Part shown: one piece after another, positions 1 to 64,000 of the stretch
Position numbering within the stretch: the first letter of the stretch is position 1
Layout: each line of letters begins with the position of its first letter
Assembly: GCF_025751515.1 (NCBI RefSeq)
Contig: NZ_JAOWLE010000001.1
Span: forward strand, 496,001 to 560,000
DNA from: Actibacterium sp. XHP0104
GTDB taxonomy: Bacteria > Pseudomonadota > Alphaproteobacteria > Rhodobacterales > Rhodobacteraceae
DNA length: 64,000 nucleotides
Reading direction: 5' to 3'
Position numbers and translations under genes: made by a program
The notes under the pieces: model-generated
Seen by the model: only the letters and a program-made list of their open reading frames with translations
The model's database searches: none
Told to the model about the DNA's origin: nothing

Positions 1-44
1 ACACCCTCGGCGAGGGTGAAGAAGCCTTTGAAGGCACGCATTAA
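1..44 (+). CDS. C-terminal end of an upstream gene, probably the TRAP transporter small permease (DctQ)
   Basis: An open frame enters from the left edge and ends at TAA (42-44), giving only TLGEGEEAFEGTH. It stops 11 bases before the ATG of the large TRAP permease. In TRAP operons the small DctQ-type permease normally directly precedes DctM, so this is inferred to be its hydrophilic C-terminus. Too little sequence is present to confirm this from the protein itself. Confidence 0.4.
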   Translation, partial: TLGEGEEAFEGTH

Positions 45-55
45 GGGGCAGGGCA

Positions 56-2407
56 ATGTTTGGACTTGATGGCGTAGAGATCGGCCTGATCATCGTATTC
101 CTCTGCCTTTTCGGGGGGATCCTGTCGGGCTTTCCGGTGGCCTTTGCCATCGGCGGCGCGGGGGTGATCTCTTTCGCGATCATCGCCGGGCTGGATAGTG
201 CGGGCCTGTTGATCCATCAGGCGGTGGATACCGGCAGCCAGGCCTATAACGCGCTGATTGCGCAGGGTATTCACCCCGAGGCGATATCAACCTTCCGATA
301 CCCAGAGCTGCCACGGGTAGCCGAGGCGGTATTCCCCAGTGGTTGGGAACAGGCGATGGACCGCAATATCGCCTTTGTCGTCAACCGCATGAACGAGCGC
401 GTGCTGGCCGGTCAGTCGATCGAGACCCTGCTGGCAGTGCTGATGTTCGTGCTGATGGGCATCACGCTGGAACGGTCGAAAATCGCGAACGACCTGCTGA
501 CCACGATGGCGCGGGTGTTCGGCCCGCTGCCGGGCGGTCTGGCCGTGTCGGTCGTGGTGGTGGGCGCGTTCCTGGCGGCCTCGACCGGGATCGTGGGCGC
601 CACCGTGGTGACCATGGGCCTGCTCAGCCTGCCGACCATGCTGCGCAACCGCTATTCGCCGGAACTGGCGACGGGGGTGATCGCGGCCTCGGGCACGCTG
701 GGGCAGATCATTCCGCCCTCGATCGTGATCGTGCTGCTGGGCACGCTGGCGGGCGATATCTATGCCACTGCACAGGAAACACGGGCCCAACTGGCCGGCT
801 GTTCCGATGCGCTGACCTATCTGGGACAAGCGGCGGTGGTATCGGTGGGCACGCTGTTCCAGGCGGCCATTCTGCCGGGCGTGATGCTGGCGGTGCTTTA
901 TGGCGGCTATGCCTTCGGCTATGCGCTGTTGCGGCCCGAGCATGCGCCGCCCGTGGCGGTCGAAGGGGGCGCGCGCGGCACTGCGTCGCGCGGGCAGACG
1001 CTGACCTGGTTCCTGTTCGTGCCGCTGGGGCTGATCGCGGCCGTTGTTCTGGCCACCAGCGTCAATATCGTTGGCAGCCAGGATATCTCGGTCAGCAGCT
1101 ATTCGGATGCGGGCAAGACCGCGGTGCTGCGCACCAATGTATCCGAGCAGTGCCAGGCCTCGATGATCGACCTGCACGGCCAGGAGAAATGGGATGCCGC
1201 CCTGGACGAGCAGCGCGCGATTGACGCCGCCGGCGGTGTGGCGACCAGCCATCAGCTGAGCGATGAGGAAATGCAGGCCGCGATCGCCGACAAGGTGGCC
1301 GCCGCGGCGCCCCTGTCGACGCCGATCACGGTGGGCTTTTTGCTGCTGGCGCTGGTGCTGGCCTGGGCGCGCGGCCAGGCACCCACCGCCGATATGCGGC
1401 CCATCCTGATCGGGGTCGGCGGCATTGTTCTGGCGCTGATTGTCGATGCGCTGTTCCTGCCGCCCACGGCCAGCCCGGGGCAGGTGGTTGTGCGGCTGGC
1501 CATTCCGCTGCTGATGGCGCTTTACGGCGTGCGCTATGCGATGGGGCTGCTGTCGCGCAACGATCTGCTGCGCGTGGTCTTCCCGCCGCTGGTGCTGATC
1601 GTTGCGGTGCTGGGCTCGATCCTGGGCGGGATCACCAACCCCACGCCGGCGGCGGCGCTGGGTGCGGGCGGGGCGATCATGCTGGCCGCCTATCGCAAGC
1701 TGCAGGATGAGCAGAAATCCGGCAAGATCATCATCTGGTCATCGCTGGCGGTGCTGATCATGATCCTGGCCGGCACCGGGTTCGACCTGCGGATCGGGGT
1801 TGAAACCGCCCGGTTCGAGGATTGGGTCGCCTTCATCGTTGCACAGGGTGCCTATCACTTTGCCATCTTCGGGCTGCTATATGCCTGCTGGGTGCTGTGG
1901 CGTACCGGCGTGCTGAAGGTGGTGGTGCGCGAAACCGCCAAGGTCACCTCGATGGTGTTTACCATCCTGATCGGGTCGCAGCTGTTGAACTTGGTGGTGA
2001 TCTCGTTCGGGGGCGAACATTACATCCAGGGCTTCCTGCGCAGTTTCGACAACGAATTCACCGTGTTCCTGTTGGTGATGCTGGTGCTGTTCGTGCTGGG
2101 CTTTGTTCTGGATTTCCTCGAAATCATCTACATCGTCGTGCCGATCGTGGGGCCGGTGATCTATGGCGGCACCTTTGACCCGAAATGGGTGACGATCATG
2201 ATCGCGGTGAACCTGCAGACCAGCTTTCTGACGCCGCCCTTCGGGTTCGCACTGTTCTACCTGCGCGGGGTCGCGCCGCCAGAGGTGACGACCGGCCATA
2301 TCTATCGCGGGATCGTGCCCTTCGTGCTGATCCAGGTGCTGGGGCTGGCGGTGCTGTGGTTCTTCCCGTCGATCGTGACGATCGTGCCGAACCTGCTGGC
2401 GAACTGA
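56..2407 (+). CDS. TRAP transporter large permease (DctM type), enlarged
   Basis: Integral membrane subunit of a tripartite ATP-independent periplasmic (TRAP) transporter, which uses an ion gradient to import a substrate delivered by a periplasmic binding protein. DctM hallmarks are a hydrophobic start with a GFPVAFAIG-like segment, LFVLMGITLERS-like text near residue 130, the ASGTLGQIIPPSI block near 220, and a C-terminal LQTSFLTPPFGFALFYLRG block. At 783 residues it is far longer than the usual 425-450. The extra length is a hydrophilic insert near residues 60-115 and a large hydrophilic plus membrane insert near 340-470. Similar oversized DctM proteins are known in Rhodobacterales. The substrate cannot be read from the sequence. 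It follows the putative small permease by 11 bases. Confidence 0.9.
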   Translation: MFGLDGVEIGLIIVFLCLFGGILSGFPVAFAIGGAGVISFAIIAGLDSAGLLIHQAVDTGSQAYNALIAQGIHPEAISTFRYPELPRVAEAVFPSGWEQAMDRNIAFVVNRMNERVLAGQSIETLLAVLMFVLMGITLERSKIANDLLTTMARVFGPLPGGLAVSVVVVGAFLAASTGIVGATVVTMGLLSLPTMLRNRYSPELATGVIAASGTLGQIIPPSIVIVLLGTLAGDIYATAQETRAQLAGCSDALTYLGQAAVVSVGTLFQAAILPGVMLAVLYGGYAFGYALLRPEHAPPVAVEGGARGTASRGQTLTWFLFVPLGLIAAVVLATSVNIVGSQDISVSSYSDAGKTAVLRTNVSEQCQASMIDLHGQEKWDAALDEQRAIDAAGGVATSHQLSDEEMQAAIADKVAAAAPLSTPITVGFLLLALVLAWARGQAPTADMRPILIGVGGIVLALIVDALFLPPTASPGQVVVRLAIPLLMALYGVRYAMGLLSRNDLLRVVFPPLVLIVAVLGSILGGITNPTPAAALGAGGAIMLAAYRKLQDEQKSGKIIIWSSLAVLIMILAGTGFDLRIGVETARFEDWVAFIVAQGAYHFAIFGLLYACWVLWRTGVLKVVVRETAKVTSMVFTILIGSQLLNLVVISFGGEHYIQGFLRSFDNEFTVFLLVMLVLFVLGFVLDFLEIIYIVVPIVGPVIYGGTFDPKWVTIMIAVNLQTSFLTPPFGFALFYLRGVAPPEVTTGHIYRGIVPFVLIQVLGLAVLWFFPSIVTIVPNLLAN

Positions 2408-2415
2408 AACGAAAG

Positions 2416-2438
2416 CGGGGGCCGAAAGGCCCCCGTTT
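2416..2438 (+). terminator. Rho-independent terminator after dctM
   Basis: Perfect 8-bp stem CGGGGGCC / GGCCCCCG closed by a GAAA tetraloop and followed by TTT. It lies 8 bases past the dctM stop and before the convergent end of bpt, so it can serve the TRAP operon. Confidence 0.75.
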
Positions 2439-2456
2439 GCGTCTGGCGGTCGCGTC

Positions 2457-3284
2457 TCAGGCGCGGGTGTCGGGCAGGGTGATGCGGGCCACCTGTTCGG
2501 CGATGGGCGGCACCGACAGGGGGTGGGTTTCCTCTTCGTGGCCATCGGGGTCACCGATCGGCTGCCATTCACCGCCCTTGAAAATTTCCAGCCCCGAGAA
2601 ATTGGACTTGTAGCCCATCTTCTGGCTGCCCGGCACCCAATAGCCCAGATAGACAAAGGGCAGCCCGGCCTCGCGCGCGATATCGACATGGTCGAGAATG
2701 GCCCAGGTGCCCAGCGAGCGCGCGGTCTGATCGGGGTCGTAAAAGGAATAGACCATGCTGAGGCCGTCATCGAGCACATCGGTCAGGCTGACGGCGATCA
2801 GATCGCTTTCGCGCCGGTCCGATTGCGAGGGCGCGGTATATTCCACCACGCGGGTGCGTACCGGCGTTTCCTCGATCATGGCGGCGAATTCAAAGATATC
2901 CATGTCGGCCATGCCGCCATCGGCATGCCGGCTTTCCAGATAGCGGCGGAACAGCGCGTATTGATCCTCGGTCGCCCAGGGCGAGGTGGCGTTGCGCCGC
3001 AGATCGGTATTGCGCCGCGCGGTTTTGCGTTGGCTGCGGTTGGGCTCGAACTCTGAAACCCGGATGCGTGCCGACATGCAGGCGCAGCAATCGGCGCAAG
3101 ACGGGCGATACAGCACGTTCTGCGACCGGCGAAAGCCCTGTTTGCTAAGGGAATCGTTCAGCTTTTCCGAATGCTCGCCCTGCAGCGCCGTGAACAGCTT
3201 GCGCTCCATCCGCCCGCTCAGATAGGGGCAGGGTTGCGGAGCCGTCACATAGAATTGCGGCGCTAGGGGCAGTGTGTGGCGCAT
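2457..3284 (-). CDS. bpt: Aspartate/glutamate leucyltransferase (leucyl-tRNA-protein transferase)
   Basis: Transfers leucine from Leu-tRNA to proteins beginning with Asp or Glu, making them N-degron substrates of ClpS-ClpAP. The 275-residue length fits the bacterial Ate1-like (Bpt) family. Visible features are an N-terminal [17 protein letters not shown] segment, the cysteine cluster [16 protein letters not shown] near residues 60-75, and the C-terminal [19 protein letters not shown] block typical of the N-acetyltransferase-like fold. It stands alone, convergent with the TRAP operon. The ClpXP adaptor SspB is encoded further along in the window, but no link is implied by position. Confidence 0.93.
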
Positions 3285-3353
3285 TGAGAGGCATAACCTT
3301 TGCTGTCACACAAACGCTAGCAAAGCTTCCCGCGCTCGCCAAGCCCCTCGCGC

Positions 3354-3812
3354 TTATTGCCCCGCAGCACGGTTAACGGCGGCACTGCCCAGCAGCAGGT
3401 CGGGCAGGCCCTGACGGCGCGGGCCGGTCAGCATCAGCATCACAGAGGCCAGGTGCAACAGGATCGTGCCGAAGAAAAAGGTAAAGAGCGCGGTGTGCCA
3501 AAAGGCCTGTGACAGGTCGAACCGACGGCCGCGCGCGTCGCGAAACTCGATCGCGGCCAGGCGCATGCCCCAGGTGGCAGACCGCCCGGTCAGCGTGGCC
3601 ACGCGATAGACAAAGCCGACCATCAGCATCAGCAGCGGAAAGAAGAACAGGCCCGTGAAGGCGGTGAAGGGCACCACCAACAGCGACAGCAGCACGATCA
3701 CGATCGTATCGACGACAAAGGCGATCAGCCGTTTGGTCGGCACGTCGTCATAGAATTCGGCATGCAGGTCGGGGTCAGGCAGGCCCCAGTATGGATCGGT
3801 CATGTGGCTCAT
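3354..3812 (-). CDS. RDD family membrane protein
   Basis: 152-residue protein with an N-terminal hydrophilic segment (DPYWGLPDPDLHAEFYDDVPTK), an RLIAFVVDTIVI first helix with the Arg/Asp pair that gives the RDD family its name, a second long hydrophobic segment, and a later RSATWGMRLAAIEFRD motif typical of RDD proteins. About three membrane helices are visible. The family is of unclear function; some members are linked to ion exchange. The start at MSHMTD is chosen; a second ATG three codons later is possible. Confidence 0.85.
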   Translation of the reverse strand: MSHMTDPYWGLPDPDLHAEFYDDVPTKRLIAFVVDTIVIVLLSLLVVPFTAFTGLFFFPLLMLMVGFVYRVATLTGRSATWGMRLAAIEFRDARGRRFDLSQAFWHTALFTFFFGTILLHLASVMLMLTGPRRQGLPDLLLGSAAVNRAAGQ

Positions 3813-3838
3813 CTAGGTGCTCTGGGTCGCGTGGTAAA

Positions 3839-3858
3839 GGCCCGCCATGGGGCGGGCC
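3839..3858 (-). terminator. Hairpin terminator after the DUF2852 gene
   Basis: Perfect 8-bp GC stem GGCCCGCC / GGCGGGCC with a 4-base loop, followed on the minus strand by CTTTACC. It lies between the stop of the DUF2852 gene and the start of the RDD gene, so it probably separates the two. Confidence 0.6.
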
Positions 3859-3868
3859 GTTGGTGTTA

Positions 3869-4273
3869 TCAGGCCTCGACGGTGGCGTCAGGGGCGGTGT
3901 CGCGGGCCTTGCGGGCGCGTTCGTCCATGAAGTCGTCGAACTCGGATTTGTCCTTGGCATCGCGCAGCCGCTGCAAGAAGGTCTCAAAGGCCTCTTGTTC
4001 CTCTTCGAGGCGGCGCAACGTGTCGGCCTTGTAGGCGTCAAAGGCGGTGTTGCCCGACGAGGCAAAGCCGTGGGCCCGACGGTGATGGGCCCGGTTCTTG
4101 TGCATTCTGCAACCAGTAAACATGCGTTTGCTCCAGATCATGTAGGCCAGGATGGCCAGGCCGACGGGCCAGAAAAAGACGAAACCGAGAACCATGGCCG
4201 CGATCCAGGCGCCCTTGCCGCGCTGATCAAGCCAGGTTTCGGCCTGCGAGGGCCAAGTGGCGACGGTGCTCAT
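3869..4273 (-). CDS. DUF2852 domain membrane protein
   Basis: 134-residue protein with one clear membrane-spanning stretch (AAMVLGFVFFWPVGLAILAYMIW, residues about 22-45), followed by a basic segment and a C-terminal charged, coiled-coil-like helix (residues 85-125, rich in Glu, Arg and Lys) ending in an Ala-rich tail. This arrangement matches DUF2852, a family common in Rhodobacterales and Rhizobiales with no assigned function. A GGGAG ribosome-binding site lies about 8 bases before the ATG. Two matching palindromes upstream (4300-4320 and 4354-4382) suggest that it is regulated. Confidence 0.85.
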   Translation of the reverse strand: MSTVATWPSQAETWLDQRGKGAWIAAMVLGFVFFWPVGLAILAYMIWSKRMFTGCRMHKNRAHHRRAHGFASSGNTAFDAYKADTLRRLEEEQEAFETFLQRLRDAKDKSEFDDFMDERARKARDTAPDATVEA

Positions 4274-4299
4274 ATGTGGTTTCTCCCGTATCGAAGGTT

Positions 4300-4320
4300 A
4301 ATGTGAATGTCTTTCACATT
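4300..4320. promoter_or_regulatory. Operator-like palindrome 1, AATGTGAA-N5-TTCACATT
   Basis: Perfect 8-bp inverted repeat with a 5-base spacer, 27 bases upstream of the DUF2852 ATG, where a promoter would be expected. It shares the consensus AATGTRAA-N5-TTYACATT with the palindrome at 4354-4382. The binding protein is not known. The spacing differs from the usual CRP (TGTGA-N6-TCACA) and PpsR (TGT-N12-ACA) sites. Confidence 0.6.
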
Positions 4321-4353
4321 GCATAGATTGGGATTGGGGGTGCCTGGGTCAAG

Positions 4354-4382
4354 AGCTAATGTAAACAAAATTTACATTAGCT
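4354..4382. promoter_or_regulatory. Operator-like palindrome 2, extended 12-bp arms
   Basis: Perfect 12-bp inverted repeat AGCTAATGTAAA / TTTACATTAGCT around CAAAA. The core AATGTAAA-N5-TTTACATT matches the palindrome at 4300-4320, with centres 58 bases apart. It directly follows the stop of the ybaK-like gene and could also act as its transcript end, but an AT-rich stem sharing a core with its neighbour fits a protein-binding site better. Confidence 0.55.
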
Positions 4383-4383
4383 T

Positions 4384-4854
4384 TCATTCCTCAATGAAAT
4401 CAGATAATTGCGCGCCGGTCAGGGCGTGAATTCTTGCCGGATTGGCCGGAAAGATGTGCCGGGGCGTGCCGGCGGCGGCCCAGATCTGATCGAAGTCCAA
4501 CAGGCGCGGGTCGAAAAAGGCCCGTGGCGGGGTCAGGTGGCCGATGGGGGCCACGCCGCCGATGGCAAATCCGGTCTGGGCGCGGATCAGTGCCGCATCG
4601 GCCTTGCCCAAGGGTTCCCCGGCCAGGGCCGAGGCCTTGGCGGCGCAGACCCGGTTGCCGCCAGCCGTCAGAAACAGGATTGTCTGCCCGCTGTTCTGGC
4701 CACGAAAGATGATGGATTTCATGATCTGGTCCACCTCGCAGCCCGCCGCGCTGGCGGCCTCGGCGGCGGTGCGGGCCTGTCCGACCTCGATGATGTCGTC
4801 GGCCATGCCGGCCTCTTGCAGAGTGCGACGCACGCGGTTCAGGCTTTTGCTCAT
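4384..4854 (-). CDS. YbaK/EbsC (ProX-like) aminoacyl-tRNA deacylase family protein
   Basis: 156-residue single-domain protein of the family that hydrolyses mischarged Cys- or Ala-tRNA(Pro) in trans. Visible features are the QIMKSIIFRG segment with the conserved lysine near residue 45, the GGNRVCAAKAS segment, and the GFAIGGVAPIGH motif near residue 97 that forms the active-site loop. Exact tRNA specificity (YbaK versus ProXp-ala or other ProX types) cannot be read from the sequence. It is divergent from glnE, with an 88-base shared upstream region. Confidence 0.85.
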   Translation of the reverse strand: MSKSLNRVRRTLQEAGMADDIIEVGQARTAAEAASAAGCEVDQIMKSIIFRGQNSGQTILFLTAGGNRVCAAKASALAGEPLGKADAALIRAQTGFAIGGVAPIGHLTPPRAFFDPRLLDFDQIWAAAGTPRHIFPANPARIHALTGAQLSDFIEE

Positions 4855-4942
4855 GTTCCACTCCTTTGCTGCGACTATTGGTGTTCATACCGGACGCTGC
4901 AACCCCGTTGACCACGGCGCGCGGGCGCGGCATCACTGAGCC

Positions 4943-7738
4943 ATGAACTTCCAATCCCGCATCACCCGCGCCCCCATTCCCTATGACCTTGATCGCGCCG
5001 CCGAATTGCCCGAGCGGCTGCAAAGCCTTGCGCCCGAGATGCGCGAGGTGTTGCAGGGCACGTTAGGGTGCAGCCCCTATCTGAAAGGGCTGACCGAGAA
5101 AGAGGATGAATGGCTGGAAGGCGCGCTGGCGCGGGCGCCCGAAGACGCATTCGCAGCGATTCTGGCCGATATGCGCGCGCTGGAACTGGACCAGCTGTCC
5201 TCGGGCCTGCGCCAAGCCAAGCGGCGCGCGGCGCTGTTGATCGGCTTGGCCGATGTGGCTGGTGTCTGGCCGCTAGAGGACGTGACCCGCGCGCTGACCG
5301 ATCTGGCCGATACGGCGGTCGATTGCGCCTTTCGCCGGCTGGTCGCGGCCGAGATCAAGCGCGGCAAGCTGCCCGGCGCCCAGCCCGAAGATGCCGAGAC
5401 CGCCGGCGGCATGGTGGCCCTGTCGATGGGCAAGCAGGGCGCGCATGAGCTGAACTATTCGTCCGATATCGACCTGATCTGCCTGTTCGATCAGGACCGG
5501 TTCGAGCCCGACGACTATCACGATGCCCGCGCCAGTTTCATTCGGGTCACGCGCAAGATGACCTCGCTGTTGTCGGATCAGACCGGCGAGGGCTATGTGT
5601 TCCGCACCGACCTGCGCCTGCGCCCCGACGCTGCCGTCACCCCCGTCTGCATGGCGATGGAGGCGGCCGAGCGATACTATGAAAGCCTGGGCCGCACATG
5701 GGAACGCGCCGCGCACATCAAGGCGCGCCCCGGTGCCGGTGATATTCAGGCGGGCTGGGATTATCTGGAACGGCTGCGCCCCTTCGTGTGGCGAAAGCAT
5801 CTCGATTTCGCCGCCATCCAGGATGCCCATGACATGCGTATGGCGATCCGCGACCACAAGGGCCTGCATGGCAAGCTGGTGCTGGAAGGCCATGACATGA
5901 AGTTGGGCATGGGCGGCATCCGCGAGATCGAATTCTTTACCCAGACCCGGCAGCTGATTGCCGGCGGGCGCGACCCCGATCTGCGGGTGCGTGGCACGGT
6001 CGAAGGGCTTGCGCGGCTGGCCGAGAAGGACTGGGTGCCGCAGGCGGTGGCCGAACAGTTGACCGCCGATTACCGCGCCCATCGCGAGGTCGAGCACCGT
6101 TTGCAGATGGTGGCCGACGCCCAGACCCATCGCCTGCCCAAGAGCGACGAGAACATGGACCGAATCGCCCGCTTCATGGGCTTTGGCGATACCGCCGTGT
6201 TCCGCGCCGAACTGACCGAGCGCCTGCGCCGGGTGGATGAGCTGACCGAGGGGTTCTTTGCGCCGGGTCAGCCCTCGGGCAAGCCCGACATGCCGACGCT
6301 CAGCGAGACCTCGGCCCAGGTGGTCGAGCGCTGGCATACCTATCCGGCGCTGCGCTCGCAGCGCGCGGTCGAGATCTTTGCACGGCTCAAACCCGAGATC
6401 CTGACCCGTCTGCAAAAGGCCGCCAAACCGGATGAGGCCCTGGCCGCCTTTGACGGGTTCCTCGAGGGGCTGCCGGCGGGGGTGCAGATTTTCTCGCTGT
6501 TCCAGGCCAATCCGCAACTGATTGATCTGATTGTGAATATCGCCGCCACCGCGCCTGAGCTGGCGCGGTATCTGTCGCGCAATGCGGGGGTGCTGGATGC
6601 GGTGATCGGCGGCGATTTCTTTGCCGACTGGCCCGGTGTCGAGGCGCTGACCGAGGATCTGACCGGGCAGTTGTCGGTGTTGGGCGATTATGAAAAAGAG
6701 CTGGACGCCGCGCGGCGCTGGAACAAGGAATGGCATTTCCGCATCGGCGTGCATTTCCTGCGCGGGCTGATTTCGGCGGATGAGGCCAGCGGCCAGTATG
6801 CCGATCTGGCGCAGGCCGTTCTGGCCGCGGTCTGGCCCTGCGTGGCCGCCAATTTCACCACCAAGCACGGCACGCCACCGGGCAAGGGCGCGGTGGTGAT
6901 GGGCATGGGCTCGCTTGGGGCGGGGCGGCTGACGGGGCGGTCCGATCTTGATCTGATCGTGATTTATGACGCCGACGGGGTCGAGGAATCGGATGGCCGC
7001 CGCCCGCTGGCCTCGCGCGCCTATTACGCCCGGCTGACGCAGGCGCTGGTCACGGCGCTAAGCGCGCCGATGGCCGAGGGCAAGCTGTATGAGGTCGACA
7101 TGCGGCTGCGGCCGTCGGGCAACCAGGGGCCGGTGGCGACGTCCTTTGCCGCCTTCCAAAGCTATCAGCGCGACGAGGCCTGGGTGTGGGAACACCTGGC
7201 GCTGACGCGGGCGCGCGCGGTGGCGGGTGCCGCCGATCTGGCGCAGGAGATCGAGGATTTTCGGCGGCAGCTGTTGGTGGAAAAGGGCGATAAAAACAAG
7301 ATCGTAGACGGTATTGTTGATATGCGTGCCCGGTTGGCTGAGGCCAAGCCATCAAAGGGGGACTGGGATGCGAAACAGGGTGCGGGCGGCGGGCAGGATA
7401 TCGAGCTGATCGCCTCGGCGGCGGCGTTGATGGTGGCCAGCCCGGCAACCCGCGTCGTAACCCAGCTGCGCGATGGTGCGGCGGGCTCGGGCTGGATTGG
7501 GGCCGAGGATGCCGAGGCGCTGAGCGCGGCCTATGAGCTGTTCCGCAAGGTCGAGATCGCGGCCAAGCTGCTGACCGCCAAGCCCTTTGATCCCGAGGCC
7601 ATGGATGAGGGCGCGCGCGCGTTCTTTCTGTCGGCCACCGGGGCTGAACGGGTGCGCGATCTGCATGACCAGATGCGGGCCGCGCTGGCCGATAGTGCGG
7701 CGCGGATCAATGCCTTGCTGGGCGGAGCTGCGCCATGA
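4943..7738 (+). CDS. glnE: Bifunctional glutamine synthetase adenylyltransferase/deadenylase
   Basis: Adenylylates and de-adenylylates glutamine synthetase in response to PII and glutamine. At 931 residues it has the normal two-headed layout: an N-terminal nucleotidyltransferase (adenylyl-removing) with GKQGAHELNYSSDIDLICLFD-like sequence near residue 163, a central helical region, and a C-terminal nucleotidyltransferase (adenylylating) with GSLGAGRLTGRSDLDLIVIYD-like sequence near residue 655. Both carry the G-S...DxD metal-binding signature, so both activities should be intact. Its targets, glnA with an adenylylation Tyr and glnB, lie at 27.9-29.7 kb. The stop overlaps the next small gene by four bases (ATGA). 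Confidence 0.96.
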   Translation: MNFQSRITRAPIPYDLDRAAELPERLQSLAPEMREVLQGTLGCSPYLKGLTEKEDEWLEGALARAPEDAFAAILADMRALELDQLSSGLRQAKRRAALLIGLADVAGVWPLEDVTRALTDLADTAVDCAFRRLVAAEIKRGKLPGAQPEDAETAGGMVALSMGKQGAHELNYSSDIDLICLFDQDRFEPDDYHDARASFIRVTRKMTSLLSDQTGEGYVFRTDLRLRPDAAVTPVCMAMEAAERYYESLGRTWERAAHIKARPGAGDIQAGWDYLERLRPFVWRKHLDFAAIQDAHDMRMAIRDHKGLHGKLVLEGHDMKLGMGGIREIEFFTQTRQLIAGGRDPDLRVRGTVEGLARLAEKDWVPQAVAEQLTADYRAHREVEHRLQMVADAQTHRLPKSDENMDRIARFMGFGDTAVFRAELTERLRRVDELTEGFFAPGQPSGKPDMPTLSETSAQVVERWHTYPALRSQRAVEIFARLKPEILTRLQKAAKPDEALAAFDGFLEGLPAGVQIFSLFQANPQLIDLIVNIAATAPELARYLSRNAGVLDAVIGGDFFADWPGVEALTEDLTGQLSVLGDYEKELDAARRWNKEWHFRIGVHFLRGLISADEASGQYADLAQAVLAAVWPCVAANFTTKHGTPPGKGAVVMGMGSLGAGRLTGRSDLDLIVIYDADGVEESDGRRPLASRAYYARLTQALVTALSAPMAEGKLYEVDMRLRPSGNQGPVATSFAAFQSYQRDEAWVWEHLALTRARAVAGAADLAQEIEDFRRQLLVEKGDKNKIVDGIVDMRARLAEAKPSKGDWDAKQGAGGGQDIELIASAAALMVASPATRVVTQLRDGAAGSGWIGAEDAEALSAAYELFRKVEIAAKLLTAKPFDPEAMDEGARAFFLSATGAERVRDLHDQMRAALADSAARINALLGGAAP

Positions 7739-7998
7739 CCCCGGGCGAGGCCGATCAGCGCGGCCTGATCCGCGAGGCCTATCGCATCGAGGGCATCACC
7801 GAGGATCAGTGCCGGTCGATTTTCGTCGACTGGGCGATCAGCGTGCCGGGTGACATGAAGGCGGCGGTGCTGGTGTTGTTGCAGGTTTATGGCGGCGAGA
7901 TGCCCGATCATCCGATGACCGGCGTGTTGCGCGCCGCCGTTCAGGACGCGCCCGCGCCCAGGCGGCGGGGCGGTCGGCGTGGCCGGATGGACAGCTAG
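7735..7998 (+). CDS. Small hypothetical protein coupled to glnE
   Basis: 87-residue protein whose ATG overlaps the glnE stop (ATGA), implying translational coupling. The central part, near EGITEDQCRSIFVDWAIS, looks like a folded helical domain; the C-terminus is rich in Arg and Pro (APRRRGGRRGRMDS). I do not recognise the family, although small proteins in this position are familiar in Rhodobacterales. It converges with eda, and their stops overlap by four bases. Confidence 0.7.
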   Translation: MTPGEADQRGLIREAYRIEGITEDQCRSIFVDWAISVPGDMKAAVLVLLQVYGGEMPDHPMTGVLRAAVQDAPAPRRRGGRRGRMDS

Positions 7999-8636
7999 CG
8001 CCCCAGCGCGGCCGCGGCGCGGGCCAGGTCGGTGATCGCGCCCCAATCACCCGCCTCGACCAATGCCTTGGGCGCCACCCATGACCCGCCCACGCAGGCC
8101 ACGTTGGGCAGCGCCAGGTAATCGGGCGCATTGGTCGCGCTGACCCCGCCCGTGGGGCAGAATGTCACCTGCGGCATGGGCGCGCCGATGGCCTTTAGCG
8201 CCGCGATGCCGCCGTTGATCTCGGCGGGAAAGAATTTCTGCACGCTATAGCCCTGTTCCAGCAGCGACAGCACCTCGGACGGGGTGGCGGCGCCGGGCAG
8301 GGTGGGCAGGCCCGCGTCCTCGACCGCGTCGAGCAGGCGCGAGGTGCAGCCGGGGGTGACGGCGAACCGGGCGCCAGCGTCCTTGGCCGCATAGGCGTCA
8401 TCGGGGCACAGCACGGTGCCCGCGCCGACGATCCCGCCCTTGACGGTGGCCATCTCGGCGATGACCTCCAGCGCGGCGGGGGTGCGCAGCGTGACCTCGA
8501 GCACCGGCAAGCCGCCCGCCACCAGCGCTTCGGCCAGCGGGCGGGCATGGGCCGGGTCCTCGACCACCAGCACCGGGATGACCGGGGCCATCCGGCACAG
8601 CTCGGCGGTTTTCTTGCTGGCTTGAAAGGGTGTCAT
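7995..8636 (-). CDS. eda: 2-keto-3-deoxy-6-phosphogluconate / 4-hydroxy-2-oxoglutarate aldolase
   Basis: Class I aldolase of the Entner-Doudoroff pathway, splitting KDPG into pyruvate and glyceraldehyde-3-phosphate. The 213-residue TIM-barrel sequence shows PVLVVEDPAHARPLAEAL, the catalytic Glu context LEVTLRTPAALE near residue 48, GAGTVL, the Schiff-base lysine in SVQKFFPAE near residue 138, and the phosphate-binding PTGGVSATN motif. The partner edd is not in the window. The GntR gene at 47.2 kb is distant and gives no evidence of controlling it. Confidence 0.94.
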   Translation of the reverse strand: MTPFQASKKTAELCRMAPVIPVLVVEDPAHARPLAEALVAGGLPVLEVTLRTPAALEVIAEMATVKGGIVGAGTVLCPDDAYAAKDAGARFAVTPGCTSRLLDAVEDAGLPTLPGAATPSEVLSLLEQGYSVQKFFPAEINGGIAALKAIGAPMPQVTFCPTGGVSATNAPDYLALPNVACVGGSWVAPKALVEAGDWGAITDLARAAAALGR

Positions 8637-8711
8637 GGCTGCTCCCTCTGTTCGAGTTCGGGTTCAGGCTAGAGCAACGCGCGGCTTGCGAATAGGGGGA
8701 AGCGTGAAAAC

Positions 8712-9455
8712 TCAGCCCCTTTCAGGGGGCTGGGCCTGTTGCGCATGTCTGAGCGCCAGGAAAACGATCCCGCCCGCTGCCAGCCCGGCCACAGCCGCAA
8801 CCAGGGGGGCGCCGGGCAGGTTGGCCACCACCACCGCGACCAGCGCCCAGATCAGCGCCGCCGCATAGCCGACCGCGGGCAGGGTGCTTACGATATAGGC
8901 GCCGGTGGCGAATGCCCCCGACAGCGCGAACAGCGCCCAGCCGGTTTCGCCCGGCCCAATGCCCCAGCCCGCGCCGATCAGCCCGACCGACACCCAGGAT
9001 GCCGCCGTCAGCCACCCGGCATAAAGCCCCACGGGGAATCGCAGCCACAGCCAGTCGTCGTCTGGCGTTTCCGCCAGCGCCCAAAGCGCGGTCAGCAGCA
9101 TCCACCAGATCAGCACCGTGGCCCAGATCGGGCTAAGCTGCGCCACGCCGATCCAGGCCGCGCCGGGCGCCAGCGACAGGATCAGCGGCAGGCGCGCGCT
9201 TTCCCATGCGGGATCCTTGGCGCGCTTGAACAGGCCGAACCCGGCCGAGACCATCAGCCAGGCATAGATCAGCCCCCAGATCGCAAAGGCATAGCCAGCG
9301 GGCTGCACCGGCGGTCGGTCTTGCGGCACCGGAAACTGATCGGGTGTGAACCCGGCAAATCCCGTTGTCACCAGCGGCGACAGCACAAAGAACAGCGCGG
9401 CGCAAAAGGTGAAAATTGCGCGGATCGGGTCGATCTGGGTGTCTTCGGTGTCCAT
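8712..9455 (-). CDS. TspO/MBR-like tryptophan-rich membrane protein
   Basis: 247-residue membrane protein with about seven hydrophobic segments rich in Trp, including the FAIWGLIYAWLM segment and the DDDWLWLRFPVGLYAGWLTAASW segment typical of the tryptophan-rich sensory protein group annotated in Rhodobacterales. It is longer than classical TspO (about 160 residues), so the relation to the porphyrin-binding TspO is loose. The ATG at 9455 (MDTEDTQ) is chosen; upstream in-frame sequence overlaps the promoter area next to serS and reads as non-coding. Confidence 0.7.
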   Translation of the reverse strand: MDTEDTQIDPIRAIFTFCAALFFVLSPLVTTGFAGFTPDQFPVPQDRPPVQPAGYAFAIWGLIYAWLMVSAGFGLFKRAKDPAWESARLPLILSLAPGAAWIGVAQLSPIWATVLIWWMLLTALWALAETPDDDWLWLRFPVGLYAGWLTAASWVSVGLIGAGWGIGPGETGWALFALSGAFATGAYIVSTLPAVGYAAALIWALVAVVVANLPGAPLVAAVAGLAAGGIVFLALRHAQQAQPPERG

Positions 9456-9492
9456 GCCCTTAAGATGGTGCAGGCATGGGAAAAATCCAGCC

Positions 9493-10785
9493 CTAGGCCA
9501 GCACGCCCTCGGCGGTGATGCGGGTCTTGCCGCCCAGATAGGGGTGCAGAACCTCGGGCAGGGTGACCGAGCCATCCTCTTGCTGGCCGTTTTCCAGCAC
9601 CGCGATCAGGCAGCGGCCCACGGCCAGGCCCGACCCGTTGAGCGTATGCACATATTGCGGCTTGCCGCCCTCGCCGGGCTTGAACCGCGCGTTCATGCGC
9701 CGCGCCTGGAAATCGCCGCAGGTCGAGACCGAGCTGATCTCGCGATAGGTGTCCTGACCGGGCAGCCAGACCTCGATGTCATGGGTGCGGCGCGCGCCAA
9801 AGCCCATGTCGCCGGTGCACAGAACCACGGTGCGATAGGGCAGGCCCAGCTTTTCCAGGATGCCCTGCGCGCAATCGGTCATGCGCTGATGTTCGGCGTC
9901 GCTGTCCTCGGGGCGGGTGATCGAGACCATTTCGACCTTTTCGAACTGGTGCTGACGCAGCATGCCCGAGGTGTCGCGGCCCGCGCTGCCGGCCTCGGAG
10001 CGGAAGCACTGCGTATGCGCCACGTAGCGGCGGGGCATGTAATCCTCGGCCACGGTGACGTTGTTGACGATGTTGGTCAGCGTCACCTCGGCGGTGGGGA
10101 TCAGCCACCAGCCGTCATTGGTCTGATAGCTGTCTTCGCCGAATTTCGGCAGCTGCCCGGTGCCATACATCATTTCCTCGCGCACCAGCACGGGGGTGAT
10201 CGCTTCGGTCAGGCCGTTTTCATCGACATGGGTGTTGATCATGAACTGCGCCAGCGCCCGGTGCACGCGCGCCACGGCGCCCGACAGCAGCACAAAGCGC
10301 GAGCCGGACAGTTTGGCGGCGGTCTCGAAATCCATGCCGTCCTGCACGGCGGGCAATTCGTAATGCTCGCGCGGCTTGAATGTGAACTCACGCGGAGTGC
10401 CCCAGCGGCGGATTTCCACGTTGTCGGCCTCGTCCGCGCCTTGGGGGACGTCATCGGCGGGCAGGTTCGGGATGGTCAACAGCAGGTCATTCAGCGCCGC
10501 ATCCATCGCCTTGGCCTCTTCGGTCAGGGCGGCGACCTCGGCCTTTTTCTCGGCCACAAGGGCGCGCAGGCGCTCGAACTCGGCCTCGTCGCCGCTGGCC
10601 TTGGCGGCGCCCACGGATTTCGAGGCCTTGTTCTGCTCGGCCTGCGCGGTTTCGGCGGCCAGGATCTTGGCGCGGCGTTCCTCGTCCAGCGTCAGCACCG
10701 CGCCCGACATCGGATCATCCCCGCGACGGGCAAGCGCCGCGTCAAAGGCGGCAGGGTTCTCGCGGATGGCTTTGATGTCATGCAT
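9493..10785 (-). CDS. serS: Seryl-tRNA synthetase
   Basis: Class II aminoacyl-tRNA synthetase charging tRNA-Ser (one such tRNA lies at 58070). The 430-residue length is normal. The N-terminus, residues 1-110, is the long antiparallel coiled coil that grips the tRNA variable arm (visible as Ala/Glu/Lys-rich sequence around residues 30-100). The catalytic domain shows motif 2-type sequence [21 protein letters not shown], then [15 protein letters not shown] and motif 3 [16 protein letters not shown]. It runs opposite to yajC-secDF, with the pentapeptide-repeat gene between. Confidence 0.96.
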
Positions 10786-10806
10786 GGGCTGCGTCCCGTT
10801 GGTGAT

Positions 10807-12285
10807 TCACTTGGGGGGATGCTTTATCGTAAATGTTTCCCGATCAAAACCGATCTCATCCTGCCATGCACGCCAGGCCTTGTGGAATTCGGATTCGGAT
10901 TCGTCTGGGTGCCAATAGAGATCCTCTTTTGGCCAATGTGCGGGCCAGTCGTCGCTGTCCGGGCCTTTGCCGCCGGGCCATGTGACAGACGCATCGCCAA
11001 ACATCTGTGCCAATCGCGCGGGTTTAATGCTACAGTTTGTAAAATCTACCTCCTTCACAGCCACACCTTGGAAAGTAGCGGCAGTGAAGGTGGTGAGATT
11101 GTCGAACTTCGCCACGCTCAGGTCCGCCCCCTGCATCTCCGCCCCACTCAGGTCCGCTCCCTGCATCTCCGCCCAGCGCGGGCGCGCCCCCTGCATCTTC
11201 GCCATGCTCAGGTTCGCCCCCTGCATCTTCGCCTCGATCAGGTGCGCCCCCTGCATCTTCGCCCAGCTCAGGTGCGCCCCCTGCATCTGCGCCCCGCTCA
11301 GGTTCGCCCCCTGCATCTTCGCGTCCATCAGGTCCATCCCCTGCATCTCCGCAAAGCGCAGGTCCGCCCCCTGCATCTTCGCCCTACTCAGGTCCGCCCC
11401 TTGCATCTTCGCCCAGCGCAGGTCCGCTTTGTTCAGGTCACGGGCTGACAGGTTCAGGCCGCGGAAATCGGCATAGCGGAAGTTCAGGCGGAATTTTTCC
11501 GCCTCTTCGATTTGCCGCAGGGTTTCGCCGCGTCGATCGATCACGTCAAAGGCCGTTACCAGATCATCGCGCAAGGTGATGGCTTGATATGCCTTGTTTA
11601 TGGGGATGCCGTCGTCATCCAATTCCACCTCCTGCGCCACCTGCTGCCGAGCGTTCTCGCGGATATAGGCGCAGAGGATTTCCATGATCTGCACGTGATC
11701 GTCGTGGCTGGATTTGCTGATCCGCTCCAGGGCCAGGATACCGCCGATGCGGACCTCGAGGTTGGGCACGTGCCGCTCATTCCCGTTGGCATCTTTCAGG
11801 GTGCGGGTCGCGCCAAGGTTCTCGACCGCCTTGTTGATCTGGTCGGTGATGTGGCCTTGTTCGGCGGTGCGGGTCTGGCGCTCGGTTGTGAAGACCCGGA
11901 TCAATGCCAGCGGTGTGCCGACCAGCCCGGCAAGCGCAGTCATCAGCCCTACGATGGCAAGGTAATGCACGCGGTAGGCCAGCGCGCCGTCGGTATCGGT
12001 GACTTCGGGCGGGTTTGCGAATAGCCCGAACAGATTGAAGATCGTCAACAGTAAAAGCGCCAGCCAGATCGGGGACAGAACGATCGCGAACCAGGCAAGG
12101 CTGTTCAGCCCGCGTTTGGGGTGGAGTTGCAGGCGTTTTAGCCACTCGGGTTGGGCGGTCCACGCGTTGAAGGCCCACACGACAAGGGCAAATGCCGCCC
12201 CCATGCCAAACAGCATGACAAAGACCAGCAAGCCCTGCGTGAATGGAATGCTCAGCTCTAGCTGGCTGTCTTGATATCGAAACAT
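10807..12285 (-). CDS. Membrane-anchored pentapeptide-repeat protein
   Basis: 492-residue protein. The N-terminus holds about three membrane helices (near residues 15-35, 60-90 and 120-145), then a helical cytosolic region with NKAVENLGATR and LEVRIGGILALERIS stretches seen in other membrane pentapeptide proteins. From about residue 285 a regular right-handed pentapeptide solenoid follows, with ten MQG-containing 10-residue units of the form MQGADLSxAK. The ATG at 12285 is preferred over an in-frame TTG eight codons upstream. The role is unknown; some pentapeptide proteins mimic DNA and protect gyrase, while membrane versions are poorly studied. It sits between serS and yajC, which I recall as neighbours in related genomes, so it may be an insertion. 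Confidence 0.85.
   Translation of the reverse strand: MFRYQDSQLELSIPFTQGLLVFVMLFGMGAAFALVVWAFNAWTAQPEWLKRLQLHPKRGLNSLAWFAIVLSPIWLALLLLTIFNLFGLFANPPEVTDTDGALAYRVHYLAIVGLMTALAGLVGTPLALIRVFTTERQTRTAEQGHITDQINKAVENLGATRTLKDANGNERHVPNLEVRIGGILALERISKSSHDDHVQIMEILCAYIRENARQQVAQEVELDDDGIPINKAYQAITLRDDLVTAFDVIDRRGETLRQIEEAEKFRLNFRYADFRGLNLSARDLNKADLRWAKMQGADLSRAKMQGADLRFAEMQGMDLMDAKMQGANLSGAQMQGAHLSWAKMQGAHLIEAKMQGANLSMAKMQGARPRWAEMQGADLSGAEMQGADLSVAKFDNLTTFTAATFQGVAVKEVDFTNCSIKPARLAQMFGDASVTWPGGKGPDSDDWPAHWPKEDLYWHPDESESEFHKAWRAWQDEIGFDRETFTIKHPPK
11131..11430. repeat. Ten tandem 30-bp units inside the pentapeptide gene
   Basis: Ten 30-bp units in exact register (starting at 11131, 11161 and so on to 11401), most beginning CTGCATCTTCGCC and ending in CAGGTNCGCCCC. 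On the coding strand each encodes a 10-residue double pentapeptide containing MQG. Spacing is perfectly 30 bp with no spacers, so this is a coding minisatellite prone to unit gain and loss. Confidence 0.9.
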
Positions 12286-12492
12286 GTTCTGGCCCCGCGC
12301 GCCCCTCAACCCACGGGTGCAACATGGGCGATATTTCAGCGTGTGAGAAGGGGGAATGGCCGGGGTGGTCTTGCCTGTTTGGCGCGTCGCCCCATATCGG
12401 TCTCATCGCCTTGCCAAGCCTTTGGGGCGCGGATAGGGTGCGCGCCAATCTTTCCGGGGTCTGTGCGCCCCTTTCAACACGGGAACAACCAT

Positions 12493-12819
12493 ATGTTTGC
12501 TACGCCTGCTTACGCTCAGGCCGCCGGGGGTGCCGGCGGTGCGCTGACCAGCTTTGCACCTTTGCTGCTGATTTTCGCGATCATGTATTTCCTCATGATC
12601 CGTCCGCAGCAGAAAAAGATGAAGGAACACAAGGCCATGGTCGAGGCTCTGCGTCGCGGCGACCAGATCGTGACCGCGGGTGGCCTGATCGGCAAGGTGT
12701 CGAAGGTCAAGGACGACACCGAGGTCGAGGTCGAGCTGGCCGAAGGCGTCAAGGTGCGGGTCGTGCGCTCGACCATCGCGCAGGTGATGAACAAGACCGA
12801 ACCGGCCGAAGCTGCCTGA
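12493..12819 (+). CDS. yajC: Preprotein translocase subunit YajC
   Basis: 108-residue single-span membrane protein of the SecDF-YajC holotranslocon. Residues 19-37 form the membrane helix (LTSFAPLLLIFAIMYFLMI), followed at once by the family signature RPQQKKMKEH and the short beta domain with RRGDQIVTAGGLIGKV. The ATG at 12493 (MFATPAYAQ) is chosen because the family begins shortly before the helix. It is 9 bases from secD, so the three genes form one operon. Confidence 0.95.
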   Translation: MFATPAYAQAAGGAGGALTSFAPLLLIFAIMYFLMIRPQQKKMKEHKAMVEALRRGDQIVTAGGLIGKVSKVKDDTEVEVELAEGVKVRVVRSTIAQVMNKTEPAEAA

Positions 12820-12828
12820 GCCTGACTG

Positions 12829-14490
12829 ATGCTTGATATCCCCCTCTGGAAACGGCTGCTGATCGTGGCAGCCTGCCTGTTGGGTCTGGCCTCGGCCATG
12901 CCCAACCTGTTTTACACCCGCGTCGAGGGCCACAACGACGCGGTCAAGGCGATCGAGGTGTCGGGGTCCAACCCGGTGCTGGACGCCGCCAGGGGGGCGT
13001 GGCCGGAATGGCTGCCGTCGGGTCTGGTCAATCTGGGGCTGGATCTGCGCGGCGGCGCGCATCTGCTGGCCGAGGTTCAGGTCGAGGATGTCTATGCCGA
13101 CCGTCTGGACGGGATGTGGCCCGATGTGCGCGATGCGCTGCGCGAAGTGCGCAACAGCGTCGGCACCATCCGCCTTCAGGACGGCGCGCCCGATGAGCTG
13201 CGCGTGCGGATCTCGCGCCCCGAGGGCATGGCCGATGCGCTGGCCGCGGTGCGCGAACTGGCGCGGCCGGTTGTGTCACTGACCGGGGTGGGCTCGAATG
13301 ATATCGAGGTCACGGGCGACGGGCCGGATGTGGTCGTGCGCCTATCCGAGGCCGAACAGCAGGCCACTGATGACCGCACCATCCAGCAGTCGCTGGAGAT
13401 CATCCGCCGCCGTGTGGATGAGGTCGGCACACGCGAACCCACCATCCAGCGCCAGGGCGAGGATCGCATCCTGATCCAGGTGCCGGGCCTCGGCTCTGCC
13501 GCCGAGCTGAAGGCGCTGATTGGGACCACCGCGCGGCTGACTTTTAACCCTGTTGTCGGACGCACCTCGAACCCCGACCAGGCGCCGGGCGCGCGCAATA
13601 TCATTCTGCCCTCGCTGGATGAAGAGGGGGTGTTCTACATCATCGAGCAGACCCCGGTCGTAACGGGCGAGGACCTGACCGATGCCCAGCCGGGTTTTGA
13701 CCAAAACGGCCAACCGGTGGTGACCTTCCGCTTCAACCCCTCAGGGGCGCGCAAGTTCGGGGATTACACGGTCGAAAACGTCGGCTCGCCCTTTGCCATC
13801 GTTCTGGATGACGAGGTTGTCTCGGCCCCGGTGATCCGCGAGGCGATCCGGGGTGGCTCGGGCCAGATCTCGGGCAATTTCACCGTTGATGAAAGTAACC
13901 GGCTGGCGATCCTGTTGCGTGCAGGTGCGCTGCCGGCCGAGTTGACCTTCCTCGAAGAACGCACCATCGGCCCCGAACTGGGCGCCGACAGTATCGAGGC
14001 CGGCAAGATCGCCTGTATCGTTGCCGGTATCGCGGTGCTGGTGTTCATGGTACTTAGCTACGGCCTGTTCGGGGTGATCGCCAATATCGCGCTGATCATC
14101 AACGTGGGCCTGATCTTTGGCATCCTGTCCGCCATTGGCGCCACGCTGACCCTGCCGGGGATCGCGGGTATCGTGCTGACCATCGGCATGGCGGTCGATG
14201 CCAATGTTCTGGTGTTCGAGCGCATCCGCGAAGAGCTGAAAACCGCCAAGGGCCCGGCGCGGGCGATTGATCTGGGCTATGAACGCGCGCTGAGCGCCAT
14301 CATCGACGCCAACATCACCACGCTGATCACCGCCGCGATCCTGTTCATGCTGGGCTCGGGCCCGGTGCGGGGCTTTGCGGTGACGCTGGGCGTGGGGATC
14401 ATGACCTCGGTCTTTACCGCGATCTTCGTCACCCGCCTGCTGATCGTGTGGTGGATGGAACGCCGCCGCCCGAAATCCATCGAGGTTTGA
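12829..14490 (+). CDS. secD: Protein translocase subunit SecD
   Basis: 553-residue proton-driven component that pulls exported proteins out of the SecYEG channel on the periplasmic side. It shows the N-terminal membrane helix (residues 7-24), the P1 head region beginning GLDLRGGAHLLAEVQVEDV (near residue 66), the IRRRVDEVGTREPTIQRQGEDRI-type block, and a C-terminal bundle of five helices with GIVLTIGMAVDANVLVFERIREEL near residue 445, the conserved RND-type D/R segment. Ten bases separate it from secF. Confidence 0.97.
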   Translation: MLDIPLWKRLLIVAACLLGLASAMPNLFYTRVEGHNDAVKAIEVSGSNPVLDAARGAWPEWLPSGLVNLGLDLRGGAHLLAEVQVEDVYADRLDGMWPDVRDALREVRNSVGTIRLQDGAPDELRVRISRPEGMADALAAVRELARPVVSLTGVGSNDIEVTGDGPDVVVRLSEAEQQATDDRTIQQSLEIIRRRVDEVGTREPTIQRQGEDRILIQVPGLGSAAELKALIGTTARLTFNPVVGRTSNPDQAPGARNIILPSLDEEGVFYIIEQTPVVTGEDLTDAQPGFDQNGQPVVTFRFNPSGARKFGDYTVENVGSPFAIVLDDEVVSAPVIREAIRGGSGQISGNFTVDESNRLAILLRAGALPAELTFLEERTIGPELGADSIEAGKIACIVAGIAVLVFMVLSYGLFGVIANIALIINVGLIFGILSAIGATLTLPGIAGIVLTIGMAVDANVLVFERIREELKTAKGPARAIDLGYERALSAIIDANITTLITAAILFMLGSGPVRGFAVTLGVGIMTSVFTAIFVTRLLIVWWMERRRPKSIEV

Positions 14491-14500
14491 GGAGAGAAAG

Positions 14501-15469
14501 ATGCGACTGAAACTTGTCCCTTCTGAAACCAACTGGGATTTCTTCCGCTTTGCGCGCTTTACCTTTGGCGCATCGGTTCTGGCGGTCGTGCTGTCGATCG
14601 TGGCCTTCTTTGCCTTCGGGCTGAATTTCGGCATCGACTTTCGCGGCGGCACGACGATCCGGACCGAAAGCACGCAATCGGTGGACGTGGCGGCCTATCG
14701 CGCCGCGCTGACGCCGCTGGGGCTGGGCGACGTGTCGATCTCTGAGGTGTTCGACCCGACTTTCGGCGAAGACAAGCACGTGACCCAGATCCGCATCCAG
14801 GCCCAGGACGACCAAGAGGCGATCACCTCGGACACCGTCACCGCCGTGCAAGAGGCGCTCAAGGTCAACGACCCGAGCATCCGCTTTACCTCGGTCGAAA
14901 GTGTGGGCCCGAAAGTATCTGGCGAGCTGATCCTGACCGCGGTCAAGGCGGTGGTTCTGGCGATGTGCGCGGTGCTGATCTATATCTGGCTGCGGTTCGA
15001 ATGGCAGTTCGCGCTGGGCGCGGTTGCGGCGCTGATCCACGATGTGATCGTGACGATCGGCGTCTTCGCGGCGTTCCAGATCCGGTTCGACCTGGCGATC
15101 ATCGCGGCGCTGCTGACCATCGTCGGCTATTCGATCAACGACACGGTCGTGGTGTTCGACCGTCTGCGCGAGAACCTGATCAAGTACAAAAAGATGGAAC
15201 TGCGGCAGGTGATGAACCTGGCCGTAAACGAGACCCTGTCGCGCACGGTGATGACCTCGGGCACCACGCTGATTGCGCTGATCGCGCTTTTGGTGCTGGG
15301 CGGCGACGTGATCCGCGGGTTCGTCTTTGCGATGACCTGGGGCGTGATCGTCGGCACCTATTCGTCGGTTTTCGTGGCCAAGAACATCGTGCTGTTCCTG
15401 GGCGTCAAGCGCGACTGGTCGAAACCGTCGGGCGACGCGGGGACGCAGTTCGGCAATATTGATGCCTGA
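14501..15469 (+). CDS. secF: Protein translocase subunit SecF
   Basis: 322-residue partner of SecD. It has an N-terminal helix (residues 22-45), the signature GIDFRGGTTIRTE near residue 48, and the C-terminal helix bundle with VGYSINDTVVVFDRLRENL near residue 210, matching the SecD DANVLVFERI segment. Its stop overlaps the next gene's start by eight bases, suggesting that the downstream carrier is cotranslated. Confidence 0.97.
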   Translation: MRLKLVPSETNWDFFRFARFTFGASVLAVVLSIVAFFAFGLNFGIDFRGGTTIRTESTQSVDVAAYRAALTPLGLGDVSISEVFDPTFGEDKHVTQIRIQAQDDQEAITSDTVTAVQEALKVNDPSIRFTSVESVGPKVSGELILTAVKAVVLAMCAVLIYIWLRFEWQFALGAVAALIHDVIVTIGVFAAFQIRFDLAIIAALLTIVGYSINDTVVVFDRLRENLIKYKKMELRQVMNLAVNETLSRTVMTSGTTLIALIALLVLGGDVIRGFVFAMTWGVIVGTYSSVFVAKNIVLFLGVKRDWSKPSGDAGTQFGNIDA

Positions 15470-16214
15470 GGCCCTTGCCGCGGCGCTGAGCGCGCCCGGC
15501 CTGGTCTGGCTTGTCCTGACATTCCTGATCGCGGGCGTGGTGCGCGGCTTTACCGGCTTTGGCACGGGGCTGATCTTTATGCCTGTCGCGGCGCGGTTCA
15601 TCCCGCTGGCCGATGCGATCGTGGTGCTGAACGTTACCGGCATTCTCAGCCTCCTGGTCCTGATGCCCCGTGCCTGGCGCGAGGCCGACCGGGGGCAGGT
15701 CGGTGTGCTGGCGCTGGCGGCGCTGGCGACGGCGCCCTTGGGGGTGATGCTGCTGACCTGGCTGGATGGCGGCACGGTGCGTTGGGCGCTGTCGCTTGCG
15801 GCCCTTGTCACACTGGTGGCGCTGATGGCGGGGTGGCGTCACGCGCGCCGCCTGGGTTGGCCCGGCCTGGGGGCGGTGGGCGGCGCGGCCGGGGTGCTGG
15901 GTGGCATGACCGGGCTCAGCGGGCCGCCGGTGATCCTGTTCTACCTGTCCGGGCCGGGGCGCGTGGCGCAGGTGCGGGCCAATACGGTGCTGTTCCTCAG
16001 CGTGCTCGATGCCGGGATCATCGCCAATCTTTTCGCGCGCGGGCTGGTTGGGATGCATGCCATTGGGCTGGGCCTTTTGCTGTCGGTGCCCTATCTTGTC
16101 AGCGTGTTCATCGGGCAGGCGCTGTTCCGGCCCGAACGAGAGCGCGCCTATCGCCATGCCGCCTATGCGGTGATCGGGTTGGCCATCGCCACGGGCCTGC
16201 CGCTTTTTGACTGA
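15462..16214 (+). CDS. TauE/SafE-family sulfite/anion exporter-like membrane protein
   Basis: 250-residue membrane protein with about eight hydrophobic segments and the internal duplication typical of TauE/SafE. The repeat signatures are RGFTGFGTGLIFMPVAARFI near residue 28 and GGAAGVLGGMTGLSGPPVILFYL near residue 140. The ATG at 15462 is preferred over a TTG one codon earlier; both lie inside the end of secF. Family members export sulfite, sulfoacetate or related organosulfur anions, but the substrate here is unknown. Overlap with secF suggests cotranscription with the translocase genes. Confidence 0.85.
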   Translation: MPEALAAALSAPGLVWLVLTFLIAGVVRGFTGFGTGLIFMPVAARFIPLADAIVVLNVTGILSLLVLMPRAWREADRGQVGVLALAALATAPLGVMLLTWLDGGTVRWALSLAALVTLVALMAGWRHARRLGWPGLGAVGGAAGVLGGMTGLSGPPVILFYLSGPGRVAQVRANTVLFLSVLDAGIIANLFARGLVGMHAIGLGLLLSVPYLVSVFIGQALFRPERERAYRHAAYAVIGLAIATGLPLFD

Positions 16215-16222
16215 GGACAACC

Positions 16223-16576
16223 ATGCGTCTGAACCAGGTAAACTTTTCGAATGCCAAGCCCGTCGATGGCTATGGCCCCGGTTTCTTTCGGATCGGGGGG
16301 GCGGTCGTGACCGGCGCGGTTCTGGTGTCCGAGGCAGGGTTTGCGCCCTGGGGCGGCTATGACGATGCCAAGGCCCTGCTGGCGCTGGCGGGTCAGATCG
16401 ATGTGATCCTGGTTGGCACCGGGGCCGAGATCGCGCCGCTGCCCGCAGACCTGCGCCGCGCGCTGGAAGAGGCGGGCCTGGGCGTCGAGATCATGAACAG
16501 CCCCGCCGCGGCGCGCACCTATAACGTGCTGATGGCCGAGGGCCGTCGTGTGGCCGCGGCGATGCTGCCGGTCTGA
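16223..16576 (+). CDS. Mth938-like domain protein (DUF498)
   Basis: 117-residue single-domain protein of the Mth938/NDUFAF3-like fold. Visible features are the N-terminal strand VDGYGPGFFRIGG, VILVGTGAEIAPLPADLRRALEEAG in the middle and MNSPAAARTYNVLMAEGRRVAAAMLPV at the end, the most conserved part. Eukaryotic relatives assist complex I assembly; the bacterial role is not established. It lies between the secretion genes and the ccm operon. A small ORF in this place, orf124, is recalled from the R. capsulatus hel locus. Confidence 0.88.
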   Translation: MRLNQVNFSNAKPVDGYGPGFFRIGGAVVTGAVLVSEAGFAPWGGYDDAKALLALAGQIDVILVGTGAEIAPLPADLRRALEEAGLGVEIMNSPAAARTYNVLMAEGRRVAAAMLPV

Positions 16577-16637
16577 AACCGGCCCCTGCGCCTGATTGCC
16601 GCTTTCTTGGGGCGGGGGAATGGGTTAAGCGAAATCC

Positions 16638-17255
16638 ATGGTGTTGCGTGTCAGCGATCTAGCCTGCGCCCGAGGCGGCGTGCCGGTTCTGGAAGGGGTC
16701 AGTTTCGAACTGACGCCCGGGCAGGCGCTGTTTCTGCGCGGGCCGAACGGGATCGGGAAAACCACGCTGTTGCGCACGGTTGCCGGGTTGCAGCCCGCGC
16801 TGGCGGGGCAGGTCGAGGCCGCGCCCGACGCGATTGCCTATGCCGCCCATGCCGATGGCCTCAAGGCCACGCTAAGCGTGTGCGAGAACCTGACTTTCTG
16901 GTCGCAGATCTTTGGCGGGCCCGGCATCGAGGGCGCGCTGGATGCGTTCAACCTGCGCGATCTGGCCGACCGGCAGGCGCAGAACCTGTCGGCCGGGCAA
17001 AAGCGCCGGCTGGGGCTGGCGCGGCTGTTGGTGACGGGACGCCCGGTGTGGATGCTGGACGAGCCGACGGTGTCGCTTGACCGGGCCTCGGTCACGCTGT
17101 TCGCCGAGGCGGTGCAGGCGCATTTGGCCAATGGCGGCGCGGCGCTGATCGCCACCCATATCGATCTGGGCTTTGACGCCGCCGTGCTGGACCTGTCGCC
17201 GTTCAAGGCGCGGCCCGAAACGGCGGTGGATCACTTTGACGAGGCCTTTCTATGA
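16638..17255 (+). CDS. ccmA: Heme exporter ATP-binding protein CcmA
   Basis: ATPase of the CcmABCD complex of system I cytochrome c maturation; ATP hydrolysis drives release of holo-CcmE. The 205 residues carry Walker [12 protein letters not shown] near residue 35, the ABC signature [15 protein letters not shown] near 116, and Walker [13 protein letters not shown] near 136. It is the first gene of a tight ccmABCDG cluster (helABCDX in R. capsulatus) and overlaps ccmB by four bases. ccmE, ccmF and ccmH are not in the window. Confidence 0.95.
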
Positions 17256-17908
17256 TCGCGCTGCTCAAACGCGACCTGGCGCTGGCGGTGCGCGCGGGCG
17301 GGGGCTTTGGCCTGGGGTTGGCGTTTTTCCTGATCGTCACGATCCTGGTGCCGTTCGGCGTGGGGCCCGACAGCGGTGTGCTAGAGATCATCGCGCCGGG
17401 CATTCTGTGGGTGGGCGCGCTGCTGGCCTGCCTGTTGTCGCTTGATCGGATCTTTGCGCTCGATTTCGAGGATGGCTCGCTTGACCTCTTGGCCACGGCG
17501 CCGATCCCGCTGGAAGGCGTGGTGGCGATGAAGGCGGTGGCGCATTGGCTGACCACGGGCCTGCCGCTGGTTCTGGCTGCGCCAGTGCTGGGTACGCTCT
17601 TGCACCTGCCGCTACCGGCCTATGTCTGGCTGATGGCCAGCCTGGCGATCGGCACGCCGGCGCTGTCGATGATCGGCGCGTTTGGCGCGGCGCTGACCGT
17701 GGGGCTGAAGCGCGGCGGGCTGCTGTTGTCGCTGCTGGTGCTGCCGCTTTACGTGCCGACGCTGATCTTTGGCGCCGAAACCGTGAAACGCGGGGCCGAG
17801 GGGCTGGCGACCGGCACACCGGCCCTGATGCTGGCGGGGATCACGCTGGCCAGCTGCGCGCTGCTGCCCTTCGCCGCAGCCGGGGCGTTGCGGGTGAACT
17901 TGCGTTGA
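17252..17908 (+). CDS. ccmB: Heme exporter membrane protein CcmB
   Basis: 218-residue integral membrane subunit with about six helices. It shows the typical N-terminus [17 protein letters not shown], the [19 protein letters not shown] segment near residue 65, and the [21 protein letters not shown] helix near 153. Its ATG overlaps the ccmA stop (ATGA), so the pair is translationally coupled, as expected for an ABC ATPase and its permease. Confidence 0.95.
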
Positions 17909-17964
17909 GGCGATCACGCGCTATTCAGTTGAGCGGCACGATTTGAGGAATTAAAGACAGGCCC

Positions 17965-18696
17965 ATGGCATCGATCTGGCAATATGCGAACCCGCGCAAG
18001 TTCATGGAAACCACCGACAAGGTGCTGCCCGCGCTGACCGTGCTGGCGGCGGCGGTTGTCGTGGTGGGTCTGGTCTGGGGGTTCTTTTTCACGCCCGATG
18101 ATTACAAGCAGGGCTCGACCGTCAAGATCATCTTTATCCATGTGCCCGCCGCGATCATGGCGACGGGGGCGTGGTTCATGATGCTGGCGGCCTCGCTGAT
18201 CTGGCTGATCCGGCGCCACCACGTGTCGGCGCTGGCGGCGCGGGCGGCGGCGCCCGTGGGGATGACATTCACGCTGATCGGCCTCTTTACCGGCGCGATC
18301 TGGGGCCAGCCGATGTGGGGCACTTGGTGGGAGTGGGATCCGCGGCTGACCTCGTTCCTGGTGCTGTTCCTGTTCTACATTGGCTATATCGCCCTGTGGG
18401 AGGCGATCGAGAACCCCGACGCGGCCGCCGATCTGACCAGCGTGCTGTGCCTTGTGGGGTCGGTCTTTGCCTTTCTCAGCCGCTATGCCGTCTATTTCTG
18501 GAACCAGGGCTTGCACCAGGGGTCGTCCATTTCGATGGATAAAGAGGAACACCTGGCCGACGCCTATTCCAACCCGCTGTGGGTCTGCCTGATCGGCTTT
18601 GGCCTGTTGTTCGTGGTGCTGGTTCTAGGCCGTACCCGCACCGAGATCCGCGCCCGCCGTATCAAGGCGCTGGAAGCGCGCGAAAGGATGGCCTGA
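17965..18696 (+). CDS. ccmC: Heme handling protein CcmC
   Basis: 243-residue, six-helix member of the heme handling protein family that loads heme onto CcmE. The tryptophan-rich WWD motif is present as WGTWWEWDPRLTS near residue 118, and external histidine contexts can be seen (IFIHVPAAIMA near residue 50 and in the later loop WNQGLHQGSSIS). A 56-base gap separates it from ccmB. Its stop overlaps the ccmD start by one base (TGATG). Confidence 0.96.
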   Translation: MASIWQYANPRKFMETTDKVLPALTVLAAAVVVVGLVWGFFFTPDDYKQGSTVKIIFIHVPAAIMATGAWFMMLAASLIWLIRRHHVSALAARAAAPVGMTFTLIGLFTGAIWGQPMWGTWWEWDPRLTSFLVLFLFYIGYIALWEAIENPDAAADLTSVLCLVGSVFAFLSRYAVYFWNQGLHQGSSISMDKEEHLADAYSNPLWVCLIGFGLLFVVLVLGRTRTEIRARRIKALEARERMA

Positions 18697-18857
18697 TGCC
18701 CGATCTGGGGAAATATGCGGGGGCCGTTCTGGGCTCTTACGCGGTGTCGCTGGGCCTGCTGGCGGGGCTGATCATTCTGACATTGTGGCGCGGCGCGCGG
18801 ATCAAGCGCCAGCTGGCGGCCATGGAAAACCGGCGGGGCGACGATGGCCAAGCGTAA
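18696..18857 (+). CDS. ccmD: Heme exporter small protein CcmD
   Basis: 53-residue protein with a single membrane helix (YAGAVLGSYAVSLGLLAGLIILTLW) followed by a basic cytoplasmic tail (RGARIKRQL). This is the CcmD pattern; it stabilises the CcmABC complex and helps release holo-CcmE. The start at 18696 is fixed by the TGATG overlap with ccmC. It overlaps the ccmG start by 14 bases. Confidence 0.92.
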   Translation: MPDLGKYAGAVLGSYAVSLGLLAGLIILTLWRGARIKRQLAAMENRRGDDGQA

Positions 18858-19383
18858 GTTTCCGATCCTGATGATGTTGCCGCCCGTGCTGTTCATCGGG
18901 CTGGCGGTTCTGTTCTTTCTTGGGATGGAGCGCGAGAACCCGAACGAGCTGCCCTCGGCCTTTGTTGGTCGCGCGGCGCCGGCAGTGCAGCTGACGCCGC
19001 TGGGTGAAGGCGCGACGATCACCGATGCCGATATCGCCGCCGAGGGTGTCAAGCTGGTGAATTTCTGGGCCTCGTGGTGCGCGCCGTGCCGGGCCGAGCA
19101 TCCGATGCTGGAAGATCTGGCCGCCGAGGGCGTGACCATCTATGGCATCAACTACAAGGACGAGCCCGCGAACGCACTGGGGTTTCTTGACGAGCTGGGC
19201 AACCCCTATACCGCCATCGCCGCCGATGCCCAGGGGCGCACCGCGCTGGAATGGGGCGTTTACGGCGTGCCCGAGACCTATGTGATCGACGGGCAGGGCC
19301 GCATTCTGCACCGCACCGCCGGGCCGCTGACCCGCCAGATCGTCGAGCGCGACATCCGCCCGTTGCTGACCGGCACCCGCTGA
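18844..19383 (+). CDS. ccmG: Periplasmic thiol:disulfide oxidoreductase CcmG/DsbE (HelX)
   Basis: Membrane-anchored thioredoxin-fold protein that reduces apocytochrome c cysteines before heme attachment. The 179 residues comprise an N-terminal signal anchor (residues 5-25), then a periplasmic thioredoxin domain with active site NFWASWCAPCRAEHP near residues 75-89. The characteristic GVYGVPETYVIDGQGRI segment with the cis-proline lies near residue 138. It is the last gene of the ccm cluster. Confidence 0.96.
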   Translation: MAKRKFPILMMLPPVLFIGLAVLFFLGMERENPNELPSAFVGRAAPAVQLTPLGEGATITDADIAAEGVKLVNFWASWCAPCRAEHPMLEDLAAEGVTIYGINYKDEPANALGFLDELGNPYTAIAADAQGRTALEWGVYGVPETYVIDGQGRILHRTAGPLTRQIVERDIRPLLTGTR

Positions 19384-19387
19384 GCGG

Positions 19388-19425
19388 ACAAAAAACAAGC
19401 CGCCGCGGCAGGGCCGGGCGGCTTG
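19388..19425 (-). terminator. Rho-independent terminator, canonical on the minus strand
   Basis: Perfect 9-bp stem CAAGCCGCC / GGCGGCTTG. On the minus strand it is followed directly by GTTTTTTG, a proper U-tract; on the plus strand it is followed only by TCGAG. It therefore best terminates a minus-strand transcript, and the only candidate is the small ORF at 19451-19558. It may also act weakly for the ccm operon. Confidence 0.8.
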
Positions 19426-19450
19426 TCGAGTTTGACCTGAAAATTAAACC

Positions 19451-19558
19451 CTACTGCGAGCCGAAGAGCAGCAGCAGGAATGCCGTCGCGGCCATGGCCT
19501 CGAACACCGGCATCGATAACGCGAATCTGTTAACTTGTTCCAACATGCCTACAACCAT
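19451..19558 (-). CDS. Candidate 35-residue membrane-type small protein
   Basis: An open frame on the minus strand encodes MVVGMLEQVNRFALSMPVF followed by a hydrophobic C-terminus (AMAATAFLLLLFGSQ). A GGAGG ribosome-binding site lies nine bases before the ATG, and a canonical terminator with a T-tract follows 25 bases past the stop. Ribosome-binding site, short frame with an amphipathic start and hydrophobic end, and terminator together suggest a real small protein gene. I do not recognise the family. An alternative start is the Met four codons later. Confidence 0.55.
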   Translation of the reverse strand: MVVGMLEQVNRFALSMPVFEAMAATAFLLLLFGSQ

Positions 19559-19966
19559 AGCGGATGACCTCCACATTTTCGCCCAATTTCTGCCACAGGG
19601 CCTTTGAGACGCTTTGTTTCGAGACAATCCGGGGCGATGGCCGGTTTTGTGGCCAAAGGGGCAATGAACAGGCGCAAACCGGTTTGCTTTCATGACAGAT
19701 GACGTTGCGACTCACTGTGCCAGCCCTGTGGTGAATGTGGGGTAAACGGGGAACAAAGAAAGGCGGCCGATCGGGGCGCCGAACCATCACGGCCTGGGGG
19801 ACGACCGGACCAGTTCGCCCGAAACGGGAGGGTGCTCGCGGCATGGTCGCGCATGATGGCGGGCACCGCGTCGGCGCTTTTGAGAAAATGCTCGCGCGTG
19901 TCTCTCGAAACCTTGATTGGCATGGCGGGATGCTGTGATCTAGGTAGGGAGTGCGACCAAACCGAT
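19559..19966. other. Intergenic region with one perfect palindrome
   Basis: About 400 bases with no convincing gene on either strand; the open frames here have poor codon use. It should hold the divergent promoters of the small minus-strand ORF and the DUF1223 gene. One perfect 14-bp palindrome, GCAAACCGGTTTGC, lies at 19674-19687 and could be a binding site. Confidence 0.5.
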
Positions 19967-20707
19967 ATGGAAAACCACATGACCCTGTTTGCCCGGGCAC
20001 GATACATTCTCAGCGCCAGCTTTCTGGCGGGTGGCCTGGCCCTTGGGGCGGTGCCGGTGATGGCGGCGGATGTGTCCAACCCGGTTGTGGTCGAGCTTTA
20101 CACCTCGCAAGGGTGCAGCTCTTGCCCGCCGGCCGATGCGCTGCTGAATGACCTGGCCGCAAGGGACGATGTGATCGCCCTGTCGCTGCATGTGGATTAC
20201 TGGGATTACATCGGCTGGAAGGATGTCTTTGCAGACCCCGCCTATACCAAGCGGCAAAAGGCCTATGCCCGCGCCGTGGGCAGCCGTACGGTCTATACTC
20301 CGCAGATGATCATCGCCGGCGATGAACACGTCGTCGGCGTGCGCCCGATGGAGGTGATCGAGCTGATCCAGCAGCACAAGGCACGCCCCGGCTCGGTGGC
20401 GATGAGCCTGCGCCGCGAGGGCGGCAAGGTGGTGGTTTCGGCCCGCGCCCTGCGCCCCCTGCGCGGCGAGGCGGTATTACAGCTGGTCAGCTATGAGCCA
20501 CAGGCCGTGGTCGAGATCACCCGCGGCGAGAATGCCGGCCGCACCATCCGCTATTCGAATATCGTCCGCAGCTGGACACCGGTGGCGCGCTGGACGGGCG
20601 AGGATGCCTTGAACATGAGCTTTGACGTGCCGGCCGATCAGCCGATCGTGGCGATCCTGCAGGAAAAGGGCCCGGGCGCGATCCTGGCGGCTGCGCGGCT
20701 GCGCTAG
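19967..20707 (+). CDS. Secreted DUF1223 thioredoxin-like protein
   Basis: 246-residue protein with a signal peptide (positively charged start, hydrophobic residues about 12-30, VMAADV cleavage region). The family hallmark VVELYTSQGCSSCPPAD carries a CSSC pair near residue 50, followed by VIALSLHVDYWDYIGWKDVFADP and GSRTVYTPQMIIAG. DUF1223 proteins have a thioredoxin-like fold and are presumed periplasmic redox proteins; no reaction is established. Either ATG at 19967 or four codons later could start it. It converges with the acyltransferase gene, with stops overlapping by four bases. Confidence 0.88.
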   Translation: MENHMTLFARARYILSASFLAGGLALGAVPVMAADVSNPVVVELYTSQGCSSCPPADALLNDLAARDDVIALSLHVDYWDYIGWKDVFADPAYTKRQKAYARAVGSRTVYTPQMIIAGDEHVVGVRPMEVIELIQQHKARPGSVAMSLRREGGKVVVSARALRPLRGEAVLQLVSYEPQAVVEITRGENAGRTIRYSNIVRSWTPVARWTGEDALNMSFDVPADQPIVAILQEKGPGAILAAARLR

Positions 20708-21630
20708 TCCGTCTCGCGCGCGGCCCGCGCGCGTTCGATCTTGGCCAGCTTTTCGGGCTTCCAGCGGCGGTGAATCCAGAACCACTGATCCATATGCGCG
20801 CGCGTGATGGCCTCGAGGCTGTCGTTCAGTGCCTGGGTCATCTGTGTCGGGTCGGTATGGGGGATGGGCGGTTCGACCACGATCTCGAACCCGATGCCGT
20901 CGGGCTGGCGCACGCCATAGATCGGGATCAGCAGAGCATCGTATTTCATCGCCATCTCGGCCGCGGATAGCGCGGTCAGGGCCGGTTTGCCGAAAAAGTT
21001 CAGCGGCTCGCCCCGTTTCATGAACTGATCGACCAGGATGCCGACGGTGCCGCCTTCGGACAAAAAGCGCAGCATCTGCGCCAGCCCCTTGCGCCCGCGC
21101 GGGAACATCGGCTTGCCGATTTCCTCCATCGCGTCGGTGTAATGGCGGTTGAAAAAGGGGTTGCGCATCGGGTTATACAGCGCGCCCACCGGGTGGCCGC
21201 GCGCAAACAGCGCGGCGCGTGGCACCATGTAATTGCCGAAATGGCCAGTCACCAGCATGATCGGGCGTTTCTCGGCCATGGCGGTTTCCAGCGTTTGCGC
21301 GCCGGGGCCGGTCAGGGGCAGCGGGCGCACGCGGTCCATGAATTGCGGGCCGGAATAGATCTCGATCAGGGTGCGGCCGACATTGTCGGGCACGGCGCGC
21401 ACAATGCGGCGGACCTCGGCATCGGGCAGGTCGGGCATCACATGGCGCAGGTTCTCGCGGATGCGGCGGTCATAGCCCGCGATCGGCGAGATGATGCGCG
21501 CGGTGATCCATCCCATCAGTCGCACGCGCGTGTTCCACGGCAGCGCCAGCATCAGCGCGAACACGCCCCGGATCAACCGGTCTGTCAGCCAGAGAGAGGC
21601 CTTCTGGCCGGTCGTGAATTGTTTGGGCAT
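20704..21630 (-). CDS. Lysophospholipid/lauroyl acyltransferase family protein (LpxL/HtrB type)
   Basis: 308-residue membrane-associated acyltransferase-like protein. Family features are an N-terminal hydrophobic helix (residues 20-48), RIRENLRHVMPDLPDAEVRRIV, VGALYNPMRNPFFNRHY, RGRKGLAQMLRFLSEGGTVGILVDQ, and FFGKPALTALSAAEMA. LpxL-type enzymes add secondary acyl chains to lipid A. The catalytic HX4(D/E) motif reads H130-FGNY-M135, so the acidic residue is absent at the usual place; activity is therefore uncertain. The ATG at 21630 is 14 bases from the end of the upstream DMT exporter gene, suggesting one operon. Confidence 0.85.
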   Translation of the reverse strand: MPKQFTTGQKASLWLTDRLIRGVFALMLALPWNTRVRLMGWITARIISPIAGYDRRIRENLRHVMPDLPDAEVRRIVRAVPDNVGRTLIEIYSGPQFMDRVRPLPLTGPGAQTLETAMAEKRPIMLVTGHFGNYMVPRAALFARGHPVGALYNPMRNPFFNRHYTDAMEEIGKPMFPRGRKGLAQMLRFLSEGGTVGILVDQFMKRGEPLNFFGKPALTALSAAEMAMKYDALLIPIYGVRQPDGIGFEIVVEPPIPHTDPTQMTQALNDSLEAITRAHMDQWFWIHRRWKPEKLAKIERARAARETD

Positions 21631-21644
21631 GGGGCCTTCGCGGG

Positions 21645-22517
21645 TCAGCTGGTGGCGCGGGTTTCTCGATACCACACATAAATCCCGGCCAGAATGATCA
21701 CAAGGCCCCCCGTCAGCGTCAGCACATCGGGGTATTCGCCAAAGAACAGCACGCCCCAGAGCGTGGCGAAGATCAGCCCCGAATAGATGAAGGGCGCGAC
21801 CTGGCTGGCCTCGGCCCGCATCAGTGCCGAGATCATCAGGAACTGGCCGATCGCGCCGCTGAATGCCAGCGCCAGCATCAGCAGCATGACCGACCCCGAG
21901 GGCGTGACCCAAAAGAACGGCTGTATCGCCGTCAGCAGCGTCGAGCTGATCAGCCCGGTATACAGCATCGAGGTCCAGATGCTTTCCGAGGTGCCGAGAT
22001 AGCGCGAGGTCAGGGCAAAGCCGCTAAGGCAGACCGCGCCGATCAGGGGCAGGATGGCGAAGGCGGTGAACACGTCCGAGCCGGGCTTGATCACCAACAG
22101 CGCGCCGACCAGCGCCGCCGCGATGCCAAAGAGCCGCCGCCGGCCCAATGTTTCGCCCAGGATCAGCGCAGCGCCCAAGGTCATGAAGACCGGGTTGAGG
22201 CTGATGATGGCGGTCGCCTCGGCCAGACCGATATGGGCGAGGCCGGTAAAGAACATCGCCGTGGCGATCAGGATGAAGGCCGTGCGCAAAAGGTGCAGCC
22301 CGACCCGTTTGGTGCGCAGCTCGGCCGGGACGCGGCGGTTGAGAAACAGCAGCACCAGCGTGGTCTGGCCGGCATATCGGGCCCACAGGATCTGTGGAAT
22401 GGGCAGGCTGTCGGACAGTTCCTTGGCGCAGGCATCCATCAGGCTGAAGCACAAGATCGCGCCCAGCATCAGCATGATCCCCTGCGAGGCAGGGTTGGCA
22501 GTGCCGGGGCCGGTCAT
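21645..22517 (-). CDS. DMT-family (EamA) transporter
   Basis: 290-residue protein with ten hydrophobic segments arranged as two EamA repeats, starting GIMLMLGAILCFSLMDACAKELS. The repeat ends are marked by ATAIISLNPVFMTLGAALILGE in the first half and APFIYSGLIFATLWGVLFFGEYPD in the second, as in RhaT/YdcZ-type drug/metabolite transporters. The substrate is unknown. It lies directly upstream of the LpxL-type gene. Confidence 0.9.
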   Translation of the reverse strand: MTGPGTANPASQGIMLMLGAILCFSLMDACAKELSDSLPIPQILWARYAGQTTLVLLFLNRRVPAELRTKRVGLHLLRTAFILIATAMFFTGLAHIGLAEATAIISLNPVFMTLGAALILGETLGRRRLFGIAAALVGALLVIKPGSDVFTAFAILPLIGAVCLSGFALTSRYLGTSESIWTSMLYTGLISSTLLTAIQPFFWVTPSGSVMLLMLALAFSGAIGQFLMISALMRAEASQVAPFIYSGLIFATLWGVLFFGEYPDVLTLTGGLVIILAGIYVWYRETRATS

Positions 22518-22598
22518 GGCCGACGCAATTGATCAGTGTGCGACATGAGTCTGCTTTAGGCGCGTTGTCTGGCGCTGACAAGCGTTATCAGGTGAACG

Positions 22599-23654
22599 TC
22601 AGGTCGGTTCCTCCTCTGGCTGGATCAGGGTCAGCTCGCCCGAGGTTTCCAGAGTGCGGATAGCGGCGATGACCTGGGTCATGGCGGCCTCGGTATCGGC
22701 GGGGCGCGGGGTGCCGCGCTCGGCCATTTCCTCGCGCAGCTGGTCTGCCATGCGGCGCGACATGTTCGACAGGATGAACTCGGCCGTTTCCGTCAGGCCC
22801 GCGGCCTGGGCGCCGGCCAGCGCGGTGATCAGGTCGTTGGGGTCGACGCCACGGGTGACATTGGGCACATCGCGCGGCTCGATCCGCGAGGGGATGTCGG
22901 CAAAGGTAAAGATCGCGCGGCGCACGGTTTCGGCAAAGGCGCTGTCGTCCTCATCAAGCCCGGCCAGCAGGCCGTCGCGGGTGGCGGCGGGCGCCAGGTT
23001 CAGGATCGCGCCCATGCGCGCGCCGGGGGGCGTGTCAAAGGCGCGGGGCGGGGCGGCGTCCATCTGCTCGGCCAGAACGCGGCCGATACGGGCGACCATC
23101 TCGGGCGGCACGGTTGCCGTTTGCGAGACGGCGCAGGCGATCCGCCGGGCCTGATCGCCGGGCAGCAGGCCCAGCAATTCGGCGGCCTTGGCGGTTGGCA
23201 GTTTCGACAGCAGGATCGCGGCGACCTCGGTGCTTTCGGCATCCAGCAGTGGCACCAGCGCGGCGGTATCCTGGGCCGAGATCCGCGCCCATGGGTCGGG
23301 CGCGGCGCGCGCGTCCGACCGGCGCAGCCCCGAGGCGGCGGTGGTGCTGATATGGCCCTCGAGCAGTTCCAGCGCGCCTTCGATCCCGCCGGGAAAGCTG
23401 AGGCCGATGCGTTCCAGCTCTTCGAGAAACTCGGCCACGACGGCGCGCAGCGTGTCGCCGTCGATATAGCGCATGGCGCCGATCTCGGCGGTCAGGGCGG
23501 CCTGCATGTCCTCGGGCATATCGCCCAGCGGCAGGCTGGCGCCTTCGCCCAAGAGCAGGCGGACGATGATCGCAGCCTTGCGGCGGCGGCTGAAGGGCGC
23601 ACGGGCCGGCAGGCCGCGGGTGGCGGGCGGGCTGGTGAGGGGCTGGGCGGTCAC
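22599..23654 (-). CDS. fliG: Flagellar motor switch protein FliG-like
   Basis: 351-residue protein resembling FliG, the rotor subunit linking the MS ring to the stator. The N-terminal part has RRRKAAIIVRLLLGEG and LPLGDMPEDMQAAL; the middle shows a FliG-type repeat (EVAAILLSKLPTAKAAELLGLLPGDQARRIACAVSQ, near residues 155-190); the C-terminal part holds IFTFADIPSRIEPRDVPNVTRGVDPNDLITALAGA and FILSNMSRRMADQLREEM, matching the torque-generating domain. No other flagellar gene is in the window. A stand-alone fliG away from the main cluster is, as I recall, seen in other Rhodobacterales. Confidence 0.85.
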   Translation of the reverse strand: MTAQPLTSPPATRGLPARAPFSRRRKAAIIVRLLLGEGASLPLGDMPEDMQAALTAEIGAMRYIDGDTLRAVVAEFLEELERIGLSFPGGIEGALELLEGHISTTAASGLRRSDARAAPDPWARISAQDTAALVPLLDAESTEVAAILLSKLPTAKAAELLGLLPGDQARRIACAVSQTATVPPEMVARIGRVLAEQMDAAPPRAFDTPPGARMGAILNLAPAATRDGLLAGLDEDDSAFAETVRRAIFTFADIPSRIEPRDVPNVTRGVDPNDLITALAGAQAAGLTETAEFILSNMSRRMADQLREEMAERGTPRPADTEAAMTQVIAAIRTLETSGELTLIQPEEEPT

Positions 23655-23714
23655 GCGACTCTCCGTAATCAGATACGGACAGGGTGCGCCCTGGTGGTTA
23701 ATCCGCGGTTAGCG

Positions 23715-23858
23715 TCAGCTGGAATTCGGCACGCATTGGCGGGTTTCCTCGTTCATCTGCGTGCCCTCGGGGCATGTGGGATGATCGCTGCATTGGGCCG
23801 ATGCCCCAAGGGCCGACAGCAACAGGACACAGGCGGTAAGGATGGGTTTAAGGGTCAT
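23715..23858 (-). CDS. Small secreted cysteine-containing peptide (47 aa)
   Basis: Frame on the minus strand from ATG (23858) to TGA (23715). It begins MTLKPILTACVLLLSALGASAQ, written here as MTLKPILTACVLLL + SALGASAQ, a clear signal peptide with an ASA-Q cleavage site. The mature part is only about 26 residues, with CSDHPTCPEGTQMNEETRQC and a final VPNSS. Three or four cysteines in a C-x5-C-x13-C layout suggest a disulfide-stabilised periplasmic peptide. Similar tiny ORFs upstream of purB occur in related genomes and are sometimes mislabelled as adenylosuccinate lyase. Function unknown. Confidence 0.75.
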   Translation of the reverse strand: MTLKPILTACVLLLSALGASAQCSDHPTCPEGTQMNEETRQCVPNSS

Positions 23859-23934
23859 GGCGGATCTCCGGCATATGGGGTGATCCTAGCATGAAAGGGC
23901 CGGCGCACGAAGTCCCGCGCGCCGGCCTTGCACG

Positions 23935-25242
<1,308 letters not shown>

Positions 25243-25314
25243 GTGGCAGACCTTGGATTGTGAGGTTTGCCGGTCTCATAAACCCTGACCGCCCGGGCGG
25301 CAAGCAGGTGGGGG

Positions 25315-26538
25315 CTAGTCGTCGTCAACCAGGCGCGTTTCGACGATGCTGCTTTGGGTCAGCGTGTGGTGCACCGGGCATTTGTCGGCGATCTGCAACA
25401 GGCGGTCGCGCTGGTCGGGGGTCAGGTCGCCCTCCAGCACGATCTCGCGGGTAAAGCGGTCGGCCTTGGCGTCGCCGCTGGTGTGGCAGGCATCCTGCGC
25501 GTGCACCTTGTCATGGCTGACATCGACACGCACATGGGTCAGCGGCCAGCCCTTGCGCCGGGCATACATGCGCACGGTCATCGAGGTGCAGGCGCCCAGC
25601 CCCGCGGCCAGATAGCCATAGGGCGACATGCCCTTGTTGGTGCCGCCATAGGCCAGGGGTTCATCGGCCAGCATGTGGTGCCAGGGGCCATGCTGGACAT
25701 CTTGCAAGAAGCCGGCGGGGTCGGATTCAGACACGCGCACGATGCCCTCGGGCGCGCCGGGGGGCGGTGGCGGAGGGGTCATGGGCAGATAGCGCCCGGC
25801 CCAGGCGGCGATCACCTCGGCGGCATAGTCGGCATCCTCGCGCGTTGAAATCAGGTGATCGGCGTCATCGAGGGTGACAAAGCTTTTGGGGTGCTTTGCG
25901 GCGGCAAAGATCTGGGTGGCATTGTCGATGCCGACGATCTCGTCTCGGGGGGCGTGCATGATCAGCAGCGCCCGGTCCAGATCGGTGATGGCCTGTTCGA
26001 GGCTGGCCTCGGTCACATCACGGATGAACTCGCGCCCGATGGTGACGGTGCGCCCGCCCAGTTCGACCAACATGCTGCCGTCGCCGCGCAGGCGGGGATG
26101 GGCCACGGCAAAGTTGCGGGTGACATGGGCCGGATCGAAGGGCGCGCCCAGCGTCACCACCGCGCGGGCCGAGGGGATGTCGGCGGCGGCGCGCAGGATG
26201 GCGGCTCCGCCCAGGCTGTGCCCGATCAACAGGCCCGGCGCCATGCCGCGATCCGTGAGGTGCCCGGCGGCGGCGACCAGATCCGCGACATTGGTGGAAA
26301 AGCTGGTGTTCTCGAACTCGCCGCCTGAATGGCCCAGCCCGGTGAAGTCGAAGCGCAGCACCGCGATGCCCATCGCCGCCAGCCGTTGCGAGATGCGGCG
26401 CGCGGCGTGGATATCCTTACCGCAGGTAAAGCAATGCGCGAACAGGGCGGTGGCTAGGTGCGGGCCTTCGGGCAGGTCAAGGCGCGCGGCCAGCCGGTCG
26501 CCGGAATGGCCCGGAAAGGTGATCTTTTGCATCGGCAT
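25315..26538 (-). CDS. Alpha/beta hydrolase fused to an OsmC-type peroxidase-like domain
   Basis: 407-residue two-domain protein. The N-terminal alpha/beta hydrolase domain, residues 1-240, has the nucleophile elbow LLIGHSLGGAAIL, the acid in MHAPRDEIVGID and the histidine in LDDADHLIS. A proline linker (TPPPPPPGAP) leads to an OsmC domain, roughly residues 255-400, with the redox cysteines in GLGACTSMTVRMYA and ADKCPVHHTL. This fusion is an established family; the OsmC part resembles organic-peroxide-reducing proteins and the hydrolase substrate is unknown. The ATG at 26538 is chosen because GGGGAC precedes it at good spacing; upstream in-frame sequence is terminator and promoter DNA. Confidence 0.92.
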   Translation of the reverse strand: MPMQKITFPGHSGDRLAARLDLPEGPHLATALFAHCFTCGKDIHAARRISQRLAAMGIAVLRFDFTGLGHSGGEFENTSFSTNVADLVAAAGHLTDRGMAPGLLIGHSLGGAAILRAAADIPSARAVVTLGAPFDPAHVTRNFAVAHPRLRGDGSMLVELGGRTVTIGREFIRDVTEASLEQAITDLDRALLIMHAPRDEIVGIDNATQIFAAAKHPKSFVTLDDADHLISTREDADYAAEVIAAWAGRYLPMTPPPPPPGAPEGIVRVSESDPAGFLQDVQHGPWHHMLADEPLAYGGTNKGMSPYGYLAAGLGACTSMTVRMYARRKGWPLTHVRVDVSHDKVHAQDACHTSGDAKADRFTREIVLEGDLTPDQRDRLLQIADKCPVHHTLTQSSIVETRLVDDD

Positions 26539-26646
26539 ATCGGTCCCCGTGATGTTCCCCAAAAGGTGACCGTTGGCGCCGCGGTGGACAAGCCATGCGC
26601 CGCGCAGGTCACGGGCTGTTGACCGGGCGCGAGCAACCGGCAAGAG

Positions 26647-26673
26647 AAAACCCCGCGCTTTGGGGCGCGGGGT
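26647..26673 (-). terminator. Rho-independent terminator after the hypothetical membrane protein gene
   Basis: Perfect 9-bp stem ACCCCGCGC / GCGCGGGGT with a 6-base loop. On the minus strand it is followed by TTTTC. It lies 27 bases past the stop of the gene at 26701-27720 and upstream of the hydrolase-OsmC gene. Confidence 0.8.
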
Positions 26674-26700
26674 CTTGTCTGCTCGGGTCTGTGTGGCTGG

Positions 26701-27720
26701 TCAGACCAGCTGCATCAGGGCCTGTGTAAATGCCGGAGAGGTGCAACCGACGCCGATACCGGTCAGGGCCATGGCGCGGGCGGTCATGTTCAGATTCTCG
26801 CCGCGAAGCACGGTATAGACCAGCATCGCGAACCCGGCCGGGAAGGACAGGATCATGATGGTCACGGTCATCAGATAGACGGCCAGCTGCTCCATCAGGC
26901 CGATCTCTTCGCGCGGGGGCGGGCGGCGGCTGTCGCGGCTGCGGATCAGGTCATCGGCGAACAGGTTGTTGCGGCTGCTGCGCAGGCGCGCTTCGTGCTG
27001 GTCGCTGTCCTCGTAGGTTTCGCGCAGGCGCTGGCGGGTGGCCTCGCCGGCATCGCGCATGTTCACGGCGTTGACAAAGCTGCGGTCAAGCCGCGCATGG
27101 GTGGCGTCGACCTCGAGATCGGCACCGGCAAAGGCGGTGCGGGCGGCCGCGCTGAAGCCGTCAAGCGCGGGGCGCGCGGCGCTGCGCACGGCAGAGCGGC
27201 GGGTGCGGCGCGCCTGGGCGATTTCGCCGGCGTCCTGCTGCTGCATCATCGCGGTCGGGTTTTCGAATTCTTCGGTGGTGAACAGCGTGTCGCTGAGATC
27301 CCAGTGCACCAGGCTGGCCTGATGGTTGCGCAGCAGGTGGCGCACGACATGATAGCAGGCGGCGATCCGGGTGCGCGGAGACACGGTGCGCGACGGGCCG
27401 TCCTCGATGGTGACCTCGATCGCGGAATGCACATCCTCGAGCAGGGTCGAGATCATCGCGGCCGAGACCTTGCCCTGGCTGGGGCGTTTGGCCTTGGCGA
27501 ATTTCTGCGACCATTCGGTCTTGGCGGCGTGGCCCACGCGCACGACCATGGATTCGCTGATAAACATGACGTGGCTGTCTTCGGCCACGGCGGTTTGCTC
27601 GAATTCAAGGGCGATGTTGCGGAAGGGGCGCTGCAGTTCGGTGGCGAGTTCAACGAAATCGAGGCGTGGCAGGCCATCGAACATGATCGTCGCGCGGTTG
27701 CAGCTCTTTTGTTCCGACAT
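26701..27720 (-). CDS. Hypothetical protein with C-terminal membrane helices
   Basis: 339-residue protein of a family I cannot name. Residues 1-150 look like a soluble alpha/beta domain (TIMFDGLPRLDFVELATELQ, DSHVMFISESMVVRVGHA, RIAACYHVVRHLLRNHQ). Residues 150-280 are charged and largely helical, rich in Arg, Ala, Asp and Glu. The C-terminus carries a clear membrane segment (LAVYLMTVTIMILSFPAGFAMLVYTVL) and a shorter hydrophobic end. The ATG at 27720 is used because GGAG precedes it at 8 bases. It is followed by its own terminator. The layout suggests a cytosolic domain tethered to the inner membrane. Confidence 0.75.
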   Translation of the reverse strand: MSEQKSCNRATIMFDGLPRLDFVELATELQRPFRNIALEFEQTAVAEDSHVMFISESMVVRVGHAAKTEWSQKFAKAKRPSQGKVSAAMISTLLEDVHSAIEVTIEDGPSRTVSPRTRIAACYHVVRHLLRNHQASLVHWDLSDTLFTTEEFENPTAMMQQQDAGEIAQARRTRRSAVRSAARPALDGFSAAARTAFAGADLEVDATHARLDRSFVNAVNMRDAGEATRQRLRETYEDSDQHEARLRSSRNNLFADDLIRSRDSRRPPPREEIGLMEQLAVYLMTVTIMILSFPAGFAMLVYTVLRGENLNMTARAMALTGIGVGCTSPAFTQALMQLV

Positions 27721-27866
27721 TTCTTGTCTCCAGCTCGTCACCGATTCCCTTTCATGGATCGGTTCCTAGCGTCGAACATCCCAAGGAAATGGGGAGACAG
27801 TTTGACGAATTCACACTTTGTTTACCTCATCAGCGCCACAAAGTTCCAATTGTTGCCACAAACATG

Positions 27867-27892
27867 AATGGGGCGCCAAGCGGCGCCCCATT
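27867..27892 (-). terminator. Hairpin terminator after glnA
   Basis: Perfect 11-bp stem AATGGGGCGCC / GGCGCCCCATT with a 4-base loop, beginning 26 bases past the glnA stop on the minus strand and followed by CATGTTTG. Confidence 0.75.
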
Positions 27893-27918
27893 GTAGAAAT
27901 TTGCATCTGCCAGTTGAA

Positions 27919-29325
27919 TTAGCAGCTGTAATACATCTGGTATTCGATCGGGTGGGGGGTGTGCTCGTAGGCATAGACCTCTTCCCACTTCAGGTTCGCA
28001 TAGCCCTGGATCTGGCTCTTGGTGAACACGTCACCGGCCAGCAGGAACTCGTGATCCTTCTCCAGTTCGTCCAGGGCTTCGCGCAGCGAGCCGCAGACGG
28101 TGGGGATGCCGGCCAGTTCTTCGGGCGGCAGATCGTAGAGGTTCTTGTCCATGGCTTCGCCCGGATCGATCTTGTTCTTGATGCCGTCCAGGCCGGCCAT
28201 CAGCAGGGCGGCAAAGCACAGGTAGGGGTTCGCTGCCGGATCGGGGAAGCGGGCCTCGACGCGCTTGGCTTTCGGGCTTTCGGTCCACGGAATACGGACG
28301 CAGCCCGAGCGGTTGCGGGCCGAATAGGCGCGCAGAACGGGGGCTTCAAAGCCCGGGATCAGACGCTTGTAGCTGTTGGTCGACGGGTTGGTGAAGGCGT
28401 TCAGGGCCTTGGCATGTTTCAGGATGCCACCGATGAAATACAGCGCTTCCTGCGACAGGTCGGCGTATTTGTCGCCAGCAAAGAGCGGCTTGCCGTCTTT
28501 CCAGATCGACATGTTCACGTGCATGCCCGAGCCGTTGTCGCCCTTCATCGGCTTCGGCATGAAGGTCGCCGTTTTGCCATAGGCGTGGGCCACGTTGTGG
28601 ATCACGTACTTGTATTTCTGCAGGTGGTCGGCCTGGGTGGTCAGGGTCCCGAAAATCAGGCCCAGTTCGTGCTGACAGGTCGCCACTTCGTGGTGGTGCT
28701 TGTCGACCTTCATGCCCATGTGCTTCATCGTCGACAGCATCTCGGCGCGGATGTCCTGTGCTTCGTCAACGGGGTTGACCGGGAAATAGCCGCCCTTGTG
28801 CTCGGCGCGGTGGCCCAGGTTGCCGGTTTCGAATTCGGCGTCGGTGTTCCACGAGGCCGCTTCGGCGTCGATCTGGAACGACACTTTCGACGGTTTGACC
28901 GAATAGCGCACGTCATCGAACAGGAAGAATTCGGCCTCGGGGCCGAAATAGGCCACATCGCCGATGCCCGACGAGATCAGATAGGCCTCGGCCTTCTGGG
29001 CGGTGCCGCGCGGATCGCGGTCATAGGCTTCGCCGGTGTCGGGTTCGACGACCGAGCAATGGATGGCCATGGTTTTCTCGGCGTAGAACGGGTCGATGTA
29101 GACACTGTCGGTGTCGGGCATCAGTTTCATGTCCGAGGCTTCGATCGATTTCCAGCCGGCGATCGACGAACCGTCGAACATAAAGCCTTCTTCGAGGAAA
29201 TCTTCGTCAACCAGGTCGGCGATGACGGTGACGTGCTGCAACTTGCCGCGCGGATCGGTGAAACGGATGTCGACGTATTCGACACCATCTTCCGCGATGG
29301 CCTTGAGAACTGCGTCCTTGCTCAT
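27919..29325 (-). CDS. glnA: Glutamine synthetase type I
   Basis: Makes glutamine from glutamate, ammonia and ATP; the central nitrogen-assimilation enzyme, a dodecamer. The 468 residues show [18 protein letters not shown] near residue 48, the beta-grasp region, the NGSGMHVN catalytic block near 265, and [12 protein letters not shown] near 395, which holds the tyrosine adenylylated by GlnE (present at 4943). It therefore belongs to the regulated GSI-beta class. It follows glnB by 74 bases in the classic glnBA order. Confidence 0.98.
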
Positions 29326-29399
29326 ATGACCTTTTCCCTTCTCTGAATTGGTCGCTGTCAGGCCGGGGCGGCTGCCCGGCCGGGTTGTGATGTGTCGGA

Positions 29400-29777
<378 letters not shown>

Positions 29778-29867
29778 TCAGACCACTTTCGCCGGGCGGC
29801 TACAATTGACTAAGGTGACGCAAGCGGGCGGTCTGGCGGGAAACCGAGTGTGGTGATTAAATTTTGT

Positions 29868-29889
29868 GCATGTTGATCAAAAAACATGC
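29868..29889. promoter_or_regulatory. Inverted repeat in the glnB / nnr divergent region
   Basis: Perfect 7-bp arms GCATGTT / AACATGC around eight AT-rich bases, 28 bases before the nnr start and about 130 bases upstream of glnB. It resembles a dimer binding site. NtrC sites (TGCAC-N-GTGCA type) are expected upstream of glnB, but this match is only partial (TGCAT), so the regulator is unassigned. Confidence 0.4.
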
Positions 29890-29916
29890 GATCTGAAAAT
29901 TTCAAGGGGCGGTCCG

Positions 29917-31494
29917 ATGGCTGAACTTCTGACATCTGCACAAATGCGCGCCATCGAGGGTGCGGCGATTGCATCGGGTGCCGTGACCGGGCTGGAGCTG
30001 ATGGAGCGCGCGGGCAGGGGTGTCGTCGAGGCCATTTTCGAGACCTGGCCCGACCTGCAAATCGTGCCGCATCGGGCGGTTATCCTGTGCGGCCCCGGCA
30101 ACAATGGCGGCGACGGGTTCGTCATCGCGCGGCTGTTGCGTGATTGGGGCTGGCGGGTCGAGACATATCTTTACGGCGACCCCGACAAGCTGCCGCCGGA
30201 TGCGCGGGCGAACTATCTGCGCTGGTGCGAGCGCGGGCCGGTCGAGCGGATCGGGTCGGGCGAGGACGCGCTGCCTCGGGGCGCCGATCTGTTCGTGGAC
30301 GCCGCCTTTGGTACCGGCCTGACGCGGGCCACTCCCCCCGAGGTCAGCGCCTTTCTGGCCAGTGCGAACCACTCGGATCTGGCCGGGTTGCAGGTGGCGG
30401 TCGACATGCCCTCGGGCCTGTGCAGCGACAGCGGCCGGCCGTTGCTGGCGGATGAGGACGATACGGTCGATCCGGTGGTTTCGGGCCAGGTCGGGGCGCC
30501 TGATCTGGTGGTGACGTTTCACCGGATGAAGCTGGGCCATGTGCTGGGCGAAGCCTATCGTCTGGTGCCGCGGGTGGTGATCAAGGATATCGGCCTGGAT
30601 GGGCCCTTGCCGTCTGAGACGCAAACGGTCGTGGCGCGGGTGGCGACGGGTGGTGCCGGCGATTTCCGCAAGGGGGCCGGGGCGCATAAATACGCGCATG
30701 GCCATGCAGTGGTTCTGTCGGGGCCGCAGGGGCGTTCGGGTGCGGCGCGGCTGGCGGCGCGGGCGGCGTTGCGCGTGGGCGCGGGGCTGGTGACGGTTGG
30801 CGCGCCGCCCTCGGCCATGGATGAATGCGCGTCCCAGCTGACGGCGGTGATGCTGCGGCAGGTGCGCGACGCCATGGCGCTGGACGAGTTGCTGCAAGAT
30901 CAGCGGCTGAACGCGCTCTGCCTGGGGCCGGGAATGGGCGTGTGCCGCGACACCCGCGAGATGGTCGAGGTGGCGTTGGCGTCCGGTCGTGCTTCCGTGC
31001 TGGATGCCGATGCGCTGACCGTTTTTGCCGATGATCCCGAGGCCTTGTTCGGGATGCTGCACGGCAATTGTGTGCTGACACCCCATGCGGGCGAGTTCGC
31101 GCGTCTGTTCCCCGATCTGGCGGAAAAGCTGGCCGGTGCTGCGGTGCAGGGGCCGGCCTGGTCCAAGGTCGATGCGGCACGCGAGGCGGCGGCGCGGGCC
31201 GGGTGCGTCGTGCTGTTCAAGGGGGTCGATACGGTCATAGCGGCGCCCGATGGCGGGTGCCGTGTCAATGCCGCGACAGGAGACCGCGCGGCGCCGTGGC
31301 TGGCCACGGCCGGGTCGGGCGATGTGCTGGCCGGGTTGATCACCGGCCTCTTGGCGCGCGGAAAGATGGCGCCCGATGCGGCGGCGCTGGCGGCCTGGCT
31401 GCATGTGGAATGCGCGCTGGAATTCGGTCCCGGCCTGATTGCCGAGGATCTGCCCGAGATGCTGCCGCAGGTGTTTCGGCGGCTTGGCGTCTAG
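29917..31494 (+). CDS. nnr: Bifunctional NAD(P)H-hydrate epimerase / ADP-dependent dehydratase
   Basis: Repairs damaged NAD(P)H: the N-terminal YjeF_N domain interconverts the R and S hydrates, and the C-terminal kinase-fold domain dehydrates the S form. The 525 residues carry CGPGNNGGDGFVIARLLRDWG near residue 50 and VDMPSGLCSD near 160 in the first domain. In the second are TPHAGEFARLFPDL near 390, FKGVDTVIAAPDG, and ATAGSGDVLAGLITGLLARG near 468. The ATG at 29917 follows AAGGGGC; in-frame sequence upstream lies in the divergent promoter. The stop overlaps that of the convergent Hint gene. Confidence 0.95.
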   Translation: MAELLTSAQMRAIEGAAIASGAVTGLELMERAGRGVVEAIFETWPDLQIVPHRAVILCGPGNNGGDGFVIARLLRDWGWRVETYLYGDPDKLPPDARANYLRWCERGPVERIGSGEDALPRGADLFVDAAFGTGLTRATPPEVSAFLASANHSDLAGLQVAVDMPSGLCSDSGRPLLADEDDTVDPVVSGQVGAPDLVVTFHRMKLGHVLGEAYRLVPRVVIKDIGLDGPLPSETQTVVARVATGGAGDFRKGAGAHKYAHGHAVVLSGPQGRSGAARLAARAALRVGAGLVTVGAPPSAMDECASQLTAVMLRQVRDAMALDELLQDQRLNALCLGPGMGVCRDTREMVEVALASGRASVLDADALTVFADDPEALFGMLHGNCVLTPHAGEFARLFPDLAEKLAGAAVQGPAWSKVDAAREAAARAGCVVLFKGVDTVIAAPDGGCRVNAATGDRAAPWLATAGSGDVLAGLITGLLARGKMAPDAAALAAWLHVECALEFGPGLIAEDLPEMLPQVFRRLGV

Positions 31495-31817
31495 TGCAGC
31501 CGCACCTGTCGCGTCGCCATCGGTTTGCACGCCAGGTAGAACCCGTCGCCCAAGACCACCTCGTCAATATCGAAATGCAGCGCGAACAGACGGGCGCGGG
31601 GCGGAAAGCCGTCGCGCTGATCGACCCGCACGCTGACCCGGCGCAGGATGCGCGCGCCGTTGCGGGTAATGACCTGATCACCGGGCGAAAGATATTCGAT
31701 CGGCAAGGTGCCATCGAGCGTATGGATCAACGTGCCGCTTGGCACGGCGCCGCGCAAAACGGAATCGGGCCGGAACGACGCCTGCCGCGTCGCGCGTCCC
31801 TGGGACATTCTGGTCAT
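31491..31817 (-). CDS. Short Hint-domain (hedgehog/intein-like) protein lacking the first cysteine
   Basis: 108-residue protein with the N-terminal half of a Hint fold: VPSGTLIHTLDGTLPIEYLSPGDQVITRNG, then strand RILRRVSVRVD and an ARLFALHFDIDEVVLGDGFYLACK segment. Hint proteins of Rhodobacterales usually begin this domain with a Cys-Phe pair that drives self-cleavage; here the equivalent position reads RGAV, so autoprocessing is not expected. It is shorter than typical family members. Its stop overlaps the nnr stop. Confidence 0.75.
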   Translation of the reverse strand: MTRMSQGRATRQASFRPDSVLRGAVPSGTLIHTLDGTLPIEYLSPGDQVITRNGARILRRVSVRVDQRDGFPPRARLFALHFDIDEVVLGDGFYLACKPMATRQVRLH

Positions 31818-31964
31818 GTGAAACCTGCTCGTTTCATTTTATCGTTTTGCGACAGGCTACGTTAAAAAACCCTTTCGGGCGAGCGTTTTCTTGTCGCTTT
31901 TGCTCTCGCCAGCGTGGGCGGGCTTTGCTAGAAGGGCGCGGTTTCGGGCCAGCGCCCGACGGAT

Positions 31965-32049
31965 GCGGGTGTGGCGAAATTGGTAGACGCACCAGATTTA
32001 GGTTCTGGCGCCGCAAGGCGTGGGGGTTCAAGTCCCTCCACCCGCACCA
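31965..32049 (+). tRNA. tRNA-Leu (anticodon UAG)
   Basis: 85-base class II tRNA with encoded CCA. The acceptor GCGGGTG pairs perfectly with CACCCGC, followed by discriminator A. The anticodon arm CCAGA / TCTGG encloses loop TTTAGGT, giving anticodon TAG. A variable arm (GCGCCGCAAGGCGT region) and T-loop GTTCAAGT are present. It is the left boundary of the island; the 3' 36 bases recur at 33439-33474. Confidence 0.97.
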
Positions 32050-32100
32050 TCTCATATCAGCTAGAACTATTTTTCTGCGCAGAACTGATGGTGGGTCGTT

Positions 32101-33234
32101 GTGGGCATTATTGAAGATGAGTTTTTAAAGACGATTGAAAAAGAAATCGAAGAGGCGCTGGAAAGACACACAGAGCTTATACCTGATGACCTAGACAAGG
32201 TGACGGAAGAAACAATCCAGTCATCTCTTTCCGAACTTATCGATGTCTTTCCAGACGCGCTGGAAAGATCATCCACAAAGATCGTTCAAAGGGGTAGACG
32301 GGACCAACTCGGTTTCGAAAAAAGGTGCTACCGAAGATGGCGTGGAGCTTTTGAACTTTACGACATCATCCTTGGGGTTGCCACGGAAGTGGGTGAAAAG
32401 CACGCGCAAGAGCATTTTGAAGAAAGCCAAGTGGGGCCGGATTATATATTTGGGGCGCTTACTTTTCTGCATCCTCGAATGCTGCTTGTTGCGAGTGAGA
32501 TCGGAGCGCTGCTTAGAGCAGGATTTCCAGATGGTGCTCTCGCTCGGTGGAGAACCCTCCACGAGATTTCGGTTGTTGCGATGTTCATATCGCAGAACGA
32601 TCAGGACACTGCGAAGCGCTACTTGGCGAGCTTCCAGTTCAACGATCACCGCGCGGCACTTCAGGTCAACGAATACGCGGACCGTGCAAACCTAACGCCG
32701 TTTTCTCCTGAAGAGATAGCGGAGATGAGGGCAGTATGCTCAGCCATTGAGGGTGATTTGGGACGGGCCATTGGTAAAGATTATGACTGGGCAAAGGAAG
32801 CATTGGACACGAAGCACGTAACGCTTTTTGATCTGGAGAAAGCAACTGGGTTGGATCACTGGAGGCCCCGCTACCGATGGGCCTCTCAGCACACACACGC
32901 GGGCCATCGTCCACTTGATCGACTGCTTGGAATGGTAGAAGCAAAGCGACCGGTAAACCTTGTTGGCTCCTCGAACTCAGGGTTTGTCGACCCGCTCTCG
33001 ATGGCTGGGATTTCAATTGCGATATGTTGCACGGCCTTCTTCGGCACAAAACCCACAATGGACAGCGTTGTGGCGATGAAGTCTGTCGAAGTCTTGGGAG
33101 ACAGGTTGGGGCAAGTCGCTCTCAGATTGGAGGCAGAAACTTTGGAACCTCACGAGCAGCGACGGGCAATCTTTGGTCTTCCTAAACGGCTATTGGATTG
33201 GTTGGGAGCGCTCGTTTCGAGAGGTTTTTCCTAG
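32101..33234 (+). CDS. DUF5677-like hypothetical protein (island cargo)
   Basis: 377-residue protein beginning at GTG (no in-frame ATG nearby; GGTGGG lies five bases upstream). The N-terminus is acidic and helical; the centre holds LLVASEIGALLRAGFPDGALARWRTLHEISVVAMFI, a block typical of DUF5677 proteins, and then a long helical C-terminal half with HTHAGHRP. No catalytic motif is visible and function is unknown. Codon use and GC are clearly lower than in neighbouring genes (for example the A-rich stretch 32107-32160), and it lies inside the tRNA-Leu repeat pair, so acquisition by transfer is likely. Anti-phage or stress cargo is possible but unsupported. Confidence 0.75.
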   Translation: MGIIEDEFLKTIEKEIEEALERHTELIPDDLDKVTEETIQSSLSELIDVFPDALERSSTKIVQRGRRDQLGFEKRCYRRWRGAFELYDIILGVATEVGEKHAQEHFEESQVGPDYIFGALTFLHPRMLLVASEIGALLRAGFPDGALARWRTLHEISVVAMFISQNDQDTAKRYLASFQFNDHRAALQVNEYADRANLTPFSPEEIAEMRAVCSAIEGDLGRAIGKDYDWAKEALDTKHVTLFDLEKATGLDHWRPRYRWASQHTHAGHRPLDRLLGMVEAKRPVNLVGSSNSGFVDPLSMAGISIAICCTAFFGTKPTMDSVVAMKSVEVLGDRLGQVALRLEAETLEPHEQRRAIFGLPKRLLDWLGALVSRGFS

Positions 33235-33416
33235 GTGCCACCTGCGCGATTTCTCATTGCCGCGCCAAAACCGATGATACTGTAAAACCCGTGGCGCACT
33301 CAGACACCCTGTCTGTGGACATCGCAAGTGCAAATCACAGTGATATAGTTGGTAACGTGGTGGGTAACGCAGTGACTCGTGAAACCCTTCAAATTCAAAA
33401 AGTTACGTGGTGAGTG

Positions 33417-33474
33417 CCAGACTTAGATTCTGGTGCCTCAAGGCGTGGGGGTTCAAGTCCCTCCACCCGCACCA
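33417..33474 (+). pseudogene. Truncated tRNA-Leu copy (3' portion) at the island end
   Basis: 58 bases matching the tRNA-Leu gene from the anticodon arm to CCA, with four mismatches in the first 22 bases and perfect identity in the last 36. The anticodon loop reads CTTAGAT (TAG). The 5' half (acceptor strand and D-arm) is missing, so it cannot fold as a tRNA. This is the expected right-hand att copy. The mismatches suggest that the two tRNA ends come from different genomes. Confidence 0.88.
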
Positions 33475-33624
33475 AGCTGAATTCAACGGAAATGTAAGCG
33501 CCGGAATGATGGCAGTGGGTTGGCTGCAGGGATCTGGTATTGCCCTGTGCCCGATATGCGCGGATCTCAACACCAAAGACCGCCAGTGGCGGCCTTGATA
33601 CGTAGCTTATCCATTTGGGATTTT

Positions 33625-33699
33625 TGGCTCCGGCGGTAGGGATCGAACCTACGACCAATTGATTAACAGTCAACTGCTCTACCGCTGAGCTACGCCGGA
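33625..33699 (-). tRNA. tRNA-Asn (anticodon GUU)
   Basis: 75 bases with encoded CCA. The acceptor TCCGGCG pairs with CGCCGGA, discriminator G. The anticodon loop reads CTGTTAA between TTGA and TCAA, giving GTT. D-arm GCTC...GAGC and T-arm CGTAGGTTCGATCCCTACC are canonical. Confidence 0.97.
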
Positions 33700-33769
33700 A
33701 CACGGGGGGCGATATAGCAAGCTGGTTTCGTGGCGTCCAGAGGGTTTGCCAGAAAAAGTCGAAGAAAGT

Positions 33770-34672
33770 TCACCTGAGCGAGTAATGCGTTTCCAGCCCG
33801 TGTTCTCCTTCGGGTTCGGCCAGGTTTCTGTCTGTCAAATCAATGAGATGCGCCAGCACGTTCCGGGTGGCGGCGCCGATCAGGCCGGTGGGGATGTCGG
33901 TATAGATGCGTTGGGCCAGGGCGCGGGGGGTGGCGGCGTCGCGGCCCAGGGTGGCGCGGATTTCCGCTTCGCGGCCCTGACGGTGGGTCAGCAGTTCGCG
34001 CACCCGGTCCTGGGGCGCATTGATCGGGTCTCCGTGGGCGGAATAGAACACGCGGTCAGTGCGCGGTTCAAGTTTGCGCAGCGAGTCCATAAAGGCGCCC
34101 AGGTCGCCATCGGGGGGCGAGACCATCGAGGTGGCCCAGCCCATGACGTGGTCGCCCGAGAACAGCGCGTCGCCCCAGGCCAGGCAGATATGATTGCCCA
34201 TATGGCCCGGCGTCCAGATCGCGTTCAGAGACCAGCCATCGCCGTGCAGCGTGTCGCCGTCGCCCAGCAGCTCGTGCGGGGCGAAGTCGCGGTGTACGCC
34301 TTCGCCGCCGCCCAGCCCCTGCAGTCCGACCAGGTCTTCGCGCCGGCCGGCGGTGCTGTCGCCAAAGGCCACCAACGGCGCGCCGGTGGCCTGATGCAGC
34401 GCCGGCGCCAGCGCGGTGTGATCGATGTGGGAATGGGTGCAGACGATGTGGCTGATCGTTTCGCCGGGCGCCAGGGCGCCCAGAATCGCCGCCATATGGG
34501 CCGGATCATCGGGGCCCGGGTCGATCAGCGCCACGCGGCCTTCGCCGACGATATAGGTGTTGGTGCCCAGATAGGTCATGGGTGAGGGATTCGGCGCCAG
34601 GATGCGGCGCAGACCCTCTTCGGGCCGGTCCACGCGCCCCGGCTGCGGATCATTCTTGTCGGTCGCATTCAT
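33770..34672 (-). CDS. MBL-fold metallo-hydrolase (LACTB2-like)
   Basis: 300-residue metallo-beta-lactamase-fold protein. Metal ligands are clear: H80, H82, D84 and H85 in THSHIDH, a later H in WTPGHMGNHICL, an Asp in FSGDHVMG and a final His in FYSAHGDPI. Together with a C-terminal winged-helix-like region (RVRELLTHRQGREAEIRATLG) it resembles the glyoxalase II / LACTB2 group of hydrolases or nucleases. The substrate is not evident. It is divergent from the sensor kinase gene with a 44-base gap. Confidence 0.9.
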   Translation of the reverse strand: MNATDKNDPQPGRVDRPEEGLRRILAPNPSPMTYLGTNTYIVGEGRVALIDPGPDDPAHMAAILGALAPGETISHIVCTHSHIDHTALAPALHQATGAPLVAFGDSTAGRREDLVGLQGLGGGEGVHRDFAPHELLGDGDTLHGDGWSLNAIWTPGHMGNHICLAWGDALFSGDHVMGWATSMVSPPDGDLGAFMDSLRKLEPRTDRVFYSAHGDPINAPQDRVRELLTHRQGREAEIRATLGRDAATPRALAQRIYTDIPTGLIGAATRNVLAHLIDLTDRNLAEPEGEHGLETHYSLR

Positions 34673-34716
34673 GTTCCGCTTCCTTCTGCTGCGGTGGCCC
34701 GATACGCTTGTAGCCG

Positions 34717-36057
34717 ATGTCGACCGGATGGATCAAACGCACCTTGCCGCGCAGCCTATATGGCCGCGCCGCATTGATTCTGATCGTGCCGGTGCTGACG
34801 ATTCAGCTGGTCGTGTCGGTCGTGTTCATCCAGCGCCATTTCGAGGATGTCACGCGGCAGATGTCAAACAATGTCGCGCTTGAGGTGCGGCATGTTCTGG
34901 CGCGGATCGACGCCGCAACAGGCATCGAGGACGCGCTGCTGGCCAATGCTGATCTGGCGCAGGGGCTGGATCTGGGGCTGGACCGCGTGCCGGCAGGCGA
35001 GGTGCCGCGCGACCGGCGCCGGCTGTTCGATCTGTCGGGCCGCGTTGTCATCGAAACGCTGCGCAGGCAGGTGCCGCAGATCATGGCGATCGACCTTGTG
35101 GGCCAAGAGGGCTGGTTCTCGGTGGCGCGGCGGTTCGACGTGGCGGCCGACACCCGGCACGGGCCGGTGCGGCTGACAATCGACCGGCGGCGGGTCTCTG
35201 CCTCGAATCCGCATCAGCTGTTGGTGCTGATGGTGGCCACGGGCCTGTTGATGACGCTGATCGCGTTTATCTTTCTGCGCAACCAGCTGCGCCCGATCAA
35301 GCGTATGGCCGCCGCGGCCGAGGCCTTTGGCCGCGGGCGGATCAAGCCCTACAAGCCTTCGGGCGCCACAGAGGTGCGCGCGGCGGGCAATGCCTTTCTC
35401 GACATGCGCAACCGGATCGAACGCCATATCGAGCAGCGCACGCTGATGCTGTCTGGCGTCAGCCATGACCTGCGCACGCCGCTGACCCGACTGCGGCTGT
35501 CGCTGTCTTTGATCGATGACACCGAGGATACCCGCGCCATGCTGCGCGACGTGGCGGATATGGAGAGGATGCTGGACGCCTTCCTCGATTTCGCGCGCGG
35601 CGATTTCATGGATGATCCCGAAGAGGTCGACCCGGCCACGCTGCTGCGCAATCTGGTGGCGAAATCCGAACGGTTCTCGCTGGGCGTTACCTTGGGCGAC
35701 ATGCCCGAGGGGGTAAAGGTGATGATGCGCCCTCTGGCGGTCGAGCGCGCGGTGCAGAACCTTGTGAACAACGCGCTGAACTATGGCACCAAGGCCCGCG
35801 TCGGGCTGGAGGTGGGCGAGCGCATGATCCGCATTTCGGTCGAGGATGACGGCCCCGGCATTCCGCCCGCCCGGCGCGAGGCCGCGATGCAGCCCTTTAC
35901 CCGGTTGGATGCCGCCCGCAACCAGAACAACGCGGCCGGGGTGGGGCTGGGCCTGGCCATCGCCAGCGACATCGCCCGCAGCCATGGCGGTATTCTGCGG
36001 CTGGGCGAAAGCGAGGCCCTGGGCGGTCTCAAGGCCGAACTGGTGCTGGCGCGGTAG
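34717..36057 (+). CDS. Sensor histidine kinase, EnvZ-like architecture
   Basis: 446-residue membrane kinase. Membrane helix 1 (residues 19-38), a periplasmic sensor domain (39-165), helix 2 (168-187) and HAMP (188-240) lead to a HisKA domain with phospho-acceptor H250 in SGVSHDLRTPLTRLR, then HATPase_c with N-box NLVNNALNYG, G1 VEDDGPGIP and G2 GVGLGLAI. The PLTRLR H-box is the EnvZ/OmpR type. No response regulator gene is adjacent in the window, so it is an orphan here or its partner lies elsewhere. The signal is unknown. Confidence 0.92.
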   Translation: MSTGWIKRTLPRSLYGRAALILIVPVLTIQLVVSVVFIQRHFEDVTRQMSNNVALEVRHVLARIDAATGIEDALLANADLAQGLDLGLDRVPAGEVPRDRRRLFDLSGRVVIETLRRQVPQIMAIDLVGQEGWFSVARRFDVAADTRHGPVRLTIDRRRVSASNPHQLLVLMVATGLLMTLIAFIFLRNQLRPIKRMAAAAEAFGRGRIKPYKPSGATEVRAAGNAFLDMRNRIERHIEQRTLMLSGVSHDLRTPLTRLRLSLSLIDDTEDTRAMLRDVADMERMLDAFLDFARGDFMDDPEEVDPATLLRNLVAKSERFSLGVTLGDMPEGVKVMMRPLAVERAVQNLVNNALNYGTKARVGLEVGERMIRISVEDDGPGIPPARREAAMQPFTRLDAARNQNNAAGVGLGLAIASDIARSHGGILRLGESEALGGLKAELVLAR

Positions 36058-36062
36058 GAAAT

Positions 36063-36138
36063 TGGTAGGCCCGGCAGGATTCGAACCTGCAACCAAAGCG
36101 TTATGAGCGCTCTGCTCTAACCGTTGAGCTACAGGCCC
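36063..36138 (-). tRNA. tRNA with CAU anticodon, probably tRNA-Ile2 (TilS substrate)
   Basis: 76 bases with encoded CCA. The anticodon loop reads CTCATAA. Acceptor GGGCCTG pairs with CGGGCCT. Pairs C4-G69 and C5-G68 are those favoured by TilS, which converts the wobble C to lysidine so that the tRNA reads AUA as Ile. The body does not look like an initiator tRNA-Met. Elongator Met remains possible; software often labels such genes Met. Confidence 0.85.
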
Positions 36139-36250
36139 GCCTGTTGCAGATCACTATCAGACAGCACCAGCAGGTCAAGTATCGCGCGCGCCCCGTGGAC
36201 TCGGGGCGGGCAATCGTCTATCCGCTGCGCAAACGAACAGAGGACCGACC

Positions 36251-37297
36251 ATGACCAACGGCAAGAACGGGCTGACCTACGCGGATGCGGGTGTGGATAT
36301 CGATGCGGGCAATGCGCTGGTGGACCGGATCAAACCGGCCGCGAAACGCACGGCGCGCCCTGGCGTGATGTCGGGGCTGGGCGGGTTCGGCGCGCTGTTC
36401 GACCTTAAGGGCGCGGGCTATACCGACCCGGTTCTGGTTGCCGCCACCGATGGCGTGGGCACCAAGCTGCGGATCGCGATTGATACCGGCAATGTCTCGA
36501 CCATCGGCATCGACCTTGTCGCCATGTGCGTCAACGATCTGGTCTGCCAGGGTGCCGAGCCGCTGTTCTTTCTCGATTACTTTGCCACCGGCAAGCTGGA
36601 GCTGGACAGCGCCACCGCCATCATCGAGGGCATCGCCAAGGGCTGCGAGCTGTCGGGCTGTGCGCTGATCGGTGGCGAGACCGCCGAGATGCCGGGCATG
36701 TATCACGATGGCGATTTCGATCTGGCAGGCTTTGCCGTCGGCGCGATGGAGCGCGGCGCCGATCTGCCCGCCGATGTGGCCGAGGGCGACGTGCTGCTGG
36801 GCCTTGGCTCGAACGGGGTGCATTCGAACGGCTATTCGCTGGTGCGCAAGGTGGTCGAGGTCTCGGGCCTGGGCTGGGACGCCGATTGCCCGTTTGGCGA
36901 GGGCACGCTGGGCGAGGCCCTGCTGGCCCCCACGCGGCTTTATGTCACCCAGGCGCTGGCCGCGGTGCGGGCAGGGGGCGTGCATGCGCTGGCCCATATC
37001 ACCGGCGGCGGCCTGACCGAAAACCTGCCGCGCGTGTTGCCCGAGGGGCTGGGCGCCACCATCGACCTGTCGTCCTGGGATCTGCCGCCGGTGTTCCGCT
37101 GGCTGGCCGAAACCGCCAAGATGGAAGAGGCCGAGCTGCTGAAGACCTTCAATTCGGGCATCGGCATGATCGTTGTCGTGGCCGCCGACCGCGCCGACGC
37201 GCTGGCCGAGCTGCTGACCGCCGAGGGTGAAACCGTCACCCGCATTGGCACCGTGACCAAGGGGCAGGGCGTTGCCTACGAGGGCGCGCTTCTGTGA
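36251..37297 (+). CDS. purM: Phosphoribosylformylglycinamidine cyclo-ligase (AIR synthetase)
   Basis: Converts FGAM and ATP to AIR in purine synthesis. The 348 residues show the usual start [20 protein letters not shown], the [12 protein letters not shown] motif near residue 65, [20 protein letters not shown] near 95, [12 protein letters not shown] near 142, and [19 protein letters not shown] near 245. It overlaps purN by four bases (ATG of purN within the purM end region), so the two are coupled as in many bacteria. Confidence 0.97.
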
Positions 37298-37884
37298 CGC
37301 GCGTCGCGATCCTGATTTCCGGGGGCGGCTCGAACATGGTCGCCCTTGCCCAAAGCATGACCGGCGATCACCCGGCGCGGCCCTGTCTGGTCTTGTCGAA
37401 CGTGCCCGGCGCGGGCGGTCTGGCCAAGGCAGCGGCTATGGGCATCGCCACCGCCACGGTCGATCACAAACCCTTTGCCAAGGATCGCGAGGCCTTTGAG
37501 GGCGCGCTGATCGAGGCCATCGACGCCCATCAGCCCGATTTCCTGGCACTGGCCGGGTTCATGCGGATCCTGACGCCCAAGTTCATCAACCATTACGCGG
37601 GCCGGATGCTGAACATCCATCCCTCGCTCTTGCCCAAATACAAGGGCCTGCACACCCATGCCCGCGCGATCGAGGCTGGCGACACGCAGGCCGGGTGCAG
37701 CGTGCACGAGGTCACGGCCGAGCTGGATGGCGGCCCGATCCTGGGGCAGGCGCATGTGCCGATCCTGCCCGGCGACACGTCCGACGATCTGGCCGCGCGT
37801 GTCCTGCCGATGGAGCATCAGCTATACCCCGCCGTCCTGCGCCGCTTTGTTATCGGCGACCGCACGCCGGTCATCTTGCCGTGA
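37294..37884 (+). CDS. purN: Phosphoribosylglycinamide formyltransferase
   Basis: Uses 10-formyl-THF to formylate GAR. The 196 residues show the N-terminal [15 protein letters not shown], the catalytic Asn-His region in [26 protein letters not shown] (near residues 105-130), and the conserved Asp in [14 protein letters not shown]. The start codon is GTG, overlapping the end of purM. Confidence 0.96.
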
Positions 37885-37947
37885 CCCTTTTCATTTCCCC
37901 CGGATTTGCGTAGACCTGCGCAAATTTTACAAAAACATCACACTCGT

Positions 37948-39099
37948 ATGCGCACACTCACCACGACCCAAGAACTTGCCGACTTTTGCAAGGCCGCTCA
38001 TGACGGCCCTTATGTGACGATCGATACCGAGTTTCTGCGAGAACGGACCTATTACGCCAAGCTCTGCCTGGTGCAGCTGGCGCTGCCCGGCGATGGCGAG
38101 GCGGTGCTGGTCGACCCGCTGGCGGGCGACATGTCGATGGAGCCTCTCTACGAGCTCTTTCGCGACACCAGCGTGGTCAAGGTGTTCCACGCCGCGCGGC
38201 AGGATCTGGAAATCTTTTTCGTCGAGGGCAAGGTCTTTCCCGACCCGCTGTTCGACACCCAGGTCGCCGCGATGGTCTGTGGCTTTGGCGAACAGGTCGG
38301 ATACGAGACCCTGGTGCGCAAGATCGCCAAGGCGCCGCTCGACAAGACCTCGCGCTTTACCGACTGGTCGCGCCGCCCGCTGTCCGAGGCGCAGAAAACC
38401 TATGCGCTGGCCGATGTGACCCATCTGCGGGTTATCTATGAATTCCTCGCGCGCGAGCTGGAAAAATCTGGCCGTGACAAGTGGTTGCGCGAAGAGCTGG
38501 GCGTGCTGACCGACCCCGAAACCTATATCGTGCGCCCCTCCGAGGCGTGGCAGCGTGTGAAAACCCGCACCCATTCCGGCAAGTTCATGGCCGCCGTGCA
38601 GGAGCTTGCGCGCTTTCGCGAGGGCTATGCCCAGTCGCGCAACATCCCGCGCAACCGGGTGTTCAAGGATGACGCCCTGCTGGAGCTGGCTTCGACCAAG
38701 CCCAAGACCCTTCAGGATCTGGGCCGCTCGCGCCTGCTGCTCCGCGAGGCCCGCAAGGGCGAGATCGCCGATGGCATTCTGGCCGCGCTGCAAGTCGCCG
38801 CCGATATGAACCCCGACGCCTATCCCAAGCCCGACAAGATCAATGACAAGCTGCAGGTGAACCCGGCGCTGGCCGACCTGCTGCGGGTGTTGCTGAAATC
38901 CAAGGCCGAGAACGAGGGCGTGGCGCAAAAGCTGATCGCCACGTCCAGCGAGCTGGACCAGATCGCGGCCGGGCAACGTGATGTCAAGGCGCTGACTGGG
39001 TGGCGGGCCGAGGTGTTCGGCAATGACGCCATGCGCCTGTGCCGGGGCGAGCTGGCGCTGGCCGCCAAGGGCAGCACCGTCAAGGTGGTCGAGCTGTAA
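37948..39099 (+). CDS. rnd: Ribonuclease D
   Basis: 3'-5' exoribonuclease trimming tRNA precursors. The 383 residues have a DEDD exonuclease domain (D and E in TIDTEFLRERTYY near residue 27, VFHAARQDLEIFF near 85, and the YALADVTHLRVIY block near 152) and two helical HRDC domains in the C-terminal half. The ATG at 37948 directly precedes RTLTTTQELADFC, the normal family start; the upstream extension lies in AT-rich leader DNA. Confidence 0.95.
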   Translation: MRTLTTTQELADFCKAAHDGPYVTIDTEFLRERTYYAKLCLVQLALPGDGEAVLVDPLAGDMSMEPLYELFRDTSVVKVFHAARQDLEIFFVEGKVFPDPLFDTQVAAMVCGFGEQVGYETLVRKIAKAPLDKTSRFTDWSRRPLSEAQKTYALADVTHLRVIYEFLARELEKSGRDKWLREELGVLTDPETYIVRPSEAWQRVKTRTHSGKFMAAVQELARFREGYAQSRNIPRNRVFKDDALLELASTKPKTLQDLGRSRLLLREARKGEIADGILAALQVAADMNPDAYPKPDKINDKLQVNPALADLLRVLLKSKAENEGVAQKLIATSSELDQIAAGQRDVKALTGWRAEVFGNDAMRLCRGELALAAKGSTVKVVEL

Positions 39100-39105
39100 A
39101 GCGCC

Positions 39106-39573
39106 CTAGCGGCGGCTGGACCGCTGGTTCGAGGCGCCCTTGACCACGATGCTGCGCACACCCTCAAGGGTTTGATCCGACACGAAATGCGCCGCGGTCA
39201 GTTCGCGCGTGCGCGGGCTGCCTTCGGGCAGGCGGGCCAGCGGCGGATAGGTGCGGAACTGATAGCTCAGCACGCCGTCGACGGGCTTTTCATCATATTC
39301 GGCCACCAGTTCGGCATCCCAATAGCCCTGGGTGCGGGCAAGGCCCGTGGCGGTGATGATCGCGCCGCCGGGCATCTTGTCGATGCGCAGGCTGACGACC
39401 TCGGCCACCATCGGGCGGCTGTCGATCACGCCGTCTTCGGGGATGACGATCTCGACCGCTTCTTCGCGGTCCTTGCCGAACCAGTTGAACGGGTTGATGC
39501 GCGACTCGCGCACCTTGCCGCAGGAACTCAGCAGGGTGGCGGCCAACAGGGCGACAAGCAGCGGTTTTTTCAT
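39106..39573 (-). CDS. Lipoprotein of unknown function
   Basis: 155-residue protein with a lipoprotein signal: KKPLLVALLAATLLSSCGK, lipobox LSSC with Cys18. The mature domain contains ESRINPFNWFGKDRE, VAEVVSLRIDKMPGGAIITATGLARTQGYWDAELV and an RTRELTAAHFVSDQTLEGVRSIVVKGASNQRSSRR-like end, which recalls a small outer-membrane lipoprotein family of Rhodobacterales. It is divergent from sufE and convergent with rnd. No function can be assigned. Confidence 0.82.
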   Translation of the reverse strand: MKKPLLVALLAATLLSSCGKVRESRINPFNWFGKDREEAVEIVIPEDGVIDSRPMVAEVVSLRIDKMPGGAIITATGLARTQGYWDAELVAEYDEKPVDGVLSYQFRTYPPLARLPEGSPRTRELTAAHFVSDQTLEGVRSIVVKGASNQRSSRR

Positions 39574-39703
39574 CGTGATCCCCTCGGGTTGCCCTTACGG
39601 GTTAGCCGAAACCGGCCTCGAAGGAAAGCCGTCTCGCGCCTCGGGCTGGACCTTTGAGCGCGGGCGTCGTAGGGAAAGGCCGTTGCAGCAAGGGAACGCA
39701 GCC

Positions 39704-40132
39704 ATGGCCACCGAAGCGTTTGAAGAGATCGTCGACACGTTCGAGTTTCTCGAGGACTGGGAAGAGCGCTATCGCCACGTGATCGATATGGGCAAGGCGA
39801 TGCCGCCGCTGGACGAGGCCGTCAAGGTGCCCGCCACCAAGGTCGAGGGCTGCGCCAGCCAGGTCTGGCTGTTGCCGCGGATCGACGGCACGGGCGCGGG
39901 GGCGGTGTTCCATTTCGAGGGCGAAAGCGACGCGATGATCGTGCGCGGGCTGATCGCGGTTCTGCATGCGCTTTATGACGGGCTGAGCGTGGCCGAGGTG
40001 CTGAAGGTCGATGCGCTGGCCGAGATGGGCCGGTTGGGGCTGAATGATCACCTGTCGGCGCAGCGATCGAACGGGCTGCGCGCCATGGTCGAGCGTATCC
40101 GCAAGCTGGCCGGAGAAACCGCCGCCGCCTAG
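39704..40132 (+). CDS. sufE: SufE family cysteine desulfurase accessory protein
   Basis: 142-residue protein that accepts persulfide sulfur from SufS for Fe-S cluster assembly. It shows the family pattern EIVDTFEFLEDWEERYRHVIDMGKAMPPL, then the acceptor cysteine C51 in KVEGCASQVWL, and LSVAEVLKVDALAEMGRLGLNDHLSAQRSNGLRAMVERI near the end. The ATG at 39704 follows AGGGA at good spacing. No other suf gene is nearby. It converges with the ribbon-helix-helix gene, stops overlapping. Confidence 0.95.
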   Translation: MATEAFEEIVDTFEFLEDWEERYRHVIDMGKAMPPLDEAVKVPATKVEGCASQVWLLPRIDGTGAGAVFHFEGESDAMIVRGLIAVLHALYDGLSVAEVLKVDALAEMGRLGLNDHLSAQRSNGLRAMVERIRKLAGETAAA

Positions 40133-40356
40133 GTGTCGGCCTTGGCCATGTAATGGCCCAGCACGAACAGCCGGATCGCCGTGGCCAGCCCGGTTTCCAT
40201 GTCGCGCTCTGCATCAATTTCAGCCGCCAAGGCGTTGACAGCCTTTTCTTTTTCGCGCGCGATCTTTCGGAATGCCTGCCAGAATTCATCCTCCAGCGAC
40301 ACGCTGGTTCGATGGCCGCGCAGGGTCAGCGAGCGTTTGACGGGCCGCGTGTTCAT
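40129..40356 (-). CDS. Ribbon-helix-helix domain protein
   Basis: 75-residue protein: SLTLRGHRTSVSLEDEFWQAFRKIAREKEKAVNALAAEIDAER matches the alphaproteobacterial ribbon-helix-helix (RHH_4) family, with TSVSLEDEFW as the DNA-contact strand and two helices. It is probably a small dimeric DNA-binding regulator; no target is known. Its ATG overlaps the stop of the DUF4169 gene (ATGA), so the two are translationally coupled. Confidence 0.85.
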   Translation of the reverse strand: MNTRPVKRSLTLRGHRTSVSLEDEFWQAFRKIAREKEKAVNALAAEIDAERDMETGLATAIRLFVLGHYMAKADT

Positions 40357-40529
40357 TCCTTGAGGTGCCCGTCGAGGTCGCGCTCGGCCTTGTCGTTGCG
40401 CAGTTTCTCCAGGGCCTTCTCCATCTTGGTGCGGCCGTATTTCACCGCGTTCACATCCGCCTCGGCGCGCTTGGTGTCGCGCGTGGCCTGTTTGCGAAAC
40501 TGGTTAAGATTGATGATCTTGGCGTTCAC
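40353..40529 (-). CDS. DUF4169 family small protein
   Basis: 58-residue protein starting at GTG (40529): VNAKIINLNQFRKQATRDTKRAEADVNAVKYGRTK in outline, ending in a charged helix LRNDKAERDLDGHLKE. The INLNQFRKQ start and RAEADVNAVKYGR core match DUF4169, a family of short, basic helical proteins in alphaproteobacteria. The GTG is chosen because the family begins right at this point; upstream in-frame sequence does not look coding. It is coupled with the downstream RHH gene. Confidence 0.85.
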   Translation of the reverse strand: MNAKIINLNQFRKQATRDTKRAEADVNAVKYGRTKMEKALEKLRNDKAERDLDGHLKE

Positions 40530-40692
40530 GAAACGGGCCTCAATGGTTACTGGCGCAAGGGTTTGGCGCAACCCCCTACGGTTCTTCGGGCCACAGGCGG
40601 TTACGCGTGCATAAAGTCTATCCGACCAATTGATTCCCTTCAATGCGAGGGGAGGAACGCCGCCTTCGAGGTCGGCTCTGGCATTCGCATCT

Positions 40693-41310
40693 TCAGGTTA
40701 GTTCCCGCATACCTTCTGGCGTCTGGATGACGGCGGAGATCTTCATCTCTGGCCCCCGTCGGAAGGTGATCAGATCTCGGTTGATATGATGTCCGAACAG
40801 GCTTTCAAGCTCGGCGACTTGCGGATGTTCGATGGTCAGAGAAATCAAGCGGCATCCCAGATCTGTCATTCGTGATGCCGGGTGTGGGCCCACGGGCCAT
40901 TGGATCAACGCTGGGCAAGCCCCGTCAAGCGGCATCGTTCCGTCATCAGAGATCGAGATAAGCCACTTCAGATCACCGCGAGTGATCTCTGTTGCGCGTC
41001 CGCTGCCCGGATGCGCCTCGCGCAGCGATGCCTGAATGTCATCCGTTCCCAGAACCCATGTGCCCAACCGTGGGGCCTTGTCAAAGGCATCCAGGTTGAA
41101 CCATCTTGGCCGGTCTGGCGCGCTAGCGGCCGGATCAATCGCGATCAACTCAAGAAAACTGTCATCCCCCAGCGACAGAAGCCGGTTATGCGTCCCCATC
41201 CTTGGATGCGCGCCACCGTCGGGCATGTCTATGCCAAGCGTGTCTTTGATGTGTTTGCACCCTTCTTCAAGGGTGCGCGCGACAACCGTAATGTGATCTA
41301 ATTTCAGCAT
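40693..41310 (-). CDS. VOC family (glyoxalase-like) protein
   Basis: 205-residue protein of the vicinal oxygen chelate superfamily, glyoxalase-like domain 3 type. The start LKLDHITVVARTLEEGCKHIKDTLGI and the following MGTHNRLLSLGDDSFLELIAIDP are characteristic: the His in DHITV and Glu in FLELIAI are usual metal ligands. A second, less conserved half covers residues 110-200. The substrate is unknown. The ATG at 41310 starts the recognised domain. Confidence 0.85.
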   Translation of the reverse strand: MLKLDHITVVARTLEEGCKHIKDTLGIDMPDGGAHPRMGTHNRLLSLGDDSFLELIAIDPAASAPDRPRWFNLDAFDKAPRLGTWVLGTDDIQASLREAHPGSGRATEITRGDLKWLISISDDGTMPLDGACPALIQWPVGPHPASRMTDLGCRLISLTIEHPQVAELESLFGHHINRDLITFRRGPEMKISAVIQTPEGMRELT

Positions 41311-41463
41311 TGTACGCACTCTTGTTCTCTGCTTGTCGCAAGGTTTCGTGATGTCCGCGTGACCTTGATGATCATGTAGCACAGTGCAGCAACTATGAAT
41401 GATCAAAAGGCCTGGTTCTTGTGCGCCTGCCACACATTGGCATGAATGCGCGCGCCGGCAAAG

Positions 41464-41490
41464 AAAAACCCCCGCCGGTGGCGGGGGTTT
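41464..41490 (-). terminator. Rho-independent terminator after fumC
   Basis: 11-bp perfect stem AAACCCCCGCC / GGCGGGGGTTT with a 3-base loop (41466-41476 / 41480-41490), continued on the minus strand by TTCTTTGCC. It lies 21 bases past the fumC stop. Confidence 0.85.
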
Positions 41491-41511
41491 GCGATTGGTA
41501 TGTGTCGGCGC

Positions 41512-42903
41512 TTATTTCGGGCCGATCATGTCTTCGGGGCGCACGACGCGGTCAAAGGTTTCCTCGTCCACGAGGCCCAGGTTGATCGCCTCTTCCTTCA
41601 GCGTGGTGCCGTTCTTGTGCGCGGTCTTGGCGACCTTGGTGGCGTTGTCATAGCCGATGGTCGGGGCCAGCGCGGTGACCAGCATCAGGCTTTCCTTCAT
41701 CAGCTTGTCGATGCGGGCCACGTTGGCCTGGGTGCCGACGACCATGTTGTCGGTAAAGGCCGAGGCCGAGTCGCCCAGCAGCTGCATCGACTGCAGCACG
41801 TTATACGACATCATCGGGTTATAGACGTTCAGTTCAAAGTGGCCCTGGCTGCCGGCCATGCCGACGGCGGCGTCATTGCCCATGACATGGGCGCAGACCA
41901 TGGTCAGCGCCTCGGCCTGGGTCGGGTTCACCTTGCCCGGCATGATCGACGAGCCGGGCTCGTTTTCGGGCAGGATCAGCTCGCCCAGACCCGAACGCGG
42001 GCCCGAGCCCAGCAGGCGCAGGTCGTTCGCGATCTTGAACAGCGAGGCGGCGACGGTTTTCAGCGCGCCCGAGAACATCACCATCGCGTCATGGGCGGCC
42101 AGCGCCTCGAACTTGTTCGGCGCGGTCACGAAGGGCAGGCCGGTGATTTCGGCGATCTGGGCCGCGACGCGGGTATCCCAGCCCACACGGGTGTTCAGGC
42201 CAGTGCCGACGGCGGTGCCGCCCTGGGCTAGTTCGTAGATATGCGGCAGGCACATTTTCACCCGCTCGATGCCGCGCTCGACCTGCTTGGCGTAGCCCGA
42301 GAATTCCTGGCCCAGCGTCAGCGGTGTGGCGTCCTGGGTGTGGGTGCGGCCGATCTTGATGATATCCTTGAATTCCTCGGCCTTCGCGGCGAGGGCGGCG
42401 TGCAGTTTCTCGAGGCCCGGCAGCAGCACGTCACGCGCCTGCATGCCGATGGCGACGTGCATCGCGGTCGGGAAGGTGTCGTTCGACGACTGGCCCATGT
42501 TGCAATGGTCGTTCGGGTGCACGGGCTTTTTCGACGCCATGACCCCGCCCAGCATCTCGATCGCGCGGTTCGAGATCACCTCGTTGGCGTTCATGTTCGA
42601 CTGGGTGCCCGAGCCGGTCTGCCAGACGACCAGCGGGAAGTTGTCGTCGAACTTGCCGTCGATGACCTCGGTCGCGGCGGCGGCGATGGCGTCGGCGATT
42701 TCGGGGGCCATGTCGCCCTGAGCCTTGTTGACCAGCGCACAGGCCTTTTTGATCACACCGAGCGCGCGGATGATCGGAACCGGCTGACGCTCCCAGCCGA
42801 TCGGGAAGTTCATGATCGAGCGTTGGGTCTGGGCGCCCCAATACTTGTCGGCGGGAACTTCGAGCGGGCCAAAGCTGTCGGTTTCGGTGCGGGTCTGGGT
42901 CAT
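41512..42903 (-). CDS. fumC: Class II fumarate hydratase
   Basis: Oxygen-stable, iron-free fumarase of the TCA cycle. The 463 residues show [26 protein letters not shown] at the start, the substrate-site blocks [17 protein letters not shown] near residue 98 and [21 protein letters not shown] near 130, [11 protein letters not shown] near 187, and the superfamily signature [13 protein letters not shown] near 318. The ATG at 42903 is the usual start; a further in-frame start six codons up overlaps promoter DNA. Confidence 0.97.
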
Positions 42904-42984
42904 TGAGTGCTCCTCCGGCATAAGACGCTCACGGTTTATCCTTGCCGTGGCGTCAAGACAATCTCTCTGGCGGCGCCGTTAGCG

Positions 42985-43455
42985 CTATTTGCGGAAACTA
43001 TCGAGGCTGACGATCTCGGCATCCTTGTGGGCCGAGGCATCGTCATCGTCCTCTGCGATATCCAGCAGGTCTTCGTCATCCTCGTCTTCGTCGTCATCAT
43101 CGGCATGCGTCTCGAAACGCAGGCCGAATTCGACCGAGGGGTCGACGAAAGTGCGGATCGCATCAAAGGGGATATACAACGGTTCGGGGCTGTTGCCGAA
43201 GTTCAGCGTGATGCCGAACCCGTCTTCGCTGACATCGAGGTTTTCATACCAGTGCTGGATGACCACGGTCATCTCTTCGGGATAGCGTTCGCACAGCCAT
43301 TCGGCCAGTTGCGCATCGGGGTGACGGGTGTCGAAGGTGACAAAGAAATGGTGCTCGCCCGGCAGGCCGTGATCGGCCACTTCGCCCAGGACGTGGCGGA
43401 TCAGACCACGCATGGCGTCATGCATCAGATTTCCGTAATCAATCCCGCGCGACAT
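42985..43455 (-). CDS. sspB: SspB family ClpXP adaptor
   Basis: 156-residue adaptor that delivers ssrA-tagged proteins to ClpXP. The alphaproteobacterial SspB domain spans residues 1-115 (IDYGNLMHDAMRGLIRHVLGEVADHGLPGEHHFFVTFDTRHP and later ITLNFGNSPEPLYIPFDAIRTFVDPSVEFGLRF). A highly acidic linker of Asp and Glu follows (residues 117-140), then the short C-terminal AEIVSLDSFRK tail, which is where ClpX binds in this family. The window also encodes the tmRNA that adds such tags (44880-45198), about 1.4 kb away. Confidence 0.93.
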   Translation of the reverse strand: MSRGIDYGNLMHDAMRGLIRHVLGEVADHGLPGEHHFFVTFDTRHPDAQLAEWLCERYPEEMTVVIQHWYENLDVSEDGFGITLNFGNSPEPLYIPFDAIRTFVDPSVEFGLRFETHADDDDEDEDDEDLLDIAEDDDDASAHKDAEIVSLDSFRK

Positions 43456-43537
43456 GCAAAACCTCTGGTGTCTTTATCGGCAGCATAGGGGATTCGACGG
43501 TTAATGAAAGGGGGTCGCGGGCCGAATTTTCCGGCCC

Positions 43538-44782
43538 TCAGATCAGCCCCGCGGCCAGCGCGGTAAAGGCCAGCGCGGCGGGCAGCGGCCAGCGCCGCCA
43601 GATCAGCAGCAGGCTGGCCAGCGCCGCCAGACCCAGGGCCGGAACCGACAGGCTGGACAGCAGCGGCGCGGGCAGGGTGATGGCCCCGGCCGAGACCTGG
43701 CCCACCTCGCCGAAAAAGACGTGGATGGCGAACCACAGCGACAGGTTGGCGATCACGCCCACCACCGCCGCCGTCACGGCCGCCAGAGCGCCCGACAGGC
43801 GCGGCGCGCGGGCCAGCCGGTCGATATGGGGCGCGCCGGCAAAGATCCACAGAAAGCAGGGCGTGAAGGTGACCCACAGCGTCACCAGCGCCGCCGCGAC
43901 GCCCATTCGCCACCCGCCCGCGCCGTGGCCGGCCAGAAAGCCCACGAACTCGGTCACCAGGATCAGCGGGCCCGGTGTGGTTTCGGCCAGCCCCAGCGCA
44001 TCCAGCATCTGGCCCGTGCTCAGCCAGCCATGGGTGGTGACGACCTCTTGGGTCATGTAGGCCAGCACCGCATAGGCGCCGCCAAAGGTCACCACCGCCA
44101 GTTTCGAGAAGAACAGCGCCACCTGCGCCAGGATGGGCGGCCCCCACAGCCACAGCGCGCCTACGGGCAACAGCCACAGCGCCAGCCAGGTCGCGATCGT
44201 TGCGACGTTCCTGGTGCGCGGGGGGGCGGGGGTGTCATCGGGGACGGGTTTGCCGCGGGTCACGGCAAAGCCCCAGGCCGCCGCCGCCGCCACGATCAGC
44301 GGAAAGGGCAGCCCCAGCGCAAAGATCGCGATAAAGGAGGCCACCGCCACCCACAGCGCGCCGGGCCCGCCCAGCGCCTTGCGCGACAACCGCCACAAGG
44401 CCTGCGCCACGATCACCACCACCGTGGCCTTGATGCCCAGGAACATCGCCTGAACCATCGGCAGATTGCCCCAGGTCACATAGGCCAGCGCCAGCGCCAG
44501 CACGGTCGCCGCGCCCGGCAGCACGAACAAAAGCCCCGCGATCAGCCCGCCCGGAATGCCTCGCAGCCGCCAGCCCGCGTAGGTGGCCAGTTGCATCGCC
44601 TCGGGGCCGGGCAGCAGCATGCAGAAGGACAGCGCGCGCAGGAATTGCTCTTCGCTTAGCCAGGGGCGCTGTTCGACCAGTTCGCGATGCATCAGCGCGA
44701 TCTGCGCCGCCGGGCCGCCAAATGACAGCAGACCGATGCGGCCAAAGACGCGAAACAGGTCGACAAGGGAATATGCGGGCAT
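43538..44782 (-). CDS. chrA: Chromate transporter ChrA (CHR family, two-domain)
   Basis: 414-residue membrane protein with the long, two-domain CHR layout. The N-terminal half has FGRIGLLSFGGPAAQIALMHRELVEQRPWLSEEQFLRALSFCMLLPGPEAMQLATYAGWRLRG, with the GGP...PGPEA signature. The second half repeats it as FSKLAVVTFGGAYAVLAYMTQEVV and ALGLAETTPGPLILVTEFVGFLAG. Family members export chromate or move sulfate-like anions; the actual substrate here is not shown. Confidence 0.92.
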   Translation of the reverse strand: MPAYSLVDLFRVFGRIGLLSFGGPAAQIALMHRELVEQRPWLSEEQFLRALSFCMLLPGPEAMQLATYAGWRLRGIPGGLIAGLLFVLPGAATVLALALAYVTWGNLPMVQAMFLGIKATVVVIVAQALWRLSRKALGGPGALWVAVASFIAIFALGLPFPLIVAAAAAWGFAVTRGKPVPDDTPAPPRTRNVATIATWLALWLLPVGALWLWGPPILAQVALFFSKLAVVTFGGAYAVLAYMTQEVVTTHGWLSTGQMLDALGLAETTPGPLILVTEFVGFLAGHGAGGWRMGVAAALVTLWVTFTPCFLWIFAGAPHIDRLARAPRLSGALAAVTAAVVGVIANLSLWFAIHVFFGEVGQVSAGAITLPAPLLSSLSVPALGLAALASLLLIWRRWPLPAALAFTALAAGLI

Positions 44783-44879
44783 GCGGGGCGCGTCCGATCA
44801 TCAGGCTTTGCCACAGCTCTAGCGGCTTGCGCGCAGGGCGCAACCCCGGCGCGGTGCAAAAGGCTATTCGAGGACTGGT

Positions 44880-45198
44880 AGAGGAAAGTGCAGGCTTCTG
44901 TTGCCAGGTGCCTGCGAACCCCGCCAGACGCTGCTAGGCGACTGGACTTAAGAAATCGGCTTTTGGCACTGCATTAAGCAGCGACAGCAACCGGAGCATG
45001 ATTGTTATTGGCAATTATGCATAGCGAACCGATAACGGTGGTATCTCACCGGGACAAAGCTAACACCTTTAGACGTTCGTCGATCCTGTTTCGGCCCCAA
45101 GATCCGCCAATAACGGATGTTTGGTGGAGCCGCCGGGTACCGCCCCCGGGTCCGATCCGCTTATTACGAGCGCGTTTATGTCCATAGTTCCGAAGAAC
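44880..45198 (-). ncRNA. ssrA: Circularly permuted two-piece tmRNA
   Basis: Rescues stalled ribosomes and tags the nascent chain. Reading the minus strand, the acceptor piece comes first, ending CGGCTCC-A-CCA at 45122, with a T-arm CCGGG-GGCGGTA-CCCGG. A 23-base spacer (45099-45121) follows, then the coding piece starting GGGGCCG at 45098, whose first seven bases pair with CGGCTCC (one G-U), and then the D-loop-like AGGATCGACG. The tag frame at 45012-44974 reads ANNNHAPVAVAA then TAA, typical of alphaproteobacterial tags with the ClpX-recognised AA end. The 5' end is set from the promoter; the 3' end is approximate, past a hairpin at 44890-44915. Confidence 0.92.
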
Positions 45199-45204
45199 AC
45201 TAAA

Positions 45205-45233
45205 GAGATAGGCCATGCGCGGGGCCGTTTCAA
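45205..45233 (-). promoter_or_regulatory. Sigma-70-type promoter of ssrA
   Basis: On the minus strand TTGAAA (45233-45228) and TATCTC (45210-45205) are separated by exactly 17 bases, placing the transcript start near 45198. The -35 box overlaps the stop codon of the upstream DUF1287 gene, so the two genes are packed with no spare DNA. Confidence 0.65.
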
Positions 45234-45937
45234 GGGATCTGTTGCGCCGTGTTCAACCGGTAATGGCCTGTGATCGGGTAGGCAAAGAGAAACCTCTGCT
45301 CGCGCGTGCCAGCCCCGGCATTGTGCAGGATCAGCGGCTCGCCGGTCAGGGCCGACACCCGGTCGGACACGATGCCGATATGGGGTTGTCCGGGGGCGAA
45401 CATCCAGGTGACCAGATCGCCGGGCAGGTAATCTTGCGCCTCGTCGCTGACCGGCAGCGATTGGGCGTGGCGCTCGAAATAGCGGCGCAGATTGGGCACG
45501 CGGCGGTGGTCGATATTGCGGTCGGGGCGGGTCAGCCCCCATTTGGCCGGATAGGCCGAAAACGCGCCGCGCATGTCCTGATGCACCAGGGCCTGCAGGT
45601 CGATCCCATGCGCATCGCGTAGCGCGCGGATCACCACGTCGGTGCAAACGCCGGTCTGGCGCGGCACGTCGCCCATCGGATAGGCCAGCGATGCATAGGC
45701 CCCGTCATATCCGGTGGTCACCCCGATCTGGGCGCGGGCGGCGGTGATCAGAGCGGCCTGCCACGGCGAAACCGGATGCGCCGAACGGGGCGGCGCGACG
45801 AGGCCGGCATCGCCAATCTGCGGCACGGTGTCGGACAGACGCGCCTGAACATAGGCGCGATCGCCGGGCGACAGCGCGGCATAGACCGCTGCCGCAGCAA
45901 GGCACAGGCCAATACACCCAAAGACAAATCGTTTCAT
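45230..45937 (-). CDS. DUF1287 domain protein, secreted
   Basis: 235-residue protein with a signal peptide or anchor (KRFVFGCIGLCLAAAAVYAAL). The mature domain shows ALITAARAQIGVTTGYDGAYASLAYPMGDVPRQTGVCTDVVIRALRD, with a conserved Cys before a helix, and later LPGDLVTWMFAPGQPHIGIVSD and ILHNAGAGTREQ. The Cys...His arrangement is that of an NlpC/P60-like fold, as proposed for DUF1287. Substrate and role are unknown, possibly cell-wall related. Its stop lies within the ssrA promoter. Confidence 0.88.
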   Translation of the reverse strand: MKRFVFGCIGLCLAAAAVYAALSPGDRAYVQARLSDTVPQIGDAGLVAPPRSAHPVSPWQAALITAARAQIGVTTGYDGAYASLAYPMGDVPRQTGVCTDVVIRALRDAHGIDLQALVHQDMRGAFSAYPAKWGLTRPDRNIDHRRVPNLRRYFERHAQSLPVSDEAQDYLPGDLVTWMFAPGQPHIGIVSDRVSALTGEPLILHNAGAGTREQRFLFAYPITGHYRLNTAQQIP

Positions 45938-46043
45938 GGTTGGATTTTACGTGGCCGGGCCATGGGGTCGAGCCGAAAGATGTGCAGATTTCCCGCATGC
46001 GCGGGAGCTTGCGCAGGCGGGGCATCCCCTTGCGTGCCGCCAA

Positions 46044-46074
46044 AAGAAACCGCCCCGTCATTGCTGAGGGGCGG
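46044..46074 (-). terminator. Rho-independent terminator after the solute-binding protein gene
   Basis: 7-bp stem CCGCCCC / GGGGCGG with an 11-base loop; on the minus strand it is followed by TTTCTTTTGG. It lies 32 bases past the stop of the gene at 46106. Confidence 0.75.
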
Positions 46075-46105
46075 CATCATGTTCAGCTGGTCAGAGGCCG
46101 TGGCC

Positions 46106-47152
46106 TCAGAAGCCCGCCTTGATCTTTTCGAACTCGGCCGACTGCTTTTCACGCAGCTCACCGCTCATCGGCAGCTGGGCCAGAACCGGCGCGCTGATCG
46201 GGCCAAGGCCGACGGCGGTCAGGGCCTCGTCGCCAAAGGCGGCCATGGCGGTGGCGTTCGACTGGCCGTAACCGGCATCCAGCAGGGCCTCGGTCGAGCT
46301 GGGGTCGAGCATGGCGTTCAGGAAGTCATAGGCCTTGTCTTCCACGCCGTCGCTGTCCTTGAGGTTCACATAGCCGCACAGCCACAGCGACGAACCCTCG
46401 GATGCTTCGCGCTGAAAGCCGATCGGGAAGCCTTCTTCGACCATGGTGGGCAGGGTTTCGTTCCAGGCCCAGCCGGCCAGAACCTCGCCAGTGGCCAACA
46501 GCTGAGCCAGTTCGGCCGGGTCGGTCCAGTAGGTGCGCAGGTTCGGGTGCACCTGGCGCAGCCAGTCGGATGCGGCGGCGAATTGCTCGTCGGTGGCGTT
46601 GGTCCAGTTGGTCACGCCGGTGGCCAGATAGGCCAGCGCATAGGCGTCATCGACGTTGTCGGGCAGGGTCAGCCGGCCCTCGTATTTCGGGTTGAGGTAG
46701 ATATTCAGCGAGGCCACGTCCTCGGCCGGCACCTCGTTGGTGTTATAGGCCGTCGCGGTCGAGCCGAAATCGGTGGGGATGAAGTAGACATCCGCCGCCG
46801 CCGCGGCCACGTCGGTGCCCACGAGATCGGCGTTAAGATCCTTGAACGCGGTGATCTTGGCGGTATCCCAGGGCTCCAGGATGCCCGATTCAACCCATTT
46901 GGTCACCGAGCCCGCACAGACATGGCTGACATCGGCCTTGAACCCCGAGCGCAGCTTTTGAAACGCTTCTTCCTCGTCACCGAAAAACGCAAAGCGCGGG
47001 CTGTCGCCGTGCTTGGCGACATAGGTGCTGTGGAAGGCCGGATCTTCAAAACCGGAATAGTCGAAAACCAGCAGATCGCCGTCTTCAGCGAAAGCGGCCG
47101 TGGCCAGGGCGCTGAGAGCGATGCCGCCCAGCAGAGACTTGGTGAGTGTCAT
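46106..47152 (-). CDS. Periplasmic solute-binding protein, PotD/PotF-like (orphan)
   Basis: 348-residue protein with a signal peptide (LTKSLLGGIALSALATAAFAED). The mature domain has the type 2 periplasmic-binding fold of polyamine-type receptors: LLVFDYSGFEDPAFHSTYVAKHG, FKADVSHVCAGSVTKWVESGILEPWDTAKI, YFIPTDFGSTATAYNTNEV and AGWAWNETLPTMVEEG. The start at 47152 (MTLTKS) is chosen because GGAGG lies seven bases before it, whereas the ATG two codons upstream abuts the ribosome-binding site. No permease or ATPase gene is near. It follows the FadR-type gene on the same strand. The ligand is unknown. Confidence 0.85.
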   Translation of the reverse strand: MTLTKSLLGGIALSALATAAFAEDGDLLVFDYSGFEDPAFHSTYVAKHGDSPRFAFFGDEEEAFQKLRSGFKADVSHVCAGSVTKWVESGILEPWDTAKITAFKDLNADLVGTDVAAAAADVYFIPTDFGSTATAYNTNEVPAEDVASLNIYLNPKYEGRLTLPDNVDDAYALAYLATGVTNWTNATDEQFAAASDWLRQVHPNLRTYWTDPAELAQLLATGEVLAGWAWNETLPTMVEEGFPIGFQREASEGSSLWLCGYVNLKDSDGVEDKAYDFLNAMLDPSSTEALLDAGYGQSNATAMAAFGDEALTAVGLGPISAPVLAQLPMSGELREKQSAEFEKIKAGF

Positions 47153-47248
47153 ATACATCCCTCCTTTGGGGTGCGGTTAAAGCACCAAGACGCTAGGGCC
47201 AGACGGTTGCGCTCACAAGAGGGGAAATGATGACGCTGGGTCAGAAAA

Positions 47249-47989
47249 TTACGCGGTTCCCGGGCGTTGCTGACGGGCTTCCTTGACCTGCTCGGCCATC
47301 TGCTTGGTTTCCTGGCAGAGCGCGTCCAGCGCGGTCTCGATCCCAGAGGCATTGCGGGCCTCGAGCGCGTCGGTCAGCTTGGCGTGCAGATCGATGATCC
47401 GGGCCCGGTCGCGCGCCGAGAAGGTGATCATGTTCATCAGGGGCTGCATGCCCTCGATCGCGCCGGCCAGGTGCCACGACAGAACCGGGTTTCCGGCCCC
47501 GTCCACCAGTGCCCGGTGAAAGGCCACGTCCGAGGCGCAAAAGCTTTCGTCGCTCAGGCCCGGCTGAGCCTGCCGGTGAATTTCGGCCCGCATCGCGGCC
47601 AGGTGATCGGCGCTGCGGCGTTCCGAGGACAGGGCGGCGGCGCTGCGTTCCAGGGCGAATCGCGCGTCGCAGGCGGTTTCGAAATCGACCTCGTTCATCG
47701 ACAACAGCAAGGTCGCGGTGCTGACCTGCTGGCCATAGGCGTCGTCATAGCTGATGCGGTTGACAAAGGCGCCGCCGGACGCGCCGCGCTGGGTGCGGAT
47801 CAGGCTTTGCGCGGCCAGCCGTTTTAGCGCCTCGCGCACTGTCGGGCGGGAAACACCATAAGAATCAGCCAGTTCGGCCTCGGACGGCAGGCGTTCGTCG
47901 ATCAAAAGACGCCCTTCGATGATGGCATTTCTAAGCACATCGGCAATCTGAGCCGACAGGTCGCGATCTTGTCTGAGTTCTGTTTTCAT
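47249..47989 (-). CDS. FadR-subfamily GntR transcriptional regulator
   Basis: 246-residue regulator. The N-terminal winged helix reads ADVLRNAIIEGRLLIDERLPSEAELADSYGVSRPTVREALKRLAAQSLI (residues about 18-66), and the C-terminal all-helical FCD ligand domain carries the metal-binding pattern with Asp and His residues (CASDVAFHRALVDGAGNPVL near 150). It is divergent from the DUF2182-DUF1326 genes. TTGTCAGACA-type sites in the shared region and again before the hydrolase-acuI unit suggest that it controls both and itself. The effector is unknown; acyl or small carboxylate ligands are common in the family. Confidence 0.93.
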   Translation of the reverse strand: MKTELRQDRDLSAQIADVLRNAIIEGRLLIDERLPSEAELADSYGVSRPTVREALKRLAAQSLIRTQRGASGGAFVNRISYDDAYGQQVSTATLLLSMNEVDFETACDARFALERSAAALSSERRSADHLAAMRAEIHRQAQPGLSDESFCASDVAFHRALVDGAGNPVLSWHLAGAIEGMQPLMNMITFSARDRARIIDLHAKLTDALEARNASGIETALDALCQETKQMAEQVKEARQQRPGTA

Positions 47990-47998
47990 AACTTTTCA

Positions 47999-48025
47999 TT
48001 TGTCAGACATTTAAAAGTCTGACAT
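47999..48025. promoter_or_regulatory. Double FadR/GntR-type operator between the regulator and DUF2182 genes
   Basis: Inverted repeat TGTCAGAC (48001-48008) and GTCTGACA (48017-48024). Each arm is itself a small palindrome, TTGTCAGACA and AAGTCTGACA, close to the GntR/FadR operator form T-GT-N3-AC-A. It lies 10 bases from the regulator ATG and 33 from the DUF2182 ATG, positioned to act on both divergent promoters. Confidence 0.7.
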
Positions 48026-48057
48026 TTGTATTCCTCGAATCCTAGGGGAGGTTTAGC

Positions 48058-48855
48058 ATGCAGGTGGGTTCCAGGATACGGGCAATGCGCGGGGGGCACT
48101 GGCTGGGCACCTACGGCCTGATCCTCGTGGCCTGGGCTGTGCTTTATGCGATGGCGCTGCCTGCCGATCTGCAACGGGCGGGTGCGCGATTCGGGGCCGA
48201 GTTCTGGGCCGGGCTGTGCATCGTGACGCCTGACGGGGCCGGGCTGGCGAAACTCTTCCTGATGTGGGTCGCGATGTCGGCGGCGATGATGCTGCCCACG
48301 GCGTTGCCGGCGCTGGCCACCTATGAAGACCTGGCCTGGACCGGCGCGGGCGGCGGACGCCGGACCGTGCTGCTGATGGCGGGGTATCTGGCGATCTGGT
48401 TCGGCTTTTCGGCGCTTGCTGCCATGGCGCAGATGACGCTGACCCAGAGCGCGCTGGTCTCGCCCGCGGGCCGCAGCCTGTCCGACGTGATGTCGGCGCT
48501 GCTGCTGCTGGTGGCGGGCGGGTACCAGTTCTCTACCCTCAAAGAGGCCTGCCTGTCCAAGTGCCGCCGCCCGATCAGCTTTTTCATGCAGTATTGGCAG
48601 CCGGGCAACTGGAACCCGGTCGCGCTGGGCCTGCGGCTGGGCGCCTATTGCCTGGGCTGCTGTTGGGCGCTGATGCTGCTGGGCTTTGTCGGCGGCACGA
48701 TGAACCTGGCTTGGATGGGCCTGGCGACCATCATCATGATTACCGAAAAGCTGCCGCAGATCGGCGCATATGTCACCCGCCCTCTGGGTGTGATGCTGCT
48801 GTGCGGTGCTGTCTATTTCACTGCACGGGCCGCCGGGCTTGTGCCAATCCTGTAA
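48058..48855 (+). CDS. DUF2182 membrane protein
   Basis: 265-residue membrane protein with about seven hydrophobic segments. DUF2182 hallmarks are LFLMWVAMSAAMMLPTALPAL near residue 67, LSLKxxCLxxCRxP-type sequence (STLKEACLSKCRRP) near 160, and a Cys-rich helix start GAYCLGCCWALMLLGFVGGTMN near 198. The family is described as predicted metal-binding integral membrane protein; function not established. GGGGAGG precedes the ATG at seven bases. Fifteen bases separate it from the DUF1326 gene, its frequent partner. Confidence 0.9.
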   Translation: MQVGSRIRAMRGGHWLGTYGLILVAWAVLYAMALPADLQRAGARFGAEFWAGLCIVTPDGAGLAKLFLMWVAMSAAMMLPTALPALATYEDLAWTGAGGGRRTVLLMAGYLAIWFGFSALAAMAQMTLTQSALVSPAGRSLSDVMSALLLLVAGGYQFSTLKEACLSKCRRPISFFMQYWQPGNWNPVALGLRLGAYCLGCCWALMLLGFVGGTMNLAWMGLATIIMITEKLPQIGAYVTRPLGVMLLCGAVYFTARAAGLVPIL

Positions 48856-48870
48856 GGAAAGGGAGAAACC

Positions 48871-49494
48871 ATGAGCGATATGACTCCATGGACCATTAAG
48901 GGAGAACTGCTTCTGAACTGTAACTGCACGGTGTTTTGTCCCTGTGTGGTCAGCCTGGGAGCGCATCCGCCCACCGAGGGCCATTGCCAGACCTGGGGCG
49001 CCGTGCGCATCGATCAGGGCGCCTATGGCGATATCGACCTGTCCGGCCTGAACCTGGGCCTGATGATCGAGATCCCCGGCAATATGGGTCGCGGCAACTG
49101 GAAAGTCGCGCTGTTCATCGATGATCGCGCCAGCGACGAGGCCTATGACGCGCTGGTCACGGTCTTTTCGGGTGCCGCCAAGGGCACGACCGGCCTGTTC
49201 CAGCTGCTGGTCGGCGAGTTCCTGGGCGCCGAGCGTCAGCCCATCACCTATGAAACCGAGGGCAAGACGCGTCACATCACCGTGGGGCGCCGGATTCAGG
49301 GCGCGATCTATCCGGTCGCGGGTGCGGATGGCGACAAGGATATTGTCATCAGCAACACCCAGTACTGGATGGGCCCCGATATCACCGTTGCGACGGCGTC
49401 GAAAGGCAAGCTGCGCGCATACGGACGGGTCTGGGATTTCGACGGCCGTTCGGCCGAGATCTGCCAGATCGACTGGAAAGGTCCGGGCAAGTAA
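48871..49494 (+). CDS. DUF1326 domain protein
   Basis: 207-residue soluble protein. The N-terminal GELLLNCNCTVFCPCVVSLGA (residues 11-31) contains the four-cysteine family motif CNCxxFCPC, suggesting a metal or Fe-S site. The rest is beta-rich, with GHCQTWGAVRIDQGAYGDIDLSGLNLGLM and a Gly/Asp-rich end. DUF1326 and DUF2182 genes occur together in many alphaproteobacteria, implying a joint role, perhaps in metal handling. No enzyme activity is known. Two long hairpins follow the gene. Confidence 0.9.
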   Translation: MSDMTPWTIKGELLLNCNCTVFCPCVVSLGAHPPTEGHCQTWGAVRIDQGAYGDIDLSGLNLGLMIEIPGNMGRGNWKVALFIDDRASDEAYDALVTVFSGAAKGTTGLFQLLVGEFLGAERQPITYETEGKTRHITVGRRIQGAIYPVAGADGDKDIVISNTQYWMGPDITVATASKGKLRAYGRVWDFDGRSAEICQIDWKGPGK

Positions 49495-49506
49495 GGCCGG
49501 ATCTCT

Positions 49507-49600
49507 TCCGCAAGGATCGATGGGGATCCGAGGGGTTCGATCCTTGCGGAGCCGGCTTGCCGGCGTGAAAGCTGGCCGCCTCCCATATCGGCCAGCTTTC
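49507..49600 (+). terminator. Two consecutive long perfect hairpins after the DUF1326 gene
   Basis: Hairpin 1: 14-bp arms TCCGCAAGGATCGA (49507-49520) and TCGATCCTTGCGGA (49537-49550). Hairpin 2: 12-bp arms GAAAGCTGGCCG (49567-49578) and CGGCCAGCTTTC (49589-49600), followed by ATTTG. They lie between the DUF1326 gene and the hydrolase-acuI unit and probably end the first transcript. The first has no T-tract and may do more than terminate. Confidence 0.65.
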
Positions 49601-49602
49601 AT

Positions 49603-49632
49603 TTGTCAGACAATTTATTCTGTGACAGTCTG
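49603..49632. promoter_or_regulatory. FadR/GntR-type operator before the hydrolase-acuI unit
   Basis: TTGTCAGACAA (49603-49613) is a perfect palindrome around its central A and matches the sites at 47999-48025. A further half-site CAGTCTG follows at 49627-49632. It lies about 45 bases upstream of the hydrolase ATG, where a promoter should be. Confidence 0.65.
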
Positions 49633-49657
49633 CTTAAACCCCCAATAGGGTAAGCGG

Positions 49658-50524
49658 ATGAGAGCGGGAAAGAACGACGTGGATCACATCGCTATCGCAG
49701 ACAAAAGCATCGCGCTGCGCCGGGCGGGGCTGCAAGGGCCGCCGGTGATCTGTCTGCACAGCTCGGCCAGCCATAGCGGCCAGTACCGGGCTCTGCTGCA
49801 AGAGCTTGGATCGCGCTATCGCGTGGTTGCGCCTGATCTGCACGGCTATGGCCGCAGCGAGGCGTTTACGCGGGATGGGCGGCCGTGGTTCGAGCACGAT
49901 ACCGCGGTGGTCAAGGCCTTGCTTGACGAGTTCGATGGCGAACAGGTGCATCTGGTCGGCCATTCGCTGGGCGGTGCAGCGGCGGTGTTTTCCGCCTGCC
50001 GCTGGCCCGGGCGGATCGCCAGCCTGACCCTGTATGAACCGGCTCTGTTTGGTCTGTTGCCTCAGCATGGTCATCCCGCTGCGGCCGAGGCCGACATGGT
50101 TTCGGCTGCGGTGCATGGCTATCTGGTGCTGGGGCAGCCCGAGCAGGCGGGCCGGTCGTTCGTCGATCACTGGGCCGGCACGGGCACGTTCGATGCGCTG
50201 GATGCGCGCAGCCGCGACTATATCGCCCGCACCATTGGCCGGGTGGCCGATGACTGGGCGGGCACGTTGCCTGATCTGCCGGGGCAGTTCCGGCTGGGCG
50301 ATTGCGCCGGGTTCGAGATGCCCGTTCAGGTGCTCAGGGGTGCCGAGACCCGTCCCTCGACCGGCGCCATCGCCGATCTGTTGTCTGACACCATTCCGGG
50401 GGCGGTGACGCATGTCGTGCCCTCGGCCGATCACATGGGTCCGGTCACGCGGCCGGACCTGGTTAACCCATTGATCGTCCGGTTTCTGGACGAGTTGACA
50501 CAACGCGCCGGACTGTCGGCGTAA
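49658..50524 (+). CDS. Alpha/beta hydrolase
   Basis: 288-residue alpha/beta hydrolase-fold enzyme. It shows the oxyanion region VICLHSSASHSGQYRAL, the DLHGYGRSEAF strand-loop, the nucleophile elbow VHLVGHSLGGAAAVF near residue 105, an Asp-containing VLRGAETRPSTGAIADLL region, and the catalytic histidine in VVPSADHMGPVTRPDLV near the end. The substrate is unknown; position 17 bases before acuI and behind the shared operator implies a linked step, such as thioester or ester hydrolysis. Confidence 0.9.
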   Translation: MRAGKNDVDHIAIADKSIALRRAGLQGPPVICLHSSASHSGQYRALLQELGSRYRVVAPDLHGYGRSEAFTRDGRPWFEHDTAVVKALLDEFDGEQVHLVGHSLGGAAAVFSACRWPGRIASLTLYEPALFGLLPQHGHPAAAEADMVSAAVHGYLVLGQPEQAGRSFVDHWAGTGTFDALDARSRDYIARTIGRVADDWAGTLPDLPGQFRLGDCAGFEMPVQVLRGAETRPSTGAIADLLSDTIPGAVTHVVPSADHMGPVTRPDLVNPLIVRFLDELTQRAGLSA

Positions 50525-50541
50525 GAAAGGAAGAGAAGATC

Positions 50542-51534
50542 ATGTTCAACGCTCTGATCGTGGAAAAGGACGAAGACGGCAGCACCCGCGCCGCCGTGCG
50601 TCAGATCAACACCGGCGAGCTGCCCGAGGGTAACGTGACCGTCGCGGTCGAATACTCCACGGTGAACTACAAGGACGGCCTGTGCATCGGTCCCGGTGGC
50701 GGTCTTGTGCGCAGCTACCCGCATGTGCCCGGCATCGATTTCGCCGGCACGGTCGAGACCTCGGATGATCCGCGCTATTCGCCTGGCGACAAGGTCGTTC
50801 TGACCGGCTGGCGCGTGGGTGAAAACCGCTGGGGCGGCTATGCGCAAAAGGCACGCGTGCCGGCCGATTTCCTGGTGCCGCTACCCGAGGGCATGAGCAC
50901 CCGCACCGCCATGGCCGTGGGCACGGCGGGCCTGACCGCGATGCTGGCGATCATGGCGCTGGAAGATCACGGGCTGAAACCCGGCGATGGCCCGGTGCTG
51001 GTCACCGGCGCCGCCGGTGGCGTGGGCTCGGTCGCCGTTGCGGTTCTGGCCAGCCTTGGCCATGAGGTCGCCGCCGTGACCGGTCGTCCCGATCAGGCGG
51101 ATTACCTCAAATCTCTGGGCGCGACCGAGATCGTGGCGCGCGAAGAGCTGACCGAGGTCACCCGCAAGCCGCTGGAAGGCGAGCGCTGGGCCGGCTGTGT
51201 CGACGCGGTTGCCGGCGCGATGCTGGGCCGTGTGCTGAAACAGATGAAATACGGCACCTCGGTTGCCGCGATCGGTCTGGCCGGTGGCGCCGCGATCGAC
51301 GGCGCGCTGATCACGCCGTTTATCCTGCGCGGGGTCAACCTGCTGGGCATCGACAGCGTCATGCAGCCGTTTGAGAACCGCCTGCGCGCCTGGAAGCGCC
51401 TGGCCGCCGATCTGCCGCTGGACAAGCTCGAGGCGATGATCCAGCCCGCGACGCTGAATGATTTGCCGGGCCTGGGGGCCGATATCCTCAAGGGGCAGAT
51501 CAAGGGCCGTGTGGTTGTTGACGTGAACGCCTGA
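50542..51534 (+). CDS. acuI: Acryloyl-CoA reductase (AcuI/YhdH family MDR oxidoreductase)
   Basis: NADPH-dependent zinc-free medium-chain reductase that converts toxic acryloyl-CoA to propionyl-CoA, central to DMSP and acrylate metabolism in marine alphaproteobacteria. The 330 residues show VEYSTVNYKDGLCIGPGGGLVRSYPHVPGIDFAG near residue 38, the cofactor-binding VLVTGAAGGVGSVAVAVLASLGH near 153, GRPDQADYLKSLGA, and LRGVNLLGIDSVMQP near 258, all typical of AcuI/YhdH. It follows the hydrolase by 17 bases and ends at a terminator. The AcuI call over generic YhdH is by overall family pattern. Confidence 0.88.
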   Translation: MFNALIVEKDEDGSTRAAVRQINTGELPEGNVTVAVEYSTVNYKDGLCIGPGGGLVRSYPHVPGIDFAGTVETSDDPRYSPGDKVVLTGWRVGENRWGGYAQKARVPADFLVPLPEGMSTRTAMAVGTAGLTAMLAIMALEDHGLKPGDGPVLVTGAAGGVGSVAVAVLASLGHEVAAVTGRPDQADYLKSLGATEIVAREELTEVTRKPLEGERWAGCVDAVAGAMLGRVLKQMKYGTSVAAIGLAGGAAIDGALITPFILRGVNLLGIDSVMQPFENRLRAWKRLAADLPLDKLEAMIQPATLNDLPGLGADILKGQIKGRVVVDVNA

Positions 51535-51616
51535 CGAAACGCAGATAGCCGAATGCGACATGCCTTTGTCGCTTTTGGCGCATAAGTGTGCGCTGGTGGC
51601 AACCCGGCGCATTCTG

Positions 51617-51650
51617 AGGCCGCTACCCTGAAAACGGGTCGCGGCCTTTT
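51617..51650 (+). terminator. Rho-independent terminator after acuI
   Basis: Stem AGGCCGC / GCGGCCT extended by ACCC / GGGT across one mismatch, 7-base loop TGAAAAC, then TTTT. It separates the hydrolase-acuI unit from the UspA-BCCT unit. Confidence 0.85.
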
Positions 51651-51734
51651 CATTGCGCCCGTCCCGTCGGAACGCGCGGTCTGCCCTGCGCCTTGCGGTT
51701 GCGCAGACCCGCGAAACATAAGGGAGGGCATTTG

Positions 51735-52157
51735 GTGTTCACGAAAATCATGGCTCCGGTCGATCTGTCGCATGTCGACCGGCTGGGGCGCGCGCTGGGG
51801 GTGGCGGCCGATCTGGCGTGTCACTACGACATCGCGGTTGTCTACGTGGCGGTCACCGCTCCGACACCGGGGCCGCATGGCCATACCCCCGAGGAATTCG
51901 CACAGACCCTGGCGGCCTTTGCTGCCGATCAGGCCGCACAGCACGGGCATCGGGCCGAGGCGCACGCGATGGTCACACCCGACCCGGCGATCGACCTTGA
52001 CGGCACGCTGTTAGAGGCGCGGCACCAGATCGGGGCCGATCTGGTCGTCGTGGCCAGTCATGTGCCGGGGGCGACGGGATATCTGTTCCCCTCGCATGGC
52101 GGCAAGCTGGCCTCGCATTCGAAAGTCTCGGTGATGGTGGTGCGCGAAGAGGGCTGA
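51735..52157 (+). CDS. Universal stress protein (UspA) family
   Basis: 140-residue UspA-fold protein starting at GTG: FTKIMAPVDLSHVDRLGRALGVAADLA is the usual first strand-helix. The C-terminal part HQIGADLVVVASHVPGATGYLFPSHGGKLASHSKVSVMVVR lacks the full ATP-binding G-2x-G-9x-G(S/T) loop but has a related G...S pattern. The start is placed at 51735 since GGGAGGG ends 7 bases upstream. It lies 43 bases before a BCCT transporter; UspA proteins are often paired with osmolyte transporters (as TeaD with the ectoine carrier TeaABC) and may regulate them. Confidence 0.88.
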   Translation: MFTKIMAPVDLSHVDRLGRALGVAADLACHYDIAVVYVAVTAPTPGPHGHTPEEFAQTLAAFAADQAAQHGHRAEAHAMVTPDPAIDLDGTLLEARHQIGADLVVVASHVPGATGYLFPSHGGKLASHSKVSVMVVREEG

Positions 52158-52200
52158 GGCCCCCCGCGCATCCGCAACCACAAACAGGGAAAGCACCACT

Positions 52201-53838
52201 ATGACGGAACAACAAACACAGGGAATCCCCGAACCAGAGGGGCATTCCGAGCTTATCGAGACCGACTATGAGATCGGTCAGGACAATGTCGAAGGCAATG
52301 TCGGGCCCTTCGGCTTTGACATTCACAACCCGGTCTTTCTGATCTCGGGCCTGTCGATCATGGCCTTCGTGTTCTACGCGCTGGCGTTGCCCGAACAGGC
52401 GGGCGATCTGTTCGGCAAGATGCGGCCCTGGCTGACATCGACATTCGATTGGTTCTTTCTGGGCGCGGCTAATATCTTTGTGCTGTTCTGCCTGGCGCTG
52501 ATCGTGCTGCCGGTGGGCAAGGTGCGGCTGGGCGGCAAGGATGCGACGCCCGACTATAGCTATATCGGCTGGTTCGCGATGCTGTTCGCGGCGGGCATGG
52601 GCATCGGGCTGATGTTCTTTGGCGTGCTGGAACCGGTCTATCACATGGCCATATCCGAGCCCCTGGGCGTGCCATCGCCCATTGCCGAGGACGGCAGCAT
52701 CATCGCCGCCAATGTCGATGCCGCCAAGAGAATGGGCTTGGCCGCGACGATCTATCACTGGGGGCTGCACCCCTGGGCGATCTATGCGGTTGTGGCGCTG
52801 GCGCTGGCGCTGTTCTCGTTCAACAAGGGCCTGCCGCTGACCATCCGTTCGGCCTTCTACCCGATTTTTGGCGAGCGCGTCTGGGGCTGGACGGGCCATA
52901 TCATCGACACGCTGGCGGTGTTTGCCACGCTCTTTGGCCTGGCCACCTCGCTGGGGTTCGGCGCGCAGCAGGCCAATGCGGGGCTGAACCATGTGTTCGG
53001 CGTGCCGGTGGGTATCACGACGCAGGTTCTGCTGATCACCGGCATTACCGGTGTGGCGCTGATCTCGGTACTGCGCGGGCTGGACGGCGGGGTCAAGATC
53101 CTGTCGGAAGTCAACATGGGGCTGGCGGCGCTGTTGCTGCTGTTCGTGCTGATTGCCGGGCCGACGGCGCTGATCTTTTCGGATTTCGGGGCGGGGCTCG
53201 CGACCTATGTGGCCGAGATCATTCCGCTGTCGAACCCGATCGGGCGTGAAGACACCGGATACATGCAGGGCTGGACGTCGTTCTACTGGGCCTGGTGGAT
53301 CAGCTGGTCACCGTTTGTGGGCATGTTCATCGCCCGCGTCAGCCGCGGCCGCACGGTGCGCGAATTCGTGACCTGCGTGCTGATCATCCCGTCGCTGGTC
53401 TGCGTGCTGTGGATGGCGGTGTTCGGCGGCGTGGCCATCGACCAGGTTCTGTCCTCGCCCGAAACCAGCGCGGTCAAGGCGCAGGTGATCGACAGCTACA
53501 ACCCGCCGCTGTCGCTGTTCGCGATGCTCGAGGGCCTGCCGCTGTCGTCGATCACCTCGGTGCTGGGGATCATCCTGGTCATCGTGTTCTTCGTCACCTC
53601 GTCGGACTCGGGCTCGCTGGTGATCGACACGATCACGGCGGGCGGCAAGGTCGACGCGCCGGTGCCGCAGCGGGTGTTCTGGTGCACGTTTGAGGGCGCC
53701 GTGGCGATCGTGCTGCTGATCGGCGGCGGCTTGGGGGCGTTGCAGGCGATGGTGATTTCCACCGGTCTGCCGTTCACGGTCGTGCTGTTGTTGATGTGCT
53801 GGGCGATCTATAGCGGCCTGCGGTCGGAACCGCGCTAA
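52201..53838 (+). CDS. BCCT family transporter (betaine/carnitine/choline/DMSP type)
   Basis: 545-residue secondary carrier for quaternary or sulfonium osmolytes. An acidic cytoplasmic N-terminus (residues 1-45) precedes 12 membrane helices. BCCT signatures are GMGIGLMFFGVLEPVYHM near residue 130, YHWGLHPWAIYAVVALALALFSFNKG near 183, and the family box WWISWSPFVGMFIARVSRGRTVREF near 365. The C-terminal tail is short, unlike osmo-sensing BetP. The substrate cannot be set from the sequence; linkage to acuI makes DMSP or a related compound plausible. Confidence 0.92.
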   Translation: MTEQQTQGIPEPEGHSELIETDYEIGQDNVEGNVGPFGFDIHNPVFLISGLSIMAFVFYALALPEQAGDLFGKMRPWLTSTFDWFFLGAANIFVLFCLALIVLPVGKVRLGGKDATPDYSYIGWFAMLFAAGMGIGLMFFGVLEPVYHMAISEPLGVPSPIAEDGSIIAANVDAAKRMGLAATIYHWGLHPWAIYAVVALALALFSFNKGLPLTIRSAFYPIFGERVWGWTGHIIDTLAVFATLFGLATSLGFGAQQANAGLNHVFGVPVGITTQVLLITGITGVALISVLRGLDGGVKILSEVNMGLAALLLLFVLIAGPTALIFSDFGAGLATYVAEIIPLSNPIGREDTGYMQGWTSFYWAWWISWSPFVGMFIARVSRGRTVREFVTCVLIIPSLVCVLWMAVFGGVAIDQVLSSPETSAVKAQVIDSYNPPLSLFAMLEGLPLSSITSVLGIILVIVFFVTSSDSGSLVIDTITAGGKVDAPVPQRVFWCTFEGAVAIVLLIGGGLGALQAMVISTGLPFTVVLLLMCWAIYSGLRSEPR

Positions 53839-53844
53839 GCCAAA

Positions 53845-53876
53845 ATGATCTGCCGCGGGGCTTGACCTGCGGCAGA
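53845..53876 (+). terminator. Hairpin after the BCCT gene
   Basis: Perfect 10-bp arms GATCTGCCGC and GCGGCAGATC with a 12-base loop, 6 bases past the stop. No T-tract follows, so termination is inferred from position. Confidence 0.55.
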
Positions 53877-53898
53877 TCCCCCTAGATCGCTGGTGAGG

Positions 53899-55305
53899 AT
53901 GTCTGACACCACCCCGATCATTTTGTGGCTCCGCCGAGACCTGCGTCTAAGCGACCACCCGGCACTGACCGCCGCCTGCCGGACGGGCCGGCCGGTCATT
54001 CCGGTTTTCGTCCATGATGATCAGGTGCAATCGCTGCCCGCCGCACCGAAATGGCGGTTGGGGCTGGCGCTGGATCATTTTGCGCGGGTTCTGGCGGATA
54101 AGGGCAGCCACCTGATCCTGCGTCGCGGCCCCGCGGTTGAGGTGCTGCGCGATCTGATTGCCGAAACAGGGGCGGGCGCGGTTTACTGGCTGCGCGCCTA
54201 TGATGCGGATGCAATCGCACGGGACACCGACGTTAAATCCGCCCTCATGGATAGGGGCGTCGAGCCCCGCAGTTTTGCAGGCAACTTGTTGTTCGAGCCC
54301 TGGACGGTGCAGACCGGGCAGGGCGGGTATTACAAGGTCTACACCCCCTATTGGAACGCGGTGCGGGGGCGCGATGTGGATGTGCCCCTTATAGCCCCTG
54401 ACGTTATCCCCGCCCCGCAAAACTGGCCGCGCAGTGATGACCTAAGCGACTGGCAGATGGGCGCGGCCATGGATCGGGGCGCGGCTGTGGTCGCGCCCTA
54501 TGTGGTGGTGGGCGAGCGGGCCGCGCAGGGGCGGCTGGGCGCGTTCATTTCGCATCGGATCGAGACCTATAAATTGCAGCGCGACATGCTGGCCGAACCG
54601 GCCACATCGGGCCTGTCGGAAAACCTGACCTATGGCGAGATCAGCCCGCGCACCATCTGGCACGCGGGCCAGCGCGCCCGCGCCGAGGGCGCCGCAGGGG
54701 CCGAACATTTCCTCAAGGAACTGACCTGGCGCGAGTTCGCCTGGCACCTGATGTATCATTGCCCCGATCTGGGCGCCGAGAACTGGCGCGCGGGCTGGGA
54801 TGCCTTTCCGTGGAACGCCGACGCCGACCGCCCCGAGGTGATCGCCTGGAAACAGGGCCGCACCGGCGTGGCCGTGGTCGATGCCGCCATGCGCCAGATG
54901 TACGTGACCGGCACGATGCATAACCGGGCGCGGATGATCGTGGCCTCTTACCTGACGAAACACCTGCTGACCGACTGGCGGGTGGGGCTGCGGTGGTTTG
55001 CTGACTGTCTGATCGACTGGGACCCGGCCGCCAATGCCATGGGATGGCAATGGGTGGCGGGTTGCGGGCCGGATGCCGCGCCCTATTTCCGGGTGTTCAA
55101 CCCCGACACCCAGTCCGCGAAGTTCGACCCCGACGGCGCCTATCGTGACCATTGGCTGGGGCAGGGCGCGGCGGCGCGCAGCTATTATGACGCCATCCCG
55201 CGCGCCTGGGCCCTGTCGCCCGATGACGCCCCGCCGCAGCCGCTGATCGGGTTGAAACAGGGCCGCGATCGGGCGTTAGAGGCCTATCAGGGCCTCAAAC
55301 CCTGA
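53899..55305 (+). CDS. phrB: Deoxyribodipyrimidine photo-lyase
   Basis: Light-driven flavoenzyme splitting cyclobutane pyrimidine dimers. The 468 residues comprise an N-terminal antenna Rossmann domain (IILWLRRDLRLSDHPALTAA) and a C-terminal FAD domain. The latter contains GLSENLTYGEISPRTIWHAG, LTWREFAWHLMYHCPDL, DAAMRQMYVTGTMHNRARMIVASYLTKHLL and DWDPAANAMGWQWVAGCGPDAAPYFRVFNP, the class I photolyase signature region. The ATG at 53899 is used; an in-frame GTG two codons earlier is possible. Confidence 0.95.
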   Translation: MSDTTPIILWLRRDLRLSDHPALTAACRTGRPVIPVFVHDDQVQSLPAAPKWRLGLALDHFARVLADKGSHLILRRGPAVEVLRDLIAETGAGAVYWLRAYDADAIARDTDVKSALMDRGVEPRSFAGNLLFEPWTVQTGQGGYYKVYTPYWNAVRGRDVDVPLIAPDVIPAPQNWPRSDDLSDWQMGAAMDRGAAVVAPYVVVGERAAQGRLGAFISHRIETYKLQRDMLAEPATSGLSENLTYGEISPRTIWHAGQRARAEGAAGAEHFLKELTWREFAWHLMYHCPDLGAENWRAGWDAFPWNADADRPEVIAWKQGRTGVAVVDAAMRQMYVTGTMHNRARMIVASYLTKHLLTDWRVGLRWFADCLIDWDPAANAMGWQWVAGCGPDAAPYFRVFNPDTQSAKFDPDGAYRDHWLGQGAAARSYYDAIPRAWALSPDDAPPQPLIGLKQGRDRALEAYQGLKP

Positions 55306-55387
55306 TTGTTGACGGGATTGGGGCTTGTCTAATCGGGCCTGCTTGCTGAAACTGTTAAGCAGAAAAAATGCAGTTACAGGCCCCGAC

Positions 55388-55831
55388 ATGCCCACAGCAG
55401 CCCGCCTTGTTGCCTTTGTGACATTCGCGATCGTGACCTATATCGCGACCGATTACTACATCATGGAACTGCCCGAGGGCACCAAGGTCAAATGGTTCCG
55501 CGAGATGAACGCGGTCATCGGCGGGATCGCCGCGTGGCGGTCAATGGGTGTGCTGGCGGGCCAAGGGTACAGCCGCGCCCTGACTTCGGGGTTTCGCGCG
55601 ATCTGCACCATCTTGTTCTACCTGCTGCTGACCCACGGCATCATCCAGATGATCAAGAAGGCGATGAAGCTGCTTTATGACGGCCCCGGCGACGCGCTGA
55701 TTGGTCTGGGCGAGTTGATCCTGAAATACGGTCTGCTGATCGTCGATTCCGGGCCGGTGATGATCGTCCTTGGGGTGGGCGGGGCGTTGGCGGCGCTGAT
55801 CACCGAGTGGACAAGCCACCGCTGGAACTGA
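55388..55831 (+). CDS. trgA: TrgA family tellurite-resistance membrane protein
   Basis: 147-residue protein with about four membrane segments: AARLVAFVTFAIVTYIATDY, GIAAWRSMGVLAG (less hydrophobic), ALTSGFRAICTILFYLLLTHGIIQM, and VMIVLGVGGALAALITEW. Gene order trgA-trgB-cysK is the one described for a tellurite-resistance locus in Rhodobacter sphaeroides. TrgA has no known biochemical activity. The ATG at 55388 is the family start. It lies four bases before trgB. Confidence 0.88.
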   Translation: MPTAARLVAFVTFAIVTYIATDYYIMELPEGTKVKWFREMNAVIGGIAAWRSMGVLAGQGYSRALTSGFRAICTILFYLLLTHGIIQMIKKAMKLLYDGPGDALIGLGELILKYGLLIVDSGPVMIVLGVGGALAALITEWTSHRWN

Positions 55832-55835
55832 TGCC

Positions 55836-56927
55836 ATGAACCTGTTTCTCTGGGGGCCTCTGGCCGGGGGCGATTTGCTGACCCGTGTGGTGGGCGGGCC
55901 GGTCGAGACGGGTGCAGGGGCGCTGCGGGGTTATGGGCTGCGCGTGGCGGGTAACGGGCCGTGGCCCATGCCGTGGCCCGATGCGGCCGCGACGCTATGC
56001 GGGCTTGTCTGGTGCGATCCTTCTGCGCAAGGGCTGGCCCGGCTTGATTACTACATGCGCGGCCATGGCTTTGACCGGGTGGCGCTGGGGCAGGGGCAGG
56101 AAACCTACCTGGCCGATGCTTCGGTCGTGGCGGGCGCGGCCTGGGATGCCGATCACTGGCGCGCCAACTGGGCCGAGACCACCGCGCTGGCGGCGGGTGA
56201 GGTGATGCGCCACTATCCGGCGCGGCCCGTAGAGCAGACCATGGCGCGTTACCCTTCGATCCTGTCGGCGGCGGCCTCGCGGGTGATGGCGCGTGACGGC
56301 GGGCCCACCACGCTGCGCCGTCACGCGGGCGCGGCCGATGTCGAGGTGATCGCGCAGGATCAGCCCTATGCCGGGTTCTTTTCCATCGAGGATTACACCC
56401 TGCGCCACATCCGTTTCGATGGCCGCATGAGCAGCCCGATCCGCCGCACGGCGTTCCTGTCAACGGATGTGGTGACCGTGCTGCCCTATGACCCGGTGCG
56501 CGACCGGGTGCTGCTGGTCGAACAGTTTCGCATGGGGCCGTTCGCGCGCGGTGATCGCCAATGCTGGAGCCTGGAGGCCATCGCCGGTCGCTGTGAACCG
56601 GGCGAGCCGCCCGAGATCACCGCCCGCCGTGAGGCCGAGGAAGAGGCGGGCCTGACCCTGGCGCGCCTGATCAAGGTGGGGCGCTATTACCCCACGCCGG
56701 GCGCGAAAACCGAATATGTGCACGCCTATCTGGGTCTCGCCGATCTGCCCGATGACATCACCGGGATTGCCGGGCTTGATGCCGAGGGCGAGGATATCCG
56801 CTCGCATCTGGTCGCCTATGACGCGGTTGCCGCGCTGCTGGAAAGCGGCGAGATCGAGAACGCGCCGCTGATCCTGTCGCTGCACTGGCTGTCACAACAA
56901 CGCGAAAGCCTTCGCGCGGGTGCTTGA
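55836..56927 (+). CDS. trgB: TrgB-like protein: gamma-glutamylcyclotransferase-like plus NUDIX domain
   Basis: 363-residue fusion. The N-terminal domain, residues 1-150, begins NLFLWGPLAGGDLLTRVVGG, a form of the YGSL start of gamma-glutamylcyclotransferase/AIG2-like folds, and continues WCDPSAQGLARLDYYM. The C-terminal domain is an ADP-ribose pyrophosphatase-type NUDIX hydrolase with an intact Nudix box running from GRCEPGE to REAEEEAGL (GX5EX7REUXEEXGU), followed by YYPTPGAKTEYVHAYLG. The actual substrate is unknown. It belongs to the trgAB-cysK locus. Confidence 0.9.
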   Translation: MNLFLWGPLAGGDLLTRVVGGPVETGAGALRGYGLRVAGNGPWPMPWPDAAATLCGLVWCDPSAQGLARLDYYMRGHGFDRVALGQGQETYLADASVVAGAAWDADHWRANWAETTALAAGEVMRHYPARPVEQTMARYPSILSAAASRVMARDGGPTTLRRHAGAADVEVIAQDQPYAGFFSIEDYTLRHIRFDGRMSSPIRRTAFLSTDVVTVLPYDPVRDRVLLVEQFRMGPFARGDRQCWSLEAIAGRCEPGEPPEITARREAEEEAGLTLARLIKVGRYYPTPGAKTEYVHAYLGLADLPDDITGIAGLDAEGEDIRSHLVAYDAVAALLESGEIENAPLILSLHWLSQQRESLRAGA

Positions 56928-56978
56928 GTTCCGCCGGATCGCCGGATAGTCAGGGACAGCAAAGAGCGGAGGGAAACC

Positions 56979-58010
56979 ATGAACATGCGCAGCGACCTGG
57001 CCGATCTGATCGGCAACACCCCCCTGGTCAAGCTGAACGGCCCGTCCGAGGCTACCGGCTGCACCATCCTGGGCAAATGCGAGTTCATGAACCCCGGCCA
57101 GTCGGTCAAGGACCGCGCCGCGCTGTATATTATCCGCGATGCGGTAGAAAAGGGCCTGCTGCGCCCCGGTGGCACCATCGTCGAGGGCACGGCCGGCAAT
57201 ACTGGCATCGGCCTGGCGCTGGTCGGCGCCTCGATGGGCTTTCGCACCGTGATCGTCATCCCCGAGACCCAGAGCCAGGAAAAGAAGGACATGATCCGCC
57301 TGGCCGGGGCCGAGCTGGTGCAGGTGCCCGCGAACCCCTATCGCAACCCCAACAACTATGTGCGCTATTCCGGCCGTCTGGCCGAGGAACTGGCCAAGAC
57401 CGAGCCCAACGGCGCGATCTGGGCCAACCAGTTCGACAATGTGGCCAACCGGCAGGCTCATGTGGAAACCACCGGCCCCGAGATCTGGGAGCAGACCGGC
57501 GGCAAGGTTGACGGCTTTATCTGCGCGGTTGGTTCGGGTGGCACGCTGGCCGGTGTTGGCATGGCGCTACAGCCCAAGGGCGTCAAGATCGGCCTGGCCG
57601 ATCCCGATGGCGCCACGCTGCACAGCTATTACACCACCGGCGAACATGCGGCCGAGGGCAGCTCGATCACCGAAGGCATTGGGCAGGGGCGGATCACCGC
57701 CAACCTCGAGGGCTTTACCCCCGACATGTCCTACAACATCCCCGATGCAGAGGCGCTGCCGGTGCTGTTCGATCTGGCCGCGCAAGAAGGCCTGTGCCTG
57801 GGCGGCTCGTCCGGCATCAACATCGCCGGCGCGATGCGCATGGCGCGTGAGATGGGCCCGGGGCATACGATCGTGACGGTGCTGTGCGACTATGGCACGC
57901 GCTATCAGTCGAAACTGTTCAACCCCGCATTCCTGCGCGAAAAAGAGCTGCCCGTGCCGGCCTGGCTGGCCGACGCGCCGCGTGCGTTGCCGGAAGTCTA
58001 CGAAAACTGA
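56979..58010 (+). CDS. cysK: Cysteine synthase A
   Basis: PLP enzyme making cysteine from O-acetylserine and sulfide. The 343 residues have LIGNTPLVKLNG near residue 10, the PLP lysine in NPGQSVKDRAALYII near 45, the substrate loop EGTAGNTGIGLALVGA near 72, PLP phosphate loop AVGSGGTLAGVG near 188, and C-terminal LGGSSGINIAGAM. It is slightly longer than E. coli CysK (323). In R. sphaeroides a cysK in this position contributes to tellurite resistance with trgAB, plausibly via thiol chemistry. Confidence 0.95.
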   Translation: MNMRSDLADLIGNTPLVKLNGPSEATGCTILGKCEFMNPGQSVKDRAALYIIRDAVEKGLLRPGGTIVEGTAGNTGIGLALVGASMGFRTVIVIPETQSQEKKDMIRLAGAELVQVPANPYRNPNNYVRYSGRLAEELAKTEPNGAIWANQFDNVANRQAHVETTGPEIWEQTGGKVDGFICAVGSGGTLAGVGMALQPKGVKIGLADPDGATLHSYYTTGEHAAEGSSITEGIGQGRITANLEGFTPDMSYNIPDAEALPVLFDLAAQEGLCLGGSSGINIAGAMRMAREMGPGHTIVTVLCDYGTRYQSKLFNPAFLREKELPVPAWLADAPRALPEVYEN

Positions 58011-58069
58011 TCCTGCCCCGCGCTGGCCCCTTGCACAGGGCCCGCGATCCACGCTAAAGCGGGCAGACC

Positions 58070-58159
58070 GGAGAGGTGGCCGAGTGGTCGAAGGCGCACG
58101 CCTGGAAAGTGTGTAGGCGGGAAACCGTCTCCAGGGTTCGAATCCCTGTCTCTCCGCCA
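58070..58159 (+). tRNA. tRNA-Ser (anticodon GGA)
   Basis: 90-base class II tRNA with encoded CCA. Acceptor GGAGAGG pairs with TCTCTCC (one G-U). The anticodon loop reads CTGGAAA, giving GGA. A long variable arm (GGCGGGAAACCGTCTCC region) and T-loop GTTCGAATCC are present. Confidence 0.96.
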
Positions 58160-58645
58160 TCCTGCCCTATCTCTGTCAGCACAGTCTTTCTTTCCCTGTT
58201 TTCTCCCCTTTTCCCGGGCGCTTGGGCTATGCCATCTGTCTGAGAGACGGCCGTAGTTCACCACACGCTGGGCCGACACACCTTGAGGAGCCACAGCTTT
58301 GTCGATGGGGCTCAGCGATGAAAGCGAGTGAAGCGGCTTAAATCGTCGTGCGCTCGCCAGCCTGGTCCCCAGAAAGTGGCCATGTCGGGTTTCCGGGTGT
58401 GACCGTATTCACGGCGCTTATCGGCACTGTCTGGCCGAAGGGTCTTTGGCGGGGCAGATCACCATCCTGCCGAACATCGGCAATGATCCAAAGCTGGAAA
58501 GCTTGGTTTGCCAGCCTGACACCCCCACCGAAAACCATTTCGAGGTATACAGCCTGACCGCAAAGGTTTATGGGGCGAGGCTTGTTTCTGCCCGGTGGCA
58601 GGACACTCACGCCCAGGCGCCTCTTGAACTGAGACAATATCCAGA
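58160..58645 (+). other. Gap without a recognisable gene, possibly degenerate
   Basis: About 490 bases between tRNA-Ser and the DEAD-box gene. GC is lower than that of the neighbours, and only short frames exist; the longest on the plus strand runs from 58446 into the helicase start and has no recognisable domain. I see no copy of the tRNA-Ser end here, so integration at the tRNA is not shown. It should include the helicase promoter. Confidence 0.4.
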
Positions 58646-60739
58646 ATGATCCAGACCCTATCCGATGCGCTCAAAGAGCGTGGCTATGACACTCTGACCG
58701 CCGTGCAAGAGGCTGTCTGTGACCCCGAACTGCACGACTCCGACCTGCTGGTTTCGGCGCAGACCGGCTCGGGCAAGACCGTGGGCTTTGGGTTGGCGAT
58801 CGCGCCGACGTTGCTGGGCGATGCCGAGGTTCTGGGTTTTGCCGCTGCGCCGCTGGCGTTGATCGTGGCGCCCACGCGCGAGCTGGCGTTCCAGGTGATG
58901 CGTGAAATCCAATGGCTGTATGCCAAGGCCGGCGCCCGTGTGACGACCTGTATCGGCGGTATGGACATTCGCGATGAACGCCGCGCTCTGGACCGGGGCG
59001 CGCATATCGTGGTCGGCACGCCCGGTCGTCTGCGCGACCATATCCAGCGCGGCTCTCTGGATATGAGCAGTCTGCGCGTGGTCGTTCTGGACGAGGCAGA
59101 CGAGATGCTGGATCTGGGGTTTCGCGAGGATCTCGAGTTTCTGCTGAGCGAAGCGCCCGACGACCGGCGGACCTTGATGTTTTCGGCGACCGTGCCGCCG
59201 ATGATCGCCAAGCTGGCGCAGCAATTCCAGCGTGACGCCGTTCGCGTGACAACGCTGACCGGCCAGGACCAGCACGCCGACATCAGCTATCAGGTCTTGC
59301 GGGTTGCCCAACAGGATATCGAAAACGCGATCATCAACGTGCTGCGCTATCATGACGCGCAGAATGCGATCGTTTTCACCAACACACGCGCAGCGGTGAA
59401 CCGGCTGACCGCGCGGCTGTCGAACCGCGCCTTTCCTGTCGTGGCCTTGTCGGGCGAGCTGAGCCAGACCGAGCGGACCCATGCGTTGCAGGCGATGCGA
59501 GATGGCCGGGCGCGGGTCTGCGTGGCTACGGATGTCGCGGCCCGCGGGATCGACCTGCCGAACCTTGACCTGGTGATCCATGCCGAGCTGCCGTCTAACG
59601 CCGAAGGGTTGCTGCACCGGTCGGGCCGGACGGGCAGGGCAGGGCGCAAGGGCATTTCCGCCCTGATCGTGCCGCCGAAGATTGCGAAAAAGGCCGAGCG
59701 CCTGCTTAAATTCGCCAAGATCGAGGCCGAGTGGATGGTTCCGCCCTCGGCCGACGACGTTTTGCGCAAGGATGAGGAACGCCTGCTGGCCGATCCCGTC
59801 TGGAGCGAAAAGCCGACGCCCGAGCAGGAAGAATTCGCGGCCAAGCTTCTGGCGCTGCACAGCCCCGAGCAGATCGCCGCTGCCTATATCGCCATGTACC
59901 GCGCCCGCCAGTCCGCGCCGGAAGACCTGGCTGCGCCCGACGCCCCGCCCGCGCGCAAAGAGCGCAAGCCCTTTGGCCCAAGCGAGTGGTTTTCGCTGTC
60001 GGTCGGTCATGACGACCGCGCCGATCCGCGCTGGCTTTTGCCGCTGTTGTGCCGCGCCGGAAATCTTGAAAAAGGTGCGATCGGGGCGATCCGCATCCGG
60101 CAATCCGAGAGCTTTGTTGAACTGGCAAAGGACAGTGTCGGGGGGTTCCTTCAGGCTATCGGTGAGGGGGCTGAACTTGAAGAGGGTGTGAAGGTTCGGC
60201 AGCTCGACGCGGCCCCTGATCTGGGACCGGCGCCCCGCAAGCATGAGCCAAAGCCGCGCAAGCCCGAGTACGCGAAGGGTCCGGCAAAAGACGGACCCCG
60301 GGCCAAGCCGCGCGACCGGGCGCCGAAGCGGCCGAGCAAGATGGAAGAGGCAATCGCGGAAGGTGTGGTGAAACCCTACCGCAAATCCAGAGGCGAGGAA
60401 CACGCGACGCCCAAGGCCAAACCGCCCGTCGGACAGAAACCTGCGCCGAAACCGCATCGCAAGTCGCCCGAGAAAGCGCCGGGATCGCCCTCCGGCAAGC
60501 CCGGCCCCAAAGCTGCGACCCAAAAGGACAAGCGGGCCGCGCCCGCCACGACCGGTGCGCGTAAACCCGGTGGCAAGCCTGCGGCGCCCCGGCGGGCTCA
60601 TGCCCTGGATAGCTCGAAACGGGTTACCCCAACGGGTGCGGTTGCCAAGCCGCGCAAATCAAAGACGGATGGCCGTAAGAGCGGCCCGGGAAAGCCGCAT
60701 CCGGGGCGCGGAGGGGGCGAGCCTCCGAGGCGGCGCTGA
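58646..60739 (+). CDS. DEAD-box RNA helicase with DbpA-type RNA-binding domain and basic tail
   Basis: 697-residue ATP-dependent RNA helicase. Motifs in order: Q-motif region TAVQEAV, motif I AQTGSGKT near residue 42, Ia PTRELA, Ib TPGRL, II DEADEML near 148, III SAT, IV IVFTNTR, V VATDVAARGIDLP, VI HRSGRTGRAGRKG near 333. A DbpA-like RNA-binding domain follows (WFSLSVGHDDRADPRWLLPLLCRAG, about residues 450-525), then a long Lys/Arg/Pro/Ala-rich disordered tail (530-697). It probably acts in ribosome assembly or in cold stress like CsdA/DbpA; the exact substrate RNA is unknown. Confidence 0.93.
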   Translation: MIQTLSDALKERGYDTLTAVQEAVCDPELHDSDLLVSAQTGSGKTVGFGLAIAPTLLGDAEVLGFAAAPLALIVAPTRELAFQVMREIQWLYAKAGARVTTCIGGMDIRDERRALDRGAHIVVGTPGRLRDHIQRGSLDMSSLRVVVLDEADEMLDLGFREDLEFLLSEAPDDRRTLMFSATVPPMIAKLAQQFQRDAVRVTTLTGQDQHADISYQVLRVAQQDIENAIINVLRYHDAQNAIVFTNTRAAVNRLTARLSNRAFPVVALSGELSQTERTHALQAMRDGRARVCVATDVAARGIDLPNLDLVIHAELPSNAEGLLHRSGRTGRAGRKGISALIVPPKIAKKAERLLKFAKIEAEWMVPPSADDVLRKDEERLLADPVWSEKPTPEQEEFAAKLLALHSPEQIAAAYIAMYRARQSAPEDLAAPDAPPARKERKPFGPSEWFSLSVGHDDRADPRWLLPLLCRAGNLEKGAIGAIRIRQSESFVELAKDSVGGFLQAIGEGAELEEGVKVRQLDAAPDLGPAPRKHEPKPRKPEYAKGPAKDGPRAKPRDRAPKRPSKMEEAIAEGVVKPYRKSRGEEHATPKAKPPVGQKPAPKPHRKSPEKAPGSPSGKPGPKAATQKDKRAAPATTGARKPGGKPAAPRRAHALDSSKRVTPTGAVAKPRKSKTDGRKSGPGKPHPGRGGGEPPRRR

Positions 60740-60777
60740 CGGCGGGCCCACCGGGCCTGCCCGTCGCCATAACTGGC

Positions 60778-61320
60778 CTAGGCCGCCACCTGTTCGTGGC
60801 AGATCTGGGTTGTGTCTTGCGGCGACAGGGGCACGGACAAAAGCGTGCAGTAGGCGCCGGTTGCGTCAGTGCGGTGATAGGCGCAGTCTTTGCAGATGCC
60901 GAAGGCGCGGCCGCCATTCGCCTTTAGCCGGCTGGCCAGCAGGGCGGACAGCCCGGTGCGCAGCTGCTCTTGATCGCGGGGCGGGATAGACGTGATCGCC
61001 TCGGCAAAGGCGGTCTGGCGGCTGGTCAGGGCCAGGCCTTCGGGCGTCAGGTCATAGCTGATCGAGCGTTTGTCGATCTGCGAGCGGTGCTCGGTCACAT
61101 AACCTTTGCGTACAAGCGATTTCAGCGTCTGCGACATGGTTCCGCGCGTGGTGCCGAGATATTCGGCCACATGCGAGGGTGCGCGCGAGAACCGGTTGGC
61201 GCGGGCCAGGTAATCAAGCGCCGCGATCTGGGCCGGGTTCAGGTCGATCTCCCAGGTTTCGGCGGCATCCAGGCGGGCCAGCCGATTGATCAGGGCGCGA
61301 ATTTGAGCGGTCGTATCCAT
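60778..61320 (-). CDS. MarR-family regulator with a C-terminal four-cysteine cluster
   Basis: 180-residue regulator. The winged helix covers residues 25-100 (LNPAQIAALDYLARANRFSRAPSHVAEYLGTTRGTMSQTLKSLVRKGYV, then YDLTPEGLAL). The C-terminal 45 residues are unusual, with cysteines C143, C146, C158 and C174 (CKDCAYH, AYCTL, QICHE). This C-x2-C-x11-C-x15-C pattern, with nearby histidines, suggests a metal or Fe-S sensing site. It is divergent from the secreted protein-HTHP-thioredoxin-like genes and probably regulates them through the repeated TATCGAGTC motifs between them. Confidence 0.9.
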   Translation of the reverse strand: MDTTAQIRALINRLARLDAAETWEIDLNPAQIAALDYLARANRFSRAPSHVAEYLGTTRGTMSQTLKSLVRKGYVTEHRSQIDKRSISYDLTPEGLALTSRQTAFAEAITSIPPRDQEQLRTGLSALLASRLKANGGRAFGICKDCAYHRTDATGAYCTLLSVPLSPQDTTQICHEQVAA

Positions 61321-61330
61321 GGCTATTTAA

Positions 61331-61385
61331 TATCGAGTCAAAATCAATATTGCAAGACTGTCGATCAAATGGTATCGAGTCGATA
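61331..61385. promoter_or_regulatory. Paired TATCGAGTC operator-like motifs
   Basis: TATCGAGTC occurs at 61331-61339 and 61373-61381, exactly 42 bases apart (four helical turns). The second copy is part of a perfect palindrome TATCGAGTCGATA (61373-61385); the first lies in an AATATCGAG...CAATATT inverted arrangement (61329-61351). They sit between the divergent MarR gene and the secreted-protein gene, a typical place for MarR sites. Confidence 0.65.
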
Positions 61386-61404
61386 TTAGATAGAGGAGAA
61401 CCCC

Positions 61405-62154
61405 ATGAAACATTTCATTTTGCCAAGCGCCCTTGCGGTGGTGCTGACGGGTGGCGCCTATGCGGCCGAAAATCATGCCATCAACCAGCCGGGCGCCATC
61501 GTTTCGGCGGCCGATGAGGCGCGGGTGGCGTCGTTTGACATTCTGGCGGCCCATGTTCACCGCGACGGCGCGCAGGTGACGTTCCACATGACGCTCAATG
61601 GCGTTGCGGGCGCCACCCAGCCCGAGCCGGTGGGCGCCCTGGCGGGTGCACCGGTTCTGTCCTATGTCTGGCCGACCTCGCTTGACCCGTCGGTTGTCGG
61701 GTTCGAAGGGGGGACGGGCATCCTGGCGCTTGCGGCCACCAGCCATCCCGATTTCGACGACACCCCGCTTTATGACGAAAACAACGATGGCGATCCGGGC
61801 AATGACGGCTTGCTGTGGCACAGCCACTGGGTTGTGCTGACCCCGACCGAGGCCTGCGGCGCCGGAGCGCTGGGGGTGCGCGACATCCCCGAGGGCACAA
61901 CGCCCGCGATGCCGGCGACCTGGCCGGGCCTGCCGATCTTTATCGACAGCCCGGGCCATACGCCGCAGTTCGACGGCCCCGAGATTGCGCTGACGGTGCC
62001 TTTTGCCGACCCGGATGCGGTGGCGGGCGCGGCCTATGACGGGGTGACATCGGCCTTGCGGGTGAATGAAAACATTCATGCACCGCTGCTATGCGTGACG
62101 GATGTGTTCGACATTGCCTCGGGTGACCTTACACTGCCTGGCAAGATCAACTGA
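61405..62154 (+). CDS. Secreted hypothetical protein in the HTHP module
   Basis: 249-residue protein with a signal peptide (KHFILPSALAVVLTGGAYAAEN). The mature part contains ASFDILAAHVHRDGAQVTFHMTLNGVAGATQP, VLSYVWPTSLDPSVVGFEGGTGILALAATSHPDFDDTPL, an Asp/Asn-rich YDENNDGDPGNDGLLWHSHWVVL segment that looks like a calcium-binding loop plus histidines, and a C-terminal domain with NENIHAPLLCVTDVFDI. I do not recognise the family. GAGGAG lies seven bases before the ATG. Cotranscription with HTHP (45 bases downstream) suggests a periplasmic role in the same redox or heme process. Confidence 0.75.
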   Translation: MKHFILPSALAVVLTGGAYAAENHAINQPGAIVSAADEARVASFDILAAHVHRDGAQVTFHMTLNGVAGATQPEPVGALAGAPVLSYVWPTSLDPSVVGFEGGTGILALAATSHPDFDDTPLYDENNDGDPGNDGLLWHSHWVVLTPTEACGAGALGVRDIPEGTTPAMPATWPGLPIFIDSPGHTPQFDGPEIALTVPFADPDAVAGAAYDGVTSALRVNENIHAPLLCVTDVFDIASGDLTLPGKIN

Positions 62155-62199
62155 CCTTTCGCCGTGCCCACCGGGCACGGCCCTTTACCGGAGACTGAC

Positions 62200-62430
62200 A
62201 TGACCGACACCTGGCTGCCCACCCTGCGTACCGTAACCCCGCAAGAAGGCTATGAACTGGCCGTCAAGCTGTCTCGGGTTGCGGTGAAGATGACCCAGCC
62301 CGACGCATCCGTGCGCGAGACCTTGCGCGCTGTCTATGAAAAGGATGCCGATGCGCTGATCGCGGTGTCGTCGGTCGTGGCGACGCATTTTCAGACCATC
62401 GCCGCTGCGAATAATTATTGGAGGGATTGA
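62200..62430 (+). CDS. Hexameric tyrosine-coordinated heme protein (HTHP)
   Basis: 76-residue protein closely matching, from memory, the HTHP of Ruegeria (Silicibacter) pomeroyi, a hexamer with tyrosinate-bound heme showing peroxidase and catalase activity. Tyr46 in LRAVYEKDADALIAVSSVVATHFQTIAAANNYW is the expected heme ligand; Arg26 and His63 are candidates for its distal and proximal partners. The ATG at 62200 follows GGAGA at five bases. The stop overlaps the next start (TGATG). It lacks a signal peptide, so it is cytoplasmic. Confidence 0.93.
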   Translation: MTDTWLPTLRTVTPQEGYELAVKLSRVAVKMTQPDASVRETLRAVYEKDADALIAVSSVVATHFQTIAAANNYWRD

Positions 62431-62966
62431 TGACCGCCACTCGCCCGGAACTGCCCGATTGGTCGGTGGATCAATGGTTCAATACGCTAGGGCCGCTGTC
62501 TCTGGCGGATCTGCGCGGCAAGGTCGTGGTGATCGAGGCCTTTCAGATGCTGTGCCCCGGCTGCGTATCGCATGGGCTGCCGCTGGCGCAGCAGGTGCAT
62601 GATGTCTTTTCCAAAGAGGATGTGGCCGTGATCGGTCTGCATACGGTGTTCGAGCATCACGCCGCGATGACGCCTGTGTCATTGCAGGCCTTCCTGCACG
62701 AATATCGCATCACGTTTCCGGTGGGGGTGGATACGCCCGGCAAGGGCGATCTGCCCCTCACGATGGAGCGTTATGGCTTACGTGGCACGCCGTCGTTGCT
62801 GGTGGTTGACCGGAACGGGGGGCTGGCGGCGCATCATTTCGGGCAGGTCAGCGCGTTGCGCCTGGGGGCCGAGATCGCGTCGGTGATCTGTGAGGCCCCG
62901 CCGCAGGCCGCGTCGGCCACCGGAACGGGTGCCGCCGGATGCGACGAGGACGGCTGCGTCATCTGA
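62430..62966 (+). CDS. Thioredoxin-fold (TlpA/peroxiredoxin-like) protein with CPGC site
   Basis: 178-residue protein of the redoxin fold: LPDWSVDQWFNTLGPLSLADLRGKVVVIEAFQMLCPGCVSHGLP carries C42-P-G-C45, the redox pair. RYGLRGTPSLLVVDRNGG holds the cis-proline near residue 122. A second pair, C171 and C176, lies at the extreme C-terminus (GCDEDGC), which could resolve or relay a disulfide or bind metal. No signal peptide is seen. The start is set by the one-base overlap with HTHP and by GGAGGG just before it. It is probably the reductant partner of the heme protein. Confidence 0.88.
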   Translation: MTATRPELPDWSVDQWFNTLGPLSLADLRGKVVVIEAFQMLCPGCVSHGLPLAQQVHDVFSKEDVAVIGLHTVFEHHAAMTPVSLQAFLHEYRITFPVGVDTPGKGDLPLTMERYGLRGTPSLLVVDRNGGLAAHHFGQVSALRLGAEIASVICEAPPQAASATGTGAAGCDEDGCVI

Positions 62967-63171
62967 CGATCCGGGCGCGCCTGCCAAAGACGCCATGGCG
63001 CCCATTGGCATGATCCTGTCCTCTATTTTGCCGAAAGCCCCGGTTTATCGCCTGAATCTGCCCCTTTGGCGCGATCGCCACTTGCATCGGGGTGGTGCCA
63101 AAACTAGAAGGGCGACTGATTAATCCCGCCGCGGCCGGTACTGCGGCTCTTATGCTATGGATGAGGACGAA

Positions 63172-64000
63172 ATGCAGGTTACCGAAACCCTGAACGAAGG
63201 TCTGAAGCGCGGCTATCAGATCACCGTTGCCGCGGCCGAACTGGACGCCAAGGTGAATGAAAAGCTGACCGAGGCGCAGCCCGAAATCGAGATGAAGGGC
63301 TTTCGCAAGGGCAAGGTGCCGATGGCGCTGCTGAAAAAGCAGTTCGGCCAGCGTCTGCTGGGCGAAGCCATGCAGGAAGCCATCGACGGTGCGATGAACG
63401 AGCACTTTGAGAAATCGGGCGATCGTCCGGCGCTGCAGCCCGAAGTGAAAATGGAAGGCGGCGAAGACTGGAAAGAGGGCGACGACGTGGTTGTCTCGAT
63501 GACCTACGAAGCGCTGCCCGAGATCCCCGAGGTCGACCTGTCGGGCGTCAAGCTGGACAAGCTGGTGGTCAAGGCCGCCGATGCCGATATCCAGGAAGCC
63601 CTGGAAAACCTGGCCGGCACCGCCCAGAACTTTGCTGACCGCCGCAAGGGCAGCAAGGCCAAGGACGGCGATCAGGTCGTGATCGATTTCGTCGGCAAGG
63701 TCGACGGCGAGGCCTTTGATGGCGGCTCGGCCGAAGATTACCCGCTGGTTCTGGGTTCGAACAGCTTCATCCCCGGTTTCGAGGATCAGCTGGTCGGCGC
63801 CAAGGCCGGCGAAGAGGTTGAGGTCAAGGTGTCGTTCCCGGCCGAATACGGTGCAGAGAACCTGGCCGGCAAGGACGCCGTGTTCGAATGCACCGTCAAG
63901 GCGGTCAAGGAACCCAAGCCCGCCGAGATCGACGACGAGCTGGCCAAGCAGTTCGGCGCCGAGAGCCTGGACGCCCTGAAGGGCCAGGTTGCCGAGCGTC
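63172..64000 (+). CDS. tig: Trigger factor (3' end beyond the window)
   Basis: Ribosome-bound chaperone and peptidyl-prolyl isomerase. The frame starts [19 protein letters not shown] and runs open to the window edge (276 codons). The ribosome-binding domain holds the signature [17 protein letters not shown] near residues 42-58. The FKBP-type PPIase domain begins near 150 with [22 protein letters not shown] and [20 protein letters not shown], and the C-terminal chaperone domain starts near 245. An in-frame ATG five codons earlier is possible; the chosen start matches the family. Confidence 0.95.

Follow-up and report, generated by a model that had tools for sequence, protein, structure and literature searches.

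The locus described here lies in Actibacterium sp. XHP0104 (contig NZ_JAOWLE010000001.1), in a window of 64,000 nt, i.e. the whole stretch of DNA that was analysed, which corresponds to positions 496,001–560,000 of the forward strand. It comprises four genes, namely marR on the minus strand and, divergent from it, the co-directional sec, hthp and rdx; the block is bordered by two ORFs, one resembling a DEAD-box helicase and the other a trigger factor (both named by eye). The marR gene (60778–61320, minus strand) encodes a regulator of 180 amino acids, referred to here as cys4-MarR, whose ORF matches PF12802 (MarR_2; E 4.8e-12, 46.3 bits against a cut-off of 27) and whose only cysteines are C143, C146, C158 and C174. 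The sec gene (61405–62154, plus strand) encodes an unnamed, predicted exported protein of 249 amino acids (Sec) with the motif H-P-D-x2-D ... W-H-x-H-W; its N-terminus is hydrophobic and contains an AYA-AE cleavage site, as judged by eye. After a spacing of 45 nt follows hthp (62200–62430, plus strand), which encodes a hexameric tyrosine-coordinated heme protein (HTHP) of 76 amino acids and is contained in a longer GTG ORF starting at 62164. The rdx gene (62430–62966, plus strand; 178 amino acids from its ATG) encodes an AhpC-TSA/TlpA-like redoxin with a CPGC motif and overlaps hthp by 1 nt (TGATG). Two related palindromes are found in the marR–sec gap, 42 nt apart: a putative operator copy on the marR side (61331–61343, TATCGAGTCAAAA, two mismatches against TAKCGASTCGMTA) and one on the sec side (61373–61385, TATCGAGTCGATA, an exact match).

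The original prediction for this DNA had described a MarR protein with a C-x2-C-x11-C-x15-C tail, divergent from an operon with tight overlaps that encodes an unfamiliar secreted protein, HTHP and a redoxin. The observation itself is confirmed, with correct gene calls and positions, and the interpretation given to it is partly supported. The cysteine tail, the CPGC motif, the divergent arrangement, the absence of a family for the secreted protein and the identity of HTHP are all borne out; the wording ‘tight overlaps’ is overstated, because overlap is confined to hthp and rdx. The palindromes were not part of that description.

Sec, HTHP and the redoxin

Concerning Sec, no Pfam or NCBIfam family scores above its cut-off. 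The AF2 model is mostly beta and of moderate quality (mean pLDDT 77.4); Foldseek gave no match to it at E ≤ 0.001, and by sequence no solved relative was found (best E 0.24). The matches obtained by fold comparison are weak and mixed. Three of them (2ivf_C, 1i82_A and 7b04_C; rows 1, 6 and 36) prompted an EB_dh/CBM9-like heme fold as a candidate, which was rejected at the sequence level: the profile comparison with 18 EB_dh stretches was negative (probability 0.4%, E 0.17), and EB_dh is not among the Pfam matches of Sec. By fold, the match to 2ivf_C (EB_dh, ethylbenzene dehydrogenase gamma, a heme b protein; Z 6.4, rmsd 4.3, 149 aligned) is tied with immunoglobulin folds.

Sec occurs in Pseudomonadota, Deinococcota and Bacteroidota and is thus a conserved, predicted exported protein of three phyla that neither Pfam nor NCBIfam names. 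Based on 22 sequences from these phyla, the invariant positions include H114, P115, D116, D119, W138, H139, H141 and W142, and the His/Asp set among them could plausibly bind a metal. Of the two cysteines in Sec, the two Bacteroidota sequences do not retain both. The same His/Asp set would suit a locus for the homeostasis of copper or a similar metal, in which Sec is an exported metal binder and MarR a metal sensor, and several Sec homologues would begin with His after cleavage (AxA/H, by eye). We consider this unlikely: the window Sec lacks the N-terminal His, and a scan of ten recurrent neighbour clusters brought up no named metal transporter or chaperone.

The HTHP of the window matches PF11534 over positions 1–72 of 72 (E 1.6e-38, 131.3 bits against a cut-off of 25), is colinear with the solved R. 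pomeroyi protein of 76 amino acids (2oyy_A) and shares 81.6% identity over 76 amino acids with the product of the R. pomeroyi gene. It contains Y46 and R26, each kept in 15/16 Sec-linked HTHPs, which we take to be the heme-ligand Tyr and the distal Arg. HTHP has a crystal structure and serves in sensor work; the available part of one study describes heme coordination by a Tyr ligand with a distal Arg (PMC4813847). The redoxin matches both AhpC-TSA (PF00578; E 6.1e-10, 39.5 bits against a cut-off of 26) and Redoxin (PF08534; E 7.8e-7, 29.4 bits against a cut-off of 26.6), and no signal peptide was seen. Its CPGC motif at 42–45 is conserved in nearly all sequences compared (C42 in 28/30; P43, G44 and C45 in 29/30). 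The second, C-terminal Cys pair of the original prediction is present (C171 and C176) but only partly conserved (18/30 and 21/30).

The MarR–Sec pair and its operator

A profile scan of genome contigs with the Sec alignment confirmed at least 562 relatives; the best 80 loci were kept, and for this reason lean to Alphaproteobacteria. Among these best 80 of at least 562 loci, a divergent MarR is found in 77, MOSC in 39, redoxin in 29 and HTHP in 15. On the Sec tree, which like the other trees has few columns and weak support, at least 11 changes are needed for HTHP, 23 for redoxin and 14 for MOSC, so these three genes come and go. Within Sec loci, HTHP and redoxin tend to go together (11/16 vs 19/65, p 0.008). 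The R. pomeroyi megaplasmid, which encodes the crystallised HTHP (PDB 2oyy), shares with the window the order of MarR divergent from Sec, HTHP and redoxin. The R. pomeroyi cluster is larger by two MOSC genes and one oxidoreductase of the PDR/VanB type (MOSC–MarR facing Sec–HTHP–redoxin–MOSC–oxidoreductase); the window genome has no PF03473 (MOSC) match. On other plasmids, MOSC–MarR faces Sec alone (Phaeobacter) or Sec–redoxin (Leisingera sp. M527), MarR, Sec and redoxin all run in one direction (Shinella, Defluviimonas and Pararhizobium), or MarR–MOSC is separate from Sec–redoxin (Leisingera caerulea); some plasmid redoxins are found without Sec.

In the window's family, Rhodobacteraceae, Sec is present in 22 of the 394 genomes sampled. 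MarR scoring above 190 bits (a cut of our own choice) is found in 20/394 genomes, all of them among the 22 with Sec. The two genes are adjacent in 20/23 loci, and one more pair is split by contig ends (G323); G162, where Sec is broken, and G263 have Sec without cys4-MarR. The 22 Sec loci besides the window contain MOSC in eight cases and redoxin in six. HTHP is found in 49/394 genomes, and the original prediction, which was centred on it, is not supported by its neighbourhoods: HTHP adjoins Sec in just three of the 49 genomes that carry it and is therefore not part of the core. Looking at single genomes, HTHP is found with Sec, MarR, redoxin and MOSC (G304), with Sec at a contig edge (G323), with redoxin alone (G009) or 7.7 kb from Sec (G320). 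It is commoner in genomes with Sec (12/22 vs 37/372, p 9e-7, uncorrected for kinship). Two weak MarR matches near HTHP (L054 and L066; 32–34%, tail uncovered) were not counted as its regulator. The core is the divergent pair of cys4-MarR and Sec, and HTHP is an optional passenger; an HTHP-centred neighbourhood was rejected as the organising principle, and the MarR–operator–Sec unit is the stronger finding.

The exact TAKCGASTCGMTA is found in 43/78 marR–sec gaps (single-base shuffles average 0), and with up to one mismatch in 75/78 (shuffles average 0.03). Paired sites, with up to three mismatches each, are present in 74/78 gaps (shuffles average 0.07), at a spacing of 28 in 44 gaps and of 42–43 in 23. 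The hexamer TTGCAA is present in 72/78 gaps, and TTGCAA-N16-18-TAYYW lies on the marR side in 52/78 and on the sec side in just 16/78; this conservation suggests that TTGCAA is an element of the gap. A sigma-70 scan gave no promoter-like site in the marR–sec gap and two further down on the plus strand (62108 and 62388), and found no terminator.

Across 20 Sec genomes, 16 exact copies of TAKCGASTCGMTA occur in 11 genomes, every one between marR and sec matches, and a reversed-pattern control in the same genomes gave seven matches. In the window genome (2.69 Mb) the sole exact copy is the one at this locus. A wider regulon there was rejected, with 66 forward matches at up to two mismatches vs 171 for the reversed control; the single one-mismatch site (L196, viewed by eye) was taken as chance. 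Each of the 19 fetched Rhodobacteraceae loci that include MarR contains a site with at most one mismatch; no site is found in the two fetched loci without MarR (L243 and L244), nor in one locus cut at the gap. The regulatory circuit appears local, because all 16 exact copies fall between marR and sec, and cys4-MarR is very probably the dedicated regulator of the operon that it faces. That it represses is what we infer from its membership in the MarR family and from where the sites lie.

Nitric oxide, low-oxygen and peroxide neighbours

The neighbours of 51 HTHP loci outside the window include NsrR-like Rrf2 proteins (29 loci), DUF6522 (24), truncated globins (21), DUF2189 (12), cbb3 oxidase (11), hemerythrin (9) and NnrS (8). 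Based on nine query proteins, four of which (NsrR-like, DUF6522, DUF2189 and one globin) match one locus each by construction because they were cut from HTHP loci, any NO/low-oxygen neighbour is found in 32/51 HTHP loci vs 0/38 random regions. The latter were drawn from contigs already known from matches (40 regions, two of which were dropped before the count for overlap with known HTHP loci). At Sec, such neighbours are found in 3 of the best 80 loci (of at least 562) and in 1/22 Rhodobacteraceae loci. HTHPs linked to Sec group largely apart from the rest, with 5 changes vs 17.6 when shuffled (0/500 as low) on a poorly resolved tree and 2 changes on a FastTree tree; the NO context is therefore mainly a feature of the HTHPs found elsewhere.

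Individual MarR loci do have neighbours of this kind. The Hymenobacter order is hmpA–Rrf2–catalase–Sec–HTHP–protoglobin–...–MarR–MOSC and that of Deinococcus is Rrf2–MarR–Sec; MarR–Sec–redoxin adjoins NnrS, hemerythrin, globin and Rrf2 in Defluviimonas and is found with Rrf2 and cbb3 in Shinella; in Thermus, cys4-MarR adjoins cytochrome P460. A nirK neighbour in one Phaeobacter plasmid was discarded as a candidate, as it recurs in 0/80 of the best Sec loci (of at least 562) and 0/22 Rhodobacteraceae loci.

Catalase is found in 0/51 HTHP loci, in 2 of the best 80 Sec loci (of at least 562) and in 1/22 Rhodobacteraceae Sec loci. It is also present on three plasmids, near Sec–HTHP (Hymenobacter), MarR–Sec–redoxin (Pararhizobium) and redoxin (Phaeobacter piscinae). 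Taken with the NO neighbours, these counts leave peroxide, as named in the original prediction, as one option only. The original prediction had gone further and read the locus as a dedicated peroxide/heme detoxification operon with HTHP as its main enzyme, which we now regard as unlikely. The R. pomeroyi HTHP, from a similar cluster, gives an electrocatalytic signal of H2O2 reduction, and the co-occurrence of HTHP with redoxin in Sec loci and the three catalase plasmids fit such a role; HTHP is nevertheless missing from 65 of the best 80 Sec loci (of at least 562), catalase is rare or absent as given above, and the peroxidatic activity towards NADH is called low (3 U/mg) in the available part of the same study (PMC4813847). 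Of the broader claim of metal- or redox-sensed detoxification, the part that stands is a conserved, metal-like Cys4 MarR facing the operon (78/78 tails, the operator and 77/80 linkage), together with the crystallised HTHP in a like cluster; HTHP as its centre does not (15/80 best Sec loci of at least 562). A literature search, mostly outside subscription journals, found no description of the cluster, its MarR or Sec and no biological role of HTHP. With a crystallised HTHP now placed in a defined operon with a putative dedicated regulator and operator, its role becomes testable in R. pomeroyi.

The cysteine tail and the proposed switch

The MarR model matches 4yif_C (Z 13.0, rmsd 2.8, 133 aligned) and further solved MarRs; the five MarR models vary (mean pLDDT 62.7 to 88.9). 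None of the solved MarRs in the match lists aligns beyond residue 141, and the tail is thus a region that they leave uncovered. The original prediction depended on the four tail cysteines being conserved among MarR orthologues: they align in 78/78, with the last Cys of one (L176) within a degenerate tail, and the motif FGxC-x2-C-x11-CxLL-x12-CxE is found in 77/78. Among 18 further loci, every MarR located close to Sec has a related tail (15/15, with three from Rhodobacteraceae and one last Cys degenerate), and Cys4-tailed MarRs near Sec also occur in Deinococcus, Hymenobacter and Spirosoma.

The window MarR was compared with three known regulator types and matched none of them. OhrR-type MarRs have a reactive cysteine close to the N-terminus. 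The window MarR has no such cysteine and scores 22.2 of 200 bits with the NCBIfam OhrR (Vibrio) model, which speaks against an organic-peroxide MarR of this type. It shares with OhrR/MarR redox regulators the winged-helix core, the divergent operon and the palindromic operator, but it has no Cys in the DNA-binding core, all four being confined to the C-terminal tail. The AdcR-type zinc MarR model (NCBIfam NF038251) gave 17.8 of 175 bits. As for the Rrf2 family, PF02082 is absent from the 13 Pfam families matched at E up to 0.1.

A second branch of cys4-MarRs was found as lower-scoring matches in 25 Rhodobacteraceae genomes, and its neighbourhoods were read in 20 loci (neighbours grouped by strict clustering, with domains from one representative each). 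The tail order FGxC-x2-C...C...C is kept in 20/20, and an operator within one mismatch of TAKCGASTCGMTA lies near the marR start in 5/20, compared with none in 40 background regions (776 kb). This branch differs in an extra cysteine (CxC) and in its partners, which include a NUBPL/Mrp-type ATPase in 7/20 loci, a NifU–DUF6522 protein in 10/20 and a sigma-70-family factor in 7/20. Its genomes are not richer in HTHP (4/25, p 0.53).

The reading that we favour is a metal-centred switch, with Fe–S as the more probable type, that would sense redox or nitric oxide. We put at about 45% the reading in which the locus is a self-contained, autoregulated cassette, where cys4-MarR with an Fe–S-type centre represses marR and sec–hthp–rdx until damage by an oxidant or NO. 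A cys4-MarR dimer would bind the two TAKCGASTCGMTA palindromes and repress both directions; its Cys4 tail would hold a metal centre, more likely Fe–S than structural zinc, and damage to this centre would release the repressor so that sec–hthp–rdx and marR are expressed. Sec would act as an exported metalloprotein (likely site His114, Asp116, Asp119, His139 and His141), HTHP as a cytosolic heme protein handling peroxide or NO-type species, and the redoxin in repairing or supplying thiols; MOSC joins on the marR side in relatives and is absent from the window locus.

Fe–S is favoured because the second branch adjoins Fe–S carrier genes. NO is favoured because of the neighbours in Hymenobacter (hmpA, Rrf2 and protoglobin), Deinococcus (Rrf2), Defluviimonas (the NnrS set) and Thermus (cytochrome P460); the 3/80 count at the best Sec loci (of at least 562) and the mostly separate Sec-linked HTHPs argue against it. 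Also counted against the cassette are the operator in just 5/20 loci of the Fe–S branch, the separate MarR–MOSC and Sec–redoxin of Leisingera caerulea, the variable MarR models and the HTHP content of the second-branch genomes.

A C-x2-C four-Cys set suits zinc equally well, and a zinc tail is possible, although we lean away from it: either a Zn-bound Cys4 would be oxidised (by HOCl, disulfide stress or electrophiles), or a structural Zn would accompany a ligand in the MarR pocket. The C-x2-C...C...C arrangement with predicted short beta strands resembles a zinc ribbon (by eye), and thiol-related neighbours are found, namely the redoxin, GST in 8 of the best 80 Sec loci (of at least 562), Thioredoxin_3 and a glutaredoxin-domain protein. 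The Fe–S carrier genes beside the second branch speak against zinc, as does the low AdcR score, though the latter is compatible with zinc in the tail.

If the tail binds an Fe–S cluster, the MarR family gains an Fe–S sensing branch. IscR and RirA are Fe–S regulators in which loss of the cluster frees the promoter. NsrR is described as a [4Fe-4S] NO sensor in the available parts of two studies (PMC4432287, PMC5411485). These Rrf2 proteins resemble cys4-MarR in the proposed mode only, i.e. cluster loss freeing the promoter; they belong to another protein family with another Cys arrangement, and the cluster of cys4-MarR is predicted. On a wider and more tentative view, at somewhat below even odds, cys4-tailed MarRs would be cross-phylum Fe–S (NO/redox) repressors, the MarR counterpart of NsrR/IscR. 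One lineage would read TAKCGASTCGMTA, with one branch guarding Fe–S carriers and another a new Sec metalloprotein family with interchangeable HTHP, redoxin and MOSC helpers. Plasmid MarRs of Deinococcus, Thermus, Hymenobacter, Spirosoma, Enterobacter, Polaromonas, Octadecabacter and Sinorhizobium, which span three phyla, all have the Cys4 tail (8/8), although several of these proteins were retrieved via whole-protein similarity, tail included. The marR gene of Lelliottia appears shortened.

Neighbours of the HTHP genes

At least one neighbour from a set associated with NO or low oxygen (NsrR-like Rrf2, truncated globin, NnrS, hemerythrin, cbb3 oxidase, DUF2189 and DUF6522) is found at 32 of the 51 family loci which carry the heme protein HTHP outside the window (L031–L081); this suggests a role of HTHP in NO or low-oxygen stress.

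Second branch of four-cysteine MarR regulators

The lower-scoring cys4-MarRs of the family genomes were read at 20 loci (L205–L224; for example L216:4115–7125). Their neighbours include a NUBPL/Mrp-like ATPase that also carries a GBBH-like domain, at seven of these loci, and a NifU-DUF6522 protein, at ten. A sigma-70-family factor is present at seven of the 20, and the operator TAKCGASTCGMTA, within one mismatch, at five.

Sec and cys4-MarR in other arrangements

The exported protein Sec is split into two pieces at L244 (G162:C107:6067–6725), with neither MarR nor operator at the locus, and is probably a decaying copy. Two Sphingomonadales plasmids (L109:3992–5507; L110:4029–5519) contain a small Thioredoxin_3-like protein instead of Sec between cys4-MarR and the redoxin. 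In Bacteroidota, a single cluster on a Hymenobacter volaticus plasmid (L286:630–8095) comprises hmpA, Rrf2, catalase, Sec, HTHP, protoglobin, DUF2024, cys4-MarR and MOSC. On Thermus oshimai pTHEOS01 (L290:4502–5531), the gene for cytochrome P460 is immediately followed by one for a cys4-MarR.
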